From contig CAJWCU010000010.1 in assembly GCA_913030825.1 (NCBI GenBank), forward strand, positions 1-64,000: a stretch of DNA of 64,000 nucleotides. The letters are read 5' to 3'. The position numbers and the translations under genes were made by a program. Below are positions 1 to 64,000 of this stretch, one piece after another. The notes under the pieces are model-generated. The model saw only the letters and a program-made list of their open reading frames with translations. It was not told where the DNA came from and did no database searches. Numbering within the stretch: the stretch's first letter is position 1; each line of letters opens with the position of its first letter. Source of the stretch: an uncultured Rhodospirillaceae bacterium (lineage in GTDB: Bacteria; Pseudomonadota; Alphaproteobacteria; Rhodospirillales; Casp-alpha2).

Positions 1-631
1 CGCCGTCGATGACCTGGCCCTCGCCCGTCTGATCGCGGTAGCGCAGCGCCGTCAGAATGCCGATGGCGCCGTACATGCCGGTCATGTAATCGCCCAGCGA
101 GGTCGAACCCGGCGTCACCGGGATCGTCCCCGGCGTTCCCGAAAGATAGGTCAGCCCGCCGACCGCATGGCCGATGCGGGCGAAGCCCGGCCGGTCCTTG
201 TAAGGCCCGGTCTGGCCGTAGCCGGTGACCCGGAAGATGATCAGGCCCGGATTGATTTCGTGCAGGACGTCCGGCCCCAGACCCCAGCGTTCCAGGGTGC
301 CCGTGCGGAAGTTCTCGATCAGCACGTCGGCGTCCTTGACCAGGCGCTTGAGAAGCTCCTGGCCCTCGGCCTCGCGCAGGTTGAGGGTCACGGATTTCTT
401 GTTCCGTGCCTCGGACAGCCAGGCCAGGGTAGAATCCTCGCGCGCCGTCGGCGTGCCATAGCGGCGCCAGGGATCGCCGCCGGGATTGTCGCCTTTCGGC
501 GGCTGTTCGACCTTGATCACGTCGGCGCCGAATTCACCCAGGATCGAGCCCGCATAAGGCCCGGCGATGAAGGTCGCGATATCGATCACGCGGATGCCGC
601 CCAAGGCGGTGGGGGTCATGGTCTCGCTCAT
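1..631 (-). CDS. CaiB/BaiF family CoA-transferase (C-terminus outside window)
   Basis: A class III CoA-transferase moves CoA between carboxylic acids in the cytoplasm. The gene starts at ATG 631-629 and 210 codons are visible before the left edge. The N-terminus carries the family signature [19 protein letters not shown], then [10 protein letters not shown], the [14 protein letters not shown] stretch and [12 protein letters not shown]. The Asp in LGDYMTG sits where the family's catalytic Asp is expected. It lies 3 nt downstream of the MaoC-like gene stop, so it is the third gene of an operon with that gene and an acyl-CoA dehydrogenase. This combination is typical of activation and oxidation of an unusual carboxylic acid. 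The substrate cannot be read from sequence. Confidence 0.9.
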
Positions 632-634
632 GGC

Positions 635-1525
635 TCAGGCCTCCTCGAAATCGGCGTCGGCCTGCATGGCGAGCCAGCCGTCCTGGTCCAGCGCCCAGAG
701 ATCGGCGGTCTTACCGTCGTTCCCCGGCTTCCCGGCAAAGGTCATGGCCCGGCCGTCGGTGAAGCTGGGCCGGACGGCGCGGTAGGCGAAGCGGGTCATG
801 CGTTTGCCCTGGGCCGCCATTTCCCGCGATCCCAGCCCCATCAGCAGGGTCGCGATCAGCGGCCCGTGGATGATCAGGTCCGGATAACCTTCGTGGTCGC
901 GGCAGAATTCCCGGTCGTAATGGATCAGATGGCCGTTGAAGGTCAGCGCCGAATAGCGGAACAACATGACCGCGTCGGGATCGACCTTCTCTTCCCAGAC
1001 AGCACCTTCGGGCCCGGCCTTGGGCGCCGGGGCCGGCGCGTTCGGATCGGCGGGATCGCGGTAGACGATATCGTGTTCTTCGACGATCACGTCCTTGCCA
1101 TCGACCTGCACCCGGTGTTCGACCAGCACGAAGACCAGCCGCCCGGACTTGCCTTCCTTGTAGGTCACGTCTTTCACGGTCGACAGGCGCTTGGCCTCAT
1201 CCCCGACCTTGAGGTCGCCGGGGAACCAGATGCGCCCGCCCGCCCACATGCGGCGCGGCAGCGGCACCGGCGGCAGGAAGCCGCCCTTCTTGGCGTGGCC
1301 GTCGACGGCAAGGGTGGAGCGCAGGGGCGTTTCCAGGAAATAGAGCCAATGGGCGGCCGGCGGCAGAACGTCGCCCGTCGCCGGTTCCGGCAAATCGTGG
1401 TCCAGGGTCGCGTTCAATGCCCGCACCGGATAGGGCCCGATCAGGTCGGCCTTTTCCTGGGTCTCGCCGATCCAGGTCTTCAGGTGGTCCATGTCGATGG
1501 GGGCGTTGGGGTCGAAGTCTTCCAT
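635..1525 (-). CDS. MaoC-like / mesaconyl-CoA-hydratase-type dehydratase
   Basis: This 296-aa protein resembles the double hot-dog FAS1-like/MaoC hydratases such as mesaconyl-C4-CoA or itaconyl-CoA hydratase, which add or remove water from enoyl-CoAs. The N-terminal half has the PHW-like AAHWLYF and a LPRRMWAGG turn. The C-terminal half has the hydratase segment around LTFNGHLIHYDREF followed by HGPLIATLL, where the His and Asp are the expected catalytic pair. It sits between the acyl-CoA dehydrogenase upstream (45 nt away) and the CaiB-type transferase downstream (3 nt away). The operon could run acid, CoA ester, enoyl-CoA, then 3-hydroxyacyl-CoA. The fold assignment is fairly secure; the exact substrate is not. 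Confidence 0.82.
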   Translation of the reverse strand: MEDFDPNAPIDMDHLKTWIGETQEKADLIGPYPVRALNATLDHDLPEPATGDVLPPAAHWLYFLETPLRSTLAVDGHAKKGGFLPPVPLPRRMWAGGRIWFPGDLKVGDEAKRLSTVKDVTYKEGKSGRLVFVLVEHRVQVDGKDVIVEEHDIVYRDPADPNAPAPAPKAGPEGAVWEEKVDPDAVMLFRYSALTFNGHLIHYDREFCRDHEGYPDLIIHGPLIATLLMGLGSREMAAQGKRMTRFAYRAVRPSFTDGRAMTFAGKPGNDGKTADLWALDQDGWLAMQADADFEEA

Positions 1526-1570
1526 AAGGCGTGGTCTTTCTTGGTTGCTCGTGCGGCGCGCGGGTTCGGA

Positions 1571-2731
1571 TCAGAACGAACGCGGCATCTCGAGCACATG
1601 CTCGGCGATGTAAGAGAGGATCAGGTTCGTGGAAATCGGCGCCGTCTGGAACAGGCGGGTTTCGCGGAACTTGCGCTCCACATCGTATTCCCGGGCGAAA
1701 CCGAACCCGCCGTGGGTCTGCATGCAGGTGTCACCCGCATGCCAGGTCGCTTCCGACGCCAGCAGCTTGCACATGTTGGCCAGTTCGCCGACGTCCTCGC
1801 CACGGTCGAACGCCTCGGCCGCCTTCTGCACCATCAGGGCGGCTGCCTCGGTTTCCGCATAGCAGCGGGCGATGGGGAACTGAATGCCCTGGTTCTGGCC
1901 GATTGGGCGGTCGAACACGCGGCGTTCGACCGCATAGTCCCGTGCCTTCTTGATGAACCAGCGGGCATCGCCGATGGCTTCGGACGAGATCAAAATCCGT
2001 TCGGCGTTCATGCCGTCCAGGATGTAGTAGAACCCGCGCCCTTCCTCGCCGATCAGGGCGTCGGCGGGAATCCGCAGGTCATCGAAGAAAAGCTCCGTCG
2101 TCGCGTGGTTGACCATGGCTTCCAGCTTCTGGATGGTCAGGCCGTTGCCCTTGGCCTTTTGCATATCGACCAGGAAGATGGACATGCCCTGGTGCGGCTT
2201 GGCGGCCTCTTCGCGCGGCGTCGTGCGGGCCAGCAGCAGCATCAGGTCGGAATGTTCGGCGCGCGAGGTCCAGACCTTCTGGCCGTTGATGACCCATTCG
2301 TTGCCGTCCTTGCGCGCCGTCGTGCGGATACGCGTGGTGTCGGTGCCGGAGGTCGGCTCGGTCACGCCAAATGCCTGCAGGCGTAGATTGCCCGAGGCGA
2401 TTTCCGGCAGGTATTTCTTTTTCTTTTCTTCGTCGCCGTGGCGCAGCAGGGCCCCCATGATGTACATCTGCGCATGGCAGGCGCCGCCGCTGCAGCCCGA
2501 TTTATGGATTTCCTCCATGATCGCGCTGGCTTCCGAAAGACCCAGGCCCGATCCGCCGTATTCCTCGGGGATCAGGCAGGCGAGGAAACCCGCTTCGGTC
2601 AGGGCCTGAACGAATTCCGTGGGATAGGCGTCGTTGCTGTCCTTTTCCCGCCAGTATTCGCCGGGGAAGTCACGGCAGAGGGCAGCGACGGATTCCCGGA
2701 TTTCCGGGTGCGTAAGAGAAGTATCGGTCAT
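1571..2731 (-). CDS. acyl-CoA dehydrogenase
   Basis: This is a 386-aa FAD-dependent acyl-CoA dehydrogenase, first gene of the operon with the MaoC-like and CaiB-type genes. It contains the FAD/substrate motif FGVTEPTSGTDTTRI, the second signature GQKVWTSRAEHSDLML, and the C-terminal QTHGGFGFAREYDVERKFRETR. After that Arg the usual (I)YEGT segment, which carries the catalytic Glu in short- and medium-chain enzymes, is replaced by LFQTAPIST. The catalytic base is therefore elsewhere or absent in this subfamily. Start ATG 2731-2729 gives a normal N-terminus beginning with helix LTHPEIRESVAALC. Electrons would be passed to ETF. Substrate unknown. Confidence 0.9.
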   Translation of the reverse strand: MTDTSLTHPEIRESVAALCRDFPGEYWREKDSNDAYPTEFVQALTEAGFLACLIPEEYGGSGLGLSEASAIMEEIHKSGCSGGACHAQMYIMGALLRHGDEEKKKKYLPEIASGNLRLQAFGVTEPTSGTDTTRIRTTARKDGNEWVINGQKVWTSRAEHSDLMLLLARTTPREEAAKPHQGMSIFLVDMQKAKGNGLTIQKLEAMVNHATTELFFDDLRIPADALIGEEGRGFYYILDGMNAERILISSEAIGDARWFIKKARDYAVERRVFDRPIGQNQGIQFPIARCYAETEAAALMVQKAAEAFDRGEDVGELANMCKLLASEATWHAGDTCMQTHGGFGFAREYDVERKFRETRLFQTAPISTNLILSYIAEHVLEMPRSF

Positions 2732-2846
2732 GGATGTTCCTGAGTCTGGGCTCTTGTGGTCGATAAAGTTTTAACGGTTTTAGCCCAACCTTGCGTCCGA
2801 CGGAAAGGGCCGCAAGGATACGGCGCGGATCGAGGGCCAGTTATCG

Positions 2847-3800
2847 GTGTCGAACGAGCATAAAATCGCGGTGGTCATTCCTGCCTATCGGGTGACCAAT
2901 CATGTCGCGGACGTGATCCGCGGCGTGCCTGCGTGGATCGACCGCATCTACGTGGTCGACGACGCCTGCCCCGACGAATCCGGCAAGACCGCCAAGGCCC
3001 TGGGCGACGACCGGGTGATGGTCCTGCACCGCCATCAGAACGGCGGCGTGGGGGCGGCGGTCAAGACCGGCTACCGCCAGGCCATGGCCGACGGCTACGA
3101 CATCGTCGTCAAAATGGACGGCGACGACCAGATGGACCCAGCCTATCTACAATCCCTGCTGAAGCCGATCCTTTCGGGCCATGCCGATTACACCAAGGGC
3201 AACCGGTTCCGTGACCTGAAGGCACTGCGCCAGATGCCGCGCGTGCGCCTGTTCGGCAACAGCGTGCTGACCTTCCTGGTCAAGGCGGCGTCGGGATACT
3301 GGCAAATGATGGACCCGACCAACGGCTACACCGCGATCAACCGCGACGCCCTGGAACGCCTGGAACTGGACCGTATTTCCGACGGTTATTTCTTCGAATC
3401 CGACATGCTGATCCGCCTGAACATCGCCGGTGCCGTGGTCGAGGACGTGGCCATTCCCGCCCGCTACGGCGACGAACAGTCGTCCCTGCACATCCCGTCG
3501 ATCATGCCCGTGTTCATCTACCGGCTCGCCCGTGGCATGGGAAAACGCATTCTGTTCAAATACTTCGTCTACGATTTCTCGCTGGGCTCGTTCTATCTGC
3601 TGGCCGGTGCCTTGCTGACCGCCTTCGGCGCCGTGTTCGGCGGCTACAAATGGTGGCAGGCGGCCGAGGCCGGCATCGCGGCGACCACGGGCACGGTGAT
3701 GATCGCCGTTCTGTCCTTGTTGCTGGGCGTGCAATTCCTGGTTCAGGCGATCAATTTCGACATTCAGACCACGCCGAAACGCCCGCGCGACGACGATTGA
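2847..3800 (+). CDS. family 2 glycosyltransferase, GtrB/DPM1-like, membrane anchored
   Basis: This 317-aa protein starts with GTG at 2847. Residues 6-235 form a GT2 catalytic domain: VVIPAYRVTNHVADVI, VDDACPDES, the metal-binding MDGDDQMDP, and the acceptor-side DPTNGYTAINR and FFESDMLIRL. Two hydrophobic segments near residues 245-270 and 280-305 anchor it in the membrane, as in dolichyl- or polyprenyl-phosphate sugar transferases. It probably transfers a hexose from a nucleotide sugar to polyprenyl phosphate on the inner face of the inner membrane. The next gene in the same direction encodes a B12-binding radical SAM enzyme, and the pair may modify a lipid or glycan. No close Shine-Dalgarno is visible; GAGGG lies about 12 nt upstream. 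Confidence 0.87.
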   Translation: MSNEHKIAVVIPAYRVTNHVADVIRGVPAWIDRIYVVDDACPDESGKTAKALGDDRVMVLHRHQNGGVGAAVKTGYRQAMADGYDIVVKMDGDDQMDPAYLQSLLKPILSGHADYTKGNRFRDLKALRQMPRVRLFGNSVLTFLVKAASGYWQMMDPTNGYTAINRDALERLELDRISDGYFFESDMLIRLNIAGAVVEDVAIPARYGDEQSSLHIPSIMPVFIYRLARGMGKRILFKYFVYDFSLGSFYLLAGALLTAFGAVFGGYKWWQAAEAGIAATTGTVMIAVLSLLLGVQFLVQAINFDIQTTPKRPRDDD

Positions 3801-3938
3801 TCCCGGCCCGCGCAGGCCCGGCCCGCGGCCAACCCCGATAAGCCTTTGCCAGCACCCCCCTTTACCCACTAAAAGGTGGGAAATCCAACGCATCGTCCCC
3901 AATTGTCAGGGGCATCGGATCACCCAATCGGATCAGTC

Positions 3939-5735
3939 ATGACCGCAACGGCCCAGACTTCGGAAACCCGGACTTCGGAAACGACGCCCCCGCCCGCGAA
4001 CGGCCGCCCGTTCCGCGTGATGTTCGTGCACGCGCCGGACCCCGTCTATTCCGACACCCAGACCTATGGCGCGATCTTCATGCCGGTCTGGGCCTATACG
4101 CTCGCCGCGCATATTCCGGACGATATGGGCGTGGAGATATTGCTCCACGACACCCGGGTCCAGGGAAAGACGAACATCGCCGAGGCCGATCTGTATCTGT
4201 TTTCCGGCATCAACCAGGACGCGGCCTTCATGAACAAGGTCCGCGCCGAATTGAAGGTCCGGTTCCCGGCGGCGCGTTCCATGGTCGGCGGGCCCGTTGC
4301 CTGGTCGTTCGACCAGGCCGGCATGCTGGAACAGTTGAAAGATTTCGACCATGTCTTCGTCGGCGACGCCGAAGCCTCCATCGCCGGCCTGATTTCAGAC
4401 GTCCGCGACGGCCAGCCCATGGACCATGTCCTGAAGGCGCCCGGCCGCTTCGAAATCGCCCAGTCCAAGCCCATGCACCGTGGCCTGATGGATGCAACCA
4501 TCGCCCGCTACTACGGTGCCGTCATCGAGGTTTCGCGCGGCTGCCCGTTCCTGTGCGAATTCTGCGACATCCGCATCATGGACGACAACAATCGGCCGCA
4601 TAACAAATCGGCCGACCTGATCGTCGAGGAACTGGATCATCTCTGCGAAATGGGCGTCAGCCAGATTTTGTTCGCTTGCGACAATTTCATCGGCGAGCCG
4701 CGTTGGGCCGAGATGGTGATCGACAAAATTCTCGCCTGGAAGGAACGCACGGGCCATACGCCGTCGCTCTATACCTGGCTGACCATCAACCTGCACAACC
4801 ACCCGGAATTGATGGCCAAGATGCGCCGCGCCGGTTTCGACATGCTGTTCATCGGCATCGAAAGCTTCTCCAAGAATTCGTTGCTGGAAACCGCCAAGGT
4901 GCAGAATTCGGCGACGGAACTGACCCAGGTCGTGCGGGAAATCCAGTCGCGCGGCTTCATCGTCGTCGGCGGCCTGATCTTCGGCTTCGACTCGGATGAC
5001 GAGGACTGCTTCGACATCACCTTGAAGGGCCTGACCGAGGCCGCTCTGCTGTCCGGCGATCCCAGCTTGCTGACGGCGCTGCCGGGCACGCCGCTTTACC
5101 GCCGCATGAAGCTGTCCAAGCGCCTGCGCGACGTGCGCTTCGGGTTGGGCGGCTACAAGTACCAGACCAACATCAAATACCTGCTGCCCCGGCGGCGGAT
5201 GATCGACGGCTACAAGCATTTCGTCGATGTCTTCACCGACGGTGAATATCAGTACAACCGCCTGAAAGCCTTCTTCGACCTACAGGCCGAAGGCCACCAC
5301 GTGCCGATCGAAGGCCAGGGCTTCGGCAATACGGGCCTGTTCCTGAAGATGGTATTCAAGAACTGGCGGGCCTTGCTGCAACTGACGCAGCGCCTGGCCC
5401 GGTTCTCCATGAAGCCGTCCCGCGTCTATTACGCGCTGAAGGGCTTCGGCATGGCGTTTTCCCGCCGCAAACAGGTGCCCAACTGGTTCGGCTATTTCCA
5501 GTTCTGGCTGTTCGCCTGGACCAATGCGGCGCTCAAGTACCTGAACCTGTCGGACGCCGACTTCGACATCGAAAGCGTGCCCGAAGACTTCGACATCGCG
5601 GGCATCCTGCCGTCCGATTACGGCACGACCGCGGCCGAGCCGATCCCCGCCGGCAAGATCAAGGCACAGCTGCGCGCCACCACGGCGCAGTTGGAAAGCG
5701 TGATCGAACGGAAAAAGACCGCCGCCGCGGGATAG
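3939..5735 (+). CDS. B12-binding domain radical SAM protein
   Basis: This 598-aa protein starts at ATG 3939; an in-frame GTG at 3876 would add 21 residues. The N-terminal ~180 residues form a cobalamin-binding Rossmann-type domain. The radical SAM core follows, with the CxxxCxxC cluster in SRGCPFLCEFCDI and the strand FACDNFIGEP. Later motifs such as FIGIESFSKNSL and VVGGLIFGFDSDD are usual for this class. The C-terminal ~150 residues resemble the DUF4070-type extension found in hopanoid and lipid methylases such as HpnP. Such enzymes usually methylate or rearrange an unreactive carbon. The position after a GtrB-like glycosyltransferase suggests a lipid or glycolipid substrate, which is inference. 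Confidence 0.88.
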   Translation: MTATAQTSETRTSETTPPPANGRPFRVMFVHAPDPVYSDTQTYGAIFMPVWAYTLAAHIPDDMGVEILLHDTRVQGKTNIAEADLYLFSGINQDAAFMNKVRAELKVRFPAARSMVGGPVAWSFDQAGMLEQLKDFDHVFVGDAEASIAGLISDVRDGQPMDHVLKAPGRFEIAQSKPMHRGLMDATIARYYGAVIEVSRGCPFLCEFCDIRIMDDNNRPHNKSADLIVEELDHLCEMGVSQILFACDNFIGEPRWAEMVIDKILAWKERTGHTPSLYTWLTINLHNHPELMAKMRRAGFDMLFIGIESFSKNSLLETAKVQNSATELTQVVREIQSRGFIVVGGLIFGFDSDDEDCFDITLKGLTEAALLSGDPSLLTALPGTPLYRRMKLSKRLRDVRFGLGGYKYQTNIKYLLPRRRMIDGYKHFVDVFTDGEYQYNRLKAFFDLQAEGHHVPIEGQGFGNTGLFLKMVFKNWRALLQLTQRLARFSMKPSRVYYALKGFGMAFSRRKQVPNWFGYFQFWLFAWTNAALKYLNLSDADFDIESVPEDFDIAGILPSDYGTTAAEPIPAGKIKAQLRATTAQLESVIERKKTAAAG

Positions 5736-5846
5736 CGCGCCCGCATTATCCGTAATACTCTCTTCCGCCTTCGCCCGCCCTCCGGCGTCCGGACGGGCCC
5801 GGTAAGGCCGCCCCTCGCATTTTTCCCCCGCTCCGGAGACCAGCCC

Positions 5847-6800
5847 GTGAAACCGATCGTCCTGTTCAAACGCAAAGCCCCCTATATCGAGGACGAATTG
5901 GCCGGCGATTTCGAGATGTTCGATTACGTCCCCGCCGACGGCGTGCCGGGTGCTGACGTTCTGGCCAAGGCCAAGGTGCTGGTGACCTCGGGCATCGAAG
6001 GGGCGTCGGCCGAGGAAATGGACGCCATGCCCGACCTGGGCCTGATCTGCACCGTCGGCACGGGGTATGAAGGCGTCGACGTCGCCGCCGCCAAGGCACG
6101 CGGCATCCAGGTGACCCATGCCGCCAGCGTCAACGCCCCCGCCGTCGCCGACCATGTCTTCGCCCTGCTGCTGGGCGCCGTCCGGGCGATCCCGACCTAT
6201 CATGCCTCGGCCTCGTCGGGGAATTGGCGCCACGGCATCGCGACCCGGCCCATGGCCGCGGGCAAGCGGATGGGCATCGTCGGCATGGGGTCCATCGGGT
6301 TGGAGGTCGCGCGCCGGGCCGTCGGCTTCGACATGGCCGTCGCCTATATGTCGCGCCGCGAGAAAGATGACCTGCCCTGGCCGTTTCTAGCCGATATCAA
6401 CGAACTGGCCGAATGGGCGGACTATCTGGTGATTTCCGTGCCGGGCGGGGCCGAGACCCATCACATGATCAATCGCGGCGTGCTCAAGGCGCTGGGCCCC
6501 GACGGATACGTCGTCAGCGTCGGGCGCGGCAGCGTCGTCAAGACGGACGACCTGATCGCCGCCATCCGGGCCGGTGAGGTCGCCGGTGCGGGCATCGATG
6601 TTTACGAGAACGAACCGGACATTCCCGAAGGTCTTCGCGACCTGCCCAACGTGGTGCTGACGCCGCATGTCGCGGGCACGGCCAACGAAACCCGCGTCAT
6701 CGCGGCCAAGCTGATGCGCGGCAATATCGAGGCTTATCTGGCCGGTGAACGCCCCGCCAGCTTGGTTCCCGAACTGGCCGCCGAGTTGGGCAACGGCTGA
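5847..6800 (+). CDS. D-isomer-specific 2-hydroxyacid dehydrogenase
   Basis: This 317-aa NAD(P)-dependent dehydrogenase reduces 2-keto acids such as hydroxypyruvate or glyoxylate, or runs the reverse reaction. GTG 5847 is preceded by CCGGAGA about 9 nt upstream. The nucleotide-binding motif is GIVGMGSIGLEVARR. The catalytic Arg, Glu and His can be seen in SVGRGSVVKTDDL, GAGIDVYENEP and VLTPHVAG. It stands alone between the radical SAM gene and the ABC-F gene. The family (GhrB/hydroxypyruvate reductase-like) is clear; substrate preference cannot be fixed from sequence. Confidence 0.9.
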   Translation: MKPIVLFKRKAPYIEDELAGDFEMFDYVPADGVPGADVLAKAKVLVTSGIEGASAEEMDAMPDLGLICTVGTGYEGVDVAAAKARGIQVTHAASVNAPAVADHVFALLLGAVRAIPTYHASASSGNWRHGIATRPMAAGKRMGIVGMGSIGLEVARRAVGFDMAVAYMSRREKDDLPWPFLADINELAEWADYLVISVPGGAETHHMINRGVLKALGPDGYVVSVGRGSVVKTDDLIAAIRAGEVAGAGIDVYENEPDIPEGLRDLPNVVLTPHVAGTANETRVIAAKLMRGNIEAYLAGERPASLVPELAAELGNG

Positions 6801-6895
6801 TCCGCCACCGCCCTTTTCCCGGCGGCCGGGAATGGCGTATGGTGCCGCCGCTTCGCATAACCCCTTCGACCCTTTAGACGACAAGGCCCGCGCCG

Positions 6896-8713
6896 TTGGC
6901 TCCGCCGCTTCTCCACCTTCGCGATATTTCCCTGACTTTCGGCGGCACGCCGCTGCTGGAGGGCGCCGAGCTTGCCGTCATGCGGGGCGACCGGCTCTGC
7001 CTGGTCGGACGCAACGGATCGGGCAAGTCGACGTTGTTGAAGATCGCCGCGGGCCAGATCGAGGCCGATTCCGGCGAGCGCTTCGTTCAACCCGGGGCGA
7101 CCATCCGCTATCTCTCGCAGGAACCGGACCTTTCCGGTCACGCGACGACCCTGGCCTATGCCGAGGACGGCCTGGCGCCCGGCGACGATCCTTACCGGGC
7201 ACAGTATCTGCTGGAAATCCTGGGCCTGACCGGCGAGGAAGATCCCAAGACCCTGTCCGGCGGCGAGGCCCGGCGCGCCGCCCTGGCCCGGGCATTGGCG
7301 CCGAAGCCGGATATCCTGATGCTCGACGAGCCGACCAACCACCTGGACCTGCCCGCCATCGGATGGCTGGAAAAGGAACTGGCGGGAATGCCGTCGGCCA
7401 TCGTCATGATCAGCCACGACCGCCGGTTCCTGGAAACCTTGTCGAAGGCGACGGTCTGGCTCGACCGGGGCGAGATCAAGCGCCTGGACAAGGGCTTCGG
7501 CGCGTTCGAGGAATGGCGCGACGACCTGTTGGAACAGGAAAGCGAGGCCCGGCACAAGCTGGACCGCAAGATCGCGCGGGAAACCCATTGGCTGATCCAT
7601 GGCGTGTCCGCCCGGCGCAAGCGGAACCAGCGGCGGCTGGGCAACCTCAACGAGATGCGCCAACAGAAACGCGAACTGCGCCAGGTCACCGGCGAGGTGA
7701 AGATGACCGTGGCCCAGGCCGACACTCCCGGCAAGCTGGTGATCGACGCCGAGGACATCACCAAATCCTATGGCGACCGCACGCTGATCGACGGATTTTC
7801 GACCCGCATCCTGCGCGGCGACCGGGTCGGCATCGTCGGCCCCAACGGGGCCGGCAAGACGACCCTGCTGAACATCCTGACCGGCCTGGCGGAGCCCGAC
7901 ACGGGCCGCGCCAAGGTCGGTGTCGCGGTCGAGATGGTGACCTTGGATCAAAAGCGCGAAAGCCTGAATCCGCGTACCAGCCTGTCCGACGCCCTGACCG
8001 GCGGTAGCGGCGATACAGTTTCCGTCGCCGGACAACCGCGCCACGTTATCGGCTACATGAAGGACTTTTTGTTCCTGCCCGAACAGGCACCGACGCCGAT
8101 CGGCGAGCTGTCGGGGGGCGAGCGGGGCCGGTTGATGCTGGCCCGCGCCTTGGCCCGGCCGTCGAACCTGTTGGTCCTGGACGAGCCGACCAACGATCTG
8201 GACCTGGAAACCCTGGACCTGTTGCAGGAAATGCTGGCCGACTACGAAGGAGCCGTGCTGCTGGTCAGCCACGACCGCGATTTCATCGACCGGGTCGTGA
8301 CTTCGGTGATCGCCTGGGAAGGCCCGGGACAATGGCGGGAATACCCCGGCGGCTATTCCGACATGCTGGTCCAGCGCGGCGAAGTCGCGGACCGCAAGGA
8401 CGGCGGCAAGGAAAAGTCCGGCGACAAAGCCGACGCCGCCCCCGCCGCACCCAAGGGAAAGCCGAAGAGCAAAAGCAAGCTCAGCTTCAACGAATCCCAC
8501 GCGCTGAAGACTCTGCCCGGGCGCATGAGCAAGCTGGAAACCGAGATATCGGGATTGAAGGAAACCCTCGCCGACCCGGACCTGTTCGCCAAGAACGCGA
8601 CCAAGTTCACGGATACGGCCGAAGCCCTGCAGAAGGCCGAGGACGCCCTCGCCACCCTGGAAGAGGAATGGCTGGAGCTTGAGATGAAGCGGGAAGAACT
8701 CGAAGGCGGCTGA
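6896..8713 (+). CDS. uup: ABC-F family ATPase, Uup-like
   Basis: This 605-aa soluble protein has two ATP-binding cassettes and no membrane segment. Walker A motifs are GRNGSGKSTL and GPNGAGKTTL. ABC signatures are LSGGEARRAAL and LSGGERGRLML. Walker B motifs are DILMLDEPTNHLDL and LLVLDEPTNDLDL. The linker between them is basic, and residues ~525-605 form a coiled-coil C-terminal domain rich in Glu and Lys, as in Uup, which binds nucleic acid or ribosomes. The first residues MAPPLLHLRDISLTF need a TTG start at 6896. The next gene is convergent and ends only 10 nt away. ABC-F proteins act on translation or DNA stability; the exact role is inferred. Confidence 0.92.
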   Translation: MAPPLLHLRDISLTFGGTPLLEGAELAVMRGDRLCLVGRNGSGKSTLLKIAAGQIEADSGERFVQPGATIRYLSQEPDLSGHATTLAYAEDGLAPGDDPYRAQYLLEILGLTGEEDPKTLSGGEARRAALARALAPKPDILMLDEPTNHLDLPAIGWLEKELAGMPSAIVMISHDRRFLETLSKATVWLDRGEIKRLDKGFGAFEEWRDDLLEQESEARHKLDRKIARETHWLIHGVSARRKRNQRRLGNLNEMRQQKRELRQVTGEVKMTVAQADTPGKLVIDAEDITKSYGDRTLIDGFSTRILRGDRVGIVGPNGAGKTTLLNILTGLAEPDTGRAKVGVAVEMVTLDQKRESLNPRTSLSDALTGGSGDTVSVAGQPRHVIGYMKDFLFLPEQAPTPIGELSGGERGRLMLARALARPSNLLVLDEPTNDLDLETLDLLQEMLADYEGAVLLVSHDRDFIDRVVTSVIAWEGPGQWREYPGGYSDMLVQRGEVADRKDGGKEKSGDKADAAPAAPKGKPKSKSKLSFNESHALKTLPGRMSKLETEISGLKETLADPDLFAKNATKFTDTAEALQKAEDALATLEEEWLELEMKREELEGG

Positions 8714-8722
8714 CCGCCGGTC

Positions 8723-9712
8723 TCAGCCCCAGAGTGCCGCCGTCGGCGCGTGGATCATGCCGTCGGTGAAATCGAGGCCGTGGTCCCGGTCTTCGCGCAG
8801 CAGCAAGGGGCCATCCAGATCGACCACCACCGCCCCCGGCGTCAGCAGCGTCGCCGGCGCCATCCCCAGGGACGTCGCCACCATGCAGCCGACCATGACC
8901 TTGAAGCCCCGCGCCTGGGCGGCCTGGGCCAGGTCGAGGGCGGCAGTCAGTCCGCCGGTCTTGTCGAGCTTGATATTGACCATGTCGTAGAGACCGTCGA
9001 GCCGGTCCAGGTCCGCCGCCGTATGGCAACTTTCATCGGCACAGAGCGGCACCGCGCAATCGAAGCCCCGCAGGATTTCATCGCCCTCGGCGGCGACCGG
9101 CTGTTCGATCATCTCGACACCCAGATCGGCCAGGTAGCCGCCCAGGTTTTCCAGCCGATGTAGATCCCAGCCTTCGTTCGGATCGACGACCAAGCGCGCG
9201 TCGGGGGCCGCTTCGTGCACGGCGTCCAGCCGCGCGCGGACGTGCTCGCCATCCAGCTTGATCTTCAGAAGTGGGGCATTCGCCAACTCCGCCGCCCGTT
9301 TGCCCATTTCCTCGGGCGTGCCGATGCCGATGGTTTCGGCCGTGATCGCCGGGGCCGGTTCGGACAGGCCCGCCAGCTCCCAGACCCGCTTGCCGGCCTG
9401 TTTGCATTCCAGATCCCAGAGCGCGCAATCGATGGCGTTGCGCGCCGCCCCCGGCGGCAGAAGGTCGATCAGACCCCGCCGGTCCAGACCGTCCGCGATG
9501 GCGTCCGAAACTTCGGCGATCTGATGGATGACGCTGTCGACGGTCTCGCCATAGCGCGCATAGGGCACGCATTCGCCCCGCCCGGAGAGGCCATCGGCCT
9601 CCGCCACTTCGGCGACGACGACGCGGGCCTCGGTCTTGACCCCGCGCGAGATGGCAAAGGGCCGGGCCAATGGCCAGCCCTGATCGACGGCGGAAAGAAT
9701 GCGCGCCGCCAT
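8723..9712 (-). CDS. dgcA: enolase-superfamily racemase, DgcA-type (N-acetyl-D-glutamate racemase / dipeptide epimerase family)
   Basis: This 329-aa enolase-superfamily protein starts at ATG 9712-9710, 4 nt after the stop of the DUF1611 gene. It has a capping domain (RVVVAEV, GECVPYARYGET) and a TIM barrel. Barrel residues of the Ala-Glu epimerase group are LLKIKLDGE (KxK), LVVDPNEGW (Asp), IEQPV (Glu), LCADES (Asp) and VNIKLDKTGGL (Lys). It would usually be annotated L-Ala-D/L-Glu epimerase. Next to a DUF1611 gene, however, it fits the DgcN-DgcA pair described in marine proteobacteria, where DgcN acetylates D-glutamate and DgcA racemises N-acetyl-D-glutamate. The symbol rests on this context. 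Confidence 0.82.
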   Translation of the reverse strand: MAARILSAVDQGWPLARPFAISRGVKTEARVVVAEVAEADGLSGRGECVPYARYGETVDSVIHQIAEVSDAIADGLDRRGLIDLLPPGAARNAIDCALWDLECKQAGKRVWELAGLSEPAPAITAETIGIGTPEEMGKRAAELANAPLLKIKLDGEHVRARLDAVHEAAPDARLVVDPNEGWDLHRLENLGGYLADLGVEMIEQPVAAEGDEILRGFDCAVPLCADESCHTAADLDRLDGLYDMVNIKLDKTGGLTAALDLAQAAQARGFKVMVGCMVATSLGMAPATLLTPGAVVVDLDGPLLLREDRDHGLDFTDGMIHAPTAALWG

Positions 9713-9716
9713 GGGC

Positions 9717-10721
9717 TCAGCCCCCCAAAAGGGCGTCGACGATGGGCCCGACGCCCGTGCGCACGGCATCGACCGCGGGCAGGCCCAGACGGCCGGACAA
9801 CTGCGCCAGGTAGGCCGTGGCCTCGGCCGCGTCCATGGAACTGGTGTTGACCGAAACGCCGTAAACCTTGGCCCCGGGTTCGAACATGCGGGCCATGCGT
9901 TCGTTGGCGTCGATGCAGTCGGCCAGGTCCGGGACGGGCACGCCGGGCGTGCCGCGCATTTCCGTGCGCGCCGCATCGTGGCAGACGACCAGCGCCGTCG
10001 GCCGCGACCCGTGGATCAGACCCAAGGTCACCCCGGAATAGGACGCATGGAACAGCGACCCCTGGCCCTCGACCACGTCCCAGTGGTCCGGATCGTTCGC
10101 GGGCGTCAGCCATTCCGCCGCCCCCGCGATGAAATCGGCGACCACGGCATCGACCGAGACACCGTCACCGGCGATGAAGATGCCGGTTTGGCCGGTGGCG
10201 CGGAAATCGGCCTTCGCCCCCCGCGCCTTCAATTCCTTCTCGATGGCGAGGGAGGTGAACATCTTGCCGACGGAAACGTCCGTCCCGACGGTCAACAGGC
10301 GATGGCCCGCCCGCGCCTGACCGGAAGCGACGTCGAAATCGCGCGACGGGTGGCGCGCGTCGGTCAAGGTCCGCCCATGGGCCTTGGCGGCCTCGGCAAT
10401 CGCTGGCACGTCGCTCAGTTTCTTGTGCAGGCCCGCCGCCACGTCCATCCCGGCCTCGATCGCCTGAACGATGACACCGGTCCAATGATCGGGGATCACG
10501 CCGCCCCGGTTGGCGACGCCGATCACCATGGTCTTGCAGCCGGCCTTGACTGCGTCCTCGATGGTCATGTCGGGAATACCCAGGTCGGCCTTGCAGCCGT
10601 CCAGGCGCAATTGCCCGACGCACCAGTCGGGGCGCCAATGGACGACACCGATGGCGACCTTGGCGGCCAATTGATCCGGCGCATCGCCGACAAACATGAG
10701 ATAGGGGGTGGCCAGAGCCAT
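9717..10721 (-). CDS. dgcN: DUF1611 protein, DgcN-type D-glutamate N-acetyltransferase
   Basis: This 334-aa DUF1611 protein starts at ATG 10721-10719 with GGGAGA about 6-9 nt upstream; a frame extension of nine codons lacks such a site. The N-terminal half is a Rossmann-like domain ending in ASGQARAGHRLLTVGTD. The C-terminal half is a P-loop-like domain beginning VSVGKMFTSLAIEKELKARG and containing VEGQGSLFHASYSGVTLGL. Published work on marine proteobacteria assigns such proteins as DgcN, which converts D-glutamate to N-acetyl-D-glutamate. The neighbouring DgcA-like gene supports that. The two genes are separated by 4 nt and are co-transcribed. Confidence 0.8.
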   Translation of the reverse strand: MALATPYLMFVGDAPDQLAAKVAIGVVHWRPDWCVGQLRLDGCKADLGIPDMTIEDAVKAGCKTMVIGVANRGGVIPDHWTGVIVQAIEAGMDVAAGLHKKLSDVPAIAEAAKAHGRTLTDARHPSRDFDVASGQARAGHRLLTVGTDVSVGKMFTSLAIEKELKARGAKADFRATGQTGIFIAGDGVSVDAVVADFIAGAAEWLTPANDPDHWDVVEGQGSLFHASYSGVTLGLIHGSRPTALVVCHDAARTEMRGTPGVPVPDLADCIDANERMARMFEPGAKVYGVSVNTSSMDAAEATAYLAQLSGRLGLPAVDAVRTGVGPIVDALLGG

Positions 10722-10786
10722 GGTGGGTCTCCCTTCGGGTTCAACCAAACGGAAAGCCTAACACGGCCTTGGGCAGGAATGCAGGG

Positions 10787-11272
10787 TCAGCGCCCGGGCG
10801 AATAGTGGGCCAGAATAAACACGGCCGCCGCCTGGGCCGCCAGGGCGACGGCGCGCCCCGCCTTTTTCATCCGTCGGCGGACGGCGGCCTGGCGGCCCGC
10901 GCGTTCGGCGGCGAGATGACCGGTCACCTCGACGGCGACGTCGTATCCTTCGCGGTGGGCTTCCATGTAACGGCGCCGCCGCTCGGAATCGAAATCGGGA
11001 TGGAAGTGAAAGACCGTCATCGCCCGGCGCTTGCCGTCGTAGGTAGAGAAGGCCAGAACCTCGTCGGCGCCGATCTCGTACTTCCGCACGACCAAGGGCG
11101 AGGCGTCGAGCCCGCGCTTGGTCACCAGAACGCCGTCGCCGTAATCCTGTTGAAATTCAAGGAACCAATCGCCCGGAAGGAAGGCGGCGGCCCGGCGCGC
11201 GCGCGCGGCTTCGGGGCCGTCGTCCCGTATTTCATCCGATACCCTGGTTTCGGAAATGCCGTTGTTTGACAT
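10787..11272 (-). CDS. hypothetical protein with C-terminal membrane segment
   Basis: I do not recognise this 161-aa protein. ATG 11272-11270 is preferred because AGAGGA lies about 10 nt upstream; the frame stays open 15 codons further. The first half is acidic to neutral, with WFLEFQQDYGDGVLVTKRG and FSTYDGKRRAMTVFHFHP suggesting a small beta-rich domain. The C-terminal part is strongly basic (AVRRRMKKAGRA) and is followed by a short hydrophobic stretch AVALAAQAAAVFILA that may insert in the membrane. It is on the same strand as dgcN-dgcA, 66 nt upstream of dgcN, so co-transcription is possible but no functional link is visible. Confidence 0.6.
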   Translation of the reverse strand: MSNNGISETRVSDEIRDDGPEAARARRAAAFLPGDWFLEFQQDYGDGVLVTKRGLDASPLVVRKYEIGADEVLAFSTYDGKRRAMTVFHFHPDFDSERRRRYMEAHREGYDVAVEVTGHLAAERAGRQAAVRRRMKKAGRAVALAAQAAAVFILAHYSPGR

Positions 11273-11623
11273 GGCGGTCCATTCCTCTGGCAAGGGCGAC
11301 GTCGGCACCGCCGACATGGCCCGTCGAAAGCCTGCCGATCCCAGGAAGTTCCTGCTGTCTGTCTTTTCGAGTTTTCAATCTGTCGTAGGCCGGAGCCGTG
11401 CAGCCGCCCGCGGGCATCCGTGCCTGAGGTCATTCATACGCCCCTAAACCCAGTCCGTTCAAAACGAAAATATTCCGCCTAAGCCTGGGCCGGTGGAAAA
11501 CCCCGACCGGACAATGGGTTGGGCTGAAAAGGGCCTCATGTTATTTTTTAAAGGTGGCCCAGAATCGCGGGGTCCATTAGGTAAGAATCCGAAAAACCGC
11601 AGCGGCCTGATTGGGGAGGAACC
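11273..11623. other. 351-nt intergenic region between divergent genes
   Basis: This spacer lies between a minus-strand hypothetical gene and the plus-strand cupin oxygenase gene and must hold both promoters. It contains an AT-richer stretch near 11455-11475 and a T-run TTATTTTTT near 11541-11549. It also has a weak GGGCC/GGCCC inverted repeat at 11531-11535 and 11556-11560. Short open frames here lack ribosome sites and have shadow-like composition. No RNA gene was recognised. Confidence 0.4.
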
Positions 11624-12829
11624 ATGCCGACACCGGAAACCACGGTCACGTTCCGCGACCTGATCGCGCCCCTGACACCCGAAGATTTCTTCGCCGATTA
11701 TTACGGCAAGCGCGCGGTCCACATCCCCGGCGACGCGGCCAAGATCCAACATCTGTTCGATTGGTCGTCCTTCAACCGGCTGATCAACATGACCACCTTG
11801 TGGAACGCCCGGACCATGAAGATGGCGATGGACGGCCGCAACCTGGCGCCCGCGGAATTCTGCCGCATGGGCGGCCTGCGCGACGGCGGCCACGATTTCG
11901 TTCCCGACTGGCCCAAGGTCGGCGAGTTGCTGTCCGGCGGGGCGTCGGTGGTGCTGGACCTGATGGAAATGCTCGATCCCGGATCGGCCGCGATCGCCAC
12001 GGCGCTGCAGATGGCGACGGCCTCGCGGGTGACCTGCAACGCCTATTACTCGCGCAATCAGCGCCCGGCCTTCAAAAGCCATTTCGACACCATGGAAGTC
12101 TTCGCCGTGCATGTGGAGGGCGAAAAGACCTGGCGGCTGTACGACGGCCGGTTCGAGGAACCGGTGGAGGCCGAGGGCTACCGGTATTCCAGCTTCGGCG
12201 AGGACCACCACGACGCGGCCAAGGGCGCGCTCGCCCAGGAAGTCGTCATGACGCCGGGCGATATCCTTTACGTGCCGCGCGGCCAGTATCACGACGCCCT
12301 GGCGGCGTCGGAGGCTTGCCTGCATCTGTCCTACGGCACGGTGCGGCCGACGGGCCTGGATTTCCTTTCGACCCTGCGCGCCGCGGCCCTTCATGATCCG
12401 CTGTTCCGCGCCGAGATGCCGACCCTGGACGACCCGGAAGCCTACCGCGCGCGGGTCCGCGACCTGGCGCGGCGCCTGGGCGAGATGTGCGACGATCCGG
12501 CGGTCGCGGGTGAACTGTTGGACGAACAGCGCCGCCGCCTGTTCGACATGATCCCAGGCTTCGACCTGCCGGCACCGGACTTCGCCGCCTTCTACCGGGT
12601 CCAGGCCAAGGGGGCGAAACTGGCCCGGCGCGGTCAGGATTGGCAATTGACGACACCGGCGGGCAAGGAAGCGCTTAGCCCCGCCGCCGCGCGCGTTGCC
12701 GAATGGGCGCTGCCGCGCGACGTGATCACCCGGGCCGAGGCCGAAGCGGCCCTGCCGGACCTGGACGAAGCAGACCTGCGAGGTGCCCTGTCACAGCTTC
12801 GGACGCTGGGAATCCTGTTGCGCGCCTGA
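11624..12829 (+). CDS. JmjC/cupin-domain oxygenase (ribosomal oxygenase-like)
   Basis: This 401-aa protein starts at ATG 11624 behind GGGAGGAA. It looks like a 2-oxoglutarate/Fe(II) JmjC hydroxylase of the YcfD/MINA/NO66 group, which hydroxylate ribosomal proteins. The entry motif EDFFADYYGKRAVHIPG is typical of this group. The iron-binding HxD lies in KSHFDTMEVFAVHVEG followed by EKTWRLYDG, and the distal His in GQYHDALAASEACLHLS. Residues ~270-400 form a helical dimerisation and winged-helix-like region, as in ribosomal oxygenases. It is followed by an FAH-family gene in the same direction. The fold is secure; the protein substrate is not. Confidence 0.83.
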   Translation: MPTPETTVTFRDLIAPLTPEDFFADYYGKRAVHIPGDAAKIQHLFDWSSFNRLINMTTLWNARTMKMAMDGRNLAPAEFCRMGGLRDGGHDFVPDWPKVGELLSGGASVVLDLMEMLDPGSAAIATALQMATASRVTCNAYYSRNQRPAFKSHFDTMEVFAVHVEGEKTWRLYDGRFEEPVEAEGYRYSSFGEDHHDAAKGALAQEVVMTPGDILYVPRGQYHDALAASEACLHLSYGTVRPTGLDFLSTLRAAALHDPLFRAEMPTLDDPEAYRARVRDLARRLGEMCDDPAVAGELLDEQRRRLFDMIPGFDLPAPDFAAFYRVQAKGAKLARRGQDWQLTTPAGKEALSPAAARVAEWALPRDVITRAEAEAALPDLDEADLRGALSQLRTLGILLRA

Positions 12830-12915
12830 GGCGCATCGCGTACATCCGAAGCATCCGAAGCGGCCCTGGTTTTCATCCACCGGCCCCGCCCTCAAAAGAT
12901 TTCAAGGACGTATTC

Positions 12916-13602
12916 ATGGCTTATGTCATTCCCCAACCGCCCCAATCCGCCCTGCCGGTTGCCGGTACGGACGATTCCTTTCCCGTGCGCCGGGTCTATT
13001 GCGTCGGCCGCAACTATGCCGAACACGCCATCGAAATGGGCCACGATCCCAACCGCGAGCCGCCGTTCTTCTTTCAGAAGTGCCCGGACAACCTAGCCGT
13101 CGGCGGCGGCGATTGGCCCTATCCGGTCGCCTCGAACGACGTGCATTGGGAACTGGAGCTGGTCGTCGGCCTGAAGGAAGGCGGCACCGACATCCCCGCC
13201 GCCAAGGCGCTGGACCATGTCTACGGCTATGCCGTGGCGTTGGACATGACGCGCCGCGATCTGCAGGGTGCCGCCAAGAAGATGGGCCGCCCCTGGGACA
13301 CCGGCAAGGCGTTCGAGCTTTCCGCCCCCTGCACGGCGATCCATCCGGCATCCGAGGTCGGCCATCCGTCGGAAGGCCGCATCTGGCTGGAATGCAACGG
13401 CGAGATCCGCCAGGACGGCGACCTGAACCAGATGATCTGGAAAATCCCGGAAATGATCGAATACCTCTCGGGCCTGTTCACCCTGGCGCCGGGCGACCTG
13501 ATTCTGACCGGCACGCCGGCCGGCGTCGGCCCGGTGCAGCGGGGCGACACCCTGCACGGCGTGGTCGACGGCGTGGACGAGTTGACCATCAAGGTGGTCT
13601 AA
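12916..13602 (+). CDS. fumarylacetoacetate hydrolase family protein (fumarylpyruvate hydrolase-like)
   Basis: This 228-aa FAH-fold hydrolase starts at ATG 12916 with AAGGA at 12904-12908. Motifs are VRRVYCVGRNYAEHA, REPPFFFQKCPDN and the metal-binding Glu pair in VHWELELVVGL. ALDMTRRDLQ carries the third acidic ligand, and LILTGTPAGVGPVQRGD closes the core. The length and N-terminus match short fumarylpyruvate (NagK-type) hydrolases that split acylpyruvates in aromatic degradation. No aromatic ring-cleavage genes are nearby, so a general acylpyruvase role is equally possible. A strong terminator follows directly. Confidence 0.87.
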   Translation: MAYVIPQPPQSALPVAGTDDSFPVRRVYCVGRNYAEHAIEMGHDPNREPPFFFQKCPDNLAVGGGDWPYPVASNDVHWELELVVGLKEGGTDIPAAKALDHVYGYAVALDMTRRDLQGAAKKMGRPWDTGKAFELSAPCTAIHPASEVGHPSEGRIWLECNGEIRQDGDLNQMIWKIPEMIEYLSGLFTLAPGDLILTGTPAGVGPVQRGDTLHGVVDGVDELTIKVV

Positions 13603-13617
13603 CTCTTTAAAATATCG

Positions 13618-13656
13618 AAAAAAGCGGTGGAACCTGGGGTTTCCGCCGCTTTTTTT
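13618..13656 (+). terminator. Rho-independent terminator after FAH gene
   Basis: AAAAAAGCGGTGGAA at 13618-13632 pairs with TTCCGCCGCTTTTTT at 13641-13655 across an 8-nt loop. There is one G-U pair and the right arm ends in seven T. The A-run on the left means it could also work on the opposite strand. Confidence 0.85.
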
Positions 13657-13767
13657 GTGCCGAGAATCCGGCGCCCCTGCCCTTGATTTGCCCAATTCCG
13701 GCCCTGGGGCCGCCCCGCTTCCATGGTCTCCTTGTCCCCGCTTGGACGGAAATAAAGGAGATCCCCG

Positions 13768-13881
13768 ATGGAACCCTGGACAGCCTCCTGGACGGCCCTT
13801 GCGGTCGCCGTGCCGCTGACCGCGACGGCCCTTGCGGCGGAAGCCTTTCTGGATCTGCGGGATATGTTCTGGCTGTTTTGA
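13768..13881 (+). CDS. small hypothetical membrane peptide (37 aa)
   Basis: This short frame is preceded by AAGGAG at 13755-13760, 7 nt before ATG 13768, and ends with TGA at 13879-13881. It encodes 37 residues. The first 25 are hydrophobic and small (LAVAVPLTATALAAEAF), so one membrane segment or a signal-like helix is likely, followed by LDLRDMFWLF. It stands alone between the FAH terminator and the convergent DUF2927 gene. No family is recognised. Support is the strong ribosome-binding site and the amphipathic/hydrophobic pattern only. Confidence 0.45.
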   Translation: MEPWTASWTALAVAVPLTATALAAEAFLDLRDMFWLF

Positions 13882-13904
13882 CGGCCGAATGACGCGCTGA
13901 CCGG

Positions 13905-14714
13905 CTACTTACCGGGCCGGTTCACGGCCAGGAACTTGGCCGCCAGCGGCAGCGCCTGTTCGGGCTTCATGCCGGCTTTCATGCGCGGATCATAGAGCAT
14001 GCGCAGCATCCAACGATCGGCCTCGGTCAGGTCGACGTGCGGGCTGTCGTCCGAGAAGATCGAGAACTTCAATCCCTTCACGTCGTTGATGAGGCCCATG
14101 ATCTGGGAAATCTCCTCGGTCACGCAGGCGCGCAGGAAGATCTTGGGATCAACCATGACGTTGCCGTACTTGACCTGAGAAACCATTTCCGCCGGAACCG
14201 CCGCATAGGCGAATTTCAAGGCACCCGACTTTCTGATCTGCATCCGGCCGTGGCAGAACCCCAGCTTCAGATACTTTTCGACGTCGGCGGCCTTGAACGC
14301 CCCCTTGGTGTTTTTTTCGATCAAGGCGCCCAATTCGGCCTTCGGCGCGAAAAACACCAGGACGTTGATCTTGATCTTGGAGACGTTGGGCGAAAGGCGC
14401 TTTTCCCGGCGCATGACCTCGGAATAAACCAGGTTCACCGGATGGCCGGTCTCCTTGGCCAAGTCGGCGATCTGTTTGACCACCAAGTCTTCGAACAGCT
14501 GCGGATAGCCTTTGCCGATGACGGCGACGTTGACCGGCGTTTCCCACTTGAGAATGCGGGGAGTGCGCTTTTCATATTCCGAGCCGAGCGAGACCCCGGC
14601 GAAGGCTTTCAGCAAATCGACGTTGGAAACGTCCTGCGCCCGCGCCGTGGGGACGGCCGCAGCCAGAAGAAAGAAAACGAAGACCAGGAAACGGATCGGC
14701 ATGGAAAAAGTCAT
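13905..14714 (-). CDS. secreted DUF2927 protein
   Basis: This 269-aa exported protein has a signal peptide ending in VPTARA, with cleavage expected near residue 26. The mature part matches the DUF2927 pattern. CVTEEISQIMGLIND carries the conserved Cys, Glu and Gln, and SIFSDDSPHVDLTEADR is followed by RMLYDPRMKAGM. DUF2927 proteins have distant zincin-like features, but no full HExxH motif is seen here. ATG 14714 is chosen because AGGATAGGG lies just upstream; a second ATG follows four codons later. It is the last gene, 23 nt behind three degenerate GGDEF-EAL-like genes, so it may be an output or partner of that set. Confidence 0.78.
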   Translation of the reverse strand: MTFSMPIRFLVFVFFLLAAAVPTARAQDVSNVDLLKAFAGVSLGSEYEKRTPRILKWETPVNVAVIGKGYPQLFEDLVVKQIADLAKETGHPVNLVYSEVMRREKRLSPNVSKIKINVLVFFAPKAELGALIEKNTKGAFKAADVEKYLKLGFCHGRMQIRKSGALKFAYAAVPAEMVSQVKYGNVMVDPKIFLRACVTEEISQIMGLINDVKGLKFSIFSDDSPHVDLTEADRWMLRMLYDPRMKAGMKPEQALPLAAKFLAVNRPGK

Positions 14715-14737
14715 GCCCTATCCTAGCAAGGAAAAGC

Positions 14738-15919
14738 CTAGCCGACCATGTCGTCGATGTGAAATCCCTGGAACATGGTGATGCCGCAGGCATGGCCGGT
14801 CTTGATGGCGATTTCATCGTCGACGCGGGCCAGGACCAGCACGGTCCCCCGTTGCTGCAGGCTATGAACCGTTTCCTTCATCGCCGGCAACACCGTCTCG
14901 GCGCCCGGCCGCCAGAAAATCTTCGCCAATTTGGCGCCCAGGCGCGGCAGGTCGAGAACGCCTAAGCTGTCGGGGATGATCGCGTCGATGGCGATGGTGC
15001 CGCCGCGCTGGTTGATCAATTCCGACGCGGTCTGGAATTGGTCCCAGTTCTGCAGAATGTTTTCGGCGCGGAATTCCAGAACCAGGCTGCTCAGCGATTT
15101 CTCGCTTTTTTCCAGCAGGCTCTGGAACGAATGGGTGAACACGGTCTCGACGTTCAGGTTCAGCGACGCCTTGGCGCGGTCCGGATTGACCTCGTCGAAG
15201 CATTCGATGAGCATCTGATCGAGCGACCGGGTCAGGTGCTGAAACACCAGCCCCGCCCCCCGGAAATCGACGCCCGTCAGGATGTGCTGACGGATCATTT
15301 CGACGGAAATGAAGTATTCCTTCATCACCGGCATGGGCGCCTTGCCCGGCGTGATCAGGGCCGTGACCTGGGAGCGGATGAAGTTGTCCGTGAAGGTCTT
15401 CTTGCCCATCTTGCGCATGCCGTCGCGCACGACCTGGATGTCGCTTTCGCGCAGCGGCCGGGAATCGCCGGTGGCGACGCCGGCTTCCTTGGCGCGGTCG
15501 TCGAAGGTCTGCAGGAACTTGATGGCATTCTGGATGCGGCCCTGCAGCGGGATGATCCGCAGCATGCGCGACTGATCGATCTGCGAGAAATACTCGGAGA
15601 AGTTCTGCTGAATGACCCGGATCAGGTCGACCTTGAGCTCGGACGTCCATTCCATCTGATTGTACTCGTTGAGCTTCATCAGAAGAGCGGTATCCGTATT
15701 GGTCAGGCGGTAGACTTCGGCGCCGCGGCGTTCGCGCGACCGTTCGTAAGACTCGTCGGTCTTCTTGCGAAGTTCCTTGTCCTCTTCCTCGGACATGCCG
15801 AGGGTCGAAAAGCTGACGAGAATCAGATGGTTGGGCTCCTCGGCCCCCCCCTTCCAATTCTTCAATCGGGTCAGCAGCTTGAGATGGTCGCCGCCGCCGC
15901 CTGAGCTTGCTTCAGCCAT
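14738..15919 (-). CDS. degenerate GGDEF-EAL-like protein, paralogue A
   Basis: This 393-aa protein starts at ATG 15919-15917, with GGAGAG just upstream; a TTG five codons earlier lacks one. Residues ~30-170 resemble a worn GGDEF domain: a strand HLILVSFS, a long helix, then VYRLTNTDTALLMKL where RLGGDEF would be. Residues ~195-393 follow EAL order: SLNLNVETVF (VNVS strand), LVLEFRAENIL (LEITE), IAIDAIIPD (DDFG), AKLAKIFW (KID), VLVLARVDDE (AEGVE) and MFQGFHIDDM (LQGY). The catalytic Glu of EAL, the second Asp of DDFG and the Glu of AEGVE are missing. It is probably a non-catalytic sensor or scaffold. It belongs to a three-paralogue tandem set. Confidence 0.72.
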   Translation of the reverse strand: MAEASSGGGGDHLKLLTRLKNWKGGAEEPNHLILVSFSTLGMSEEEDKELRKKTDESYERSRERRGAEVYRLTNTDTALLMKLNEYNQMEWTSELKVDLIRVIQQNFSEYFSQIDQSRMLRIIPLQGRIQNAIKFLQTFDDRAKEAGVATGDSRPLRESDIQVVRDGMRKMGKKTFTDNFIRSQVTALITPGKAPMPVMKEYFISVEMIRQHILTGVDFRGAGLVFQHLTRSLDQMLIECFDEVNPDRAKASLNLNVETVFTHSFQSLLEKSEKSLSSLVLEFRAENILQNWDQFQTASELINQRGGTIAIDAIIPDSLGVLDLPRLGAKLAKIFWRPGAETVLPAMKETVHSLQQRGTVLVLARVDDEIAIKTGHACGITMFQGFHIDDMVG

Positions 15920-16056
15920 GAACTCTCCAAACAAGTCTCATATTGAGATCAATCAGGTTAATACGATGTATTCCCTGCAAGAACAATGCCCGCGGAAAAT
16001 TTCCCGCAACCGTCCGGTCACCAAACCGTCATTCGCAGGCGGGGAGAAACGCGGGA

Positions 16057-17244
16057 TTACAGCATCATGCCTTCGACATGCAGGCCCTGGAAGGCGGTGA
16101 TGCCGACCTCGCGCCCGACCTGAAGGCCCAATTCGGAATCGACGCGGCACAACACGACAATGCAACCCGCCTCCTGCGCCTGGCGGATGTTGGCGCGATT
16201 GCGCGCCAGATCTTCGATGCCCGACTGCCGCCAGGCGATCTTTGCGATATTGGCATTGAAGCCAGCCAGATTGATCACGCCGAGCGCCGCCGGATCGATG
16301 ATATCGACGGCGATGTTTCCGCCCAGGCCCCGAACGGTCGATTGGGCCGCCACGTACTGGCGCAGGTCCCGCATGATATCGGCCATGCGTAATTCGACGA
16401 TGACGTTGCTGAGCTTGGCCTCCCCGTTGGCGGCGATGAATTTCTGAAACGCGTTTCCGCCGACCGATTCCAACGTCAGGTTCAAGGCGCATTTGGCGCC
16501 CGACGGATTGAACAGCTTGTGCATGCCCAGCATCAGCCCGTCGAGCGTCAGGGTCAGTTGGGGGAACAGGGGGTCGGATTCATGGATGGCGACATTGTTC
16601 AGGATGTCCGAGCCCAACAGGTCCAGTCGGACGTAATATTCGCGGGCGATGGGCACCGGCGGCTTGCCGCCGGAGATCAGGGTGATCGACTGGCCCTGCA
16701 CGTAAGTTTCCGCGAAGGCCTTGTCGCCGGTCTTGGCATAGAGCGAACGCAGGGTCTGAACGTCCGACGCATTCAGGGGGCGCGTGCCGTCGGCGCCGGC
16801 AATCACCCCGGTTTCCTTGGCCCGTTCCTCGAAGGCTTCGAGGAAGCGCAGGGCACCGGCCATCTGGGTCGCCATGTCGATGGTCCGCACGATCTTGGTT
16901 TGATTGACCTCGGCGACCTTTTCCGGCGCCTCTTCCTGGAGAATTTTCAACAACTGCATCTTCAGGTCCTGGGGCACCTCCATCCGGTTCATTTCCGTGA
17001 GGCTGCAGACCAGGGCGATGTTCGTGGGAGACAATTGATACGCCTCTCCGTTTCGCACCCGCGCGATCCGCGCGTGCAACTCGGCGATCTCGTCCATCAG
17101 GATGTCGTCGTCTTCGGGCAGACCGAGTTCGGCCAGATCGACCAGCAACAGGGTGTTCAGGTCGCTTTTCTTCGACCCCATGCCCCGCAGTTTCTTGAGA
17201 AGATCGACGGCGTCGCCCGCCATGGGTGAAGACCCGAATGCCAT
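16057..17244 (-). CDS. degenerate GGDEF-EAL-like protein, paralogue B
   Basis: This 395-aa protein is the middle member of the tandem set. The worn GGDEF position reads AYQLSPTNIALVCSL. EAL-order segments are LNLTLESVGGNAF, VIVELRMADIM, VAVDIIDPAA, ANIAKIAW, IVVLCRVDSE and AFQGLHVEGM. The Asn of the VNxS strand is replaced by Thr. Only the Glu of LExxE, one Asp, the Lys and the Gln are kept, so it is the most divergent of the three. Start ATG 17244-17242 has only a weak ribosome site. It lies 46 nt after paralogue C and 137 nt before paralogue A on the same strand. Phosphodiesterase activity is not expected. Confidence 0.7.
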   Translation of the reverse strand: MAFGSSPMAGDAVDLLKKLRGMGSKKSDLNTLLLVDLAELGLPEDDDILMDEIAELHARIARVRNGEAYQLSPTNIALVCSLTEMNRMEVPQDLKMQLLKILQEEAPEKVAEVNQTKIVRTIDMATQMAGALRFLEAFEERAKETGVIAGADGTRPLNASDVQTLRSLYAKTGDKAFAETYVQGQSITLISGGKPPVPIAREYYVRLDLLGSDILNNVAIHESDPLFPQLTLTLDGLMLGMHKLFNPSGAKCALNLTLESVGGNAFQKFIAANGEAKLSNVIVELRMADIMRDLRQYVAAQSTVRGLGGNIAVDIIDPAALGVINLAGFNANIAKIAWRQSGIEDLARNRANIRQAQEAGCIVVLCRVDSELGLQVGREVGITAFQGLHVEGMML

Positions 17245-17290
17245 ATCGCGTTTCCGATCGTTTCCCGTTCAGACGCCTACCCGTCCGGGC

Positions 17291-18523
17291 CTAGGCGCCG
17301 CCCTTGCCGGCCCCACCGCCGGCCAGCAATTTGTCCACGTGGTAGCCCTGGAACAAATTGATCCCGAGGCTTTGTCCGATTTTCACCGCCTGTTCATCGT
17401 CGACATGCGCCAGCACCATGACCGTACCGCCTTCCTGCATGGCGCGGATATCGTCCTTGGCCTGCATCAGATCGTCGACCGCGTCGCCATGCCACATGAT
17501 CTTGGCCATCTTGACCTTGAGCCGGTGCAGGTTGACGACACCCAGCGTCTCGGTCTGCACGTTGTCGATGGCAACCGACCCGCCTTTGTTGGCGATCAGC
17601 TCACACGCCGTCTGGAACTGGCTGAAATGCTGGAACATGTTGTCCTGACGGAATTCGACGATCACGCCCTTGAGCCCGGCGTCGCCGCCGTCACGCAGAT
17701 AGTGCTCGAAGGCGTTCGTGAAGACCGTCTCGACGTTCATGTTGAGTGAAGTTTTCGCCCGTTCCGGCGTGACCGCGCCGATGCAATAGAGCAGCGCCTG
17801 ATCGAAGGTCAGGGTCAGTTGGTTGAAGACGTTGCCGGTGCCGCGAAAGTCGACGCCTCGCAGGACGTTCTGCTTCAACAGGTTGATGCCGACATAATAT
17901 TCCGTCATCGCGGGGACTACCGGCTGGCCCTGTTTGATGACCGCGGCGGTTTGCGAGCGGATATAGCGTTTGCCGAACTCGCGCGGGCCCAGCTTGCGCA
18001 GGACGTCGCGGAGCTTCTGGATATCCTGCATGTTGAGCGGCCGCTCGCCCGTGTCGGCGTCGGCGGTGGTTTCCTTGCGCCGGTCGCCGTAGGCCTCGAG
18101 GAACCGCTTGGCCGTATCCAGACGCGTCGCCAAGTCGATCGGCCTGATCAGGCGCGCCTGATCGATCTTGGAAAAATGTTCGGGCAGGTTGTGCTGGATC
18201 ACCCGCATGAGGTCGACCTTCAGGTCCATCATGGTTTCCATGCGGTTGAAATCGGCCAACTTGATAAGGATCGCGGTGTCCAGGGCGGACAGCTTGTAGA
18301 CCGCGCCGCCACGGGCATGGACGAACGTGAGGAAGGCTTCCTCCAACGCCTGCTGCACGCCTTCCTGTTCGCCCGGCATGCCAAGCGTCGTGAAGGAGAC
18401 CAGCAACAGGTGATTGACGTCGGAATCAACCGCCGACCAATGGTTGAGCGCCTCCATCAGGCCATGAATGTCGCCGATTTCGCCGCCGGGCTCGCCGCCC
18501 GAACCGGCATTCAGGATATCCAA
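17291..18523 (-). CDS. degenerate GGDEF-EAL-like protein, paralogue C
   Basis: This 410-aa protein is the first gene of the tandem set. A TTG start at 18523-18521 is preferred because AGGAGG lies 6 nt upstream; the upstream GTG at 18544 would place that site inside the gene. It has a Gly-rich N-terminus. The worn GGDEF position reads VYKLSALDTAILIKL. EAL-order segments are LNMNVETVF, VIVEFRQDNMF, VAIDNVQTET, VKMAKIMW, VMVLAHVDDE and LFQGYHVDKL. Asn, Glu, one Asp, Lys and Gln of the EAL site remain, while the EAL Glu, the second Asp and the AEGVE Glu are lost. A Gly-rich tail ends the protein. Binding without hydrolysis of c-di-GMP or another nucleotide is possible but unproven. Confidence 0.72.
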   Translation of the reverse strand: MDILNAGSGGEPGGEIGDIHGLMEALNHWSAVDSDVNHLLLVSFTTLGMPGEQEGVQQALEEAFLTFVHARGGAVYKLSALDTAILIKLADFNRMETMMDLKVDLMRVIQHNLPEHFSKIDQARLIRPIDLATRLDTAKRFLEAYGDRRKETTADADTGERPLNMQDIQKLRDVLRKLGPREFGKRYIRSQTAAVIKQGQPVVPAMTEYYVGINLLKQNVLRGVDFRGTGNVFNQLTLTFDQALLYCIGAVTPERAKTSLNMNVETVFTNAFEHYLRDGGDAGLKGVIVEFRQDNMFQHFSQFQTACELIANKGGSVAIDNVQTETLGVVNLHRLKVKMAKIMWHGDAVDDLMQAKDDIRAMQEGGTVMVLAHVDDEQAVKIGQSLGINLFQGYHVDKLLAGGGAGKGGA

Positions 18524-18669
18524 CCTTCGCCTCCTCTTCCGCACCGGCTATGCCCCGGTATCGGAACCACCGTGGCCGTTGCCCGGCCACGGTCCCTTGG
18601 GCGCAGTATAACCCCAAAGCAAAACCCTTCGCCAACAAGGCTTTAGTTATAATTTGGACGTTTTTCGCC

Positions 18670-20253
18670 TTAGCCGGTGGAGCGATGCGGCAGCGGCAAC
18701 GAAATCACCGCCTTGAGGCCGCCTTCCACCCGGTTTTCAAGGCGAATGTCCCCGCCGTGCGCCCGCACGACGGTCCGCGCGATCGCCAACCCCAGGCCGA
18801 CGCCCCCAGTTTCCTGACTGCGTGAGGATTCCAGCCGGGTGAACGGCTCGAACACGGTATCGAACTGGTCTTCCGGAATGCCCGGGCCGTCGTCTTCCAC
18901 CGAGATCAGGATTTCCGTCGTGCCCGCCTGAACGCCGATCCGCGCCTCTGCCCCATAGCGCGCGGCGTTTTCCGCCAAGTTGCGAACCGCCCGCTTGATC
19001 GCCGTCGGCTGACAAGTCAGGCGTATCGGTTCACGCGCGCCGTCGAAACAGGCCGCCATCCCCGCGTCCGTCAACTCATACGCGACCTCGGCACAAAGCT
19101 TGGCGACGTCTTCTTCCCGCGCCGCTTCGCCGCCCTGGGCATCCCGGGCGAAGGCGAGCGTCGCTTCGGTGATGCGTTCCATCTCGTCCAGGGTCTTCAG
19201 GATCTTCTCGCGGTTTTCGGCATCGTCCTTGATGAATTCGGCCCGCAAGCGCAGCGACGTCAGCGGCGTGCGCAGGTCGTGGCTGATCGCCGCCAACATC
19301 GCGGTGCGGTCGGCGACGAAGCGGTGCAGGCGTTCCTGCATGCGGTTGAAGGCATCGGTCGTGCGGCGGATTTCACCGGGTCCCGTGGGCGTCAACGGGG
19401 CCACGGCCTCGCCCCGGCCCAACGCATCGGCCGCCGCGGCCAAATCGTTCAACGGCCGGGTCAAACGCCGCACGATCAGGATGCTGACCAGCGAGATCGC
19501 CAGAACCGTCAGCAGCAACACGGTCATCGTCCGCCCACCCCACAGGCGCGCCGGTTTGGCCGCCAGTTCGCCGTTCAGCCAGCGCCCGTCGCTGAGCGGC
19601 ACGGACAACACCAATCCGGCGGGCAGCATGCGGGGCGGCCGGTCGGCGCCGCCGGGGGCACGGAATCCATCCAGTCCCGGGATCATATGGCCCGGCCCGT
19701 GATCGTCTCCCGAATGGTCGGCGCGGTGACGCTCATGATCGTCGTCGTCTTTACCGTGATCGTCGTCGTCATGGCGGGGGCGGTCGTGCGAGTCGCGATG
19801 CCAGCGGCGCAACAGGTCCGGCATGGGGAACGGCCCCCAGTCCTCGCGGTCCACCACCCGGACAAGGACCGGGCCGGGGCGCGGCCCATCGAGTCGATCC
19901 AACAACGTGTCCGTGAACAGGTTGTCGCGGGCGTCCGGTCCGTCGCCGGCGGCAGCGTCGGGCGCGACCCAGAACCGAAGACGGGTGCTGGTCGCCGCCG
20001 CCAGCATGGATTGCGTCAGGGCCGGATCCTCGGGACGCGGCAGCAGATCGAGCATCCGGACCAGCGAGGCCGTTCGCTGCATGACCAATTCGCGCCGCGC
20101 GTTGATGATCGCTTCGTGCCGTTCCGAGGCGAAAAACGCGGCGCTGACGATCTGCGCGATCAGGAGAGCCGCCAGCAGGGACATAATCAGCTGCCCCGCC
20201 AGGGAGCGGGGCCAGAGACGGCGAAACCAGGACGCGGGGGTCAGAGCGTTCAT
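18670..20253 (-). CDS. sensor histidine kinase with His/Asp-rich periplasmic loop
   Basis: This 527-aa membrane kinase has ATG 20253-20251 overlapping the response-regulator stop by 4 nt (ATGA). TM1 is at residues ~20-42 and TM2 at ~240-262 (TVLLLTVLAISLVSILIV), followed by HAMP. The dimerisation and phosphoacceptor motif is AAISHDLRTPLTSLRL, then NLAENAARYG (N box), EDDGPGIP, FEPFTRLESS and GVGLGLAIA. Periplasmic residues 152-189 hold nine His and many Asp, including runs of four Asp, which suggests metal binding. The regulator gene precedes it, and a divergent EF-hand gene lies beyond. A cation such as calcium, zinc, nickel or copper is the likely signal, by inference. Confidence 0.9.
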   Translation of the reverse strand: MNALTPASWFRRLWPRSLAGQLIMSLLAALLIAQIVSAAFFASERHEAIINARRELVMQRTASLVRMLDLLPRPEDPALTQSMLAAATSTRLRFWVAPDAAAGDGPDARDNLFTDTLLDRLDGPRPGPVLVRVVDREDWGPFPMPDLLRRWHRDSHDRPRHDDDDHGKDDDDHERHRADHSGDDHGPGHMIPGLDGFRAPGGADRPPRMLPAGLVLSVPLSDGRWLNGELAAKPARLWGGRTMTVLLLTVLAISLVSILIVRRLTRPLNDLAAAADALGRGEAVAPLTPTGPGEIRRTTDAFNRMQERLHRFVADRTAMLAAISHDLRTPLTSLRLRAEFIKDDAENREKILKTLDEMERITEATLAFARDAQGGEAAREEDVAKLCAEVAYELTDAGMAACFDGAREPIRLTCQPTAIKRAVRNLAENAARYGAEARIGVQAGTTEILISVEDDGPGIPEDQFDTVFEPFTRLESSRSQETGGVGLGLAIARTVVRAHGGDIRLENRVEGGLKAVISLPLPHRSTG

Positions 20254-20981
20254 CGCTCGACGATCTCGACCGGGGCGGCGAAGCTGTATCCACCCCCCCA
20301 ATGGGTCTTGATGAACTCAGGATTGCGGGCGTCTTTTTCGACCTTCTTGCGCAGGCGCGAGACCTGGTTGTCGATGGCCCGGTCGAACAGCTGCGCCGTG
20401 CGCCCACGCGTCAGGTCGAGCAATTGATCCCGGTTCAACACCCGGCCGGGATGGCGCAGGAAGACGCCGAGCAACAGACTTTCCCCGGTCGAAAGCGCGA
20501 CCGCCTCGCCCTGCCCACCGCCGCCGGTCAGAGCCTGGGTCTGCGGATCGAACAGCCAATCGCCGAACCGGTAGCACTGGCCCGGCGGCTCGCCCGCGGC
20601 CGGCGGCAGCGTTGCCGTCCGCCGCAGAACGGCCTTGATACGGGCCAACAGTTCGCGCGGGTTGAACGGTTTGGTGACGTAATCGTCGGCGCCCATTTCC
20701 AGGCCGACGATGCGGTCGGTCTCCTCGGCCATGGCGGTCAGAAGGATGACCGGCAGATTCGTCGTCGCCCGTAAATCACGGCACAGAGACAGGCCGTCCT
20801 CACCCGGCATCATGATGTCGAGCACGACCAGATCGATGGCGCTGGTCTCCAGGGCCTGACGAGCGGTCGCGGCGCGGTCGGCGGTCGTCACCCGGTAGCC
20901 GTGCTCTTTCAGGTAACGCGCCATGGCGTCCCGAATGTCGGGGTGGTCGTCGACGACCAGAATGTGTTCGCTGTCGGTCAT
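20250..20981 (-). CDS. OmpR-family response regulator
   Basis: This 243-aa regulator has a receiver domain (residues 5-120) with acidic pocket VVDDHPD, phosphoacceptor Asp55 in VVLDIMMPGEDG, and the switch Lys in DYVTKPFNPREL. The C-terminal winged-helix domain includes FDRAIDNQVSRLRKKVE and THWGGGYSF, the OmpR/PhoB pattern. It is the first gene of the pair and overlaps the kinase start by 4 nt. It is transcribed away from the EF-hand gene across a 213-nt spacer with direct repeats at ~10-bp spacing, which are likely binding sites. The regulon should include itself and the EF-hand gene. Confidence 0.93.
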   Translation of the reverse strand: MTDSEHILVVDDHPDIRDAMARYLKEHGYRVTTADRAATARQALETSAIDLVVLDIMMPGEDGLSLCRDLRATTNLPVILLTAMAEETDRIVGLEMGADDYVTKPFNPRELLARIKAVLRRTATLPPAAGEPPGQCYRFGDWLFDPQTQALTGGGGQGEAVALSTGESLLLGVFLRHPGRVLNRDQLLDLTRGRTAQLFDRAIDNQVSRLRKKVEKDARNPEFIKTHWGGGYSFAAPVEIVER

Positions 20982-21066
20982 GTCGTTAAATGGCGTGTTG
21001 TGGCCTCCGTTCGGCCTCTGTCATCGGCAACTATGCCGGATCGCCGTGAACGGGCGGGCAAAAAAA

Positions 21067-21082
21067 TGTAACCGATTGTATC
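21067..21082. promoter_or_regulatory. candidate OmpR-type operator, direct repeat TGTAAC/TGTATC
   Basis: TGTAAC at 21067-21072 and TGTATC at 21077-21082 are near-identical and one helical turn apart. This is the usual layout for OmpR/PhoB-type dimers. They lie 85-115 nt from both divergent start codons. Assignment to the neighbouring regulator is inference. Confidence 0.4.
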
Positions 21083-21150
21083 ACCGGCCGGGATCGGCAC
21101 CTTTTGCGACAATCAAGCGGTTTCCCGCCATACTTCAGCGACGTTTGCCG

Positions 21151-21167
21151 GGTCATCTGGGGTCATC
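21151..21167. promoter_or_regulatory. perfect 7-bp direct repeat GGTCATC, 10-bp period
   Basis: GGTCATC occurs at 21151-21157 and 21161-21167, separated by TGG, so the copies are in phase on the helix. They lie just upstream of the EF-hand ribosome site (AAGGA at 21182-21186). This may be a second regulator site or an untranslated-leader element. Confidence 0.35.
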
Positions 21168-21194
21168 GCAACCACTGACCCAAGGACAACTTCC

Positions 21195-21707
21195 ATGGCA
21201 CATCCCCATCGCATGAAACTGCACACCAAGATCATCCTCGGCGCCCTGACCACGGCCGCCGTCGTCGGCGGCGGTGTCGCCTTTGCCGAAGCCGATTACC
21301 GCGGCCATCACGGCAAGCACGGCGGCGGCGAACGCATCGACCGCATGTTCGAGCGTTATGACGCCAACAACGACGGCAAGATCACCAAGGCCGAGATCGA
21401 AACCGCCCGCAAGGCATCGATCACCAAATACGACGCCGACAAGGACGGCCAGCTGTCGCTTGAGGAATTCAACGGCCTGTTCAACGAAATCATGCGTCAT
21501 CGCATGGTCCGCATGTTCCAGAAATTCGACCGCGACGGCGACGCCAAGGTCTCGGAAGCCGAAATCTCGCGCAAAGTCGATCGCATGATGAGCTGGATGG
21601 ACCGGGACGATAACGGCGAGATCGAACGCGACGAGCTGCGCCGCCATCGCAAGCATCGCGACGGCGACGGCGAAGGCCGCCGCTATCACGGCAAGGACCG
21701 CGACTAG
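21195..21707 (+). CDS. exported EF-hand calcium-binding protein
   Basis: This 170-aa protein starts at ATG 21195 with AAGGA 8 nt upstream. A signal peptide (residues 7-31, ending GGGVAFAEA) exports it. Four EF-hand loops follow: DANNDGKITKAE at 56-67, DADKDGQLSLEE at 80-91, DRDGDAKVSEAE at 112-123 and DRDDNGEIERDE at 136-147. Loops 1, 2 and 4 have the full calcium pattern; loop 3 has Ala at position 7, a backbone-coordinating place, and looks usable. The tail is rich in His, Arg and Asp. It is divergent from a two-component system with a His/Asp-rich sensor loop, so it probably buffers or senses periplasmic cations and is controlled by that system. Confidence 0.9.
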   Translation: MAHPHRMKLHTKIILGALTTAAVVGGGVAFAEADYRGHHGKHGGGERIDRMFERYDANNDGKITKAEIETARKASITKYDADKDGQLSLEEFNGLFNEIMRHRMVRMFQKFDRDGDAKVSEAEISRKVDRMMSWMDRDDNGEIERDELRRHRKHRDGDGEGRRYHGKDRD

Positions 21708-21786
21708 GTCTTTCTCCGGGCGGGCCGCCCCAGCCCCGGGGGTTCCCGGCCCGCCCACCCCGCCCTGTCCCCATTCCGGGCAGGCA

Positions 21787-21819
21787 ACGCCGCGATATAC
21801 ACATCGCGGCGTTTTTCTT
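21787..21819 (+). terminator. Rho-independent terminator after EF-hand gene
   Basis: ACGCCGCGAT at 21787-21796 pairs perfectly with ATCGCGGCGT at 21803-21812 across a 6-nt loop, followed by TTTTCTT. A GC-only inverted repeat at 21718-21727/21747-21756 lies upstream without a T-run. Confidence 0.85.
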
Positions 21820-21935
21820 GTTTCAGCACCGATGCTCCCCCGGGAGACCGTCACACGATGGCCGGTTGATTTCCCGCCGGGCAGCGGGTTAAGTGGGCGA
21901 AACCAAGGAACAAACCCGCCCGGGAGCGCGCACCA

Positions 21936-22589
21936 ATGAAATTCTTCGTCGATACGGCCGATACGGCCGAGATCAAACGCCTGAACGACACCGGACTGGT
22001 CGACGGGGTGACCACCAACCCGTCGCTGATCGCCAAGTCTGGGCGCGATTTCATCGACGTCATCAAGGAAATCTGCGAGATCGTCGACGGCCCGGTTTCC
22101 GCCGAGGTCACGGCGACCGACGCCGACGGCATGATCGAGGAAGGCCGCAAGCTGGCCAAGGTCGCCGATAACGTCTGCGTCAAGGCGCCGCTGACCGAAG
22201 CCGGTCTGGTCGCCTGCAAGACGCTGTCGGGCGAGGGCACGCCGGTCAACGTGACGCTCTGTTTCTCACCGGCCCAGGCGCTGTTGGCGGCCAAGGCGGG
22301 GGCGGCTTTCATCTCGCCCTTCGTCGGTCGGTTGGACGACATCGGCCAGGACGGCATGAACCTGATCGGCGAGATCGCGGAAATCTATTCCAACTATGAT
22401 TTCGCGACGGAAATTCTGGTCGCCTCCGTACGCTCGCCGCAGCATGTCGTCGACGCGGCGCGCATCGGCGCCGACGTCTGCACCTTGCCGCCGGGCGTGA
22501 TCTGGCAGTTGTTCAAACATCCGTTGACCGACAAGGGCTTGGAAGCGTTTCTCAAGGATTGGGAAAAGACGGGCCAGTCGATCCTCTGA
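21936..22589 (+). CDS. fructose-6-phosphate aldolase / short transaldolase
   Basis: This 217-aa protein has the size of the FSA/TalC short transaldolases, which form a Schiff base with a dihydroxyacetone or sedoheptulose unit. The Lys expected to be catalytic is K83 in NVCVKAPLT. Other motifs are [40 protein letters not shown] and [11 protein letters not shown], plus C-terminal [20 protein letters not shown]. It is a monocistronic gene between the EF-hand terminator and a convergent PAS gene. Transaldolase versus fructose-6-phosphate aldolase activity cannot be separated safely by eye. Confidence 0.92.
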
Positions 22590-22671
22590 TCGCATCTCCC
22601 CACCCGGCAGGCGACATCGCTGAACCGAAAGGCCGAGACCGGCGCACGCCATGGGCGTTTCCGGCGGATGC

Positions 22672-23244
22672 CTATCGCTGGGCGACCTGGGCTCGTTCCG
22701 GCGTCAGCAGGCTGTGATAAATCTCCGACCAGGCCAAACGGTCCTCGTCGTAATTGGAATAGGACACGATCTTGTCGATGGTCCGGCCGTCTTCCGAGAA
22801 CGGCACGCGTCCGGAAACCTGGATGTGGTCCTTCCAGGCGCCGTAATGCTTCAGCGTATGAAGGAAGACCAGGGGCCGGCCCTGGGCCAGGATCATCTGG
22901 TACTGGCGGACGCCGATGCGCGCCAATTCCGACGCCGTGATCTCGGCCACCCGTTTGCCGGTCATGTCGACGCCTTTGATCTCCGTGTGGCCGGTGCCCC
23001 AGAAACGGTAGGTGAAGGCCGTCGGCTGATGCGCGACGTCGACCACGGCCGTGTAGGGAATGACCTCGTTGGCCAGATTATGGAGCTTGAAATCGGACCA
23101 GCGGGGAAACGGCCTGTCGCCCTGCACATTGCGGCAATGGTCGAGGAAACCCGCCGTCCGAACCGAGAGGACTTCGTCCGGTTCGACGACGACGAAATTG
23201 TAATCCAAATCTGCCCAGATACCGTTCACGGCGCGCCCATCCAA
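22672..23244 (-). CDS. PAS_5-type PAS domain protein
   Basis: This 190-aa single-domain protein matches the alphaproteobacterial PAS_5 family. The core includes WSDFKLHNLANEVIPYTAVVDV, read in two parts as WSDFKLHNL and VIPYTAVVDV, then FTYRFWGTGHTEIKGVDMTGKR and MILAQGRPLVF. The end SYSNYDEDRLAWSEIYH is also typical. Such proteins lack an output domain and their role is unknown. The start is uncertain: TTG 23244 gives the full frame, while GTG at 23229 is an alternative. It is convergent with the transaldolase-like gene. Confidence 0.8.
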   Translation of the reverse strand: MDGRAVNGIWADLDYNFVVVEPDEVLSVRTAGFLDHCRNVQGDRPFPRWSDFKLHNLANEVIPYTAVVDVAHQPTAFTYRFWGTGHTEIKGVDMTGKRVAEITASELARIGVRQYQMILAQGRPLVFLHTLKHYGAWKDHIQVSGRVPFSEDGRTIDKIVSYSNYDEDRLAWSEIYHSLLTPERAQVAQR

Positions 23245-23450
23245 TAATCGCGTTTCTACGACGATCTAAGCAATTTTAGCCCGCCAATCTTGCAGCGACC
23301 TGACCGATAGCGACAAGAGCCCCCGGTCGGCGCGCGGGCAAGCCTTCCACTCCTGCTTCTGGCCTGATAATTATGAAGAATTGGTGCTGGTGATTTTTTT
23401 CAAACAGCACAGAATAAGCGATTGATCACTGTCGATTGAGATCATCATCC

Positions 23451-24644
23451 ATGGGCCGAACGCCCCAAAAAGAAACAACGAATTCCCGCCGCAACGCGCC
23501 CGACAGGACGGCGCGATCCGCGCGTTTGTTTTCTCGCCGCACACTTCTCGGCCATGGCGCGGCTCTCGCCGCCGCCGGCGTCGGCACGGCGTTGACGCCG
23601 TTTTTCGTGCGCCCGGCCCATGCCGCCGGCAATACGCTGAACGTCCTGACCTGGACCGGATATGTCCCCGACGGCTTCGTGAAGGCATTTCATAAGGCAA
23701 CGGGCATCACGGCGACCATCACGACGGTCGGATCGAACGAGGAAATGCTGACCCAGGTCATGGCCACGCACGGCCGCGCCTGGGACGTGATCTCTCCGTC
23801 GGCCCATCGCAAAACCCAGTGGCAGGAACTCAACATGACCCAGGCTTGGGACATGGAGAAACTGCCAAATCTGGACAACGTCGAACCCCGGTTCCGCAAG
23901 ATTTCCGAGAACTGGACCTGGGGCGACGGCCAACACCACCTGCCCCACGTCTGGGGGACGGAGGCGATTTCCTGGCGCACGGACAAGTTCACAACAAGCT
24001 ACGGCGAATTGTCCCTGGCGGATCTGTGGCGGCCCGAGATGAAGGGCCTGATCCAGGGCCGCGCCCATTCGATGATGTCCGGGATCGGCCGCATGTTGGC
24101 GGATCAGGGCAAACTGGCGCCGCTGGAAGAATCCTACAACGACGAAAGCGCCATGCGCAGCACCTGGAGCGACATCATGCGCTTCGCCGTCGAACACAAA
24201 TCCTGGCTGCGCGCCTTCTGGCACGATCACGAAAGCCAGAAGACCAACTTCACCCGCAACGGCGTGGTCATCGGCCAAACCTGGGACGGCCCGGCCATCG
24301 AATTGGCCAAGGCGGGCGAGCCGATCGCCTATCTGGCACCCAAGGAAGGGGCCTTTGCCTGGATGGACGGCCTGGCGATCACCGCGGCGTCGAAAAACGC
24401 CGACGAGGCGCACGCCTTCGCCGACGCCCTCTACACCGTTCGCGCCGGGGCCGAACTGGCCAATACGACGGGCTACAATTCCGTGGTCGGCGGGGTGACG
24501 GAGCGGCTGACCGACGCCTCACGCGCCGCCTTCGAAGCCGCATATCCGGACGACGCGCTCGACAAGTTGTGGTGGTGGCCGGACGAGCCGGTCTGGTATG
24601 CCCATCTGCGCAACGCCTATCGCGACCGCTTCCTGGCCGCCTAG
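23451..24644 (+). CDS. ABC transporter substrate-binding protein, Tat-exported, polyamine/spermidine type
   Basis: This 397-aa binding protein starts at ATG 23451. It has a twin-arginine signal, FSRRTLLGHGAALAAAGVG, ending near AHAAG, so it is exported folded through Tat. The mature N-terminus NTLNVLTWTGYVPDGFVKAF and the segment WDVISPSAHRKTQW fit the PotD/PotF type-2 binding-protein family. VIGQTWDGPAIELAKAGEP and FAWMDGLAITAASKNADEA are the usual second-lobe signatures. No permease or ATPase genes are adjacent; the next gene is convergent tpa. A polyamine or other amine ligand is likely; whether it serves the nearby taurine genes is open. Confidence 0.85.
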   Translation: MGRTPQKETTNSRRNAPDRTARSARLFSRRTLLGHGAALAAAGVGTALTPFFVRPAHAAGNTLNVLTWTGYVPDGFVKAFHKATGITATITTVGSNEEMLTQVMATHGRAWDVISPSAHRKTQWQELNMTQAWDMEKLPNLDNVEPRFRKISENWTWGDGQHHLPHVWGTEAISWRTDKFTTSYGELSLADLWRPEMKGLIQGRAHSMMSGIGRMLADQGKLAPLEESYNDESAMRSTWSDIMRFAVEHKSWLRAFWHDHESQKTNFTRNGVVIGQTWDGPAIELAKAGEPIAYLAPKEGAFAWMDGLAITAASKNADEAHAFADALYTVRAGAELANTTGYNSVVGGVTERLTDASRAAFEAAYPDDALDKLWWWPDEPVWYAHLRNAYRDRFLAA

Positions 24645-24730
24645 GCCCACATCCCAGCCTTTGATTTCAGACCATTCGGCTCCGGCGACAAAAAGCCGGG
24701 GATACTTGCACGGCCCTGTCCCAGACAACA

Positions 24731-24763
24731 AAAAGCCGGGGACGCTCGCGCGCCCCCGGCTTT
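24731..24763. terminator. bidirectional terminator between convergent genes
   Basis: AAAGCCGGGGACG and CGCCCCCGGCTTT form a GC-rich hairpin centred at about 24747. On the minus strand it is followed by TTTTTGTTG, which suits the end of tpa. A second copy of the left arm, GACAAAAAGCCGGGGA, occurs at 24687-24702. Confidence 0.75.
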
Positions 24764-24785
24764 CCAGTTCGATACTTTCTTAGGA

Positions 24786-26096
24786 TCAGAGCTCTTCGAG
24801 CGCTTCCCGAAGCACGCCGATCATCGCGTCAATGTCGGCTTCGGTGGCGACGAAAGCCGGGGCCACGACGCCGCAATCGCCCGTGAATTTCACATGCAGG
24901 CCGCGCCAGAACAGGTCTTTCTGGAACTGGGTGCCGAGCGCGCCCGGCCCGCCCTTGGGCTTCAGTTCGATGGCGCCCAACATGCCGTAACCGCGGATGT
25001 CGGCCAGGCAGTCCATGCCTTCCAGCGAGAACAGCGCCTTCTGGAAATGGTCGACCAGACCGGCCGCCTTTTCGAAGGTGTTTTCTTCGTCATAGATCTT
25101 CTGCACGGCGACGCCGGCGGCGCAGGCCGCGGGGTGCGACGAATAGGTATAGCCGTGGAACAGCTCGATGGCGTTTTCCGGGGCGACGTCGATGATCGTT
25201 TCGTAAATCTCGTCCTTCACCGCGATGGCGCCCATGGGCTGGCAGCCGTTGGTAATCGCCTTGGCCAGGGTCATCAGGTCCGGCGTCACGCCGAAGGCCT
25301 GAGCCGCGAACGGCGCGCCCGTGCGGCCGAAGCCGGTGATGACCTCATCGAAGACCAGCAGAATGCCGTGTTCGTCGCAAATCTCGCGCAGGCGTTCCAG
25401 ATACCCCTTCGGCGGAACCAGGCAGCCGGTCGAGCCGGCAATCGGCTCGACGAAGCAGGCGGCGATGGTCGAGCCGCCGACGTTGGCGCAGATGCGGGCC
25501 AGATCGTCGGCAAGCTCGGCGCCCTTTTCGGGCTGACCCTGGACAAAGGTTTCGGACCCGTCCCAGGTATGGCGCATGTGGACGACGCCGGGCATGACGC
25601 CGGAGAAGGTCTCGCGGTTCTTGACCATGCCGGAAAGCGACGTGCCGCCGATGTTGACGCCGTGATAGGCCCGTTCGCGGGAGACGAAGCGCGTGCGCTG
25701 ACCCTGGCCCTTGGCCCGGTGATAGGCCATGGCGATTTTCAGCGCCGTGTCGATGGCTTCCGAGCCGGAGTTGGCGAAGAAGATGTGGTTCATCGGCTCC
25801 GGCGTGATGCGGGCGACGCGCTGCGCCAGGTCGAAGGCACCGGGGTGGCCCATCTGGAACGGCGGGGTGTAATCGTTTTCCAGAAGCTGGCTGTAGACCG
25901 CTTCGGCGATTTCCTTGCGGCCGTGGCCGAGCGGGCAGCAGAACAGACCCGACGAGCCGTCGAGGATCTTGCCGCCTTTGTGGTCGTAGTAGTGAATGCC
26001 TTCGCCCCGAACGACCAGGCGCGGGCTTTTCTTGAAATCGCGGTTGCCGGTGAACGGCATCCAGTTCTCTTCAAGGGAATTGGTGTTGTATTCCAT
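24786..26096 (-). CDS. tpa: class III omega-aminotransferase, probable taurine:pyruvate aminotransferase
   Basis: This 436-aa PLP enzyme starts at ATG 26096-26094 behind AGGAGG. Motifs include WMPFTGNRDFK, GSSGLFCCPLGHG, FFANSGSEAIDTALK (PLP phosphate site), AYHGVNIGGTSLSG, LLVFDEVITGFGRTG and TLAKAITNGCQPMGA, which holds the Schiff-base Lys. Omega-aminotransferases of this type use beta-alanine, taurine or hypotaurine with pyruvate. The divergent MocR-type regulator and the following xsc and pta genes make taurine to sulfoacetaldehyde plus alanine the best reading. Hypotaurine and beta-alanine remain alternatives. Confidence 0.85.
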   Translation of the reverse strand: MEYNTNSLEENWMPFTGNRDFKKSPRLVVRGEGIHYYDHKGGKILDGSSGLFCCPLGHGRKEIAEAVYSQLLENDYTPPFQMGHPGAFDLAQRVARITPEPMNHIFFANSGSEAIDTALKIAMAYHRAKGQGQRTRFVSRERAYHGVNIGGTSLSGMVKNRETFSGVMPGVVHMRHTWDGSETFVQGQPEKGAELADDLARICANVGGSTIAACFVEPIAGSTGCLVPPKGYLERLREICDEHGILLVFDEVITGFGRTGAPFAAQAFGVTPDLMTLAKAITNGCQPMGAIAVKDEIYETIIDVAPENAIELFHGYTYSSHPAACAAGVAVQKIYDEENTFEKAAGLVDHFQKALFSLEGMDCLADIRGYGMLGAIELKPKGGPGALGTQFQKDLFWRGLHVKFTGDCGVVAPAFVATEADIDAMIGVLREALEEL

Positions 26097-26233
26097 GGTC
26101 GATCCTCCTCGAGGCGCCCGCCGGCGTCTTGACCGGTCCGGGGGCGAAAAACGGGCGGGCGGCTCACGCATGCGAAATGCGTCCGGGAACCGCCGGGCTT
26201 GTCACGAAACTGGCCCCATCGTAATCTCGCTGG

Positions 26234-26274
26234 CTGGCACCACGTTAGAGCCAGTCAGGGCATTTCCCTGGACC
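26234..26274. promoter_or_regulatory. candidate TauR-type control region between tpa and tauR
   Basis: The 283-nt divergent spacer holds CTGGCACC at 26234-26241, GCCAG at 26250-26254 and CTGGACC at 26268-26274. CTGGAC also occurs at 28069-28074 upstream of xsc. TauR of Rhodobacter is reported to bind repeated CTGGAC-type elements. The match here is partial, so this is a weak candidate. Confidence 0.3.
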
Positions 26275-26379
26275 ACATTTCCCGGCGTTTCGGCGCGGGG
26301 CCCGGCAGGGGGAATGTCCGGGTCTCACGGCGGCGGAAAGCCGGGCCCAAGGGGCGGACAACAAGAAGAACGAACACCC

Positions 26380-27882
26380 ATGCGCGACGGCATCTTTCAT
26401 TTGGACAAGCGTCCGAACATCTCGATCCAGGGTCAAATCCGCGAAATGCTGGTTTCGGCCATTCTCGGCAGACAACTGCCGCCGGGCGACCCGCTGCCCT
26501 CCTCGCGCAAACTGGCGAAAAGCCTGGGCGTGTCCCGCAACACGGTGGTCCTTGCCTATCAGGGGCTGGTCGACGACGGCTATCTGGAATCCCGCGAACG
26601 GTCGGGCTTCTATGTGTCCGACGACATTCTGGAAGGCCGCGCGGACGAACCGATGCCCGCCCCCATGGCGATCCCCGACGCCCGCGCCGCCGCCGCCGGC
26701 CCGGCAAACGGCGAAGGCCCCGATTGGGACGCCATCTTCCGCGTCAGCCCGTCGCGCCAAAGCAACGTGGAAAAACCGACCAACTGGCTGACCTACCCCT
26801 ATCCCTTCATCTACGGCCAGGTCGATCAATCGCTGTTCCCCATCGCACAATGGCGGGAATGTTCCAGGCAGGCGCTCGGCCGCAAGGGCATGGACGCCTG
26901 GACCGGCGACGCGCTGGCCGCCGACGACCCCATGCTGATCGAACAGATTCAGACGCGCCTTCTGCCGCGCCGCGGCATCCTGGCCCGCGAGGACGAAATC
27001 CTGGTCACCCTGGGGGCCCAAAACGCGCTTTATATCCTGGCGGCGTTGCTGGTCCAGCCGGAGACCCGGGTCGCCATCGAAGACCCGGGCTATCCCGACC
27101 TGCGGAACATCTTCGGGCTGAAGACCGACCGCATTCAGCCGATCCCGGTCGATGCCCATGGCCTGCCTGTGGACCGGCGGCTGGACGATGCCGACATCGT
27201 CTTCGTCACGCCCAGCCATCAGGCCCCGACCACCGTGACCCTCCCGCGTACGCGCCGCCAGGAACTGCTGGCCAAAGCGAACGACAAGGACTTCGTGATC
27301 ATCGAAGACGATTACGAATGGGAAACCAACTACGTCTCCGAACCCACCCCCGCCCTGAAATCCATGGATACGGCCGGGCGGGTGATCTACGTCGGATCGC
27401 TGTCGAAGACCTTGTTCCCGGGCCTGCGGCTCGGCTACCTGGTCGGCCCGGCGCCGCTGATCCGCGAAGCCCGCGCACTCCGCCGCCTGATGTTGCGCCA
27501 CGCGCCCAACAACAACCAGCGCACGGCGGCCCTGTTCCTGGCGCTCGGCCATCACGACAGCCTGGTCCACAAACTTCAGAAGGCCTACCGCGAGCGGTGG
27601 AAGATAATGGGCGAGGCCCTGGCCGAACACCTGCCGGGGTGGTCGCAATCGCCGGCCTTCGGCGGGACCAGCTATTGGGTCACCGGTCCGGACGGCATGG
27701 ACGCCGGGAAACTGGCCGACCGCGCGCTGGACGACGGGGTAATCATCGAGCCCGGCGCGGTCACCTTCGCCGGCCCCGAGATCCCGAAAAACCACTTCCG
27801 CCTGGGCTTCTCCTCCATCGCCACGGAGCGGATCGAGCCGGGCATCCGCCTGCTCGCCGACGTGATCAAGCGTGGTTTCTAG
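26380..27882 (+). CDS. tauR: MocR/GntR-type regulator with aminotransferase domain (TauR-like)
   Basis: This 500-aa protein fuses a GntR winged helix (residues ~15-85, with LPSSRKLAKSLGVSRNTVV) to a fold-type I aminotransferase domain (~130-495). The latter has EDEILVTLGAQNALYI, VAIEDPGYPDLRN, FVTPSHQAP and the PLP Lys in VGSLSKTLFPGLRLGY. Such MocR proteins act as PLP-dependent sensors and often control the aminotransferase gene next to them. ATG 26380 begins the conserved DGIFHLDKRPN. Divergence from tpa and position before xsc-pta fit TauR, the taurine activator. The gene symbol rests on this context. Confidence 0.87.
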   Translation: MRDGIFHLDKRPNISIQGQIREMLVSAILGRQLPPGDPLPSSRKLAKSLGVSRNTVVLAYQGLVDDGYLESRERSGFYVSDDILEGRADEPMPAPMAIPDARAAAAGPANGEGPDWDAIFRVSPSRQSNVEKPTNWLTYPYPFIYGQVDQSLFPIAQWRECSRQALGRKGMDAWTGDALAADDPMLIEQIQTRLLPRRGILAREDEILVTLGAQNALYILAALLVQPETRVAIEDPGYPDLRNIFGLKTDRIQPIPVDAHGLPVDRRLDDADIVFVTPSHQAPTTVTLPRTRRQELLAKANDKDFVIIEDDYEWETNYVSEPTPALKSMDTAGRVIYVGSLSKTLFPGLRLGYLVGPAPLIREARALRRLMLRHAPNNNQRTAALFLALGHHDSLVHKLQKAYRERWKIMGEALAEHLPGWSQSPAFGGTSYWVTGPDGMDAGKLADRALDDGVIIEPGAVTFAGPEIPKNHFRLGFSSIATERIEPGIRLLADVIKRGF

Positions 27883-28226
27883 CCAATTCAGCAATAATTC
27901 TTCTGAATTAAAAAAAGTGGGACGAATTTGCGCCGAATTGCGCATTCTGGCGCGTGAAATTGCCCGCATCTGGCCCTATCCCCTGGCCCAAGGAGAGCCT
28001 ACGAAACGGGGCATGGAATGCGGTGATGTGCGCCGCGCCGGCGTGGGCTATCGTCTCTCCAGAACGATCTGGACTCGCCCGCTTGGGAGAGCCCGGCGCC
28101 ACCTGTCGCCTGCATCCAGGCCCGGACTTAAAGCTCGGGCTTAGGGTGGTATAACATTTCGGAACATGAAACCCGCCGGGGGCCGTCGATGACGCAGCCT
28201 CGGCCGCATACGGGAGGACCCCACGT
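27883..28226. other. 344-nt intergenic region upstream of xsc
   Basis: This spacer between tauR and xsc should hold the xsc promoter. It contains an AT-rich inverted repeat AATTCAG (27885-27891)/CTGAATT (27903-27909) followed by seven A. The lack of a T-run rules out a plus-strand terminator. CTGGAC lies at 28069-28074, and the xsc ribosome site GGGAGGA is just before 28227. No RNA or coding feature was recognised. Confidence 0.45.
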
Positions 28227-30011
28227 ATGACCAAGATGAATACTGAAGAAGCCTTCGTTAAGGTTCTTCAAATGCACGGCATCGAACACGCCTTCGGCAT
28301 TATCGGATCGGCCATGATGCCGATTTCGGACCTGTTCCCCAAGGCTGGGATCACCTTCTGGGACTGCGCCCACGAATGTAACGCCGGCATGATGGCCGAC
28401 GGCTTCACCCGCTCGTCCGGTAAGATGTCGATGATGGTGGCGCAGAACGGCCCCGGCATCACCAACTTCGTGACCCCGGTGAAGACCGCCTATTGGAACC
28501 ACACGCCGCTGCTGCTGGTCACGCCGCAGGCCGCCAACAAGACCATCGGCCAGGGCGGGTTCCAGGAAATCCCGCAGATGGCCCTGTTCGAAGACATGGT
28601 CTGCTATCAGGAAGAAGTCCGCGACCCGTCGCGTATCGCCGAGGTTCTGAACCGGGTGATCGAACAGGCCTGGCGCGGCTCCGCCCCGGCGCAGATCAAC
28701 GTGCCGCGCGATTTCTGGACCCAGATCATCGACATCGAACTGCCGCAGGTCGTCAAGATCGAACGCCCGTCGGGCGGCAAGCAGGCCATCGCCGACGCCG
28801 CCAAGATGCTGTCGGAAGCCAAGTTCCCGGTGATCCTGAACGGCGCCGGCGTCGTCCTATCGGGCGGCATCGAGGCCTCCAAGCAACTGGCCGAGCGTCT
28901 CTCGGCGCCGGTCTGCTGCGGCTATCAGCACAATGACGCCTTCCCGGGCTCGCACCCTCTGTTCGCCGGCCCGCTCGGCTACAACGGCTCCAAGGCGGGC
29001 ATGGAACTGATCGCCAAGGCCGACGTGGTCCTGGCGCTGGGCACGCGGCTCAACCCGTTCTCGACCCTGCCGGGCTACGGCATCGATTACTGGCCGAAGG
29101 ACGCCAAGATCATCCAGGTCGACATGAACGCCGACCGCATCGGCCTGACCAAGAAGGTCGACGTCGCGATTCAGGGCGACGCCAAGATGGTCGCCGAACA
29201 ACTGCTCACGGGCCTTGCCCCCAACGCCGGCGACGCCGGCCGCAAGGACCGCGAAGACCTGATCGCGACCACCAAATCGCGCTGGCTGCAGGAACTGTCC
29301 TCCATGGACCACGAAGACGACGATCCGGGCACCACCTGGAACGAACGTGCGCGCAACGCGCATCCGGAGCGCATGTCGCCCCGCATGGCATGGCGCGCCA
29401 TTCAGGCCTCCCTGCCGCGCGATGCGATCATTTCATCCGACATCGGCAACAACTGCGCCATCGGCAACGCCTATCCGACCTTCGAGGAAGGCCGCAAATA
29501 CCTGGCCCCGGGCCTGTTCGGTCCCTGCGGCTACGGCTTCCCGTCGATCCAGGGTGCGAAAATCGCCAACCCGGACGTTCCGGTCGTCGGCTTCGCCGGT
29601 GACGGCGCCTTCGGCATCTCGATGAACGAAATGGGTGCCGTCGGCCGCGACGAATGGCCGCCGATCACCATGATCATCTTCCGCAACTACCAGTGGGGTG
29701 CGGAAAAGCGCAACACGACGCTGTGGTACCAGGACAACTTCGTCGGCACGGAACTGGACCTGGACGTGACCTACGCCGGGATCGCCGAAGCCTGCGGCCT
29801 CAAGGGTGTGCAGGTCACGACCATGCAGGAACTGACCGATGCCCTGGCCGTCGCCGTCAAGGAACAGATGGAAGACAAGGTCACGACCTTCATCGAGGTC
29901 ATCCTGAACCAGGAACTGGGCGAGCCCTTCCGCCGCGACGCCATGAAGGCGCCGGTCGAAGTCGCCGGCATCAGCGCCAGCGACATGCGCCCGCAGAAGG
30001 GCGCGGCCTAA
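28227..30011 (+). CDS. xsc: sulfoacetaldehyde acetyltransferase
   Basis: This 594-aa ThDP enzyme converts sulfoacetaldehyde and phosphate to acetyl phosphate and sulfite, the desulfonating step of taurine degradation. It starts at ATG 28227 behind GGGAGGA. The N-terminal Pyr domain begins NTEEAFVKVLQMHGIEHAFG, with HECNAGMMADGFTRSSGKM holding the ThDP-activating Glu region. The PP domain shows GDGAFGISMNEMGAVGRDEW with the GDG...N metal-diphosphate motif, then IIFRNYQWGAEKRN. These segments match Xsc rather than acetolactate synthase. Phosphotransacetylase follows 196 nt downstream, as in known tpa/xsc/pta clusters. Confidence 0.95.
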   Translation: MTKMNTEEAFVKVLQMHGIEHAFGIIGSAMMPISDLFPKAGITFWDCAHECNAGMMADGFTRSSGKMSMMVAQNGPGITNFVTPVKTAYWNHTPLLLVTPQAANKTIGQGGFQEIPQMALFEDMVCYQEEVRDPSRIAEVLNRVIEQAWRGSAPAQINVPRDFWTQIIDIELPQVVKIERPSGGKQAIADAAKMLSEAKFPVILNGAGVVLSGGIEASKQLAERLSAPVCCGYQHNDAFPGSHPLFAGPLGYNGSKAGMELIAKADVVLALGTRLNPFSTLPGYGIDYWPKDAKIIQVDMNADRIGLTKKVDVAIQGDAKMVAEQLLTGLAPNAGDAGRKDREDLIATTKSRWLQELSSMDHEDDDPGTTWNERARNAHPERMSPRMAWRAIQASLPRDAIISSDIGNNCAIGNAYPTFEEGRKYLAPGLFGPCGYGFPSIQGAKIANPDVPVVGFAGDGAFGISMNEMGAVGRDEWPPITMIIFRNYQWGAEKRNTTLWYQDNFVGTELDLDVTYAGIAEACGLKGVQVTTMQELTDALAVAVKEQMEDKVTTFIEVILNQELGEPFRRDAMKAPVEVAGISASDMRPQKGAA

Positions 30012-30207
30012 GGCCCGCCTTCACTGACTTTCCGCCCCTGGGCATCCGCCCGGGGGCGGCCAAGGGATCAGGCTGACAAGCCTTTCCGGAAGAGTGTGGC
30101 AACGGCGTCCGCTCTTCCGGCTCCCCTCTGGGGCCTTGCCCCGATTTTTCGAATTTCCCGCGTTTCCCACCTTCCCGTTTCCTTCGTCCACGGAGTATGC
30201 TCCCGGC

Positions 30208-31140
30208 ATGCTGAGCGACGCCCCCTTCGAAGTTCCCCAATATCTGCTTGATCTGGCCAAGGGCCTGGACCGCGTGCCGATGGCCGTGGCCGGGGCCGAC
30301 AATATGGTCGTTATGGAAAGTGCGCGGCAGGCCGCCGACGCCGGTCTGATCGACCCGATCCTGGTCGGCGACCGGGACGAGATCGAAAGCCTGGCCGAAA
30401 CAATGGGCTGGGACGCATCGGAATTCCGCATCGTCGAAAGCGGCGAGGAAGACGAGGCCGCCGCCGCCCGCATGGCCGTAAAGCTGGCCCGCGACGGCGA
30501 AGTCGCCGCCCTGATGAAGGGCCATGTCCATACCGACGCCCTGATGGCCGCCGTGGTCGCCAAGGAAACGGGCCTGCGCGACGGGCGCCGCCTCAGCCAT
30601 GTCTTTCACATGACCGTGCCGGGATCCGACCGGGTCTTGATGATCACCGACGGCGCGGTCAACGTGAACCCCAATCCCAATACCCTGATGGACATCGTCA
30701 AGAACGCCGTCGGCCTGGCCCATGCGCTGGGCAATCCGGAGCCCAAGGTCGCCATGCTGTCGGGCACGGAAAGCCCGATCCCGGCGATGCCGTCCAGCCT
30801 GGTTGCCAAGGAAATCGTCGAGCGCGCCCAAGCCGGCGAAGTCACGGGCGCCATCGTCGACGGGCCTTTCGCCTTCGACAACGCGATCTCGCCGGAGGCC
30901 GCGAAGGTCAAGGGCATCGACAGCCCCGTCGCCGGCAAGGCCGACATCCTGGTCGTGCCCAACATCGAAATGGGCAACGGCCTGTTCAAGATGCTGGTCT
31001 ATTTCAAAAGCGGCCTGGCCGCGGGCGTCGTGCTGGGCGCCAAGGTGCCGATCGTCCTGACCTCGCGGGCCGACCCGCCGGAGGCCCGCTTCGCGGCGAC
31101 CGCCATCGCCGCCATCGCCGCCGCCAAGGGCAAGGTTTAA
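30208..31140 (+). CDS. pta: phosphate acetyltransferase
   Basis: This 310-aa enzyme turns acetyl phosphate into acetyl-CoA. The short single-domain form begins with MLSDAPFEVPQYL at ATG 30208. Motifs include AVAGADNMVVMESARQA, PILVGDRDEIES, ALMKGHVHTDALM, RLSHVFHMTVPGSD, TDGAVNVNPNPNTLMDIVKNAV and the closing VLGAKVPIVLTSRAD. It fits the short Pta type found next to xsc, where it completes taurine carbon flow into central metabolism. The 196-nt gap from xsc contains two GC-rich hairpins (30032-30059 and 30086-30120) without T-runs, so transcription may continue from xsc. Confidence 0.93.
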   Translation: MLSDAPFEVPQYLLDLAKGLDRVPMAVAGADNMVVMESARQAADAGLIDPILVGDRDEIESLAETMGWDASEFRIVESGEEDEAAAARMAVKLARDGEVAALMKGHVHTDALMAAVVAKETGLRDGRRLSHVFHMTVPGSDRVLMITDGAVNVNPNPNTLMDIVKNAVGLAHALGNPEPKVAMLSGTESPIPAMPSSLVAKEIVERAQAGEVTGAIVDGPFAFDNAISPEAAKVKGIDSPVAGKADILVVPNIEMGNGLFKMLVYFKSGLAAGVVLGAKVPIVLTSRADPPEARFAATAIAAIAAAKGKV

Positions 31141-31179
31141 GCCCACCCCGCGCAAACGGGCCATCTCGGCCCTGCCGCC

Positions 31180-32160
31180 CTACCTTTTGAATTCGTCCAA
31201 TTTCTCGATCATCGCGTCGGACGCGATGGCGCAATTGTGACGTGCGAACACGCTCAGGTCGGGCCCCCGGATCAACAAGACACGCTCAATCAGGCGCTCG
31301 CCGATCTTGGTGTTCAGCTTGTCCGCCAGTTTGTCCCCTATGCGCGCCAATTCCGATTTGGAAAAGGACGCCCCGGCCGCGAGCGCGTCGGAAAACGCCA
31401 CGTTCAATTCATGATAGATAACCGGCGCCTCGGCGCAGACATCGCGAAGCGCGTCCCGATCGACGAGCACCGCCGCCGGCAGGACCAGAGAATTTGAAAC
31501 CTGCCGTTCGCCGAAGGCACGCGGAATGGACAAATGCTTGAACAGGACGACCGGCGGCAATTCCTCCGGCTTGTCCTCTGATTTATAGGGCGCCCGGGGC
31601 AGAGGCGCCGGTTTTGCCGCCGGTGCGGTGGCGGGCGACTGCAGGGCGGGTGGCAGAGAGGCCGGTTTCGACGGCCCCGCATCGGGCACCAGTCCCTCCA
31701 CGGAAAAAAACAGGCCGATCGCCAGGATCAACATGGCGCCGGTCGCCGCCGCCAAAAGACGCGGGTTCTTGAAGAACAGATAGGTCAGACGCTGCACCTT
31801 GCGCCCGAACTCGTGGCCCCGCCGGTCGGCCTTGGCCCGGTCCTTCTTCGCGAGATAGGCCTGTGCCTTGGCGATCCGCTGGTTCTTAATCGCACGCAGA
31901 AGATTGATGACCGATTGCGTCGGCATCGTTCCTTGCGCATCGGCGAACAGGCTGTCGATCTCGGTAAGCAACTGTGCCGTCGCCAGTTCGTCATCCTTGC
32001 GGGTATAGAGTTGGCCGATCACGGCAAGCAGACAGCCGCGCAGGGCATCGGCGTTGGGCGCCTGCGTCACGGCGACGATCAGACCCTGTTCCGGGTCCTC
32101 GAACACCGTTTCCCAATCGGTCACGCCTTCGGGCGTTTGCGGAAATGCAGGTTTGGCCAT
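31180..32160 (-). CDS. hypothetical single-pass membrane protein with Pro-rich linker
   Basis: I do not recognise this 326-aa protein. The cytoplasmic N-terminal ~130 residues are helical (LRGCLLAVIGQLYT, INLLRAIKNQRIAKAQAYLAKK). One membrane helix lies at about 137-155 (LLAAATGAMLILAIGLFF). A Pro/Ala-rich linker follows (~165-205). The periplasmic domain includes DALRDVCAEAPVIYHELNVAF and ends RVLLIRGPDLSVFARHNCAIAS. It has a layout like FliL-type or division-associated bitopic proteins, but no family match is claimed. It is followed on the opposite side by an orphan lipoprotein gene on the same strand (110 nt upstream). Confidence 0.6.
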   Translation of the reverse strand: MAKPAFPQTPEGVTDWETVFEDPEQGLIVAVTQAPNADALRGCLLAVIGQLYTRKDDELATAQLLTEIDSLFADAQGTMPTQSVINLLRAIKNQRIAKAQAYLAKKDRAKADRRGHEFGRKVQRLTYLFFKNPRLLAAATGAMLILAIGLFFSVEGLVPDAGPSKPASLPPALQSPATAPAAKPAPLPRAPYKSEDKPEELPPVVLFKHLSIPRAFGERQVSNSLVLPAAVLVDRDALRDVCAEAPVIYHELNVAFSDALAAGASFSKSELARIGDKLADKLNTKIGERLIERVLLIRGPDLSVFARHNCAIASDAMIEKLDEFKR

Positions 32161-32270
32161 GCCTTATACTTGGGGACGGCGGGCATAATATTCAGTGTTT
32201 GCGGTCACACCGCATAAAAAAGATGCGAATTTTTAGGTAAATTTGATGCTTTTGCGGCGCAATCCGCGAT

Positions 32271-33083
32271 TTAGCGAAGCGGCGTGACGGTCGGCGTCGG
32301 CGGCGCGTCCTGCGGCTCACCGAGGATCTTCGCCACGTCCTGTTTCATCAGAATACGCGACCAAGTGCGGATTTGATGAATTCCCTCGACCGGCGTCACC
32401 CATTCCGCCGGATCGTCGGCCGGCGGCAAGGTCAAAACGAAAGCCCGGCGCCCGCCGCGGGCCGCAACGGGCGTCAGTGTCCAATCCTCCCTCTCGCCAC
32501 GCGTGGTCCCCTTCTCGCCACGCAGGCAGGCCGCCAACAGGCCGTTATCCGTATCCTCGTGCAGGTCCAGCCAGGCAAAGGCGTGCTTCGCGGCGTAGCG
32601 GGTCAATTCGGGATTATCCTTCATCTCCTGGCGCAGAAGGGCGAATGCCGCGTCGAACCAGGTCAATTGTTCCTTCGCCGTTTCGTCGCGGCAGCGCCGC
32701 AACTGGCGGATCTGGCGTTCGCGGGCAACGAGGTACCAAAAGGCGGCCTTCAGATAATTGCCGGTTTCCTGCATCCGCCGGGCCGAAGCATAAATCCAGA
32801 GCGGGGGAAAGGTTTCGGCACGCCCCTCGAACCAGCGCCGGTATTCACCCAGCATCTTGGCCGGCACCGCGGCGATCCATTGCTCGCCGATGGCCCATTT
32901 GCCGCTTTCCCGCGCCTTGTCGATCTGAAACGTATAAACGTCGAGCGGATCGGACGTCCGAAAATGCCCCGCGGGCAGGCTCGCCACGATACCGCTGCGT
33001 GCCGTCCCGTCCTGGCGCGTACAACCGCCGCCCGCCAGAACAGCGGCGGCGAGGACGAGCGGTATGAAACGGCGTGCAATCAT
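32271..33083 (-). CDS. hypothetical lipoprotein
   Basis: This 270-aa protein has a lipoprotein signal, PLVLAAAVLAGGGC, with Cys21 the acylated residue. The mature part is helical and contains WFEGRAETFPPLWIYASAR, YLKAAFWYLVARERQIRQLRR in two pieces, and a C-terminal IHQIRTWSRILMKQD. A TPR-like or scaffolding role is possible, but no family is recognised. ATG 33083-33081 is the natural start of the signal peptide. It lies upstream of the bitopic orphan gene on the same strand, and both may form an envelope module. Confidence 0.65.
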   Translation of the reverse strand: MIARRFIPLVLAAAVLAGGGCTRQDGTARSGIVASLPAGHFRTSDPLDVYTFQIDKARESGKWAIGEQWIAAVPAKMLGEYRRWFEGRAETFPPLWIYASARRMQETGNYLKAAFWYLVARERQIRQLRRCRDETAKEQLTWFDAAFALLRQEMKDNPELTRYAAKHAFAWLDLHEDTDNGLLAACLRGEKGTTRGEREDWTLTPVAARGGRRAFVLTLPPADDPAEWVTPVEGIHQIRTWSRILMKQDVAKILGEPQDAPPTPTVTPLR

Positions 33084-33145
33084 GGCGAAAGCCTAAAGCC
33101 TTTCACCGATTAAGGAAATCCTTCCCGACGGCGACGCCCCCGCCG

Positions 33146-33159
33146 ATGATCTGCATCAA
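33146..33159 (+). promoter_or_regulatory. FNR/FixK-like box upstream of DUF1847 gene
   Basis: ATGATCTGCATCAA matches the TTGAT-N4-ATCAA consensus at nine of ten defined positions. Its centre lies about 80 nt before ATG 33233, which would suit activation from near -41. Confidence 0.45.
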
Positions 33160-33232
33160 TGCGGATGCATGGGCCGTCGCCCTATCTTCCTCGACCAATG
33201 GCATTTCCGTTCCACGACCAGGGGAGGACATT

Positions 33233-33970
33233 ATGGACGGTGACAAACGGCCTTCAGCAAAGGCTCCGGCCTACGACGATCCCGGCTGCGCCTATTGCCC
33301 GACGACGGTCCAGGCCTGCCGGCAGGGCGAAAGCGAGACACGGGGGCCCGGTTTCTGCCCGTCCAAGGTCTGCCCCGATACGATCCGCGACGCCGTCGGC
33401 CATTACCAGGACCCGACGATTTTGAAGGTGGCCCAGGTCTCCGCCCGGATCGAGGCCGAAGGCTATTGCCAATGGACGCGGGTCGAGGAAATCGTCCAGT
33501 TCGCCCGCCAGATGGGATTCACCAAGGTCGGCATCGCCAGTTGCATCAGCTTCCTCGAGCAGGCCAAAACGCTCAGCGCCGTTCTGGAAAGCCATGGATT
33601 CGAGGTCGCCTCCACCGCCTGCAAGCACGGCAGCGTGGCGAAGGAAAACATCGGCCTGCGCGACGACGAGAAAATCCGACCCGGTCAGCATGAAAGCATG
33701 TGCAACCCGGTGTCGCAGGCCCAGGTGCTGAACGCGGCGGGCTGCGAATTCAACATCGTCCTCGGCCTCTGCGTCGGCCACGACAGCCTGTTCTTCAAGT
33801 ATTCCGACGGCCTGGCGACGACCCTGGTCGCCAAGGACCGGGTCCTGGCGCATAACCCGATCGGCGCGCTGAACCTGGCCGACAGCTACTATTCCCGCAT
33901 CTGGGGCCCCGGCCGCCCCGACAAGATGCCGAACAAGCCGAAGCGAAAAGCCAAGGAGGTCGCGGAGTAA
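33233..33970 (+). CDS. Cys-rich DUF1847 protein
   Basis: This 245-aa protein starts at ATG 33233 behind GGGGAGGA. It matches the DUF1847 family of metal-binding proteins, common in anaerobes. The N-terminus is rich in Cys (DPGCAYCPTTVQACRQG, FCPSKVCPD), suggesting an Fe-S or zinc site. Conserved segments later are GFTKVGIASCISFLEQAKTL, ACKHGSVAKE, SMCNPVSQAQVLN and GLCVGHDSLFFKYSDG. Its biochemical role is unknown. It sits convergent to the fumarate reductase operon and is preceded by an FNR-like box, consistent with low-oxygen expression. Confidence 0.82.
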   Translation: MDGDKRPSAKAPAYDDPGCAYCPTTVQACRQGESETRGPGFCPSKVCPDTIRDAVGHYQDPTILKVAQVSARIEAEGYCQWTRVEEIVQFARQMGFTKVGIASCISFLEQAKTLSAVLESHGFEVASTACKHGSVAKENIGLRDDEKIRPGQHESMCNPVSQAQVLNAAGCEFNIVLGLCVGHDSLFFKYSDGLATTLVAKDRVLAHNPIGALNLADSYYSRIWGPGRPDKMPNKPKRKAKEVAE

Positions 33971-33971
33971 C

Positions 33972-35729
33972 CTACTCCGCCGCCCCTTCCGTCAGCAGGG
34001 TTTCACCGGGTTTCACGCGGGTGAACTTGACCGGTTCCGTCGTGATGTCGATGGCGCCGTCGGTCAGCTTCACGCGGGTGAAGCGGGAATTTTCCACATC
34101 GCGGACGTCCGGGAAATCGGCGCGGTAATGGGCGCCCCGTGAATCGTCGCGCGCCGTGGCGGCGGCGGTGATCGCCTTCGAAACCAAAATCAGGTTCTTC
34201 AGGTTCAGCCAGTCGTGCCAGGTCAGGTTATAGGCGAGGTCCGTGCCCGTGACCCCGGCCTTGTCCAGGTCGGCGTCCAGTTCTTCCAAACCGGCCTCGG
34301 CCCGCTTGAGGCTTTCCAGGTCGCGGATGATGCCGGCATCTTCCCACATCAGGTCGTAAAGCCGCACGCGGACGTCGTCGATGGTCGTCCCGCCGCCACC
34401 GACGGGCTGGCAGAGCGGACGCCCCGCGCGGGCGATGGCGGCCTCGATCTCGGACCCGTCCGGTTCGGCGAATTGGCCGTGTTCGGGCGTCCATTTGGCG
34501 ATGGTGTCACCGGCGATGCCGCCGAACACGGTCGAATTGGCGACGCCGTTGCCGCCCAGGCGGTTGGCGCCATGGACACCGCCCGTATCCTCGCCGGCCG
34601 CGAACAGGCCGTCGATAGCAGTCGAACAATCGGCTTCGAACTCGGCCCCGCCCATCATGTAATGGGCGGTCGGCACGACCTCGACCAGACCTTCCGCCAG
34701 ATCGAAGCCGCAATCGGCGCAGCGTTCGACCATGCCCTTGAAGTTCTTGCGGACCTGCGGCGTGTCCAAATGCTTCATGGTGATGTAGAGCCCGCCATTG
34801 GCCGCCGTGTTGCCCGCCCGCATTTCCGTGAACATGGCGCGGGAGACGATGTCGCGGGTCGCGCGTTCGTTGCGCTCGTCATACTTATGCATGAAGCGTT
34901 CTTCGTCGCCGCCAAGAAGGTAGCCGCCGAAACCGCGGAGGCCTTCCTCGATGATCGTGCCGGTCATGCGGGTGTCCGACCCGGCGATCAGGCCGGTCGG
35001 GTGGAACTGCACCATTTCCATATCGCGCAAGGCGAGGCCCGCGCGCATGGCCATGGCCATGCCGTCGCAGGATTTGTCGCCCGACGGCGTGTGGTACTTG
35101 TACATGGTCGGCCCGCCACCGGTCGCCAGCAGCACGGCCTTGGCCTGGACGAAACGGAAGTGGCCCGTCCGCATGTCGATGAACAGCACGCCGGAAATCC
35201 GCGAGCCGTCCTTGGACTTCACCAATTCGATGGCGCGGTGGTCTTCCAGCTTGTCGACATCGCGGGCCCAGGTCTGTTCCATCAGGCGGTTGATGATTTC
35301 GATGCCCGTCAGATCGCCCTTGTGGACCGTGCGGTCGAAGGTCTGCCCGGCGAAGGCCTTCTGGTGGACGGAGCCGTCGGGGTTGCGGTCGAAATAGCAG
35401 CCCAGTTCGTTTTCAAGTTCGCGAATGCGGACCTGGGCTTCGGTCACCAGGGTCCAAGCGAGGTCCTGATTGTTGAGCCACTTGCCGCCCTCGACGGTAT
35501 CCATGAAATGGCGTTCGGCGCTGTCGCCCGGGGCCAGGGCGACGTTGTAGCCGCCCTGCACCATGCGGGTGCAGCCGGTCTTGCCGAGCAAGCCCTTGAC
35601 CGCGACGGTGACCTTCAGCTCAGGCGCCAGGTCCTTGGCGTGCAGGGCCGCGAACAGCCCGGCCCCGCCGGAGCCCAGGATCAGAACGTCCGTCTGTTGA
35701 CGGTCGATGCTTTCGACTTCCGTGCTCAC
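33972..35729 (-). CDS. succinate dehydrogenase/fumarate reductase-type flavoprotein subunit
   Basis: This 585-aa FAD subunit is the last gene of the operon. GTG 35729-35727 overlaps the fumarase beta stop (GTGA). The FAD motif is DVLILGSGGAGLFAALHA. Where SdhA/FrdA carry the His that binds FAD covalently (SHT..AQGG), this protein has GCTRMVQGG with Cys53, so FAD is probably not His-linked. Catalytic positions look kept: VQFHPTGL, EEGLRGFGGYL, VVPTAHYMMGG and HGANRLGGNG. The partner Fe-S and two membrane subunits are encoded upstream in the same operon. Fumarate reduction or succinate oxidation is likely; a substituted dicarboxylate is possible. Confidence 0.88.
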   Translation of the reverse strand: MSTEVESIDRQQTDVLILGSGGAGLFAALHAKDLAPELKVTVAVKGLLGKTGCTRMVQGGYNVALAPGDSAERHFMDTVEGGKWLNNQDLAWTLVTEAQVRIRELENELGCYFDRNPDGSVHQKAFAGQTFDRTVHKGDLTGIEIINRLMEQTWARDVDKLEDHRAIELVKSKDGSRISGVLFIDMRTGHFRFVQAKAVLLATGGGPTMYKYHTPSGDKSCDGMAMAMRAGLALRDMEMVQFHPTGLIAGSDTRMTGTIIEEGLRGFGGYLLGGDEERFMHKYDERNERATRDIVSRAMFTEMRAGNTAANGGLYITMKHLDTPQVRKNFKGMVERCADCGFDLAEGLVEVVPTAHYMMGGAEFEADCSTAIDGLFAAGEDTGGVHGANRLGGNGVANSTVFGGIAGDTIAKWTPEHGQFAEPDGSEIEAAIARAGRPLCQPVGGGGTTIDDVRVRLYDLMWEDAGIIRDLESLKRAEAGLEELDADLDKAGVTGTDLAYNLTWHDWLNLKNLILVSKAITAAATARDDSRGAHYRADFPDVRDVENSRFTRVKLTDGAIDITTEPVKFTRVKPGETLLTEGAAE

Positions 35730-36352
35730 GAAGATGCTCCTTCCGCGGTCACACCCATGGCCGCCAATGCCTCGGCCCTGCGATCCGCCGCCGTCTTCTT
35801 GACCCCGTCATAGAGCGAGCCGCCATGGGCATCCATGGCGACCAGCAGGGGGCCGAAATGCTTGATCCGGAATTCCCACAGGCATTCCGGGTTGAGGTCT
35901 TCCAGATCGACGTCGGTGATGCGCTCGATCCAGGTCGTCTCCAGCGCCGCCGTGCCGCCGATGATGGCAAGGTAGACCCCGCCCAGATCCTTGAACGCCG
36001 CCCGGCTGTCTTCGCCCAGGCCGCCCTTGCCGATGACCATGCGCACGCCGTTCTTTTCCATCAGCGGGCGGGTGAAGCGTTCCATCCGCATCGACGTCGT
36101 CGTGCCGATGCAGACTGATTCGTACCCGGCCGGGCAGAAATTGGACGGCGGCACCTTCTTCACGTTGGGCGCCGTATGGATCACCGCATGGCCCGCGAGG
36201 TCGAACTTGGTCTCGCGGCCCTTGTCGAACATATGGATCTGCGTCGCGTCGCGGATACCGTAAAGCCAGTCTTCCAGGATCACGGTATCGCCGATCTTTA
36301 GCTCGCGGATCTGCTCTTCAGTACAGGGCATGTGAATTGTGTGTTCAGTCAT
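35726..36352 (-). CDS. class I fumarase-family hydratase, beta subunit
   Basis: This 208-aa subunit starts at ATG 36352-36350 behind GGGAGG. It matches the C-terminal domain of Fe-S class I fumarases and tartrate dehydratase (FumA C-terminal/TtdB). Motifs are LKIGDTVILEDWLYGIRDA, GHAVIHTAPNVKK, FCPAGYESVCIGTTTSMRM and MVIGKGGLG, ending with KHFGPLLVAMDAHGG. Together with the alpha subunit it should form an oxygen-sensitive 4Fe-4S hydratase. It overlaps the flavoprotein gene by 4 nt. Fumarate/malate is the default substrate; mesaconate or tartrate cannot be excluded. Confidence 0.9.
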   Translation of the reverse strand: MTEHTIHMPCTEEQIRELKIGDTVILEDWLYGIRDATQIHMFDKGRETKFDLAGHAVIHTAPNVKKVPPSNFCPAGYESVCIGTTTSMRMERFTRPLMEKNGVRMVIGKGGLGEDSRAAFKDLGGVYLAIIGGTAALETTWIERITDVDLEDLNPECLWEFRIKHFGPLLVAMDAHGGSLYDGVKKTAADRRAEALAAMGVTAEGASS

Positions 36353-36366
36353 TATCTCACCCTCCC

Positions 36367-37242
36367 TTAAAAGCCGATCTCGACGCCCTTGGGCGTGAAG
36401 CTCGCTCGCGCACGGCGTGCCGAATGGCACATGATGTTGACGGCCACCGGGTTCATGGTGATGTGGGTCGCCGCCGTCTCGACGTGAACGGCGAAGGCCG
36501 TGCTGTCACCGCCCAGGCCCTGCGGGCCAATGCCCAGCATGTTGACCGCCGCCGAGAGTTCCTTTTCCAGCTTGGCGCCTTCCGGATCGGGGCAGGTCGA
36601 GCCCAAGGCCCGCGCCCCGGCCTTCTTGGCCAGCTTGGTGCAAAGGTCGGACGTGCCGCCGACACCGACGCCGACGATGGTCGGCGGGCAGACGCGGCCG
36701 CCGCATTCGATAACCTTGTCGACGACGAAGCTCTTGATACCCGCGACGCCCTCGGCCGGGATGCACATTTTCAGGTAGCTTCCGTTTTCCGAACCGGAGC
36801 CCTTGGGGATCATCTCCATCTCGAAGACTTCGTCCTTGTCGGTGAAGTCGATGTTGATGACCGGCACGCGGATGCCGCAGGACGTCTGCTCGTTCACGCG
36901 GGTGATCGGATGGACGACGGAGGAGCGCAGCGGATGTTCCGTGGTCGCCCGCTCGCATCCCTTGCGGATCGCTTCCTTCAGCTTGTAGCCGTCGAAGTCG
37001 ATGCCGCTGCCGATTTCCAGGTTGTAGATCGGGATGCCCGTGTCCTGGCACAGAAGGTTCGTCGTGTCCTCGGCGACCTCGATGTTCTGAATCATCGTCG
37101 CCAGGATCGATTTCGCCGTCGGGTCCGTTTCCGTGGCGTCGAGGCGCTTGAAGCCCTCCTTGATGTCCGGCGGCAGAATCTTCAGCGCCTGGATGTAGAG
37201 ATGTTTGGCCGCTTCTTCCACGGCTTCCATGTCGAGTTTCAT
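36367..37242 (-). CDS. class I fumarase-family hydratase, alpha subunit
   Basis: This 291-aa catalytic subunit begins KLDMEAVEEAAKHLYIQAL. The three Cys ligands of the 4Fe-4S cluster are expected in NLLCQDTGIP, VIECGGRVCPPTIVG, and near GGTSDLCTKLAKKAG. Other family segments are SSVVHPITRVNEQTSCGIR and ALGSTCPDPEGAKLEKEL, with MNPVAVNIMCHSARRA close to the end. It lies 14 nt before the beta subunit and 24 nt after the small membrane subunit gene, so it is inside the reductase operon. That makes a coupled fumarate to succinate and malate to fumarate system plausible. Confidence 0.92.
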   Translation of the reverse strand: MKLDMEAVEEAAKHLYIQALKILPPDIKEGFKRLDATETDPTAKSILATMIQNIEVAEDTTNLLCQDTGIPIYNLEIGSGIDFDGYKLKEAIRKGCERATTEHPLRSSVVHPITRVNEQTSCGIRVPVINIDFTDKDEVFEMEMIPKGSGSENGSYLKMCIPAEGVAGIKSFVVDKVIECGGRVCPPTIVGVGVGGTSDLCTKLAKKAGARALGSTCPDPEGAKLEKELSAAVNMLGIGPQGLGGDSTAFAVHVETAATHITMNPVAVNIMCHSARRARASFTPKGVEIGF

Positions 37243-37266
37243 ATCGTCTACTCCTTCAACCCTGTC

Positions 37267-37605
37267 TCAACCGGCGTTGAGCAGGAACAGCAGACCGGCC
37301 GCGACGGACAGCCCACCGGTGATCGCAACCACCGATTTCTGCCAATCGCGCCAGGCCAGGAATTCAATGGCGAGCACGCGAAGCCCGCCGGTCATATGGG
37401 CGGCCAACAGGATCACCAATCCGGTTTCCAGCAGTTTGACCAGGGGTGCCTCGGTCCAGCTCAGGAACATGTCCAGCGTCGCCGCCTGTTCGACCGCCAG
37501 CCCCAGCACATAGAAATGAGCCGGCAGAAAGAACAGCAGCGCGACCCCCGACAGCCGGTGCAGGGCGAAGGCCCAGTAGTTGGCATGATTGCGGTGTGCT
37601 TTCAT
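37267..37605 (-). CDS. succinate dehydrogenase/fumarate reductase membrane subunit (second)
   Basis: This 112-aa subunit starts at ATG 37605-37603, 4 nt after the stop of the preceding membrane subunit. It has three hydrophobic helices. FALHRLSGVALLFFLPAHFY is the quinone-site helix, and ILLAAHMTGGLRVLAIEF carries a His in the place of the SdhC haem b ligand. The other membrane subunit also has such a His (ALHAPVGLR), so a di-haem anchor is possible. It passes electrons between the quinone pool and the Fe-S subunit. Confidence 0.83.
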   Translation of the reverse strand: MKAHRNHANYWAFALHRLSGVALLFFLPAHFYVLGLAVEQAATLDMFLSWTEAPLVKLLETGLVILLAAHMTGGLRVLAIEFLAWRDWQKSVVAITGGLSVAAGLLFLLNAG

Positions 37606-37609
37606 TGTC

Positions 37610-37960
37610 TTACGCCCCCAATCCATAGAGGCCGATCACGGCGCGGAAGCCCATCACCAGGATCAGCACGCAGACGGCCGCCATGATCCAATGGGTCGTC
37701 CGCCGCCCGAAGGACGTGTACTCGCGCAGGATATTGCGCAGCCCCACCGGCGCATGCAGCGCCACGGAGACGACGAAGACCGAATAGAAAAGAAGCCAGG
37801 GAACCGAGCCGCCGACGCGGGCGACGATTTCCTTGGACGTCACACCCCCCTGGACGGCGATGACGATGACGGCCAGATGGACGATGACGCAGACGGCCAG
37901 GATGGCGGCGGTCACCCGCTGCACCAGCCATTCGAGAATTTCGGCTCGGGCGGAGGTCAT
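37610..37960 (-). CDS. succinate dehydrogenase/fumarate reductase membrane subunit (first)
   Basis: This 116-aa protein has three hydrophobic helices: AAILAVCVIVHLAVIVIAV, PWLLFYSVFVVSVALH and WIMAAVCVLILVMGFRAVIG. VALHAPVGLRNILREY resembles the haem-binding helix of SdhC/SdhD proteins. ATG 37960 lies 3 nt after the Fe-S subunit stop. The short length and pairing with the next gene fit a two-subunit anchor rather than the single fused FrdC type. Confidence 0.82.
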   Translation of the reverse strand: MTSARAEILEWLVQRVTAAILAVCVIVHLAVIVIAVQGGVTSKEIVARVGGSVPWLLFYSVFVVSVALHAPVGLRNILREYTSFGRRTTHWIMAAVCVLILVMGFRAVIGLYGLGA

Positions 37961-37963
37961 GGA

Positions 37964-38683
37964 TCAGATCTCCCCCTTCAGCGCCGCCTTGACCGTCGCC
38001 CGCTTGAGGCCGGCGATCGAGGCCGTCGGATTGAGATGCTTGGGGCAGAGCTCGAAACAGCTTTGGTGCGAATGACAGGCCTGGCAGCCGCCGGAGCCGG
38101 AAATCGCCTTCAAGCGTTCCGCCCGGCCGCCATCGCGCACGTCGTTGTGCAACGTCCAGGCGCGGTTGAGCGCCGCCGGGCCGAGGTAGTCGCCCAGCCA
38201 GGCGACCGTGTCGCAGGCCGAATAACAGACGCCGCAGTTGATGCATTCGATCCCGGCGGAGGCTTCCTTACGCTGCGGGTCATCCGGCGAGACCTGGGCG
38301 AAATCGTCGGCGCGGGTCGCCGTCGGCACGAACTGGGCCTTGGCCTGGGTCCATTTTTCGAAGAAGTCAGTCATGTCAACGGCGAGGTCGCGGATCACCG
38401 GCAGGTTGCGCAGCGGCTGGATGCGCAGCGTCCCGTCGCCCGCGACCTTGTCGATATGGGTGCGGCAGGTCCAGCGCGGCTTGCCGTTGACGGTCATCGC
38501 GCAGGACCCGCAGACGCCGACGCGGCAGGCGAAGCGGTAACTCAGCCCCGGGTCCAGGTTACGCTGCACGTAGGTGACGATGTCGAGAACGGTCTGGCTC
38601 TCCATGCGCGGCACTTGGTAGGTCTGAAACTCGCCCTCTTCCTTGCCACGCCAAATTTCGACGGTGATGGTTTCGCTGCTCAT
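37964..38683 (-). CDS. succinate dehydrogenase/fumarate reductase iron-sulfur subunit
   Basis: This 239-aa subunit starts at ATG 38683-38681 with CGGAAG upstream; the frame is open 12 codons further. The 2Fe-2S site is FACRVGVCGSCAMTVNG with the last Cys in RWTCRTHI. The 4Fe-4S ligands are CINCGVCYSAC, and the 3Fe-4S region is GGCQACHSHQSCFELCPK. It links the flavoprotein to the membrane anchor. The gene order FeS, two anchors, fumarase alpha, fumarase beta, flavoprotein is unusual, since canonical operons keep flavoprotein and Fe-S genes adjacent. Confidence 0.92.
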   Translation of the reverse strand: MSSETITVEIWRGKEEGEFQTYQVPRMESQTVLDIVTYVQRNLDPGLSYRFACRVGVCGSCAMTVNGKPRWTCRTHIDKVAGDGTLRIQPLRNLPVIRDLAVDMTDFFEKWTQAKAQFVPTATRADDFAQVSPDDPQRKEASAGIECINCGVCYSACDTVAWLGDYLGPAALNRAWTLHNDVRDGGRAERLKAISGSGGCQACHSHQSCFELCPKHLNPTASIAGLKRATVKAALKGEI

Positions 38684-38724
38684 GTTCGCTTCCGTTGCTG
38701 ACGTCTTCCCTGTTTGCACGCGTG

Positions 38725-39492
38725 CTATTCGTGTTTCTCGCCCAGCACCAGGCGGCGGTCCGTCGGCGGAAACCAGGCGATCTGATAACTGATCGGCCGT
38801 CCGCGCCGTTCGAACCCTTCCATGTGGTAGGCCAGGCCCGGCTGTCCGTCCGGTTGGCCCAACGCCCGCGCGACGCTACCGGGCAGCGGCACGCAAGAGA
38901 CCATTTCACGCACCCGTTCCGTGACGACGTTGAATTCGTCGGCCAGAAAGGCGCGGATGTTGACGTTTTCCAGTTCCTTCGGCGCGATGCGCAGCAATCC
39001 GGCGACCCGGTCGGCCGGCAGGTAAAGCTCGCTGATGCCCGTATAGGCGTGGTTCACGTCGATCCGCCGGGAGACTACGATCAGTTCACGGTTGCCCAGA
39101 AAATCGCGCCAGGGGCCGCTGCGCCGCGCCGGTTCGATCGCGCCGACCTGGGTATAGACCGGCAGCAACGATTTGCCGTCGTCGGCGAGAAAGCGGAAGT
39201 GCCAAAGGTCCTGCGGCGCCATGGCCGGTTCCGCCACGAAGGTGCCGTGCCCATGGCGGCGCACCAGCAGGCCCCGGTCGGCCAGCGTGTTCAAGGCTTT
39301 CTGAATGGTGCCCAGGCTGGCGGGCAGAACCCGCGCCAATTCCGTTTCCGGCGGCAGTTTTTCGCCGGTCTTCAACGCACCCTGCCGAATGGCGCGGGTT
39401 ATGGCGTCGGACAGAAGAAGATATTTGGGCAGCCGGTCGGCGCCCGCGGGGGGGGCGTCCTCAAGCGCCGTTGCCAGGGTGGTGGCAATCAT
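38725..39492 (-). CDS. GntR/HutC-type regulator with UTRA domain
   Basis: This 255-aa repressor-type protein has an N-terminal winged helix (residues ~22-90: YLLLSDAITRAIRQGAL, LPPETELARVLPASLGTIQ, LVRRHGHGTFVAEP). A UTRA ligand-binding domain (~105-250) follows, with SELYLPADRVAGLL and ISYQIAWFPPTDRRLV. It is the first gene of the run leading to the Fe-S subunit, 41 nt away, so it likely controls the reductase/fumarase operon. A 16-bp palindrome 90 nt upstream is the obvious operator. A dicarboxylate or related effector is likely. Confidence 0.87.
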   Translation of the reverse strand: MIATTLATALEDAPPAGADRLPKYLLLSDAITRAIRQGALKTGEKLPPETELARVLPASLGTIQKALNTLADRGLLVRRHGHGTFVAEPAMAPQDLWHFRFLADDGKSLLPVYTQVGAIEPARRSGPWRDFLGNRELIVVSRRIDVNHAYTGISELYLPADRVAGLLRIAPKELENVNIRAFLADEFNVVTERVREMVSCVPLPGSVARALGQPDGQPGLAYHMEGFERRGRPISYQIAWFPPTDRRLVLGEKHE

Positions 39493-39581
39493 GGATACGT
39501 TTCCTCGGTGGTCCGGCGTCGATTTTTATTTGCCGGATCGTTCCCAGATTCCTACACCCGGGATATGAGACTTCGCAAGTC

Positions 39582-39597
39582 CTATATAGCTATATAG
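39582..39597. promoter_or_regulatory. 16-bp perfect palindrome, candidate GntR operator
   Basis: CTATATAGCTATATAG is its own reverse complement. It lies 90 nt upstream of the GntR/UTRA start, in an AT-rich spot within GC-rich surroundings. HutC-type regulators bind short TATA-centred palindromes, so autoregulation is likely. Confidence 0.5.
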
Positions 39598-39645
39598 CTT
39601 TCCAAAGGCGCTCCCGGCCCGCGCCCCGCCGGAAAATTCCCCACG

Positions 39646-40560
39646 TTATCCTTGCGACAGCGCGATCAACGCGCCGAATGCATCGTCACCGGCCAGGTGG
39701 ATATGACTGCCGACCCGCCGGAACGGCAATCCGGCCTCGCTCCAGGCCGCTTGGGCGGCGGGTAGGTCCGCGACCTCGACACGGAACCCGGCGAACAGGG
39801 CTTCTTCCCCCTGGGGCTGGGGCGGTTCCGCCCCGGGATAGGTCTCGACGAAAGCATCCGGTTCAAGAATGCAGAATCCCCCGCCGCTGACCCCGGCGCA
39901 GAGGCCGCCGTTGATTGGCACGACCGCGCCGAATAGGCGCCGCAGGAAATTCGCGTGCAGTTCGGGAACCTCGGAAACCATGAAGACCTCGGCAATGCGC
40001 AAAGCGCCGTTGGCATGGGTCTGGTAATCGGGTTTCCAGAACACGGACGCCGGATGACGGTGGTCGCAGGTGAAGAAGCTCGCGCGCGGCATCGCCGGAT
40101 TGGGCGCGAAGGTCAGGCGAAAATCGAGTTTGACCTCGGTCCCGTCGGGCTGGCGCGCCGTCCGCCCGAACCCGAAGGGCGCCGGCAGGTCGAGACCGGC
40201 GGCGGTAAAACGGGCCCGGTCGACTTCCCATCCCGGCGAGGTCAGGGCCAGCATGGCCATCCCGCCGGGCCGGTCTGCCATGGATTTCAAATAATCGCGA
40301 TTATAGGCGCCGAAAGAGAATTCGCCCTCGCCCGGCTCGGGCACGTCTTCGGGCTTGGTCACGGCCAGCAACTCGATGAACGAGCCCTGCATCTGCGCCA
40401 ATCGATTGCCCGTGCCAAAGGGATGCTGCGCCTTAGGCGTCAGCGTAAAGCCGATGCGTTCGTAAAACGCAGCCGCCGCGTCGAGGTCGTGGACCGTCAG
40501 AACCACATGATCGAAACCAGCTGGTTCCAAGGGGCCGTCGAGTAAGGGTTCTTCCGCCAT
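39646..40560 (-). CDS. VOC-family (glyoxalase/dioxygenase fold) protein
   Basis: This 304-aa protein has a VOC N-terminal module (FDHVVLTVHDLDAAAAFYERIGF, in pieces FDHVVLTVHDL and AAFYERIGFTL). A second half with glyoxalase_3-like features (HRHPASVFWKPDYQTHANG) follows. Metal ligands His18 and Glu at FIELLAV fit a VOC metal site. Start and stop codons of this gene and the upstream DUF3604 gene overlap by one nucleotide (TAATG), so they are translationally coupled. Possible roles are ring-cleavage, epimerase or lyase chemistry; the substrate is not known. Confidence 0.75.
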   Translation of the reverse strand: MAEEPLLDGPLEPAGFDHVVLTVHDLDAAAAFYERIGFTLTPKAQHPFGTGNRLAQMQGSFIELLAVTKPEDVPEPGEGEFSFGAYNRDYLKSMADRPGGMAMLALTSPGWEVDRARFTAAGLDLPAPFGFGRTARQPDGTEVKLDFRLTFAPNPAMPRASFFTCDHRHPASVFWKPDYQTHANGALRIAEVFMVSEVPELHANFLRRLFGAVVPINGGLCAGVSGGGFCILEPDAFVETYPGAEPPQPQGEEALFAGFRVEVADLPAAQAAWSEAGLPFRRVGSHIHLAGDDAFGALIALSQG

Positions 40561-42803
40561 TAGGGCACCAAATAAATCGGCGACGACCAGATGACGTGGC
40601 CGTCTTCCAGGGTGATCCGGACGTAAAGCGCGTCATCTCGGTCCGGCGACAAGGGAATGCGGCGTTCCAGGCGAAGCCGCGCATGGGGGTTTTCCTCGGG
40701 CAGGCGGTAGACCCGCACACGGCGACCCAGGCCGCCCGCTTCCAGGCATGTATCCTCGCGGCCGATGTCCTGGACGGCCAGGGTTTCCTTGACCAGCGGC
40801 GTGTCGATGGTCAGCCAGCCCATGACCATGTCGTCCAGCCAGGCGTCGAAGCCGATGAAGCCGCCGGTGGTCAGCGACGACCATTCGACGCGCTGGGGGC
40901 TGACCAGGTCGAGTTTCTTTTCGATGTTGTACCAGTTGATCGGCTCGATCCGGGTGAAGGCGTTGCCGGACAGCTCGGCCGAGCCGTCCCAGATCGTCTC
41001 GCGCCCCCGCCCCCGGTATTCCGATCCTTCCCAGATCACCCGGATGCGCCGCCCCATGTCTTCCTTTTCCGACGGCCGCCAGGTTTCCAGCAGACGCAGG
41101 CCATTGCGGATGTCGATCCGCTCGATCGGCGCACCTGCGTGGATGTCGATCTCGAACAGGGCTTCGCCCGCGTCCGTGCGCAGGATATCGCCCATCACGG
41201 CCTCGCTCACCTGTTCGTCCGGCGTCCCACCCAACGCCGGGTCATCGTCGTAGCGGTCGGCGGGCCGGTCCAAGGTCACCTTGGTCGTCAGCACCGCGCG
41301 GCAGCCGGTCGTGCAGTAATGATGGCGGCGGCGCAAGGCCTTCATCAGATCCGTGCGCGTCAGGTCGTCGGCGAACAGGCAGGTCAGCCCGCCGTAGGCG
41401 CCGAACCGCGTGGCACCCGGATGCGAGGCCCCCGGCCGGCCCTTATGCCCGTCCGAGGTCGCCAGGATGCCGGTGCGGTAACCCATTTCGAAGGCGTCCT
41501 CGACTAGCCATTCGAAGGTGCCCCAGGCGGAATGGACTTCGACCGAGCGTTCCTTGTCGCGGTCGTGGCCACGCCGGATATCGGCATAGCGTCCGCCGAC
41601 ATGGGCGAAGACCATTACGTCCTCGTCTTTCAGTTTGCCGAACAGGTCTTCGACGCTGTTGGCGTCCTGGACAAGGTCCGAGCGGTCCTCGACCAGGGCG
41701 TGGGAGGAGCGGTAGATCGGCCGCCCTTCCTCGGCATACAGAATGTTGCGGTCGCCGCCGAGGCAGGTATTCGCCGACCATTCGTAGCCGGGGATGACGA
41801 CGAAACGGGAATCTTGCGTGAACTCGCGGCTGAGGGTGTTCAACTCGGCCCAGAAATCGGACGTGATCTGGAAATCGTTTCCTTGGTGCACCGTCGCGTC
41901 CAGGAAAGCCCGATCCCGGGCGAAGGCGAAATAATCCCGCGCGTTGTTGGTGCCGATGGTTTCCTGGGACTGGCCATGCAGGTCGGCCCAGAAGCTGACC
42001 CTCGACCGTTTGGGCAGGACGCGCAGCGGATTGGAACTTGCCGTGACGTTGCCCGCAAGGTCGATCAGGTCGATGCGCAGGTCGCCTTCCTCCATCGCGC
42101 GCAAGCCGTCCAACTGCACCGACGCCTGACCGGGGTAGAAGGAGATTTCCTCGGGCAGATTCTCGACCGGGCGGGTCGACACCAAGCGGAAGGTATCCTC
42201 GCACTTGGTCGAGGGGTTACCCCATTTGTCCTCGCCCTTGAGACCCAGCAGAAAGGTCTCGCCGACGCGCTTCAGGGTCGGGATGATGGCCTTGTAGAGG
42301 ACCGGCGGACCCGGTTCGATGACGATGGAAGGCGTGTCGGGCAATTCCACGTAATCGTAGGTCGCGAAAGCGTCGACCAGAATGCGAAACTGGAATTCCT
42401 TTTCCTGGAAAGTCTGCATGCGCACGCCGGGGCCGCCGAACCGGCGATCCCCGATCCGAATGACGATGCGGTCGCCTTCCGACAGAAAGCCGCGCACGAC
42501 CTTGATGTAGAGCGTCTTGTCCCAGGGCCGGAAATTGCGTTTCAGGTCGTACTCCATATGGAGCACCGCCCCATTGGATGCCTGGGCCGAGACGTAATTG
42601 GGGCCTTCCGGGTCGTCCATCTGCAACCGCCCCAGGTCCGAGGCGAAGCGATGAACGATCTTGAGCGAGCCGGAATCGTCGATCCCGAACTTGCCCGCCG
42701 TATAGACGATAAAGAAGGACTGGTAGCTGCCGGCCTCCACCGGGCCCAAGGGCGCGATGGCGACGGAGCCCATTTCCTCCGGCATGTACGTCGAAAGCGG
42801 CAT
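40560..42803 (-). CDS. DUF3604 protein (PHP-like metal-dependent hydrolase candidate)
   Basis: This 747-aa protein belongs to the DUF3604 family. The N-terminal ~270 residues are beta-rich. The core begins VSFWADLHGQSQETIGTNN, and conserved patches are ATVHQGNDFQ, FVVIPGYEWSANTCLGGDRN, VFAHVGGRYADI and GILATSDGHKGRPG. His and Asp in these patches are arranged like the metal-binding set of PHP-type hydrolases. The C-terminus returns to beta structure. No signal peptide is seen. The VOC gene follows in a coupled fashion, so both may act on one compound. Function is not established for the family. Confidence 0.78.
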   Translation of the reverse strand: MPLSTYMPEEMGSVAIAPLGPVEAGSYQSFFIVYTAGKFGIDDSGSLKIVHRFASDLGRLQMDDPEGPNYVSAQASNGAVLHMEYDLKRNFRPWDKTLYIKVVRGFLSEGDRIVIRIGDRRFGGPGVRMQTFQEKEFQFRILVDAFATYDYVELPDTPSIVIEPGPPVLYKAIIPTLKRVGETFLLGLKGEDKWGNPSTKCEDTFRLVSTRPVENLPEEISFYPGQASVQLDGLRAMEEGDLRIDLIDLAGNVTASSNPLRVLPKRSRVSFWADLHGQSQETIGTNNARDYFAFARDRAFLDATVHQGNDFQITSDFWAELNTLSREFTQDSRFVVIPGYEWSANTCLGGDRNILYAEEGRPIYRSSHALVEDRSDLVQDANSVEDLFGKLKDEDVMVFAHVGGRYADIRRGHDRDKERSVEVHSAWGTFEWLVEDAFEMGYRTGILATSDGHKGRPGASHPGATRFGAYGGLTCLFADDLTRTDLMKALRRRHHYCTTGCRAVLTTKVTLDRPADRYDDDPALGGTPDEQVSEAVMGDILRTDAGEALFEIDIHAGAPIERIDIRNGLRLLETWRPSEKEDMGRRIRVIWEGSEYRGRGRETIWDGSAELSGNAFTRIEPINWYNIEKKLDLVSPQRVEWSSLTTGGFIGFDAWLDDMVMGWLTIDTPLVKETLAVQDIGREDTCLEAGGLGRRVRVYRLPEENPHARLRLERRIPLSPDRDDALYVRITLEDGHVIWSSPIYLVP

Positions 42804-42916
42804 GCCTTCGAATTCCCCCGCTTAGGGCCTATGATCCCGGCCGCCCCACGCGGCCCCAGCCCGGTTCAACACTTCGGATTGTTATAATATAGGGCCCGGA
42901 CGGCAGGAAGGGGATT

Positions 42917-42935
42917 GCCTCATCGATCATGAGGC
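42917..42935. promoter_or_regulatory. inverted repeat GCCTCAT-N5-ATGAGGC
   Basis: A perfect 7-bp inverted repeat with a 5-nt spacer lies 114 nt upstream of the DUF3604 start and 16 nt past the dehydrogenase stop. No T-run follows on either strand, so an operator is more likely than a terminator. A TATAAT/ATTATA-like patch follows at 42883-42888. Confidence 0.35.
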
Positions 42936-42950
42936 GCTCCACGCCGGGGC

Positions 42951-43859
42951 TCAGGTTTCCTCGTCCCCCGGAAGCGCGAAGCCCCCATCCCGTTGATAGA
43001 CCTTGATCACCGAGGCATCGTCGGCGCGGCCCAGGCCCATGTCCTTGGCTTCCTGAAAACGCTGTAACGCGGTCTGTGAAATCGGCAACGGGAAGTCCAG
43101 GCGTTCGCCCTGGGCCAAGACGATGCCCAGGTCCTTGATGAAGATATCGACGGCGCTTTTCGGGCTGTAATCGTTTTCCAAAACATGCGGGACGCGATTT
43201 TCGAACATCCAGGAATTTCCCGCCGACGCCGTGATCACTTTGAATACCGTGTCGGCGTCCAACCCGCTCTTGATGGCCAGGGCCATGGCCTCCATGGCCG
43301 ATGCGATGTGCACCCCGGCGAGCAGTTGATTGACCATCTTCATGGTCGAACCCGGGCCGGGCGCATCGCCCAGTTCAAACACCGTTTCCGCCGCCGCATC
43401 CAGAAGCGGCCGCGCCTTGTCGAAAGCCGTCTGCGCACCCGACGCCATGACCGACAGCTTCCCCGCCGCCGCCTTGACCGGACCGCCGGAGATCGGCGCG
43501 TCGAGGTAGAGCCCACCGGCCGCCTCGACCTCGGCCGCCAGGGACTGGGCGGCGTCGGGCGGCATGGTGGCACAGCCCAGAACGACTGAACCGGGCGCCA
43601 ATGATGCCAGCACGCCATCCGGCCCCCGCAGGACGGAGGCGACCTGATCCGCATTGACGACGACAATGGCGACGGCGTCGGCGCCCGTCGCCGCTTCCCG
43701 TGGCGTGCCCACCGCCCGGCCGCCGGCCTGGGCGAAGGCGTTTCGCGCGTCTTCGGAAATGTCACAACCGGCGGTGTCGATCCCCGCCGCCACCAGGGAC
43801 GAGGCCACGCCCATACCCATGGCGCCGAGGCCGATCACCGCCGCGCGGTAAGCCGTCAT
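42951..43859 (-). CDS. 3-hydroxyisobutyrate dehydrogenase-family oxidoreductase (LtnD-like)
   Basis: This 302-aa beta-hydroxyacid dehydrogenase has the NAD(P) motif AAVIGLGAMGMGVASSL. The substrate signature YLDAPISGGPVKAAAGKL and the catalytic-Lys helix GSTMKMVNQLLAGVHIASA follow. AIKSGLDADTVFKVITASAG and FIKDLGIVLAQGERLDFPLP are also typical. The sequence resembles L-threonate dehydrogenase (LtnD) more than valine-pathway MmsB. It is followed by the DUF3604-VOC pair on the same strand, 147 nt away. A sugar-acid substrate is likely. Confidence 0.83.
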   Translation of the reverse strand: MTAYRAAVIGLGAMGMGVASSLVAAGIDTAGCDISEDARNAFAQAGGRAVGTPREAATGADAVAIVVVNADQVASVLRGPDGVLASLAPGSVVLGCATMPPDAAQSLAAEVEAAGGLYLDAPISGGPVKAAAGKLSVMASGAQTAFDKARPLLDAAAETVFELGDAPGPGSTMKMVNQLLAGVHIASAMEAMALAIKSGLDADTVFKVITASAGNSWMFENRVPHVLENDYSPKSAVDIFIKDLGIVLAQGERLDFPLPISQTALQRFQEAKDMGLGRADDASVIKVYQRDGGFALPGDEET

Positions 43860-43914
43860 GTCAGGATGTTCCTAAGCGGTCTTTTGTTCGTGTCGTTGTT
43901 CGGTTGGCGGAGGA

Positions 43915-44643
43915 TCAAAGCGCGTCGAGCGCGCCCTTGATCCGGGTGATCGTATCCTTGAGACCCTGCATCATGTTGTCGGCGTCTTTTTCCAACGCCG
44001 CCAATTCCTTCTTACCGGCGGCGATCTTCGCCACCAGTTTCTCGCGCTCGGCGTTCAGTTTATCCAACGCCGCCTGGGCGTCGGCTTGCTTCTGCGCCGC
44101 TTCCGATGCCGCTTCCAGCGCGGCCTTGGTCTCGGTGTAGAGACCGGACAGTTTGGATTCCAGTTCCTGGGCTTCCGTGCGGCGTTTTTCGATATCGGCG
44201 TTTGTCGCGGCCAGTTCCTGTTTCGCCGTTTCCACCGCCTGGGCGATGTCCTGGCTTTCCTTCATGAACTGATCCTGCGCGGCCTTCATGGCGGCCCGTT
44301 CGTCGGCGACCTGGGCGCGCAGGCGGGTCATGTCGTCCTGCGCCTGACCGACGTCGGAGCGGTAATCGACGGCGGCGACCACGGCCAGGCCGGCAACCAC
44401 GAACAGGCCCAGGGCGACCCGTTTCCACGCCGCGGCGGAACCGTCCATGCCCAAAAAGGCTTTGCGTTTCGCCTTGTCCCCGGCGCCGCCGGCAGCCGCT
44501 TTGCCATCGGCCTTGGCATCGGGCTTCGGCGCGGCATTGGCGTCGGCCTTTGCATCGGATGTGCCCGAAGCGGCGGGCTTTGCGTCCGGCTTGGTGCCGG
44601 CGGCCGGCTTCGGCGGAGTGGGTTTGGGTGTTTCGTCGCTCAT
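43915..44643 (-). CDS. hypothetical membrane-anchored coiled-coil protein
   Basis: This 242-aa protein has three clear parts. Residues 1-60 are a low-complexity Lys/Pro/Ala/Asp tail (repeats such as KPDAKPAA and KADANAA). One membrane helix lies at about 75-93 (VALGLFVVAGLAVVAAV). Residues 100-240 form a long coiled coil rich in Ala, Glu, Gln and Lys. The basic tail should be cytoplasmic and the coiled coil periplasmic. No family match is recognised; a structural or spacer role is plausible. Confidence 0.65.
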   Translation of the reverse strand: MSDETPKPTPPKPAAGTKPDAKPAASGTSDAKADANAAPKPDAKADGKAAAGGAGDKAKRKAFLGMDGSAAAWKRVALGLFVVAGLAVVAAVDYRSDVGQAQDDMTRLRAQVADERAAMKAAQDQFMKESQDIAQAVETAKQELAATNADIEKRRTEAQELESKLSGLYTETKAALEAASEAAQKQADAQAALDKLNAEREKLVAKIAAGKKELAALEKDADNMMQGLKDTITRIKGALDAL

Positions 44644-44879
44644 GGGTTCCGATCCTTAATACATTCTGTTTGGGGGCCTCTCCCGCCCTTACCCTCTGTC
44701 CCTATTATAGAGGAGACGGGCCCGAGAACCAGGGGGCCATGCTGCGACCGCACATCGAACATGGCTGGCGGAGAGGCCTGAAACCGTTATGATACCGCCC
44801 GAAATTCCCGCGCCGCCGGGCCGGTTTCGGCACGAATTCCCAAGCGGCGCCCCACTCCTACTTATCAGCGGCAGATGTC

Positions 44880-45965
44880 ATGAATGTTTCGGAAATCACC
44901 CTGCGGCGCCTCAACCTGCCCTTGAAAATTCCCTACAAGCTGGCCTTCGGACCGGTCACGGCCTTCGATACGATCCTGGTGACGGTCACCGGCGACAACG
45001 GCGAGGAAGGCTTCGGCGAGGCGACGATCCTGACCGGCTACACCCCGGAAACGGTCGACGGCGCCTGGGCCAAGGCCCGGGAACTGGCGGCCGCCCTCAA
45101 GGGTATGGAGGCCGCCACGGCCAAGGCGGAAGCGCTCAAGCATCACAAGGCGGCCCCCTTCACCGTGACGTCGCTGGTCACCGCCATCGAAATGGCCGAA
45201 GGCAGCCCGTTTCTCGAGATCACCCGGGAAACGCCGGTGCCGCTGCTGGCGATCCTCAGCGCCTCCGACGAGCCCGGCATCGCCCGGGAAATGGAACAAC
45301 ATCGGGCCGCCCGCTACGGCACGGTCAAGGTCAAGGTCGGCTTCGAATGGGAATCCGACGCCAAGCGCCTGAAATTCATTCAGGATCAAGTCACGGCCAT
45401 GGGGCCCGGTGCCCCCGGCCTGCGGATCGACGGCAACCAGGGCTATTCCCTGGACGACGCCCTGGCCTTCACCCGTATCCTGGCCCCCGACCATATCGAA
45501 TTGTTCGAACAACCTTGCCATATGGACGATTGGGACGCCGCCAAGGCGGTTTCCGAGATTTCCCCCGTGCCGATGATGCTGGACGAAAGCATCTACGGCC
45601 CGGCCGAAATCGAACGCGCGGCGGCGACCGGGTCGGCGCGCTTCGTGAAATTGAAATTGATGAAGGCCGGTAGCCTGGAAAACCTGGCGGCGCAGTTGGA
45701 ACGGATTCGGGAATTGGGGATGGAACCCGTCCTCGGCAACGGCGTCGCCGCCGATCCGGGCTGTTGGATGGAGTCCTGCGTCGCGCGCACGCATATCACC
45801 AACGCCGGCGAACAGAACGGCTTCCTCAAACCGCATCGCGGCCTGTTCGCCGACCCCATCCGGGTCGAGCGGGGGTCGATGATCCTGACGCCGGGCCGCC
45901 CGGCCCTGATCGGCGATGCGGACCTGGACGCGCTTTCGGCGGAAACGCTTCGGGTCGCCGCCTGA
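44880..45965 (+). CDS. mandelate racemase/muconate-lactonizing enzyme-family protein
   Basis: This 361-aa enolase-superfamily enzyme has a capping domain (LPLKIPYKLAFGPV, GFGEATILTGYT) and a barrel with the MLE-type residues. These are YGTVKVKVGFE (KxK), LRIDGNQGYS (Asp), IELFEQPCHMDD (Glu), MMLDESIYGP (Asp/Glu) and FVKLKLMKAGSL (Lys). Such enzymes abstract a proton alpha to a carboxylate and then racemise, dehydrate or cycloisomerise. It is followed by TauE/SafE, AEC and NSS transporter genes on the same strand, so a small organic acid or amino acid is likely. The exact substrate is unknown. Confidence 0.85.
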   Translation: MNVSEITLRRLNLPLKIPYKLAFGPVTAFDTILVTVTGDNGEEGFGEATILTGYTPETVDGAWAKARELAAALKGMEAATAKAEALKHHKAAPFTVTSLVTAIEMAEGSPFLEITRETPVPLLAILSASDEPGIAREMEQHRAARYGTVKVKVGFEWESDAKRLKFIQDQVTAMGPGAPGLRIDGNQGYSLDDALAFTRILAPDHIELFEQPCHMDDWDAAKAVSEISPVPMMLDESIYGPAEIERAAATGSARFVKLKLMKAGSLENLAAQLERIRELGMEPVLGNGVAADPGCWMESCVARTHITNAGEQNGFLKPHRGLFADPIRVERGSMILTPGRPALIGDADLDALSAETLRVAA

Positions 45966-45968
45966 CCC

Positions 45969-46745
45969 ATGGACCGGCTTTCCGAACTGCTCGGCTACCC
46001 GCCGGAAACGCTCGCGCTCATTTCGCTCTGTATCGTCATGGGCGGCATTGCCAAAGGCATCGCCGGGGTCGGCCTGCCGATCGTCACTCTGTCGATCATC
46101 CTGACGGCGGGCCTGATGGAACCGCGCGACGCGCTGGCCGCCCTGGTCCTGCCGATCCTGGTCACGAACCTTTGGCAGGCCGTGCGCGCTGGCGATCTGA
46201 TGACGCCGTTGAAGCGCCATTATCCGATGATCATCACGCTGTTGATCTTCCTTTATATCGGCTCGCTGTTGGTGGCCCGCCTGGACACGCAGATTCTGTT
46301 CGCGGTTCTGGGCGCCTGCCTCGCGGCGTTTTCGGCGATGAGCCTGTGGAAACCCCGGTTGGAGCCGTTGAAACCCGAGACGGAACGCTGGGCCGGGCCG
46401 CTGGCCGGAACCATCGGCGGGCTGCTGGGCGGAATTTCAACGGTCTGGGGCCCGCCCATGAGCATTTATCTCGTCATGCTGCATCTGAAAAAGGACGAAT
46501 GGGTGCGCACGGTCGGGCTGATCTGGTTTTCCGGCACGATTCCGCTGACCACGTTCTATTGGGCCAACGGCGTGCTGCATCCGGGCAATATCTGGATCAC
46601 CGCCGCCGCCTGCGTACCTGTCATGGTCGGTATTCTGATCGGCGAACAGGTCCGCAAGTTCATCGACGAAGACCTGTTCCGCAAAATTCTGCTGATTGTC
46701 CTGTTCCTATCCGGGCTGAACCTGATCCGCCGGGCAATTTTCTGA
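45969..46745 (+). CDS. TauE/SafE-family sulfite/anion exporter
   Basis: This 258-aa inner-membrane protein has about eight hydrophobic helices. It begins 3 nt after the enolase-superfamily gene. TauE/SafE signatures are GIAKGIAGVGLPIVTLSIIL and a repeat-like GGLLGGISTVWGPPMSIYL in the second half. Members export sulfite, sulfoacetate or other small anions. The Xsc enzyme in this window makes sulfite, so a link is possible. However, the genes are 16 kb apart and the immediate neighbour suggests a different anion. Confidence 0.88.
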   Translation: MDRLSELLGYPPETLALISLCIVMGGIAKGIAGVGLPIVTLSIILTAGLMEPRDALAALVLPILVTNLWQAVRAGDLMTPLKRHYPMIITLLIFLYIGSLLVARLDTQILFAVLGACLAAFSAMSLWKPRLEPLKPETERWAGPLAGTIGGLLGGISTVWGPPMSIYLVMLHLKKDEWVRTVGLIWFSGTIPLTTFYWANGVLHPGNIWITAAACVPVMVGILIGEQVRKFIDEDLFRKILLIVLFLSGLNLIRRAIF

Positions 46746-46809
46746 TAGCCTTCCGAACAATCGCCGGGGGATGATGCCCGGCGCGCGATCCGGACGAGGG
46801 GGGCCTGCC

Positions 46810-47739
46810 GTGCTGAACATTCTGTGGTCGATCCTGCCGATCTTCGTGCTGATCGTGCTGGGCAACGTCTTGCGCCGGGGTGGCATTCCGTCGATCGAAT
46901 TCTGGAACCTGAACGACAAGCTGGTCTATTGGGTCCTGTTCCCGTCGCTGCTGTTCTTCAAGACCTCGACGACGGAACTGGCCGGCGGCTTCCTCGGCCC
47001 CTTGGCGGCGGCGATCCTGACCGGACTGGCTGCCGCCCTGATCGTATCACTGGGCCTAGGCCTCGCGTTCGGGTTTTCCCGGCCGCAGGCGACCAGCATT
47101 CTGCAGGGGGCCGCCCGCCACAACACCTTCCTCGCCCTCGCCATTTCCGAACGGCTGTTCGGGCTGGAAGGACTTGCGGTCGCCGCGCTCTGCACGGCGG
47201 TTCTGATCCCGCCGACCAACGTCCTGGTCATCAGCCTGATGAACATCCTGTTGCGCCACGGCGGGCCCGGCGGCCTGTGGGCGCCGGTGGCGCGGGACCT
47301 CGCGCGCAATCCGCTGATTCTCTCCGTCGGACTGGGCATCGGCGTCAACTTCGCCGACATCGGCCAGATCCCCGTCATCCACGACGCGACGGAGATGCTC
47401 GGCCGGGCGGCCCTGCCCATCGTGCTGTTGGCCGTCGGCGCCAATATCCGCATCAACGAGATGAAGGCTTCGCTGTCGCCCATCGCCCTCGCCACGGCGG
47501 TCAAGTTCGTGGTTTTTCCCGCCGCCGTCTGGGGCATGTGCTTCACCCTGGGGATCACCGGCGTCACCGCCTATGTGCTGACCGTTTTCGCGGTCATGCC
47601 GATGCCGCCGTCGTCGTTCACAATCGCCCGCGAAATGGGCGGCGATGCGCCGCTCGCCGCCAGCATGGTCTCGCTTCAGACGCTGCTGAGCCTGCTGACC
47701 GTGCCGGTCAGCCTTGTGATCGCCCAAAACCTGTTCTAA
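46810..47739 (+). CDS. AEC-family (auxin efflux carrier) transporter
   Basis: This 309-aa membrane transporter starts at GTG 46810, which gives the family-like N-terminus LNILWSILPIFVLIVLGN; ATG 46771 would add 13 polar residues. About ten hydrophobic helices are visible. Family features include LQGAARHNTFLALAISERLFG and FAVMPMPPSSFTIAREMGGD. AEC proteins export or import dicarboxylates and other organic acids. It follows the TauE/SafE gene on the same strand after 64 nt. Confidence 0.87.
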   Translation: MLNILWSILPIFVLIVLGNVLRRGGIPSIEFWNLNDKLVYWVLFPSLLFFKTSTTELAGGFLGPLAAAILTGLAAALIVSLGLGLAFGFSRPQATSILQGAARHNTFLALAISERLFGLEGLAVAALCTAVLIPPTNVLVISLMNILLRHGGPGGLWAPVARDLARNPLILSVGLGIGVNFADIGQIPVIHDATEMLGRAALPIVLLAVGANIRINEMKASLSPIALATAVKFVVFPAAVWGMCFTLGITGVTAYVLTVFAVMPMPPSSFTIAREMGGDAPLAASMVSLQTLLSLLTVPVSLVIAQNLF

Positions 47740-47769
47740 GAGGCGAGGACCAAGGGAGGGACAGAGATC

Positions 47770-49098
47770 ATGGGACCCCGCGATCATTTCGCCACGCGTT
47801 TGGGCTTCATCCTGGCGGCGGCCGGGTCGGCCGTCGGGCTGGGAAATATCTGGAAATTTCCCTTCATGGCCGGACAGAACGGCGGCGGCGCCTTTCTGAT
47901 CATCTATCTCGCCTTCGTGCTCACGATCGGCTTTTCCGTGATGTTGGCCGAATTCACCATCGGCCGCGCCGGGCAACGGAATCCGGTCGGTGCCTTCCGC
48001 GCGCTGAAGGGCGGCGCTTGGCCCGCCGTCGGTGGGCTCGGCGTGATCGCCGGGTTCGTGATCCTGTCGTTCTATTCCGTGGTCGGCGGCTGGACCCTGG
48101 CCTATGCCATCAAGGCGGCGACGGGGGCGCTGGCGTCCAACGATCCGGAAACCCTGGGTGCGGCCTTCGGCGCCTTCATTTCCGAGCCCGAGGGCGTGAT
48201 CGGTTTTCACACGCTGTTCATGGTGCTGACCGGCGGCATCATTGCCGGCGGGGTGCAGGGCGGGATCGAGCGCGCGTCGCGCATTCTGATGCCGGTGCTG
48301 GTCGTCCTGGTCATCGTCCTGGCCGTCCGCGCGGTGACGCTCGACGGCGCGGCCAAGGGTATCGACTTCTTCCTCACTCCCGACTTTTCAAAAGTCACCT
48401 GGGGCACGGTCAACGCCGCCCTGGGGCAGGCGTTCTTCTCCCTGTCGCTCGGCATGGGGGCGATGCTGACCTATGCCAGCTACCTGGACAAGCAGGTGAA
48501 CCTGCCGAAGACGGCGGCCCAGGTCACGGTCCTGGATACGACATTTGCGGTGATCGCCGGGTTCATGGTGCTGCCCGCCGTGTTCGCCTTCGGCTTCGAT
48601 CCGGCGGCGGGCCCGGGCCTGACCTTCATCACCCTGCCCGCCGTGTTCGCCCAAATGCCGGCGGGCCAGGTCTTCGCCTTCCTATTCTTCGCCCTTTTGG
48701 CGATCGCGGCGCTGACGTCGGCCGTGTCGATCATGGAACCCGTGGTCGCCTATCTGATCGACGAGCGGCGCATGCCCCGGCGGTGGGCGGCGTTGCTGTC
48801 CGGCGTCATGATCTGGGCGCTCGGCGTGCCCTCGGCCCTGTCGCTGGGCCCGTGGAAGGACATGACAATCGGCGGCAAGGGCTTCCTGGACGCCATGGAC
48901 TACCTGGCCTCCAACATCATGCTGCCGACCGGCGGCGTGCTTATCGCCCTGTTCGTCGGCTGGTCGATTTCCGCCCGCGCGCAGGAAGAAGCACAATCGG
49001 ACGGCAGCCATCCCTTCCCGCTTATTCGCGTCTGGATATTCATCTGCCGCTTCGTCGCCCCGGCGGCCGTCGCCTGGGTGTTGATCAGCGGCCTGTAA
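47770..49098 (+). CDS. sodium-dependent neurotransmitter-symporter family transporter
   Basis: This 442-aa NSS/SNF transporter couples sodium to uptake of an amino acid or related solute. The hallmark segment is RLGFILAAAGSAVGLGNIW with KFPFMAGQNGGGAFLI. About twelve helices are visible. It lies 30 nt after the AEC gene, completing a run of three transporters behind the enolase-superfamily gene. Substrate unknown; known bacterial homologues take Leu, Trp, Tyr or taurine-like amines. Confidence 0.92.
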   Translation: MGPRDHFATRLGFILAAAGSAVGLGNIWKFPFMAGQNGGGAFLIIYLAFVLTIGFSVMLAEFTIGRAGQRNPVGAFRALKGGAWPAVGGLGVIAGFVILSFYSVVGGWTLAYAIKAATGALASNDPETLGAAFGAFISEPEGVIGFHTLFMVLTGGIIAGGVQGGIERASRILMPVLVVLVIVLAVRAVTLDGAAKGIDFFLTPDFSKVTWGTVNAALGQAFFSLSLGMGAMLTYASYLDKQVNLPKTAAQVTVLDTTFAVIAGFMVLPAVFAFGFDPAAGPGLTFITLPAVFAQMPAGQVFAFLFFALLAIAALTSAVSIMEPVVAYLIDERRMPRRWAALLSGVMIWALGVPSALSLGPWKDMTIGGKGFLDAMDYLASNIMLPTGGVLIALFVGWSISARAQEEAQSDGSHPFPLIRVWIFICRFVAPAAVAWVLISGL

Positions 49099-49147
49099 CA
49101 CCGGGCCCGGACATCTCCCTGCCTTGCCGTCGGAAATCCGCCGAGCT

Positions 49148-49161
49148 TTGACTTGCATCAA
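49148..49161 (+). promoter_or_regulatory. FNR-like box upstream of cytochrome c peroxidase
   Basis: TTGACTTGCATCAA matches TTGAT-N4-ATCAA at nine of ten defined positions. It lies 66-79 nt before ATG 49227, so a start site near 49196 would place it at about -41.5. FNR-type control of cytochrome c peroxidase is known in several proteobacteria. Confidence 0.6.
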
Positions 49162-49180
49162 GGCGTCATCGGGATTAGTT

Positions 49181-49199
49181 GATAATAATTCTCAATATT
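49181..49199 (+). promoter_or_regulatory. Fur-like box upstream of cytochrome c peroxidase
   Basis: GATAATAATTCTCAATATT agrees with the 19-bp Fur consensus GATAATGATAATCATTATC at about 13 positions. It sits between the FNR-like box and the start codon, where a bound repressor would block transcription. Confidence 0.45.
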
Positions 49200-49226
49200 A
49201 AGTTCCGATTTCCGTCGCGAGGCCCC

Positions 49227-50450
49227 ATGTCCAAGCCTGTCCGTCCCGCAATCTTCGCCGCCGCCGGCGTCCTGGCTGCGGCCCTGTCCTGCGTCCCGGC
49301 AGCCGCCGGAGACGCCACGTTCGCGACCAAGGCCGACCTGGGCAAGGCGCTGTTCTTCGACACCAACCTGTCGAAGAACCGGACCCAGGCCTGCGCAACC
49401 TGCCACGACCCAACCCATGCCTTCACGGACCCGCGCCCGACGGCGGTCGGGCGCGCCGTCTCCATGGGCGACGACGGCGCGTCCCTGGGCGACCGCAACA
49501 CGCCGACCGCGGCCTATGCCCGGTTCTCGCCCAAGTTTCAGCGGCTCAAGGATGGGACCTATGTCGGCGGTCAGTTTCTCGACGGGCGCGAGCCGGACCT
49601 GGCCGGACAGGCAGGTGGCCCGCCGCTCAACCCCATTGAAATGGGCATGCCGGATAAGGAAAGCGTGGTCGCGCGGCTGTGGGAAAACCCCGATTACGTG
49701 ACGGCCTTCACCAAGCTGTTCGGGCCCGAAACGGCGGCGAAGACGGAAACCGCCTATGCCGCCATGACCCAGGCCATCGCGGCCTTCGAGGGGACGGATG
49801 AATTCGCGCCCTTCACCTCGAAGTACGACCGGTTTTTGGCCGGCAAAGCGAAACTGACGGACAAGGAAGAGCTGGGCCGCCTGCTGTTCTTTTCCCAGCA
49901 GTTCACCAACTGCAACCAATGCCATCAGCTTCATACGGTGCAGCCGGCATCGCGCGAGACCTTCACCAACTACCAGTATCACAACATCGGAATTCCGGTG
50001 AACGCGGCGGCGCGCAAGGCCAACGGATCGAAGGCCGGGCATATCGACCGCGGGCTTCTGGACAACCCGGCGGTGGACGATCCCGCCCAGGCGGGCAAGT
50101 TCAAGGTGCCGAGCCTGCGCAACGTCGCCGTCACCGGCCCCTATATGCACAACGGGGTTTTCACGGACCTGCGGACGACGGTTCTGTTCTACAACAAGTA
50201 CAATACCCGCGACCCAAAACGTCTGATCAATCCGGAATCCGGCGCGCCGTTCCGCGACCCGGAAGTCGCCGAGAACATCGCAACCAAGGAATTGACCCAT
50301 GGCCCGGCGTTGGACGACAAGCGGATCGACGCTTTGGTCGCCTTTTTGAAGACCCTGACCGACCGGCGATACGAGCCCCTATTGGCCGAGATCGAGGCCG
50401 AGGAAAAAGCAGCCCGCCAGGCCGCCCACGCCGCGCCCAATAAGAAATAG
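49227..50450 (+). CDS. di-haem cytochrome c peroxidase
   Basis: This 407-aa periplasmic enzyme reduces hydrogen peroxide with electrons from a c-type cytochrome. ATG 49227 begins a signal peptide (PAIFAAAGVLAAALSCVPAAAG). Two haem c motifs are visible: ACATCHDPTHAF and NCNQCHQLHTVQ. Typical segments are GKALFFDTNLSKN, GRAVSMGDDGASLGDRNTP, and FKVPSLRNVAVTGPYMHNG, with the last close to the bridging region. The C-terminal tail is Lys/Ala-rich. It is convergent with the bacterioferritin genes and carries FNR-like and Fur-like boxes in front. Confidence 0.93.
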   Translation: MSKPVRPAIFAAAGVLAAALSCVPAAAGDATFATKADLGKALFFDTNLSKNRTQACATCHDPTHAFTDPRPTAVGRAVSMGDDGASLGDRNTPTAAYARFSPKFQRLKDGTYVGGQFLDGREPDLAGQAGGPPLNPIEMGMPDKESVVARLWENPDYVTAFTKLFGPETAAKTETAYAAMTQAIAAFEGTDEFAPFTSKYDRFLAGKAKLTDKEELGRLLFFSQQFTNCNQCHQLHTVQPASRETFTNYQYHNIGIPVNAAARKANGSKAGHIDRGLLDNPAVDDPAQAGKFKVPSLRNVAVTGPYMHNGVFTDLRTTVLFYNKYNTRDPKRLINPESGAPFRDPEVAENIATKELTHGPALDDKRIDALVAFLKTLTDRRYEPLLAEIEAEEKAARQAAHAAPNKK

Positions 50451-50532
50451 GCAAAGAAAAAGGCGCGTCCCGCCCCTGGTGGAACCGCGCCCGATTTCTT
50501 CACCGGCCAAAGGGGCCGGGAGACAGCCCCGA

Positions 50533-51003
50533 TCAGGACATCTTGGACTGGATGTAGTTGTCCAGGCCCATTTTCTCGATCAGGCCCAGCTGCTTTTCGC
50601 ACCAGTAAAGGTGGTCTTCCTCGGTATCTTCCAACAGGCCCAGAAGCATCTGTCGGGTGACGTAGTCGCCTTCCTTTTCGCAAAGGGCGATGACCTTGAC
50701 CAATTCCTTCTGCACGAACATTTCGTAGGAAAGGTCGTTCTTGATCATCGACGTCACGTCCTTGCCGATCTTCAGCTTGGCGCGCGAGGCGACGTCGGGG
50801 AAACCTTCCAGGAAGAGGACGCGCTCGATGATTTTGGCGGCGTGCTCCAGTTCTTCTTCCTGCTCGTGCTTCATGCGCTCGTAGAGTTCTTCCAAACCCC
50901 AATCCTGATACATGCGCGAATGGATAAAGTACTGGTCGGCGGCCGACATTTCGTGGGTCAACAGGCCGTTCAGCGCGGTGATGACAGTCTTCTTGCCTTT
51001 CAT
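50533..51003 (-). CDS. bfr: bacterioferritin subunit with intact ferroxidase site, no haem Met
   Basis: This 156-aa iron-storage subunit keeps all six ferroxidase ligands: Glu18, Glu51, His54, Glu94, Glu128 and His131 (canonical 127/130, offset by one inserted residue). The haem-ligating Met52 of bacterioferritin is replaced by Leu52 in EEELEHAAK. It can therefore oxidise iron but probably does not bind haem itself. ATG 51003-51001 has GGAGCG upstream. It follows the second bacterioferritin gene by 13 nt. This matches the BfrA/BfrB division of labour reported in Magnetospirillum and Pseudomonas. Confidence 0.93.
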   Translation of the reverse strand: MKGKKTVITALNGLLTHEMSAADQYFIHSRMYQDWGLEELYERMKHEQEEELEHAAKIIERVLFLEGFPDVASRAKLKIGKDVTSMIKNDLSYEMFVQKELVKVIALCEKEGDYVTRQMLLGLLEDTEEDHLYWCEKQLGLIEKMGLDNYIQSKMS

Positions 51004-51016
51004 GACGGAACGCTCC

Positions 51017-51481
51017 TTACGCTTGGGATTGGATGTAGTTGGGCAGACCGATGTCCTTGATCAGGCTGACCTGGGTTTCCAGCCAATCCAGGTATTCCTC
51101 TTCGTCCTCGAGAATATCGTCGAGAAGATCGCGCGACACGTAGTCGCCCTTGGTCTCGCACAGCGCGATGGCCGTGCGCAGGTCGGCGATGCACTGTTCT
51201 TCCAGCGCCATGTCGCAATTGATGATGTCGGGCGTGTCCTCGCCGACCCGAAGCTTGCCCAGATCCTGCAGGTTGGGCAGCCCTTCGAGAAACAGAACGC
51301 GGGCGATCAGCTTGTCCGCCTGTTTCATGTCCTTGATCGACTTCTTGTATTCGTGCTCGCCCAGGTCATCCATGCCCCAATCGTTGAAGATCCGGGAATG
51401 CAGGAAGTACTGGTTGATGGCCGTAAGCTCGTTCTTGAGGATCAGATTAAGGGTTCTGACTACCTCGCGATCACCTTTCAT
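51017..51481 (-). CDS. bfr: bacterioferritin subunit with haem Met, degenerate ferroxidase site
   Basis: This 154-aa subunit keeps Met52 in SIKDMKQADK, the haem ligand, but has lost three ferroxidase ligands: Asp51 for Glu, Gln54 for His and Tyr130 for His. Glu18, Glu94 and Glu127 remain. It should bind haem and contribute to the shell and iron release, while the downstream subunit oxidises iron. ATG 51481-51479 is chosen because AGGAG then has about 7 nt spacing; an ATG two codons earlier is too close. It is the first gene of the pair. Confidence 0.92.
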   Translation of the reverse strand: MKGDREVVRTLNLILKNELTAINQYFLHSRIFNDWGMDDLGEHEYKKSIKDMKQADKLIARVLFLEGLPNLQDLGKLRVGEDTPDIINCDMALEEQCIADLRTAIALCETKGDYVSRDLLDDILEDEEEYLDWLETQVSLIKDIGLPNYIQSQA

Positions 51482-51836
51482 CGCCATTCTCCTTGATTCG
51501 GCCGAGGACCCCCATGTCCCCGATCACCAAACCTCTCATAATTCCAAATTATTGGCAAGAGCATTGATTTTATTAGATAATTTTGAAAGTTATTCGCATC
51601 CGCACCTAGATAGAGCGCACGCCGAAAGCGGCTGAAACGCTTGGCCCACCGGGATTTCGCAGGCAGGACCGACAGTTCAACAAAAGCCCTGATTTTCACA
51701 TCGGGTTTATGCAAAACTACGAATGTGTGCGGACATTGCGGCAGGGGCGCCGCTGCTTTTTTATTTATACATCTGCGCAAGTGAAAATGCCGCTCCCGGC
51801 CGCGCCACGGGAGTTCGCGGACATGGGCTGGACCGA
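51482..51836. other. 355-nt intergenic region between divergent bfr and kinase genes
   Basis: This region holds the bacterioferritin promoter on the minus strand. An AT-rich block at about 51540-51600 includes GATAATTTTGAAAGTTATT, a loose Fur/Irr-like sequence. No Shine-Dalgarno is visible just before the kinase start. No RNA or convincing small gene was recognised. Confidence 0.4.
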
Positions 51837-54050
51837 ATGCTGAAATTCGTCACCAGGAATCGCGCCTTCACGATCACCATCGCGGTGGCCGTGGCGTTGA
51901 CCTGTGCCCTGCTTGCGGCCGTCTTGCATACCTCCGACAAGATCAAGGCGACGGAACAGGCCGCCTGGTTCGGACGGGCGAAAGCGGAAACGGCGCGGCT
52001 GACCGATCAGCTCATTTCCAACATTTATAAGACCGAGGTCAACCTGCGCGCCATTTCAGAACGGTTCCGCGCGACGGGATCGGCCACGCCCGAGGCATTC
52101 GGCGCCCTGATCGCCGACGCGAAGAAGTGGGATCCGAACGTCCGCTTTCTTGCCGTCGCCTTCGCCGAGCGGTTGACGTCCGACGAACGGGCCGCAGTTG
52201 AGGCCCAACGTGGCGCCTTGACGACCCTGGGCAGCCCCAACCGGCGGGCGGCCGACGCCGATCGCAGTTATGCCGTCCGCGCCGTGGCCCCACCCAATCC
52301 CCTGATCCGCGTCGGCACCGATCTGGCGTCCCATCCGGCCTTTCTCGCGACCATCAAGACGGCGGAGCGGCTGCCCGGCACGACGATCATCGGCCCGTCC
52401 TTTAACGGCGCCGAGGGCGACCGGGAATTTCCCATCGCCGTTCTGAGCTCCCTGGGCGACGCGCCCGGGGTCGTCGTCGCGACACTGAAGCTGGAGCCGT
52501 TCTTCGCCGCGACGACGCAGGACCAGGCATCTTCGGGCATCGGACTGCGGCTGATCGAATACGATGCCCGGTCGGGCACCGACCCTTTGCGGACCGCCGT
52601 GATCGGCGACATGGAAGCACCCGAGGGCGTCCACACGGAGGTCATCCGGATCAGCCGCGGCCTCGCCAGTTGGGCGCTGTACTGGGATATTTCCAAGAAC
52701 TTCCAGGGCGGGCCGAACAAGAATATCGAGTATGTCACCCGCTACGGCGGAAGCATTCTGGCGGTTCTGTTACCGGCCATTCTCGCCTACCTCGCGATCC
52801 AAAGCCTGCGCTTCAAAAGCCAGGTGCGGGAGAAGACGGCGGAATTGTCGCGTTCGGCCATGATCATTCAATTGACCATGGACACCATCGATCAAGGTTT
52901 CGCCGTGTGGAACGCCGACCACCGCCTGGTGGTCTGGAGCAAACGCTGCCTGGAGTTCTGGTATCAACCGGGCCCCTGGCTGACGGCGGGCACGCATATG
53001 CGTGATATCTTCGTCCACCTGGCCAATCAGGGTGCCTTCGGCGACGGCGACCCGGAAGAGATCGCCCAGGTCGAATTGGCGCGGGTCGTCGGCGCAGGCC
53101 CGCAATCCGAGGAACGGTTCACCATGACCGACGGGCGCCGGGTCCATGTCCGCAGGTTCCCCTTGGACCGGGGCGGCCATATCGCCGTCTACACGGACGT
53201 CACGGCGCAGGAAAAGGCGATTGAAGAACTCTCGCACGCCCGCGACGAGATGGAGGACATGGTCCGTGATCGAACACGCGACCTGATCGTTGCGCGGGAC
53301 AAGGCGGAACAGGCGAGCCACGCCAAGACCCGTCTCCTCGCCAACGTCAGTCACGAATTACGCACACCGCTCAACGCGATTATCGGCTTTTCGGAAATGA
53401 TCGGCATGCGCAGCGCCGACGACGCGGTCGCGGAATACGCCAAAAACATCAAACTCGCGGGCGAGGACCTGTTGTCCGTCGTCTGTGACCTGCTGGAAAT
53501 CTCCCGCGTTGAATCCGGGGGCGCCGAACTGGATATCGAGGATGTGGATATCCGCGAGGCGGTCGACGGCGTTTTCGTTCTGGTCAGCGGCGCCGCCCGC
53601 GGGTCCGGGCCGGCCCTGGTTTGTTCAGTGCCCGAGAACCTGCCGCCGCTGCGGGCGGATCCGCTGCGTCTGAAACAAATCCTGCTCAACCTCATCGATA
53701 ACGCGGTCAAGTTCTCGGCCGACGACAGCGTGACGGAGGTCTCCGCGTCGCTCGACCATGACGGCGACATGATCATTCGGGTCCGAGACCGGGGGATCGG
53801 TATTCAGCCGGAAGACCTGCCGCGTATTCTCGAGCCCTTCGCCCAGGTCCAGGACATCATGAGCCGAACCCATGAAGGCATCGGGTTGGGCCTGCCCCTG
53901 GCGCGGTCGTTGACGGAAATGATGGAAGGCAAACTGTCGATCGCCAGCGTGCCCGGCGAGGGGACGACCGTCACCCTGGTATTTCCCGCCGCCCAGGTCG
54001 GCCGCCGCGCGGCACCGCCGCCGGTCGAAGCCGACCGCCCCGGCGCCTAA
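51837..54050 (+). CDS. PAS-containing membrane sensor histidine kinase (orphan)
   Basis: This 737-aa kinase has TM1 at about residues 10-30 and a periplasmic sensor region to ~300. TM2 (SILAVLLPAILAYLAIQSL), a PAS domain (IIQLTMDTIDQGFAVWNADH) and a short coiled coil follow. The HisKA motif is RLLANVSHELRTPLNAIIG, and HATPase motifs are NLIDNAVKFS, VRDRGIGI and EGIGLGLPLARS. No receiver domain or response regulator gene lies next to it. ATG 51837 is the likely start, though the frame stays open upstream and no good ribosome site is seen. Confidence 0.88.
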   Translation: MLKFVTRNRAFTITIAVAVALTCALLAAVLHTSDKIKATEQAAWFGRAKAETARLTDQLISNIYKTEVNLRAISERFRATGSATPEAFGALIADAKKWDPNVRFLAVAFAERLTSDERAAVEAQRGALTTLGSPNRRAADADRSYAVRAVAPPNPLIRVGTDLASHPAFLATIKTAERLPGTTIIGPSFNGAEGDREFPIAVLSSLGDAPGVVVATLKLEPFFAATTQDQASSGIGLRLIEYDARSGTDPLRTAVIGDMEAPEGVHTEVIRISRGLASWALYWDISKNFQGGPNKNIEYVTRYGGSILAVLLPAILAYLAIQSLRFKSQVREKTAELSRSAMIIQLTMDTIDQGFAVWNADHRLVVWSKRCLEFWYQPGPWLTAGTHMRDIFVHLANQGAFGDGDPEEIAQVELARVVGAGPQSEERFTMTDGRRVHVRRFPLDRGGHIAVYTDVTAQEKAIEELSHARDEMEDMVRDRTRDLIVARDKAEQASHAKTRLLANVSHELRTPLNAIIGFSEMIGMRSADDAVAEYAKNIKLAGEDLLSVVCDLLEISRVESGGAELDIEDVDIREAVDGVFVLVSGAARGSGPALVCSVPENLPPLRADPLRLKQILLNLIDNAVKFSADDSVTEVSASLDHDGDMIIRVRDRGIGIQPEDLPRILEPFAQVQDIMSRTHEGIGLGLPLARSLTEMMEGKLSIASVPGEGTTVTLVFPAAQVGRRAAPPPVEADRPGA

Positions 54051-54065
54051 GGCCGCGATCAAGTC

Positions 54066-55427
54066 TTACAGATAAGGTCCCGGGATAATGGGGCTGCCGT
54101 CACGGAACCGGTCGGCGCGGAAGCGGCGAACGTCGTGGCCGGGATCGCGGCCCATGACCATATCCGCCATGACCCGACCGATGGCCGGGCCGATTCCGAA
54201 CCCATGGCCGGACAGACCCGTGCAGATGAACATGCCGGGCAGCGCCGGATCTTCGCCCAAGGTCGGCACCACGTCGGGGGTGACGTCGATCATCCCGGCC
54301 CAGGCTTCCGCCAGTTTCAACCCGGCCAAGGCCGGATAGCGTTCGCCGATGCGCCGTTCCAGGCGCCGGATTTCGGACGGATGGGCCGGCGGGTCGAGCA
54401 CGCGCATACGCTCGAAGGGGCTGACCTCGTCGGCGGTCCAACGCGACGGCGTGCCCCAGGCACCGGGATATCCGCGGGGCGCGCCCAGGGTCAGGCGCAT
54501 GTCGCGCCAGGACGCCCCCATGGCCTTTATGAACTTGGCAAAATACTTGAACGATTTAGGCGACAGATAGTGCTCCGCCAAGGTGCCGGTAGCCAGGGTA
54601 TAGCCGCCGTCGGCGCGCCGCCTGAGGCATAGCCCGACGTTGCGGATGTTCGGCACGTCGTCCCGGCCGTCGAACAGCGGCGGCGCAACGTCCGTCCGGG
54701 CCACGGTGCAGCGCACGGCAAGTTGCGGCAGGTCGACCCCTGCGTTATGGGCGAAATGGGTGGACCAAGCACCGGCCGCGAGGACGACCGCGTTACAGGC
54801 GACCCGGCCTTTTTCCGTGACCACGCCGACGACCCGCCCGCCCTGCACGTCGACCGTGCGCACGGCGCAGTCCTCGGCGATCTTGGCGCCCAGGCGCCCG
54901 GCCGCGCGGGCCAGCGCCGGAACAGCGGCAAAGGGCTCGCCCCGGCCGTCCGACGCGGTCAGCATGCCGCCGGCGAAGTCGCCCGGCAGGCCGGGGTAAA
55001 GGGATTTGATCTCGTCCGGCGTCAGAAGCCGCGTATCCAGCTGATGTTCCTTGGCCATCGCGAGCCAGTCTTCATACCCGGCCATTTGCTGCCGGCTGGT
55101 CGCCAGATACAGGCAGCCTTCCTGGGTGAAGGTCAAATCGGCCTCGCCCGTTTCCGCCGCCAGCCCGCGCCAGATGCGGTTGGCCTCCATCATGATCGGC
55201 AGTTCGGCATAGTCCCGCCCCTGCTGGCGGATCCATCCCCAATTGCGCGACGATTGTTCGCCGGCGACCCGGCCCTTCTCGCACAACAGGACCGATTGCC
55301 CGCGCTGGGCCAGGAAATAGGCCGTGGCCGTGCCGGCCACACCGGCGCCGATGACGACGACGTCGACGGCGTCGGGGATCGGATCGGAAAACCGAACGGG
55401 CGTGTTATGTGTATTAATCGGCGGCAT
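54066..55427 (-). CDS. FAD-dependent oxidoreductase, DAO family
   Basis: This 453-aa protein belongs to the glycine/D-amino-acid oxidase group. The FAD motif DVVVIGAGVAGTATAYFLAQ is followed by VLLCEKGRVAGEQSSRNWGWIRQQ, read as two short pieces. Other features are GRVACNAVVLAAGAWS, EAWAGMIDVTPDVVPTLGE and FICTGLSGHGFGIGPAIGR. It lacks a secretion signal. Likely substrates are secondary or D-amino acids. It lies divergent from the GMC oxidoreductase gene, and shared control is possible. Confidence 0.88.
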   Translation of the reverse strand: MPPINTHNTPVRFSDPIPDAVDVVVIGAGVAGTATAYFLAQRGQSVLLCEKGRVAGEQSSRNWGWIRQQGRDYAELPIMMEANRIWRGLAAETGEADLTFTQEGCLYLATSRQQMAGYEDWLAMAKEHQLDTRLLTPDEIKSLYPGLPGDFAGGMLTASDGRGEPFAAVPALARAAGRLGAKIAEDCAVRTVDVQGGRVVGVVTEKGRVACNAVVLAAGAWSTHFAHNAGVDLPQLAVRCTVARTDVAPPLFDGRDDVPNIRNVGLCLRRRADGGYTLATGTLAEHYLSPKSFKYFAKFIKAMGASWRDMRLTLGAPRGYPGAWGTPSRWTADEVSPFERMRVLDPPAHPSEIRRLERRIGERYPALAGLKLAEAWAGMIDVTPDVVPTLGEDPALPGMFICTGLSGHGFGIGPAIGRVMADMVMGRDPGHDVRRFRADRFRDGSPIIPGPYL

Positions 55428-55619
55428 CTTGATCGGCGGTATGGGCGCCCCATAATCGGCGCCCCGCTGCGCCCTGAGGAATCGATCTTGCCACGGAAAA
55501 GCAGCACCGCCTATAGGGAGAATTGATCCTTGCCCAACGGTGGCCGGATGGGATTACCTAGGCGTCAAACAGGCTACAAGCCGCTCATCCAAGTTGAAGA
55601 ATTCCAAGTAGAAAATCAG

Positions 55620-57257
55620 ATGGAAACATACGACTACATCATCATCGGCGCCGGATCGGCGGGCTGCGTGCTGGCCAACCGGCTGACGGAAAACGGCAAG
55701 TACAGCGTCTGCGTGCTGGAAGCCGGGCCGCCCGACCGCCATCCCATGATCCATATTCCGGCGGGCTTCATGAAGCTTTTGGATCACAAGACCCTGAACT
55801 GGCGTTACGCGACGGAGCCCACGGAATGGACCGCCGGACGCGCCATTCCCGTGCCGCGCGGCAAGACGCTCGGCGGATCAAGCTCGATCAACGGCAACGT
55901 CTACAACCGGGGCAACCGGGAGGATTACAATTCCTGGGCGCAGTTGGGCAACCGGGGCTGGGGCTATGCCGACGTCCTGCCCTATTTCAAACGGTCGGAA
56001 AAACGCATCGGCGACGGCGACGACAAGTTCCGCGGCCGGGGCGGCAGCCTCTGCGTCACCGATACGGACCTCTCGCACACGCTTTGCGAAGCCTTCATGG
56101 CCGGCGCCGAAAGCTTGGGCATTCCGCGCAACCCCGATTACAACGGCGAAACCCAGGAAGGCGTCGCCTATACCCAGCGCACCATCCACAACCGCCGCCG
56201 TATGAGCGCCGCCAAGGCGTTTCTTCATCCGGCGATGAAGCGGCCCAACCTGCGGGTCGTCACCCACGCCTTCGCGACCAACCTGATCCTGGACGGCAAG
56301 CGGGTCACCGGCGTGCGCTACCTGAAAGGCGGGCGCGGCGGTGCGGCGCACGAGATTTCGGCGACCAAGGAAGTGATCCTGTCCGGCGGGGTCATCAATT
56401 CGCCGCAGCTGTTGCAGATTTCCGGGATCGGCGACCCGAACCACCTGGCGGACCTGGGTGTCGAGGTGCGGCACGTCCTGCCCGCCGTCGGCCAGAATTT
56501 GCGCGATCACTACGCCCCCCGGTTCACGGCGCGGGTCAAGAACACGGGCAGCATCAACCAGCGGGCGCAGGGCCTAGGATTGGTGCCCGAGGTCGCCAAA
56601 TACCTGATGGGCAAGCCCAGCGTGCTGGGCCTGCAGGCGACCATGGTCTATGGATTCTGGCATTCGAACCCGGCGATCGCCAACTCGGATTTGCAGCTGA
56701 CCTTCATGCCCGCCAGCTACATCGCCGGCCGCCAGACGGTGCTGGACAAGTTCCCCGGCATGACCGTCGCCTCCTGGCAGCAGCGCCCGGAAAGCACCGG
56801 CTACGTCAAAGCGCTCTCGACCGACCCCTTCGAAAAACCGGTTATCAATCCCCGCTATCTGGAACACGCAACAGACCGCCAGGTGCTGCTGGCCGGGATG
56901 AAGCTGGTCCGCCAGATCCTCCGCTCGGCCCCCATGGCGCCCTATTTCGCGGGCGAGGAATTCCCCGGCGAACAGGTCCAGAGCGACGCCGACCTGATGG
57001 AGGCCGCCAAGATCCGCGCGACCACGACCTTCCATCCCATGGGCACCTGCCGCATGGGCCCGGCGACGGACAAGTCGACCGTGGTCGACGACCAGTTGCG
57101 GATGCACGGCATGGAAGGATTGCGCGTCGTCGATGCCTCGATCATGCCCAATATGCCGTCGGCCAACCTGAACGCGGCGACCATCATGATTGCGGAGAAG
57201 GCCTCCGACATGATTTTGGGCAAGACACCCCCGCCGGCGGAAATCGTCGAAGGCTGA
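55620..57257 (+). CDS. GMC-family oxidoreductase (choline dehydrogenase-like)
   Basis: This 545-aa FAD enzyme oxidises an alcohol. ATG 55620 gives the normal N-terminus ETYDYIIIGAGSAGCVLANRL, shown as YDYIIIGAGSAGCVLAN. GMC signatures are RGKTLGGSSSINGNVYNRG and VILSGGVINSPQLLQISGIG. The catalytic His lies in TTFHPMGTCRMG, with the C-terminal ANLNAATIMIAEKASDM. A TTG at 55530 has a well-placed GGGAG and would add 30 residues, so the start is open. The sequence is in the BetA/alcohol dehydrogenase range; substrate unknown. Confidence 0.88.
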   Translation: METYDYIIIGAGSAGCVLANRLTENGKYSVCVLEAGPPDRHPMIHIPAGFMKLLDHKTLNWRYATEPTEWTAGRAIPVPRGKTLGGSSSINGNVYNRGNREDYNSWAQLGNRGWGYADVLPYFKRSEKRIGDGDDKFRGRGGSLCVTDTDLSHTLCEAFMAGAESLGIPRNPDYNGETQEGVAYTQRTIHNRRRMSAAKAFLHPAMKRPNLRVVTHAFATNLILDGKRVTGVRYLKGGRGGAAHEISATKEVILSGGVINSPQLLQISGIGDPNHLADLGVEVRHVLPAVGQNLRDHYAPRFTARVKNTGSINQRAQGLGLVPEVAKYLMGKPSVLGLQATMVYGFWHSNPAIANSDLQLTFMPASYIAGRQTVLDKFPGMTVASWQQRPESTGYVKALSTDPFEKPVINPRYLEHATDRQVLLAGMKLVRQILRSAPMAPYFAGEEFPGEQVQSDADLMEAAKIRATTTFHPMGTCRMGPATDKSTVVDDQLRMHGMEGLRVVDASIMPNMPSANLNAATIMIAEKASDMILGKTPPPAEIVEG

Positions 57258-57359
57258 CGGACGGGCTTGCCGACCTGCCCACGACCTTACCGGATGACTT
57301 GAAGGCTCGGACAATTGGTCGGATAAATACCCTCAAGAACAATCTTGGGGGGTGACGTT

Positions 57360-57968
57360 TTGCCGTATCTGGAAATTCTGGGCTATGCCGCGTCCGGCGC
57401 GGTCTTCATGACTTTTTGGATGAAAGCCATGATCCCGCTTCGGATCATGGGCCTGGTCAGCAACATTCTCTTTTTCTCCTACGGCGCCTACGACCATCTC
57501 GTGCCGATCATGATCCTGCACGGCTGCCTGCTTCCCTTGAATCTGTTGCGGCTCTATCAGACGGTCCGCCTGAAACGGCGAATTCACGAGCTTGCGCATG
57601 CCGAATTCGATGTCGAATCACTGCTGCCGTTCATGTCGGAACGGCGGATCGACAAAGGGACCGTGTTGTGGCGCCGCGGTGACCCGGCAAGCGATATCTT
57701 CTACCTCTCCTCGGGCCGGGTCCGTATCGAAGAACTGGGCCTGGACGTCACGCCCGGAAACTTGATCGGCGAGATCGCCATGTTCTCACCAGACCGCCAA
57801 AGGACACAGACAGTCACCTGCCTGCAGGACTGTCTGTTTCTCGCCATTTCTGAGGAAAAGGTGCTCGAACTGTTTTCCGACAACCCGGAATTCGGGCTCT
57901 ATCTCATCAAGATGATCGTCAATCGGCTGTCCGCCAATCTGGAAATAACGGCCACCAAGCCGGCCTGA
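57360..57968 (+). CDS. membrane protein with cyclic-nucleotide-binding domain, no HTH
   Basis: This 202-aa protein starts at TTG 57360 behind GGGGGGTGA. Residues 1-75 hold two or three membrane helices (ILGYAASGAVFMTFWMKAMI; IPLRIMGLVSNILFFSYGAY; VPIMILHGCLLPLNLLRLY). Residues ~95-195 are a cNMP-binding beta roll with VLWRRGDPASDIFYLSSGR, NLIGEIAMFSPDRQRTQTV and LFLAISEEKVLELF. No DNA-binding domain or channel pore follows, unlike CRP or ion channels. The output is unclear; it may regulate a membrane partner in response to cAMP or cGMP. Confidence 0.78.
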   Translation: MPYLEILGYAASGAVFMTFWMKAMIPLRIMGLVSNILFFSYGAYDHLVPIMILHGCLLPLNLLRLYQTVRLKRRIHELAHAEFDVESLLPFMSERRIDKGTVLWRRGDPASDIFYLSSGRVRIEELGLDVTPGNLIGEIAMFSPDRQRTQTVTCLQDCLFLAISEEKVLELFSDNPEFGLYLIKMIVNRLSANLEITATKPA

Positions 57969-57999
57969 TACCGCCGTCGACGGAACACCGGGGGGCCTT

Positions 58000-58395
58000 T
58001 CAGCCGCCACGCTGTTCGCGGACCCAACTCCTGGCCGCGCGCAGCGTCGAGAATATCCGGATGTCATGCCCGGGCGGGCGTGGCCCGCCGTCGATGAAGG
58101 CCCGAAAGACGGTCTGCATCTTGGTATTGGGCGAGACCAATGCCGTCATCCGGGGGTTGGGACGATCGCCGAAGATTTGCCGGGACCGCGCGGCATGCCC
58201 GGCGCCGATGGCTTCGGTCAGGGCGAACAGGGCATCGCCGTCGATCCCTGAAAAATCGAAGATATGATAGGCGTGCCGTTCACGACCCGGATGCGCGGCG
58301 GTCGCTTCCGCGATCTCCACGAACTCGTAGGGCACGGCGAACCCGGTCAGGGGTACAAGCAGACCGTCGCCTTCATCGATGATCGTGAACGGCAT
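58000..58395 (-). CDS. STAS/SpoIIAA-like small protein
   Basis: This 131-aa cytoplasmic protein begins PFTIIDEGDGLLVPLTGF and continues with YHIFDFSGIDGDALFALTE, then RMTALVSPNTKMQTVFRAF and DIRIFSTLRAARSWVREQ. The alternating strands and helices suggest an STAS-like fold as in anti-sigma antagonists, but the usual Ser is not clear. It lies between two convergent genes and its role is unknown. Confidence 0.6.
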   Translation of the reverse strand: MPFTIIDEGDGLLVPLTGFAVPYEFVEIAEATAAHPGRERHAYHIFDFSGIDGDALFALTEAIGAGHAARSRQIFGDRPNPRMTALVSPNTKMQTVFRAFIDGGPRPPGHDIRIFSTLRAARSWVREQRGG

Positions 58396-58430
58396 CTATA
58401 CCTATGGCGGCGACAACGCGCCGCAATCAG

Positions 58431-59216
58431 TCAGCGGAAATCGAAACCACGCCCCTTGAGCGCCGCGCGCAAATGATCACGGGGGCGTTCGGCGTATTTC
58501 TTATCGACGTCGGCCGACCAACTGTCGTCGTCCGTCGGCTTGTTGATTTCGTCGTAATGCGCCTTCAACTGAGCGTTATAGGGCGAAACGATGCCGACGG
58601 CCTTGGCCGCGTCATAGCGTTCGTAATGAATGACGCCCTCGGCGGGCATGCGCGGCTTCTGTTTCGGCTGTCCGGCGGGATAGCCCAGGCAAAGCCCGAA
58701 CACCACATAGGTCCGCTGTGCCAGGCCGAGAACCTCGGCGACGGCTTCCGGATCGTTGCGCATGGCGCCGATCATGACACCCTGGATGCCCAGGCTGTCC
58801 GCCGCCACATAAGCGGCCATACCGACCAATGAGGCGTCGATAGAGGCCATCAGGCCCATTTCCAGGTTGTTGTCGTCGAGATCACGGCCGTTGCGTTGGA
58901 ACGCCGTCTCGATGCGCGTCAGGTCGGCGACAAAGGCGAGGTACACCGGGCAGGTCTCGATATGCTTCTGCCCACCGGCGATTTTGGCCAGCTTGGCCTT
59001 GGTTTCCGGGTCGCGCACGACGATCACGGAATAGGCCTGCAGGTTGCCGGAGGTCGGCGCCCGGCGGGCGGCCTCCAGAATCGCGGTCAGTTGTTCGTCG
59101 GTCACGTCGCGGTCCGCGAAATCGCGGATCGAACGCCGGGCACCCAGTACCCGGATGGTTTCACTGTCGGTCAGGGTTTCCTCGGTCTGGCCCGTTGGGC
59201 CGTCTGGCGGGGTCAT
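58431..59216 (-). CDS. NfsA-like nitroreductase/flavin reductase
   Basis: This 261-aa FMN enzyme has the nitroreductase N-terminus RVLGARRSIRDFADRDV and RAPTSGNLQAYSVIVVRD. The middle patch GMAAYVAADSLGIQGVMIGAM and C-terminal VVFGLCLGYPAGQPKQKPRMP fit the NfsA/FRP group that uses NADPH. ATG 59216-59214 starts a short polar tail before the domain. It may reduce quinones, nitro compounds or flavins; substrate unknown. Confidence 0.87.
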   Translation of the reverse strand: MTPPDGPTGQTEETLTDSETIRVLGARRSIRDFADRDVTDEQLTAILEAARRAPTSGNLQAYSVIVVRDPETKAKLAKIAGGQKHIETCPVYLAFVADLTRIETAFQRNGRDLDDNNLEMGLMASIDASLVGMAAYVAADSLGIQGVMIGAMRNDPEAVAEVLGLAQRTYVVFGLCLGYPAGQPKQKPRMPAEGVIHYERYDAAKAVGIVSPYNAQLKAHYDEINKPTDDDSWSADVDKKYAERPRDHLRAALKGRGFDFR

Positions 59217-59398
59217 GTCTCAAAACTCCGAAATTACAGATTTGCGCCACAATACCCCCGTCTAGGTGGTCAAGGCACCCCTTCTTGTCCAGGTATTCGC
59301 TAATTCGTGATCTCGGTCGCAAGAAATCCCGATTGCAGGTTTGACACACCAATTTATGATCAATCCCAGGGCCGTACAGGACATGGGGATCCGCCGCC

Positions 59399-60757
59399 GT
59401 GGATGAATTCGCCAACTTTCAGGATATTCTCGATCTCGTCGTCAAGACGGTGACCAGCCAGGAATTTTTCCTGCAATTGATGGTCGTCGTCTTGACCATC
59501 GTCGTCGCCTGGTTCCTGTCGTCGAAGCTGCGTGATCGGCTGGATGCCTCCCAGAACGCCGAAGACGACGGGACCCGCCGCATCCGGCGCCGGATCGGGT
59601 CGGTCTTTTATCCCGTCCGCGAATTGTTGTTCCCGGCCATCGGCGCTTTGCTCATGGGCGTCGCCGTGGCGATTTCCGGTGGGTTCTTCCACCATACCTG
59701 GCTGGTCAAGCTGGTACAGGGGTTCTACGCCTTCACCCTGGTCCTTCTGATCTCGTCGAAGTTCGTTCACTCGGCCTACGTCAAATTCTTCATGAACGCC
59801 GTGGTGATGCCGATCATCGCGCTTTACGCCTTCAGCGTCCTTGACGATCTGATCGCCGTGTTCGACGGCGTGATCCTGGAACTGGGCAGCATCAAGTTCA
59901 CGCTCTACGGCCTGATCCGGACGGCTGTCTTCGGCATCCTGCTGTTCTGGATTGGGCGGCTGTCCAACACCAAGGGCCAGGATCTGATCCGCACGCGGGC
60001 GTCGCTGGATGACACGACGCGCGAACTCGCCCTGAAATCCTTCCAGGTCGCCCTGGTCGTCGTCTTCAGCCTGTTGTTCCTGCAGGTCGCGGGCATTGAT
60101 CTGACGGCGCTGGTCGTGTTCGGCGGCGCCATCGGCGTCGGCCTGGGCTTCGGGTTGCAGCAGATCGCGTCGAACTTCATTTCCGGCGTCATCATCCTGC
60201 TCGACCGCTCCATCGCCATCGGCGATTTCATCGAACTGGAGGACGGCCGGTCCGGCGTGCTGCGCGAACTGGGCATGCGCTCGGCGATTCTCGAGACCTA
60301 CGACGGCAAGGACATCATGGTGCCGAACGAAAAGTTCATCACCACGGCCTTCGTCAACTGGACCCATCACAACCAGAAACAACGCTATCCCATCAATTTC
60401 GAAGTCGCCTACGGCACCGACCTGGAAAAGCTGTTCGACATCCTGCGCGAAGTCGTCGCCTCGCATCCGCGCGTGCTGTCCGGCGAGGACGTGCCCTTCG
60501 AGGAACGGCCCGACGCGGAAATCGCCAGCTTCGCCGAAAGCGGCATCGAGATCCTGGTCGAGTTCTGGATGGAAGGCGTCGACGACGGTAAGAACCGCGT
60601 CGGCGCGGACCTCTTGTTCATGATCTGGAAGGCGCTGCAGGACAACGGGATCGAAATCCCCTACCCGCACCGCGTCATTACGATTGAGGAAAAGAAGGCC
60701 GCGCCCGCCCCCCGCAAGCGCAAAGCCCCGGCGGCAAAACCAGCCGCGAAAAAATAG
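59399..60757 (+). CDS. MscS-family mechanosensitive channel
   Basis: This 452-aa inner-membrane channel has four to five helices before the MscS core. The pore and beta domain begin with TALVVFGGAIGVGLGFGLQQ, followed by FISGVIILLDRSIAIGDF and ELEDGRSGVLRELGMRSAIL. GKDIMVPNEKFITTAFVNW follows. The C-terminal tail is basic (KRKAPAAKPAAKK). GTG 59399 is used, with GGGGA about 10 nt upstream. It releases solutes on hypo-osmotic shock. Confidence 0.92.
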   Translation: MDEFANFQDILDLVVKTVTSQEFFLQLMVVVLTIVVAWFLSSKLRDRLDASQNAEDDGTRRIRRRIGSVFYPVRELLFPAIGALLMGVAVAISGGFFHHTWLVKLVQGFYAFTLVLLISSKFVHSAYVKFFMNAVVMPIIALYAFSVLDDLIAVFDGVILELGSIKFTLYGLIRTAVFGILLFWIGRLSNTKGQDLIRTRASLDDTTRELALKSFQVALVVVFSLLFLQVAGIDLTALVVFGGAIGVGLGFGLQQIASNFISGVIILLDRSIAIGDFIELEDGRSGVLRELGMRSAILETYDGKDIMVPNEKFITTAFVNWTHHNQKQRYPINFEVAYGTDLEKLFDILREVVASHPRVLSGEDVPFEERPDAEIASFAESGIEILVEFWMEGVDDGKNRVGADLLFMIWKALQDNGIEIPYPHRVITIEEKKAAPAPRKRKAPAAKPAAKK

Positions 60758-60780
60758 GGCCGGACGTTTCCGCCCGGCCC
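60750..60780 (-). terminator. Rho-independent terminator for the SucD-like gene
   Basis: GGGCCGG at 60757-60763 pairs with CCGGCCC at 60774-60780; the stem is extended by CG/CG across one mismatch. On the minus strand it is followed by TATTTTTT, so it ends the operon that includes the SucD-like gene. Confidence 0.75.
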
Positions 60781-60804
60781 CATTTCAATCGATATCTCGA
60801 ACGC

Positions 60805-61680
60805 TTAGCCCATGCGCTCCTTGAGCACGGGGCCCACGTCCATGGGCGTGTCCAGGATCGCCACGCCCGCCGCCGACAAAGCGTCGGCCTTGGACTTGTA
60901 GGTCCCCTTGTCGCCCATGACGATGGCGCCGGCATGGCCCATCTTCTTGCCCGGAGGGGCGGCGCCGCCGGCGATGAAGGCCGCCATGGGCTTGTTCATC
61001 TTGGCCGCGTATTCGGCCGCGTGTTCTTCCATGGCGCCACCGATTTCACCAACCATAACGACGGCTTCGGTCTTCTCGAACGCGTCCAGCGCCTCCAGCG
61101 CGTCGCGCGTCGTCGTACCGATGATCGGATCGCCGCCGATCCCGACGAAGGCCGAAATGCCGAAGCCGGCCTGGACCACGTTCAAGCACATGAGAGTCCC
61201 GAGAGAGCCCGAGCGCGAGATGATGCCGACATTGCCGGGGCGGAAGATCTTGTCGTTGAAGGCGGGCATGAAGCCGGTGAAGCATTCGCCGGGCGTCACG
61301 CCGCCGGCCGTGTTCGGGCCGATGATCTGGGTACCCCGTTCCTTGGCCGCCGCCATCATGTACATGACGTCCTGCACCGGGATGTGTTCGGTCAGGCAGA
61401 CCACGGCCTTAGCCCCGGCCTCGATGGCGTCCAGCGCGGCGGCCTTGGCCCCCATGGGCGGGATGAACAGGATCGAGACGTCGAACCCGCCGTCCAGCCC
61501 CTTCATCGCGTCGACGGCCGAGCCGAACACGGGCACACCGATATGTTCGGTGCCCGCCTTTTTCGGATTCACGCCACCGACGATCTTGGTGCCGTATTCC
61601 ATCATGCGTTCGGACCAGAAGGTCCCCTGTTTTCCGGTGATGCCTTGCACGATCACCTTGTGGTTTCCGCGGATGATCAT
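60805..61680 (-). CDS. ADP-forming acid-CoA ligase, alpha subunit (SucD-like, divergent)
   Basis: This 291-aa protein follows SucD order: [56 protein letters not shown], and [19 protein letters not shown]. The phosphohistidine is in [12 protein letters not shown]. The usual GPNCPGVI is changed to GPNTAGGV and the segment after SRSG differs, so the acid substrate may not be succinate. Start and the upstream SucC-like stop share one base (TAATG). The gene order ligase plus SauS-like dehydrogenase suggests sulfoacetate; malate or succinate are alternatives. Confidence 0.85.
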
Positions 61681-62831
61681 TAGGCGTCTCCTGCGTTCTT
61701 GGCCGCGTCGACGGCCGCTTTGCAGGCCGCGCTCATATCCGGCAGGGGATCGACACCCAGCCGTTCCTTCAACATGGCGACGGCTTCGACGTCGCCGGTG
61801 CCGTGCACGGACCAGAAGGTCGGCAGGGTCGGCTTCAGTTCGTCCCAGGCGTTGAGAATGCCTTCGGTCATCACGTCGGTACGGGCGAAGGCGCCGCAGA
61901 AATTGATGACCAGGGATTTGATCTTCGGATTGTCGAGAACCAGGGACAGCGCTTCCGTGCCCTTGGTGTAGCTCTCGCCGCCGATTTCCAGGAAGTTGCC
62001 GGGCACGCCGCCGTGGTGGCGGACGACGTCCATGGTGGTCATGGTCAGGCCTGCCCCATTGGCGATTACGCCGACGTCGCCTTCCAGTTCGATGTACTTG
62101 AGATCCAGTTCCTTGCCCTTGGCTTCCAGGCCCGTGAGCTTGTCCGGCGTGCCGGTCTTGGCCAGCTCCTCGTGGCGCGGCAGGGCGCTGTCGTCCATGG
62201 TGAACTTACAGTCCAGGGCGATCAGGCCGCCCGCTTCCAGGACCGCCAGCGGGTTGATTTCCATCAGCTCCGCATCGTTGGCCGCATAGGCGTCATAGAG
62301 CTTCATCAGGACGTCCGCCACATCGTCTTCCAAGCCGTCCAACCCGGCGCCGTCGAGCATGGCGCGCACATCGGCGCGATCCGGTCCCTTGCGGATATCG
62401 ACGGCCAGAGACCGCATCGCATTGGGGTCCTGTTCGGCCGCTTCCTCGACGTCCATGCCGCCCAGGGTCGAGAACAAAATTTTCGGCCCCTTGGTTTCCG
62501 GATCGTTGATCACGGCGGCATAGAATTCGCGGGTGAACGGCGTGGCCTGCTCGACCAGCACCTTTCCGACCGTATGTTCGCCGATGGTCATGCCCAGGAT
62601 GGCGGCGGCGACGCCCTTGGCTTCGTCGGCGGAACCGGCCAGCTTGATACCGCCGGCCTTGCCGCGCTTGCCCGTGGGCACCTGCGCCTTGACGACGACC
62701 TTGCCGCCGTCCGCCAGCAGTTTTCCGGCGATATCGGCGGCGCCGTCCGCGTCGGTCGCCGTCGCGCCCTCCGGCACGGGAATGCCCGCCGCCTTCAACA
62801 GCGGCTTGCCTGCATGTTCCTCGAAATTCAT
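61680..62831 (-). CDS. ADP-forming acid-CoA ligase, beta subunit (SucC-like, divergent)
   Basis: This 383-aa ATP-grasp protein begins [21 protein letters not shown] and has the ATP site [20 protein letters not shown]. Metal and ATP-binding segments include [21 protein letters not shown], shown as [10 protein letters not shown], and [32 protein letters not shown] follows. The usual NIFGGIVRCD is [10 protein letters not shown], and the last strand reads FWSVHGTGD where canonical SucC has VVVRLEGT, so substrate recognition differs. It is translationally coupled to the SucD-like gene. Confidence 0.85.
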
Positions 62832-62919
62832 GGGATGTCCTTTTTTGTTGTCGGTGGGCGAGTGCGGGAACGGCCGGCCCCGTGCAGGGACCAGCCGAAC
62901 CGCATTCCGCGCGACCGCG

Positions 62920-64000
62920 TTACTTGCCGTACTTGGCCCAATGGTTGCCGAACAGTTCCTCTTCCGAGGGCTTGTCTTCGGGAATCTCGCGGACCAGGTG
63001 GGTGATGTTGATGAAGTGCTTGTAGTTCAGGTTCTCCGAGATGGAGTTCCCGGCCCAAGTGCCGCAGCCCATGGTCAGGGTGAACTCAAGACCGTTGGTG
63101 AAGCTGCCGCCGTTGCCGAAGGTATGTGCCTGGTTGACCAGGACGCGCACGACCTTCAGGTCTTCGGCCAACTCGTCGGCGTGTTCCTGGGTCTTGGTGT
63201 GGATACCCACGGAATGGCCCATGCCGACGAAGTTCAGGATCTTCTGGACCTGGTCCTTGGCGGCCTTGAAGTCCGGCACGCGGTAGACGGTCAGAACCAG
63301 CGACAGTTTCTCGTCCGAGAACGGATGTTCCTTGCCGACGTTTTCCGCCGGTTCCTCGACGATGAAGAAGTCGGCCTTGGCGGCTTCGTCCGGCAGGCCC
63401 GCTTCCTTGGCGAAGATGTCCGGATCCTTCGCGATGACGCGGCGGTTCAGGTGCCCGTCCTGCCACAAGGTCTCCTTGACCTTCTGCTTTTCATCGGCGG
63501 AACAGACATAGGCGCCGACGGATTTCAGGGCGGCGACGGCTTCGTCATAGACGCTGTCCAGGATGACGACCGAGTTCTCGGACGAGCAGGAGGTCGAGTT
63601 GTCGAAGATCTTGGACATGCGGATTTTCTCGGCCGCGTCCTTGAAATCGGCCGTTTCGTCGATGATGACGGGAACGTTGCCCGCACCCACGCCGATGCAG
63701 GGGGTACCCGACGAATACCCGCGGCGCACGTTGTTCTGCGAGCCGGTGATGACGACCAGATCGACGGCCTCCATCAGGCGCTGGGTCAGTTCCTTGTTCA
63801 CCGGGGCCGGCAGAACCTGCACCAGGTCTTCGGGGGCGCCGACCTTTTTCAGCTCGGCCCGCATGTAATCGACCGTCATGGTCGTCGTCTTCATGCCCGC
63901 CGGCGACGGCGCGACGATCACGGCGTTCTTGCCCTTGATCGCGAACATGGCTTTGTTGACCGGGGTCGCGGCCGGGTTGGTCGAGGGGCTGACGGCACCC
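62920..64000 (-). CDS. CoA-acylating aldehyde dehydrogenase, SauS-like (N-terminus outside window)
   Basis: This is a partial CoA-acylating aldehyde dehydrogenase; the frame is open to base 64000. Before the first internal Met it continues TNPAATPVNKAMFAIKGKNA, as in EutE/AdhE and SauS. The catalytic Cys is in FDNSTSCSSENSVVI. Other patches are VLPAPVNKELTQRLMEAV, SGTPCIGVGAGNVPVIID, VNQAHTFGNGGSFTNGL, and MGCGTWAGNSISENLNY. These resemble sulfoacetaldehyde dehydrogenase (acylating) more than acetaldehyde dehydrogenases. With the SucCD-like ligase genes downstream (88 nt), it could run sulfoacetyl-CoA to sulfoacetaldehyde or the reverse. Confidence 0.85.
   Translation of the reverse strand, partial: GAVSPSTNPAATPVNKAMFAIKGKNAVIVAPSPAGMKTTTMTVDYMRAELKKVGAPEDLVQVLPAPVNKELTQRLMEAVDLVVITGSQNNVRRGYSSGTPCIGVGAGNVPVIIDETADFKDAAEKIRMSKIFDNSTSCSSENSVVILDSVYDEAVAALKSVGAYVCSADEKQKVKETLWQDGHLNRRVIAKDPDIFAKEAGLPDEAAKADFFIVEEPAENVGKEHPFSDEKLSLVLTVYRVPDFKAAKDQVQKILNFVGMGHSVGIHTKTQEHADELAEDLKVVRVLVNQAHTFGNGGSFTNGLEFTLTMGCGTWAGNSISENLNYKHFINITHLVREIPEDKPSEEELFGNHWAKYGK

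Follow-up and report, generated by a model that had tools for sequence, protein, structure and literature searches.

Catalytically dead GGDEF-EAL proteins that serve as receptors are well known, among them LapD, FimX and CsrD. The window described here is the whole stretch of 64,000 nucleotides of DNA from an uncultured Rhodospirillaceae bacterium, and it carries three adjacent genes (A, B and C) whose products invite comparison with these receptors. We give about even weight to the reading that A, B and C are catalytically dead receptors of the GGDEF-EAL type in which half of the active site is preserved, and their probable role is to detect a signal, not to break it down.

LapD is among the closest of the described systems; it shares the predicted two-lobe GGDEF-EAL order and the loss of catalytic residues and is the best fold match of gene A. 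It is, however, a membrane HAMP protein in which KVL replaces EAL and the Arg after KVL lies in the binding site (PMC3032553, in its passage on LapD), whereas A, B and C have no evident membrane part, a predicted palm domain of about 140 residues, a Glu that is probably kept and an Arg that is probably lost. No HAMP or periplasmic domain of the LapD kind was matched in the three proteins (Pfam, E<=10), which are probably cytosolic, as membrane segments are not obvious in them by eye.

FimX, referred to as a non-catalytic receptor in the relevant lines of PMC12943098, is among the top 50 fold matches; it has a PilZ partner, whereas PilZ and pilus genes are absent among the neighbours that were given names here. 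CsrD also has a degenerate dual domain and is the sole NCBIfam match of the three proteins (A, 2.2e-4; C, 0.018), but it is a transmembrane HAMP protein according to the part of PMC3032553 that mentions it, and A and C lie far below the cut-off of the CsrD family. TipF, a degenerate EAL receptor of Caulobacter, shares the class and the receptor idea, a likeness drawn from its description in a portion of PMC7987155.

Arrangement of the locus

The original prediction placed three neighbouring minus-strand paralogues here, followed by a DUF2927 gene, and this arrangement was confirmed. Protein A is 36% identical to B and 45% identical to C, so that they are real tandem paralogues. The features are:

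13905 to 14714, minus strand: DUF2927 gene (Pfam DUF2927, E=1.2e-37), 23 bases after gene C
14738 to 15919, minus strand: gene C, paralogue of 393 aa, ATG start chosen by eye
16057 to 17244, minus strand: gene B, paralogue of 395 aa, on the longest branch, with the hairpin Asp changed to Asn
17291 to 18523, minus strand: gene A, GGDEF-EAL-like paralogue of 410 aa, TTG start chosen by eye
18604 to 18651, minus strand: non-coding block, conserved ahead of gene A and recognised in the 7 triplet loci aligned
18670 to 20301, minus strand: upstream neighbour, presumed histidine kinase, its cluster called in 5 of 7 triplet loci
20250 to 20981, minus strand: neighbour upstream of the kinase, presumed OmpR-type response regulator, its cluster called in 4 of 7 triplet loci

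The TTG of gene A was picked for the ribosome-binding-like site upstream of it, and the ATG of gene C lies within an ORF that is open from a TTG at 15934. Genes B and C are separated by a gap of 137 bases, and the DUF2927 gene starts with what looks, by eye, like a signal peptide. The two upstream neighbours were named from their sequence. Promoters that had been placed by eye before genes A and C were withdrawn because a consensus scan of positions 13600-18800 gave no sigma-70-type sites, and a search of positions 13000-21000 gave no Rfam matches. No c-di-GMP gene was found among the neighbours given names, which counts against the receptor reading.

The EAL-like barrel and its pocket

Judged by their profile matches, the C-terminal halves of A, B and C are EAL-like, as originally predicted. 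The Pfam EAL domain (PF00563) matches A at 6.1e-8, over the cut-off, and B and C at 2.6e-4 and 3.9e-4, both below it, with all three matches spanning profile positions 81-233 only. Matches to EAL at E<=0.01 were obtained for 17 of 18 proteins of the genus. Profile-profile comparison with hhalign gave probabilities of 91-96% against EAL alignments (77% with the single-copy set alone) and of 53-91% against GGDEF-EAL alignments. A sequence search of the PDB with gene A returned no matches, and a search with the family profile returned one weak match, BlrP1 (E 0.019).

Structure prediction, proposed earlier as a check, pointed in the same direction. With the AF2 model of gene A (pLDDT 79.6, pTM 0.60), the top matches of a whole-chain fold search were GGDEF-EAL proteins, the first four of them LapD (best E 9.3e-13). 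TM-scores to the dual-domain matches, taken by query, were 0.36-0.47 with an rmsd of about 12-16 A, so the lobes are placed differently from those of the matches. In each paralogue a helical linker would connect a short palm domain, GGDEF-like, to an EAL-type barrel, an architecture predicted for A only. The parts of gene A that are discussed below are:

18044 to 18475, minus strand: predicted N-terminal ferredoxin-like (GGDEF-like) domain, residues 17-160, from AF2 and Foldseek, with D82 as the hairpin Asp
17315 to 17977, minus strand: EAL-like barrel, residues 183-403, from profile matches, the AF2 model and alignments
17900-17902, minus strand: codon of E208, candidate EAL Glu, register ambiguous
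17741-17743, minus strand: codon of N261, kept residue
17654-17656, minus strand: codon of E290, kept residue
17564-17566, minus strand: codon of D320, kept residue
17501-17503, minus strand: codon of K341, kept residue
17348-17350, minus strand: codon of Q392, kept residue

The pocket was compared across 78 family rows, with residues numbered as in gene A. E208, N261, E290 and D320, which we take to be the metal-1 set of an EAL domain, are invariant in 78/78 rows (eight columns in total are), and K341 and Q392 are kept in 77/78. N261, E290 and D320 align confidently to metal-binding residues. The second DDFG Asp and the AEGVE Glu, both of which the original prediction had reported missing, are lost in the alignments, as is loop 6, and the proposed loss of catalysis is upheld as probable. 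The pocket is unevenly worn: the best-conserved residues of the family include N261, E290, D320, K341, Q392 and, probably, the EAL Glu, which favours a bound ligand over an empty scaffold.

The earlier statement that all three proteins lack the EAL Glu is doubtful, given that position 208 is Glu in every row and that gene C has a Glu (VEMIRQ) at the register that was probably used. A likelier equivalent of the EAL Glu is E208 of A (EYY/EYF), which the AF2 model and the alignment place in a predicted strand where that Glu is expected, though the register is ambiguous by sequence: 6 of 15 MAFFT runs aligned E208 to the EAL Glu, as did 0 of 5 that used just the pair proteins, and low-confidence hhalign columns place it elsewhere. 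With E208 taken as the EAL Glu, the ExLxR Arg is absent, a point that hinges on this ambiguous register. Since that Arg is reported to bind substrate, its probable loss weighs against c-di-GMP as the ligand.

The active enzyme ProE, as presented in part of PMC7290235, was used as the reference for spacing. The distances E290-D320 (30), D320-K341 (21) and D375-Q392 (17) are equal to those of ProE, whereas E208-N261 (53 vs 59), N261-E290 (29 vs 32) and Q191-E208 (17 vs 14) are not. The retention of the proposed metal-1 set, the Lys and the Gln could suggest an active one-metal hydrolase working on c-di-GMP, pGpG or another phosphodiester. We hold this to be very unlikely, because alanine at D450 or E506 of ProE, positions that are lost here, left extremely low or no activity in the experiments covered by that portion of PMC7290235. 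A barrel without the second DDFG Asp, the AEGVE Glu and loop 6 (and without the ExLxR Arg, if E208 is the EAL Glu) would not be expected to hydrolyse c-di-GMP.

The same losses can be taken to mean that A, B and C are ligand-free scaffolds, whose EAL and GGDEF-like folds serve solely as contact surfaces for protein (or RNA). Proteins of the YdiV or CsrD type are thought to use their folds in this way, and the CsrD matches of A and C agree with it. Nevertheless, a pure scaffold has no obvious need for the near-invariant pocket residues, and we think this alternative unlikely.

In the receptor reading, which we prefer, the barrel would retain its putative metal-1 set, the Lys of the catalytic water and the Gln, and would use one metal in binding a phosphorylated ligand, either c-di-GMP or a nucleotide related to it. 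The family has an Arg at position 373 (His in gene A) beside the lost AEGVE Glu, and this Arg may partly replace metal 2. By analogy with LapD, ligand binding would shift the contact between the lobes, and the signal could be relayed by contacts between proteins, for which hetero-oligomers of A, B and C would be the simplest setting. A heteromeric sensor or scaffold formed by the three, as first suggested, is a plausible candidate. A bolder proposal, which we consider doubtful, sees in the family a class of EAL-fold sensors with one metal that has so far escaped recognition and that occurs in most of the searched genomes of an alphaproteobacterial order. In this proposal the family Arg would stand in for the second metal, the ligand would be other than c-di-GMP, and the proteins would work as obligate hetero-oligomers, formed by the tandem pair near heptose genes and by the triplet in this genus. 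A kept half-site would offer a clean test system for metal 1 alone in an EAL barrel.

The predicted N-terminal GGDEF-like domain

The N-terminal halves had been read as a worn GGDEF domain, and this reading is supported by the predicted structure of gene A but not by sequence. Residues 17-160 were modelled as a small palm fold (pLDDT 80.9, pTM 0.75), whose best Foldseek match was LapD with an E of 1.8e-3, none being under 1e-3. In A, B and C neither a Pfam GGDEF match (PF00990, E<=10) nor a GG(D/E)EF motif was found, and whole-protein hhalign against GGDEF gave a probability of 0.1-2.1%.

These values, together with the transposases (IS608-type, rank 4) and adenylyl cyclases mixed into the ranking from the fourth match, would fit an unrelated ferredoxin-like domain, the proteins then being EAL-like with a different sensor and not worn GGDEF-EAL proteins. 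However, the first two fold matches are LapD and the third is a GGDEF domain; moreover the domain precedes an EAL barrel, and where the GGDEF Asp would sit in the hairpin, five of six groups carry Asp or Glu, B having Asn or Ser instead. An unrelated origin thus seems somewhat unlikely to us, and GGDEF may be taken as the best, non-exclusive fold match of the modelled N-terminal half of A.

Distribution and history of the family

The triplet does not stand alone: its family is present in 136 of the 148 genomes of the order that were searched and in 58 of the 241 genomes of a sample of the class, with the own genome included in both counts. By match coordinates, the triplet and the adjoining DUF2927 gene occur in 8/8 genomes of the genus of the window, and none of the matches listed outside this genus forms a triplet. 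Elsewhere the family is often found as a tandem pair near sugar-nucleotide/heptose genes. The suggested co-occurrence with DUF2927 holds inside the genus; outside it, DUF2927 adjoins 0/17 of the single-copy loci fetched, and a role as an ancestral partner is unsupported there.

Searches of Pfam and NCBIfam gave no model specific to this family and only weak EAL or CsrD matches, and the two annotated matches on Azospirillum plasmids are labelled 'hypothetical protein'. In the open-access literature searched, no title or abstract opening names the family of A, B and C, and 'DUF2927' is not mentioned. If the family binds a nucleotide, it would be a common receptor that is under-counted by censuses based on domain matches.

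Purifying selection acts on each of the three copies (dN/dS 0.04-0.27), and gene C is the most conserved of the triplet within the genus. For the tree, the rows of loci L038 and L057 were left out (interrupted or partial frames) and the wrong-frame row of L053 was also removed; an 886-codon ORF in L053, considered as a fused pair, was rejected, its first half being a wrong-frame ORF. TA, TB and TC formed one clade each (support 99-100), whereas A+B+C as a single clade had a support of 40/0. The proposed local triplication thus stands as an arrangement, but the tree does not confirm that a single gene was tripled within this genus and leaves room for older duplications; the triplet may have arisen from one gene in place. 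A, B and C are probably three diverged side-by-side copies where related genera carry a single copy, and the triplet could represent one receptor type diversified in adjacent copies. A TATACT-like motif was seen upstream of 4 of the 16 single-copy family genes inspected.

Arrangement and predicted fold of the three paralogues

The three adjacent minus-strand genes and the DUF2927 gene of the original prediction were found at 13905-18523, arranged as follows.

17291-18523, minus strand, gene A
16057-17244, minus strand, gene B
14738-15919, minus strand, gene C
13905-14714, minus strand, DUF2927 gene, past gene C

A shares 36% identity with B and 45% with C. Compared with five relatives, NG86 dN/dS (YN00 was unsuccessful for four of the five relatives per gene) was 0.04-0.23 for A, 0.09-0.27 for B and 0.04-0.14 for C, with synonymous distances, up to about 1, that are near saturation. 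These values indicate that all three genes are maintained, which suggests that they may have different partners or form a hetero-oligomer.

The Pfam EAL profile matches A, B and C over profile positions 81-233 only, A alone above the cut-off, and 17 of 18 proteins of the genus match it at E<=0.01. Profile-profile comparison of the C-terminal part with alignments of EAL proteins from this and related genomes gave 91-96% (77% for the family's single-copy set alone), and 53-91% with a GGDEF-EAL alignment as target. In the AF2 model of A, built from 18 sequences (pLDDT 79.6, pTM 0.60), the strands follow one another as in an EAL barrel; for B and C the reading is from sequence. The proposal of EAL-like C-terminal halves is therefore upheld.

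When whole-chain A was compared with the PDB by Foldseek, GGDEF-EAL proteins came on top, with LapD at ranks 1-4 (best E 9.3e-13); TM-scores by query of the dual-domain matches were 0.36-0.47, so the lobes are placed differently. Modelled separately (pLDDT 80.9), the N-terminal domain retrieved LapD (1.8e-3 and 2.6e-3) and a GGDEF domain (3.9e-3) first; rank 4 went to an IS608-type transposase, followed by a further LapD match and by cyclases. Although LapD and GGDEF lead this list, no Foldseek match of the domain was below E 1e-3 and the family does not match GGDEF in profile-profile comparison; the predicted worn GGDEF is thus probable, not proven. The hairpin site of the GGDEF Asp is Asp in A, C and both groups of tandem-pair members (P1 and P2), Asp or Glu in single copies and Asn or Ser in B.

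The putative metal pocket of the EAL-like barrel

Residues, numbered as in A, were compared between the family and 33 true EALs from this and related genomes; the family is represented by 78 rows, 21 of them from the triplet, 16 from single copies, 20 from P1 and 21 from P2. Since the EALs were chosen by the DDFG pattern, conservation of their two DDFG Asp is built into the set; among the remaining positions counted, the QP Gln is kept in 30/33, the last AEGVE Glu in 32/33 and all others in 33/33.

Residue roles follow the report on ProE (PMC7290235), and BlrP1 Asn239 is described as positioning metal 1 (PMC3989770). Eight columns are identical in all 78 rows: Q191, E208, F233, D241, N261, E290, D320 and G393. 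Where the alignment is confident, N261, E290 and D320 correspond to the ProE metal binders N387, E419 and D449; K341 and Q392, each in 77/78 rows, correspond to K470 and Q526, and D375 (93.6%) to E509. The family has lost ProE E422, D472 and loop 6, as well as D450 and E506, the second DDFG Asp and the AEGVE Glu that had been predicted absent. Position 373, the Gly of AEGVE, is Arg in B (7/7), C (7/7), single copies (15/16), P1 (18/20) and P2 (21/21), and His in all seven A rows.

The predicted loss of the EAL Glu itself is less secure, as the invariant E208 was placed on it in 6 of 15 MAFFT runs (whole family 4/5, triplet and single copies 2/5, pair proteins only 0/5). In the model of A this residue belongs to predicted barrel strand 2 (residues 203-211, block pLDDT 90), the expected place of the EAL Glu. 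Its distance from Q191 is 17 residues, against 14 in ProE, and hhalign leaves the E208 stretch outside the confidently aligned part. The other candidate is position 214, where 34/37 rows of the triplet and single copies have Asp, Glu or Asn and the pair mostly has something else. With E208 as the EAL Glu, the proposed metal-1 set would be complete and the ExLxR Arg lost.

In LapD, according to PMC3032553, the pocket of the EAL domain is capped by the GGDEF lobe, and binding of c-di-GMP at EAL is relayed to the periplasm. By analogy, A, B and C may work as a similar two-lobe switch; the ligand may be other than c-di-GMP, since the substrate Arg appears lost.

Distribution of the family and origin of the triplet

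Besides the triplet, the genome carries a tandem pair on a different contig, which makes five members; this genome is included in all counts. The family occurs in 55/61 relatives, in 136/148 genomes of the order, in 58/241 of the class sample and in 4/199 of a phylum sample, all four of the same class (the number of other-class genomes among the 199 is not given). All eight genomes of the genus have three adjacent triplet-type copies plus two further matches each, one copy in G003 being interrupted by an in-frame TAG. Among the matches listed, no triplet was seen outside the genus, and in order family f26 the copies sit far apart or on different contigs; in some f19 genomes two matches of the triplet/single-copy type lie at separate places.

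The pair at G000:C19:19275-21360 consists of more distant members, the second of which had no Pfam match at E<=1. Nine Azospirillum plasmid records have a family match, two of them annotated there, as 'hypothetical protein'; WP_044552904.1 (A. lipoferum 4B AZO_p3, 5641-6873) precedes MotA/TolQ, OmpA-family and ATP synthase genes. A single in-frame TAG interrupts matches in four draft genomes (G003:C210:3458-4645, G035:C39:5565-6713, G029:C22:14006-15145 and G567:C3:20374-21534), which may be errors or decaying copies.

In a tree of the 78 rows, built by the careful method, the A-, B- and C-type copies and P2 each form one clade (bootstrap 99-100), and the pair is split from triplet and single copies at 100/100. 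Single copies cluster (91/78) and A joins C (78/83). The predicted local triplication agrees with the adjacency of the copies throughout the genus, but A, B and C as one group obtain 40/0 only, so that tripling of one gene within the genus is a reading and not a result. Two points speak for an origin in place: 5/17 single-copy loci have one or more of the flanking gene clusters 18, 21, 22, 27 and 38 in common with the triplet loci, and L013, the earliest branch within each triplet clade, retains clusters 14 and 18 and has no kinase called on its short contig.

Neighbouring genes

DUF2927 adjoins the triplet in 7/7 fetched loci and, by match coordinates, in 8/8 genomes of the genus; the co-occurrence, suggested as a check, holds there, but among relatives the domain is scattered (46/61 genomes). 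It is multi-copy in many of these 61, with up to six matches, and gave none in 14 control genomes. The name DUF2927 was not found in the open-access literature searched.

Among 22 fetched pair loci, selected as neighbouring matches, many have epimerase and heptose-type genes close by: a Pfam NAD-dependent sugar epimerase lies in the same fetched stretch in 17/22, and genes that we take from their sequences to be HldE-like and GmhA-like are near in 12/22 and 7/22. An FAD-oxidoreductase/GCV_T protein is near 10/17 single-copy loci.

Before gene A, a non-coding block (18604-18651) is recognisable in seven aligned triplet loci, including L013, on whose short contig no kinase was called. The kinase upstream of A (18670-20301, minus strand) has a His/Asp-rich insert with runs such as DDDDHGKDDDDHERH, by eye possibly metal-related; none was seen in the L020 kinase. 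Further on, a small plus-strand protein (21195-21707) has a signal-like start and the repeats DANNDGKIT and DADKDGQLS, presumably EF-hand-like.
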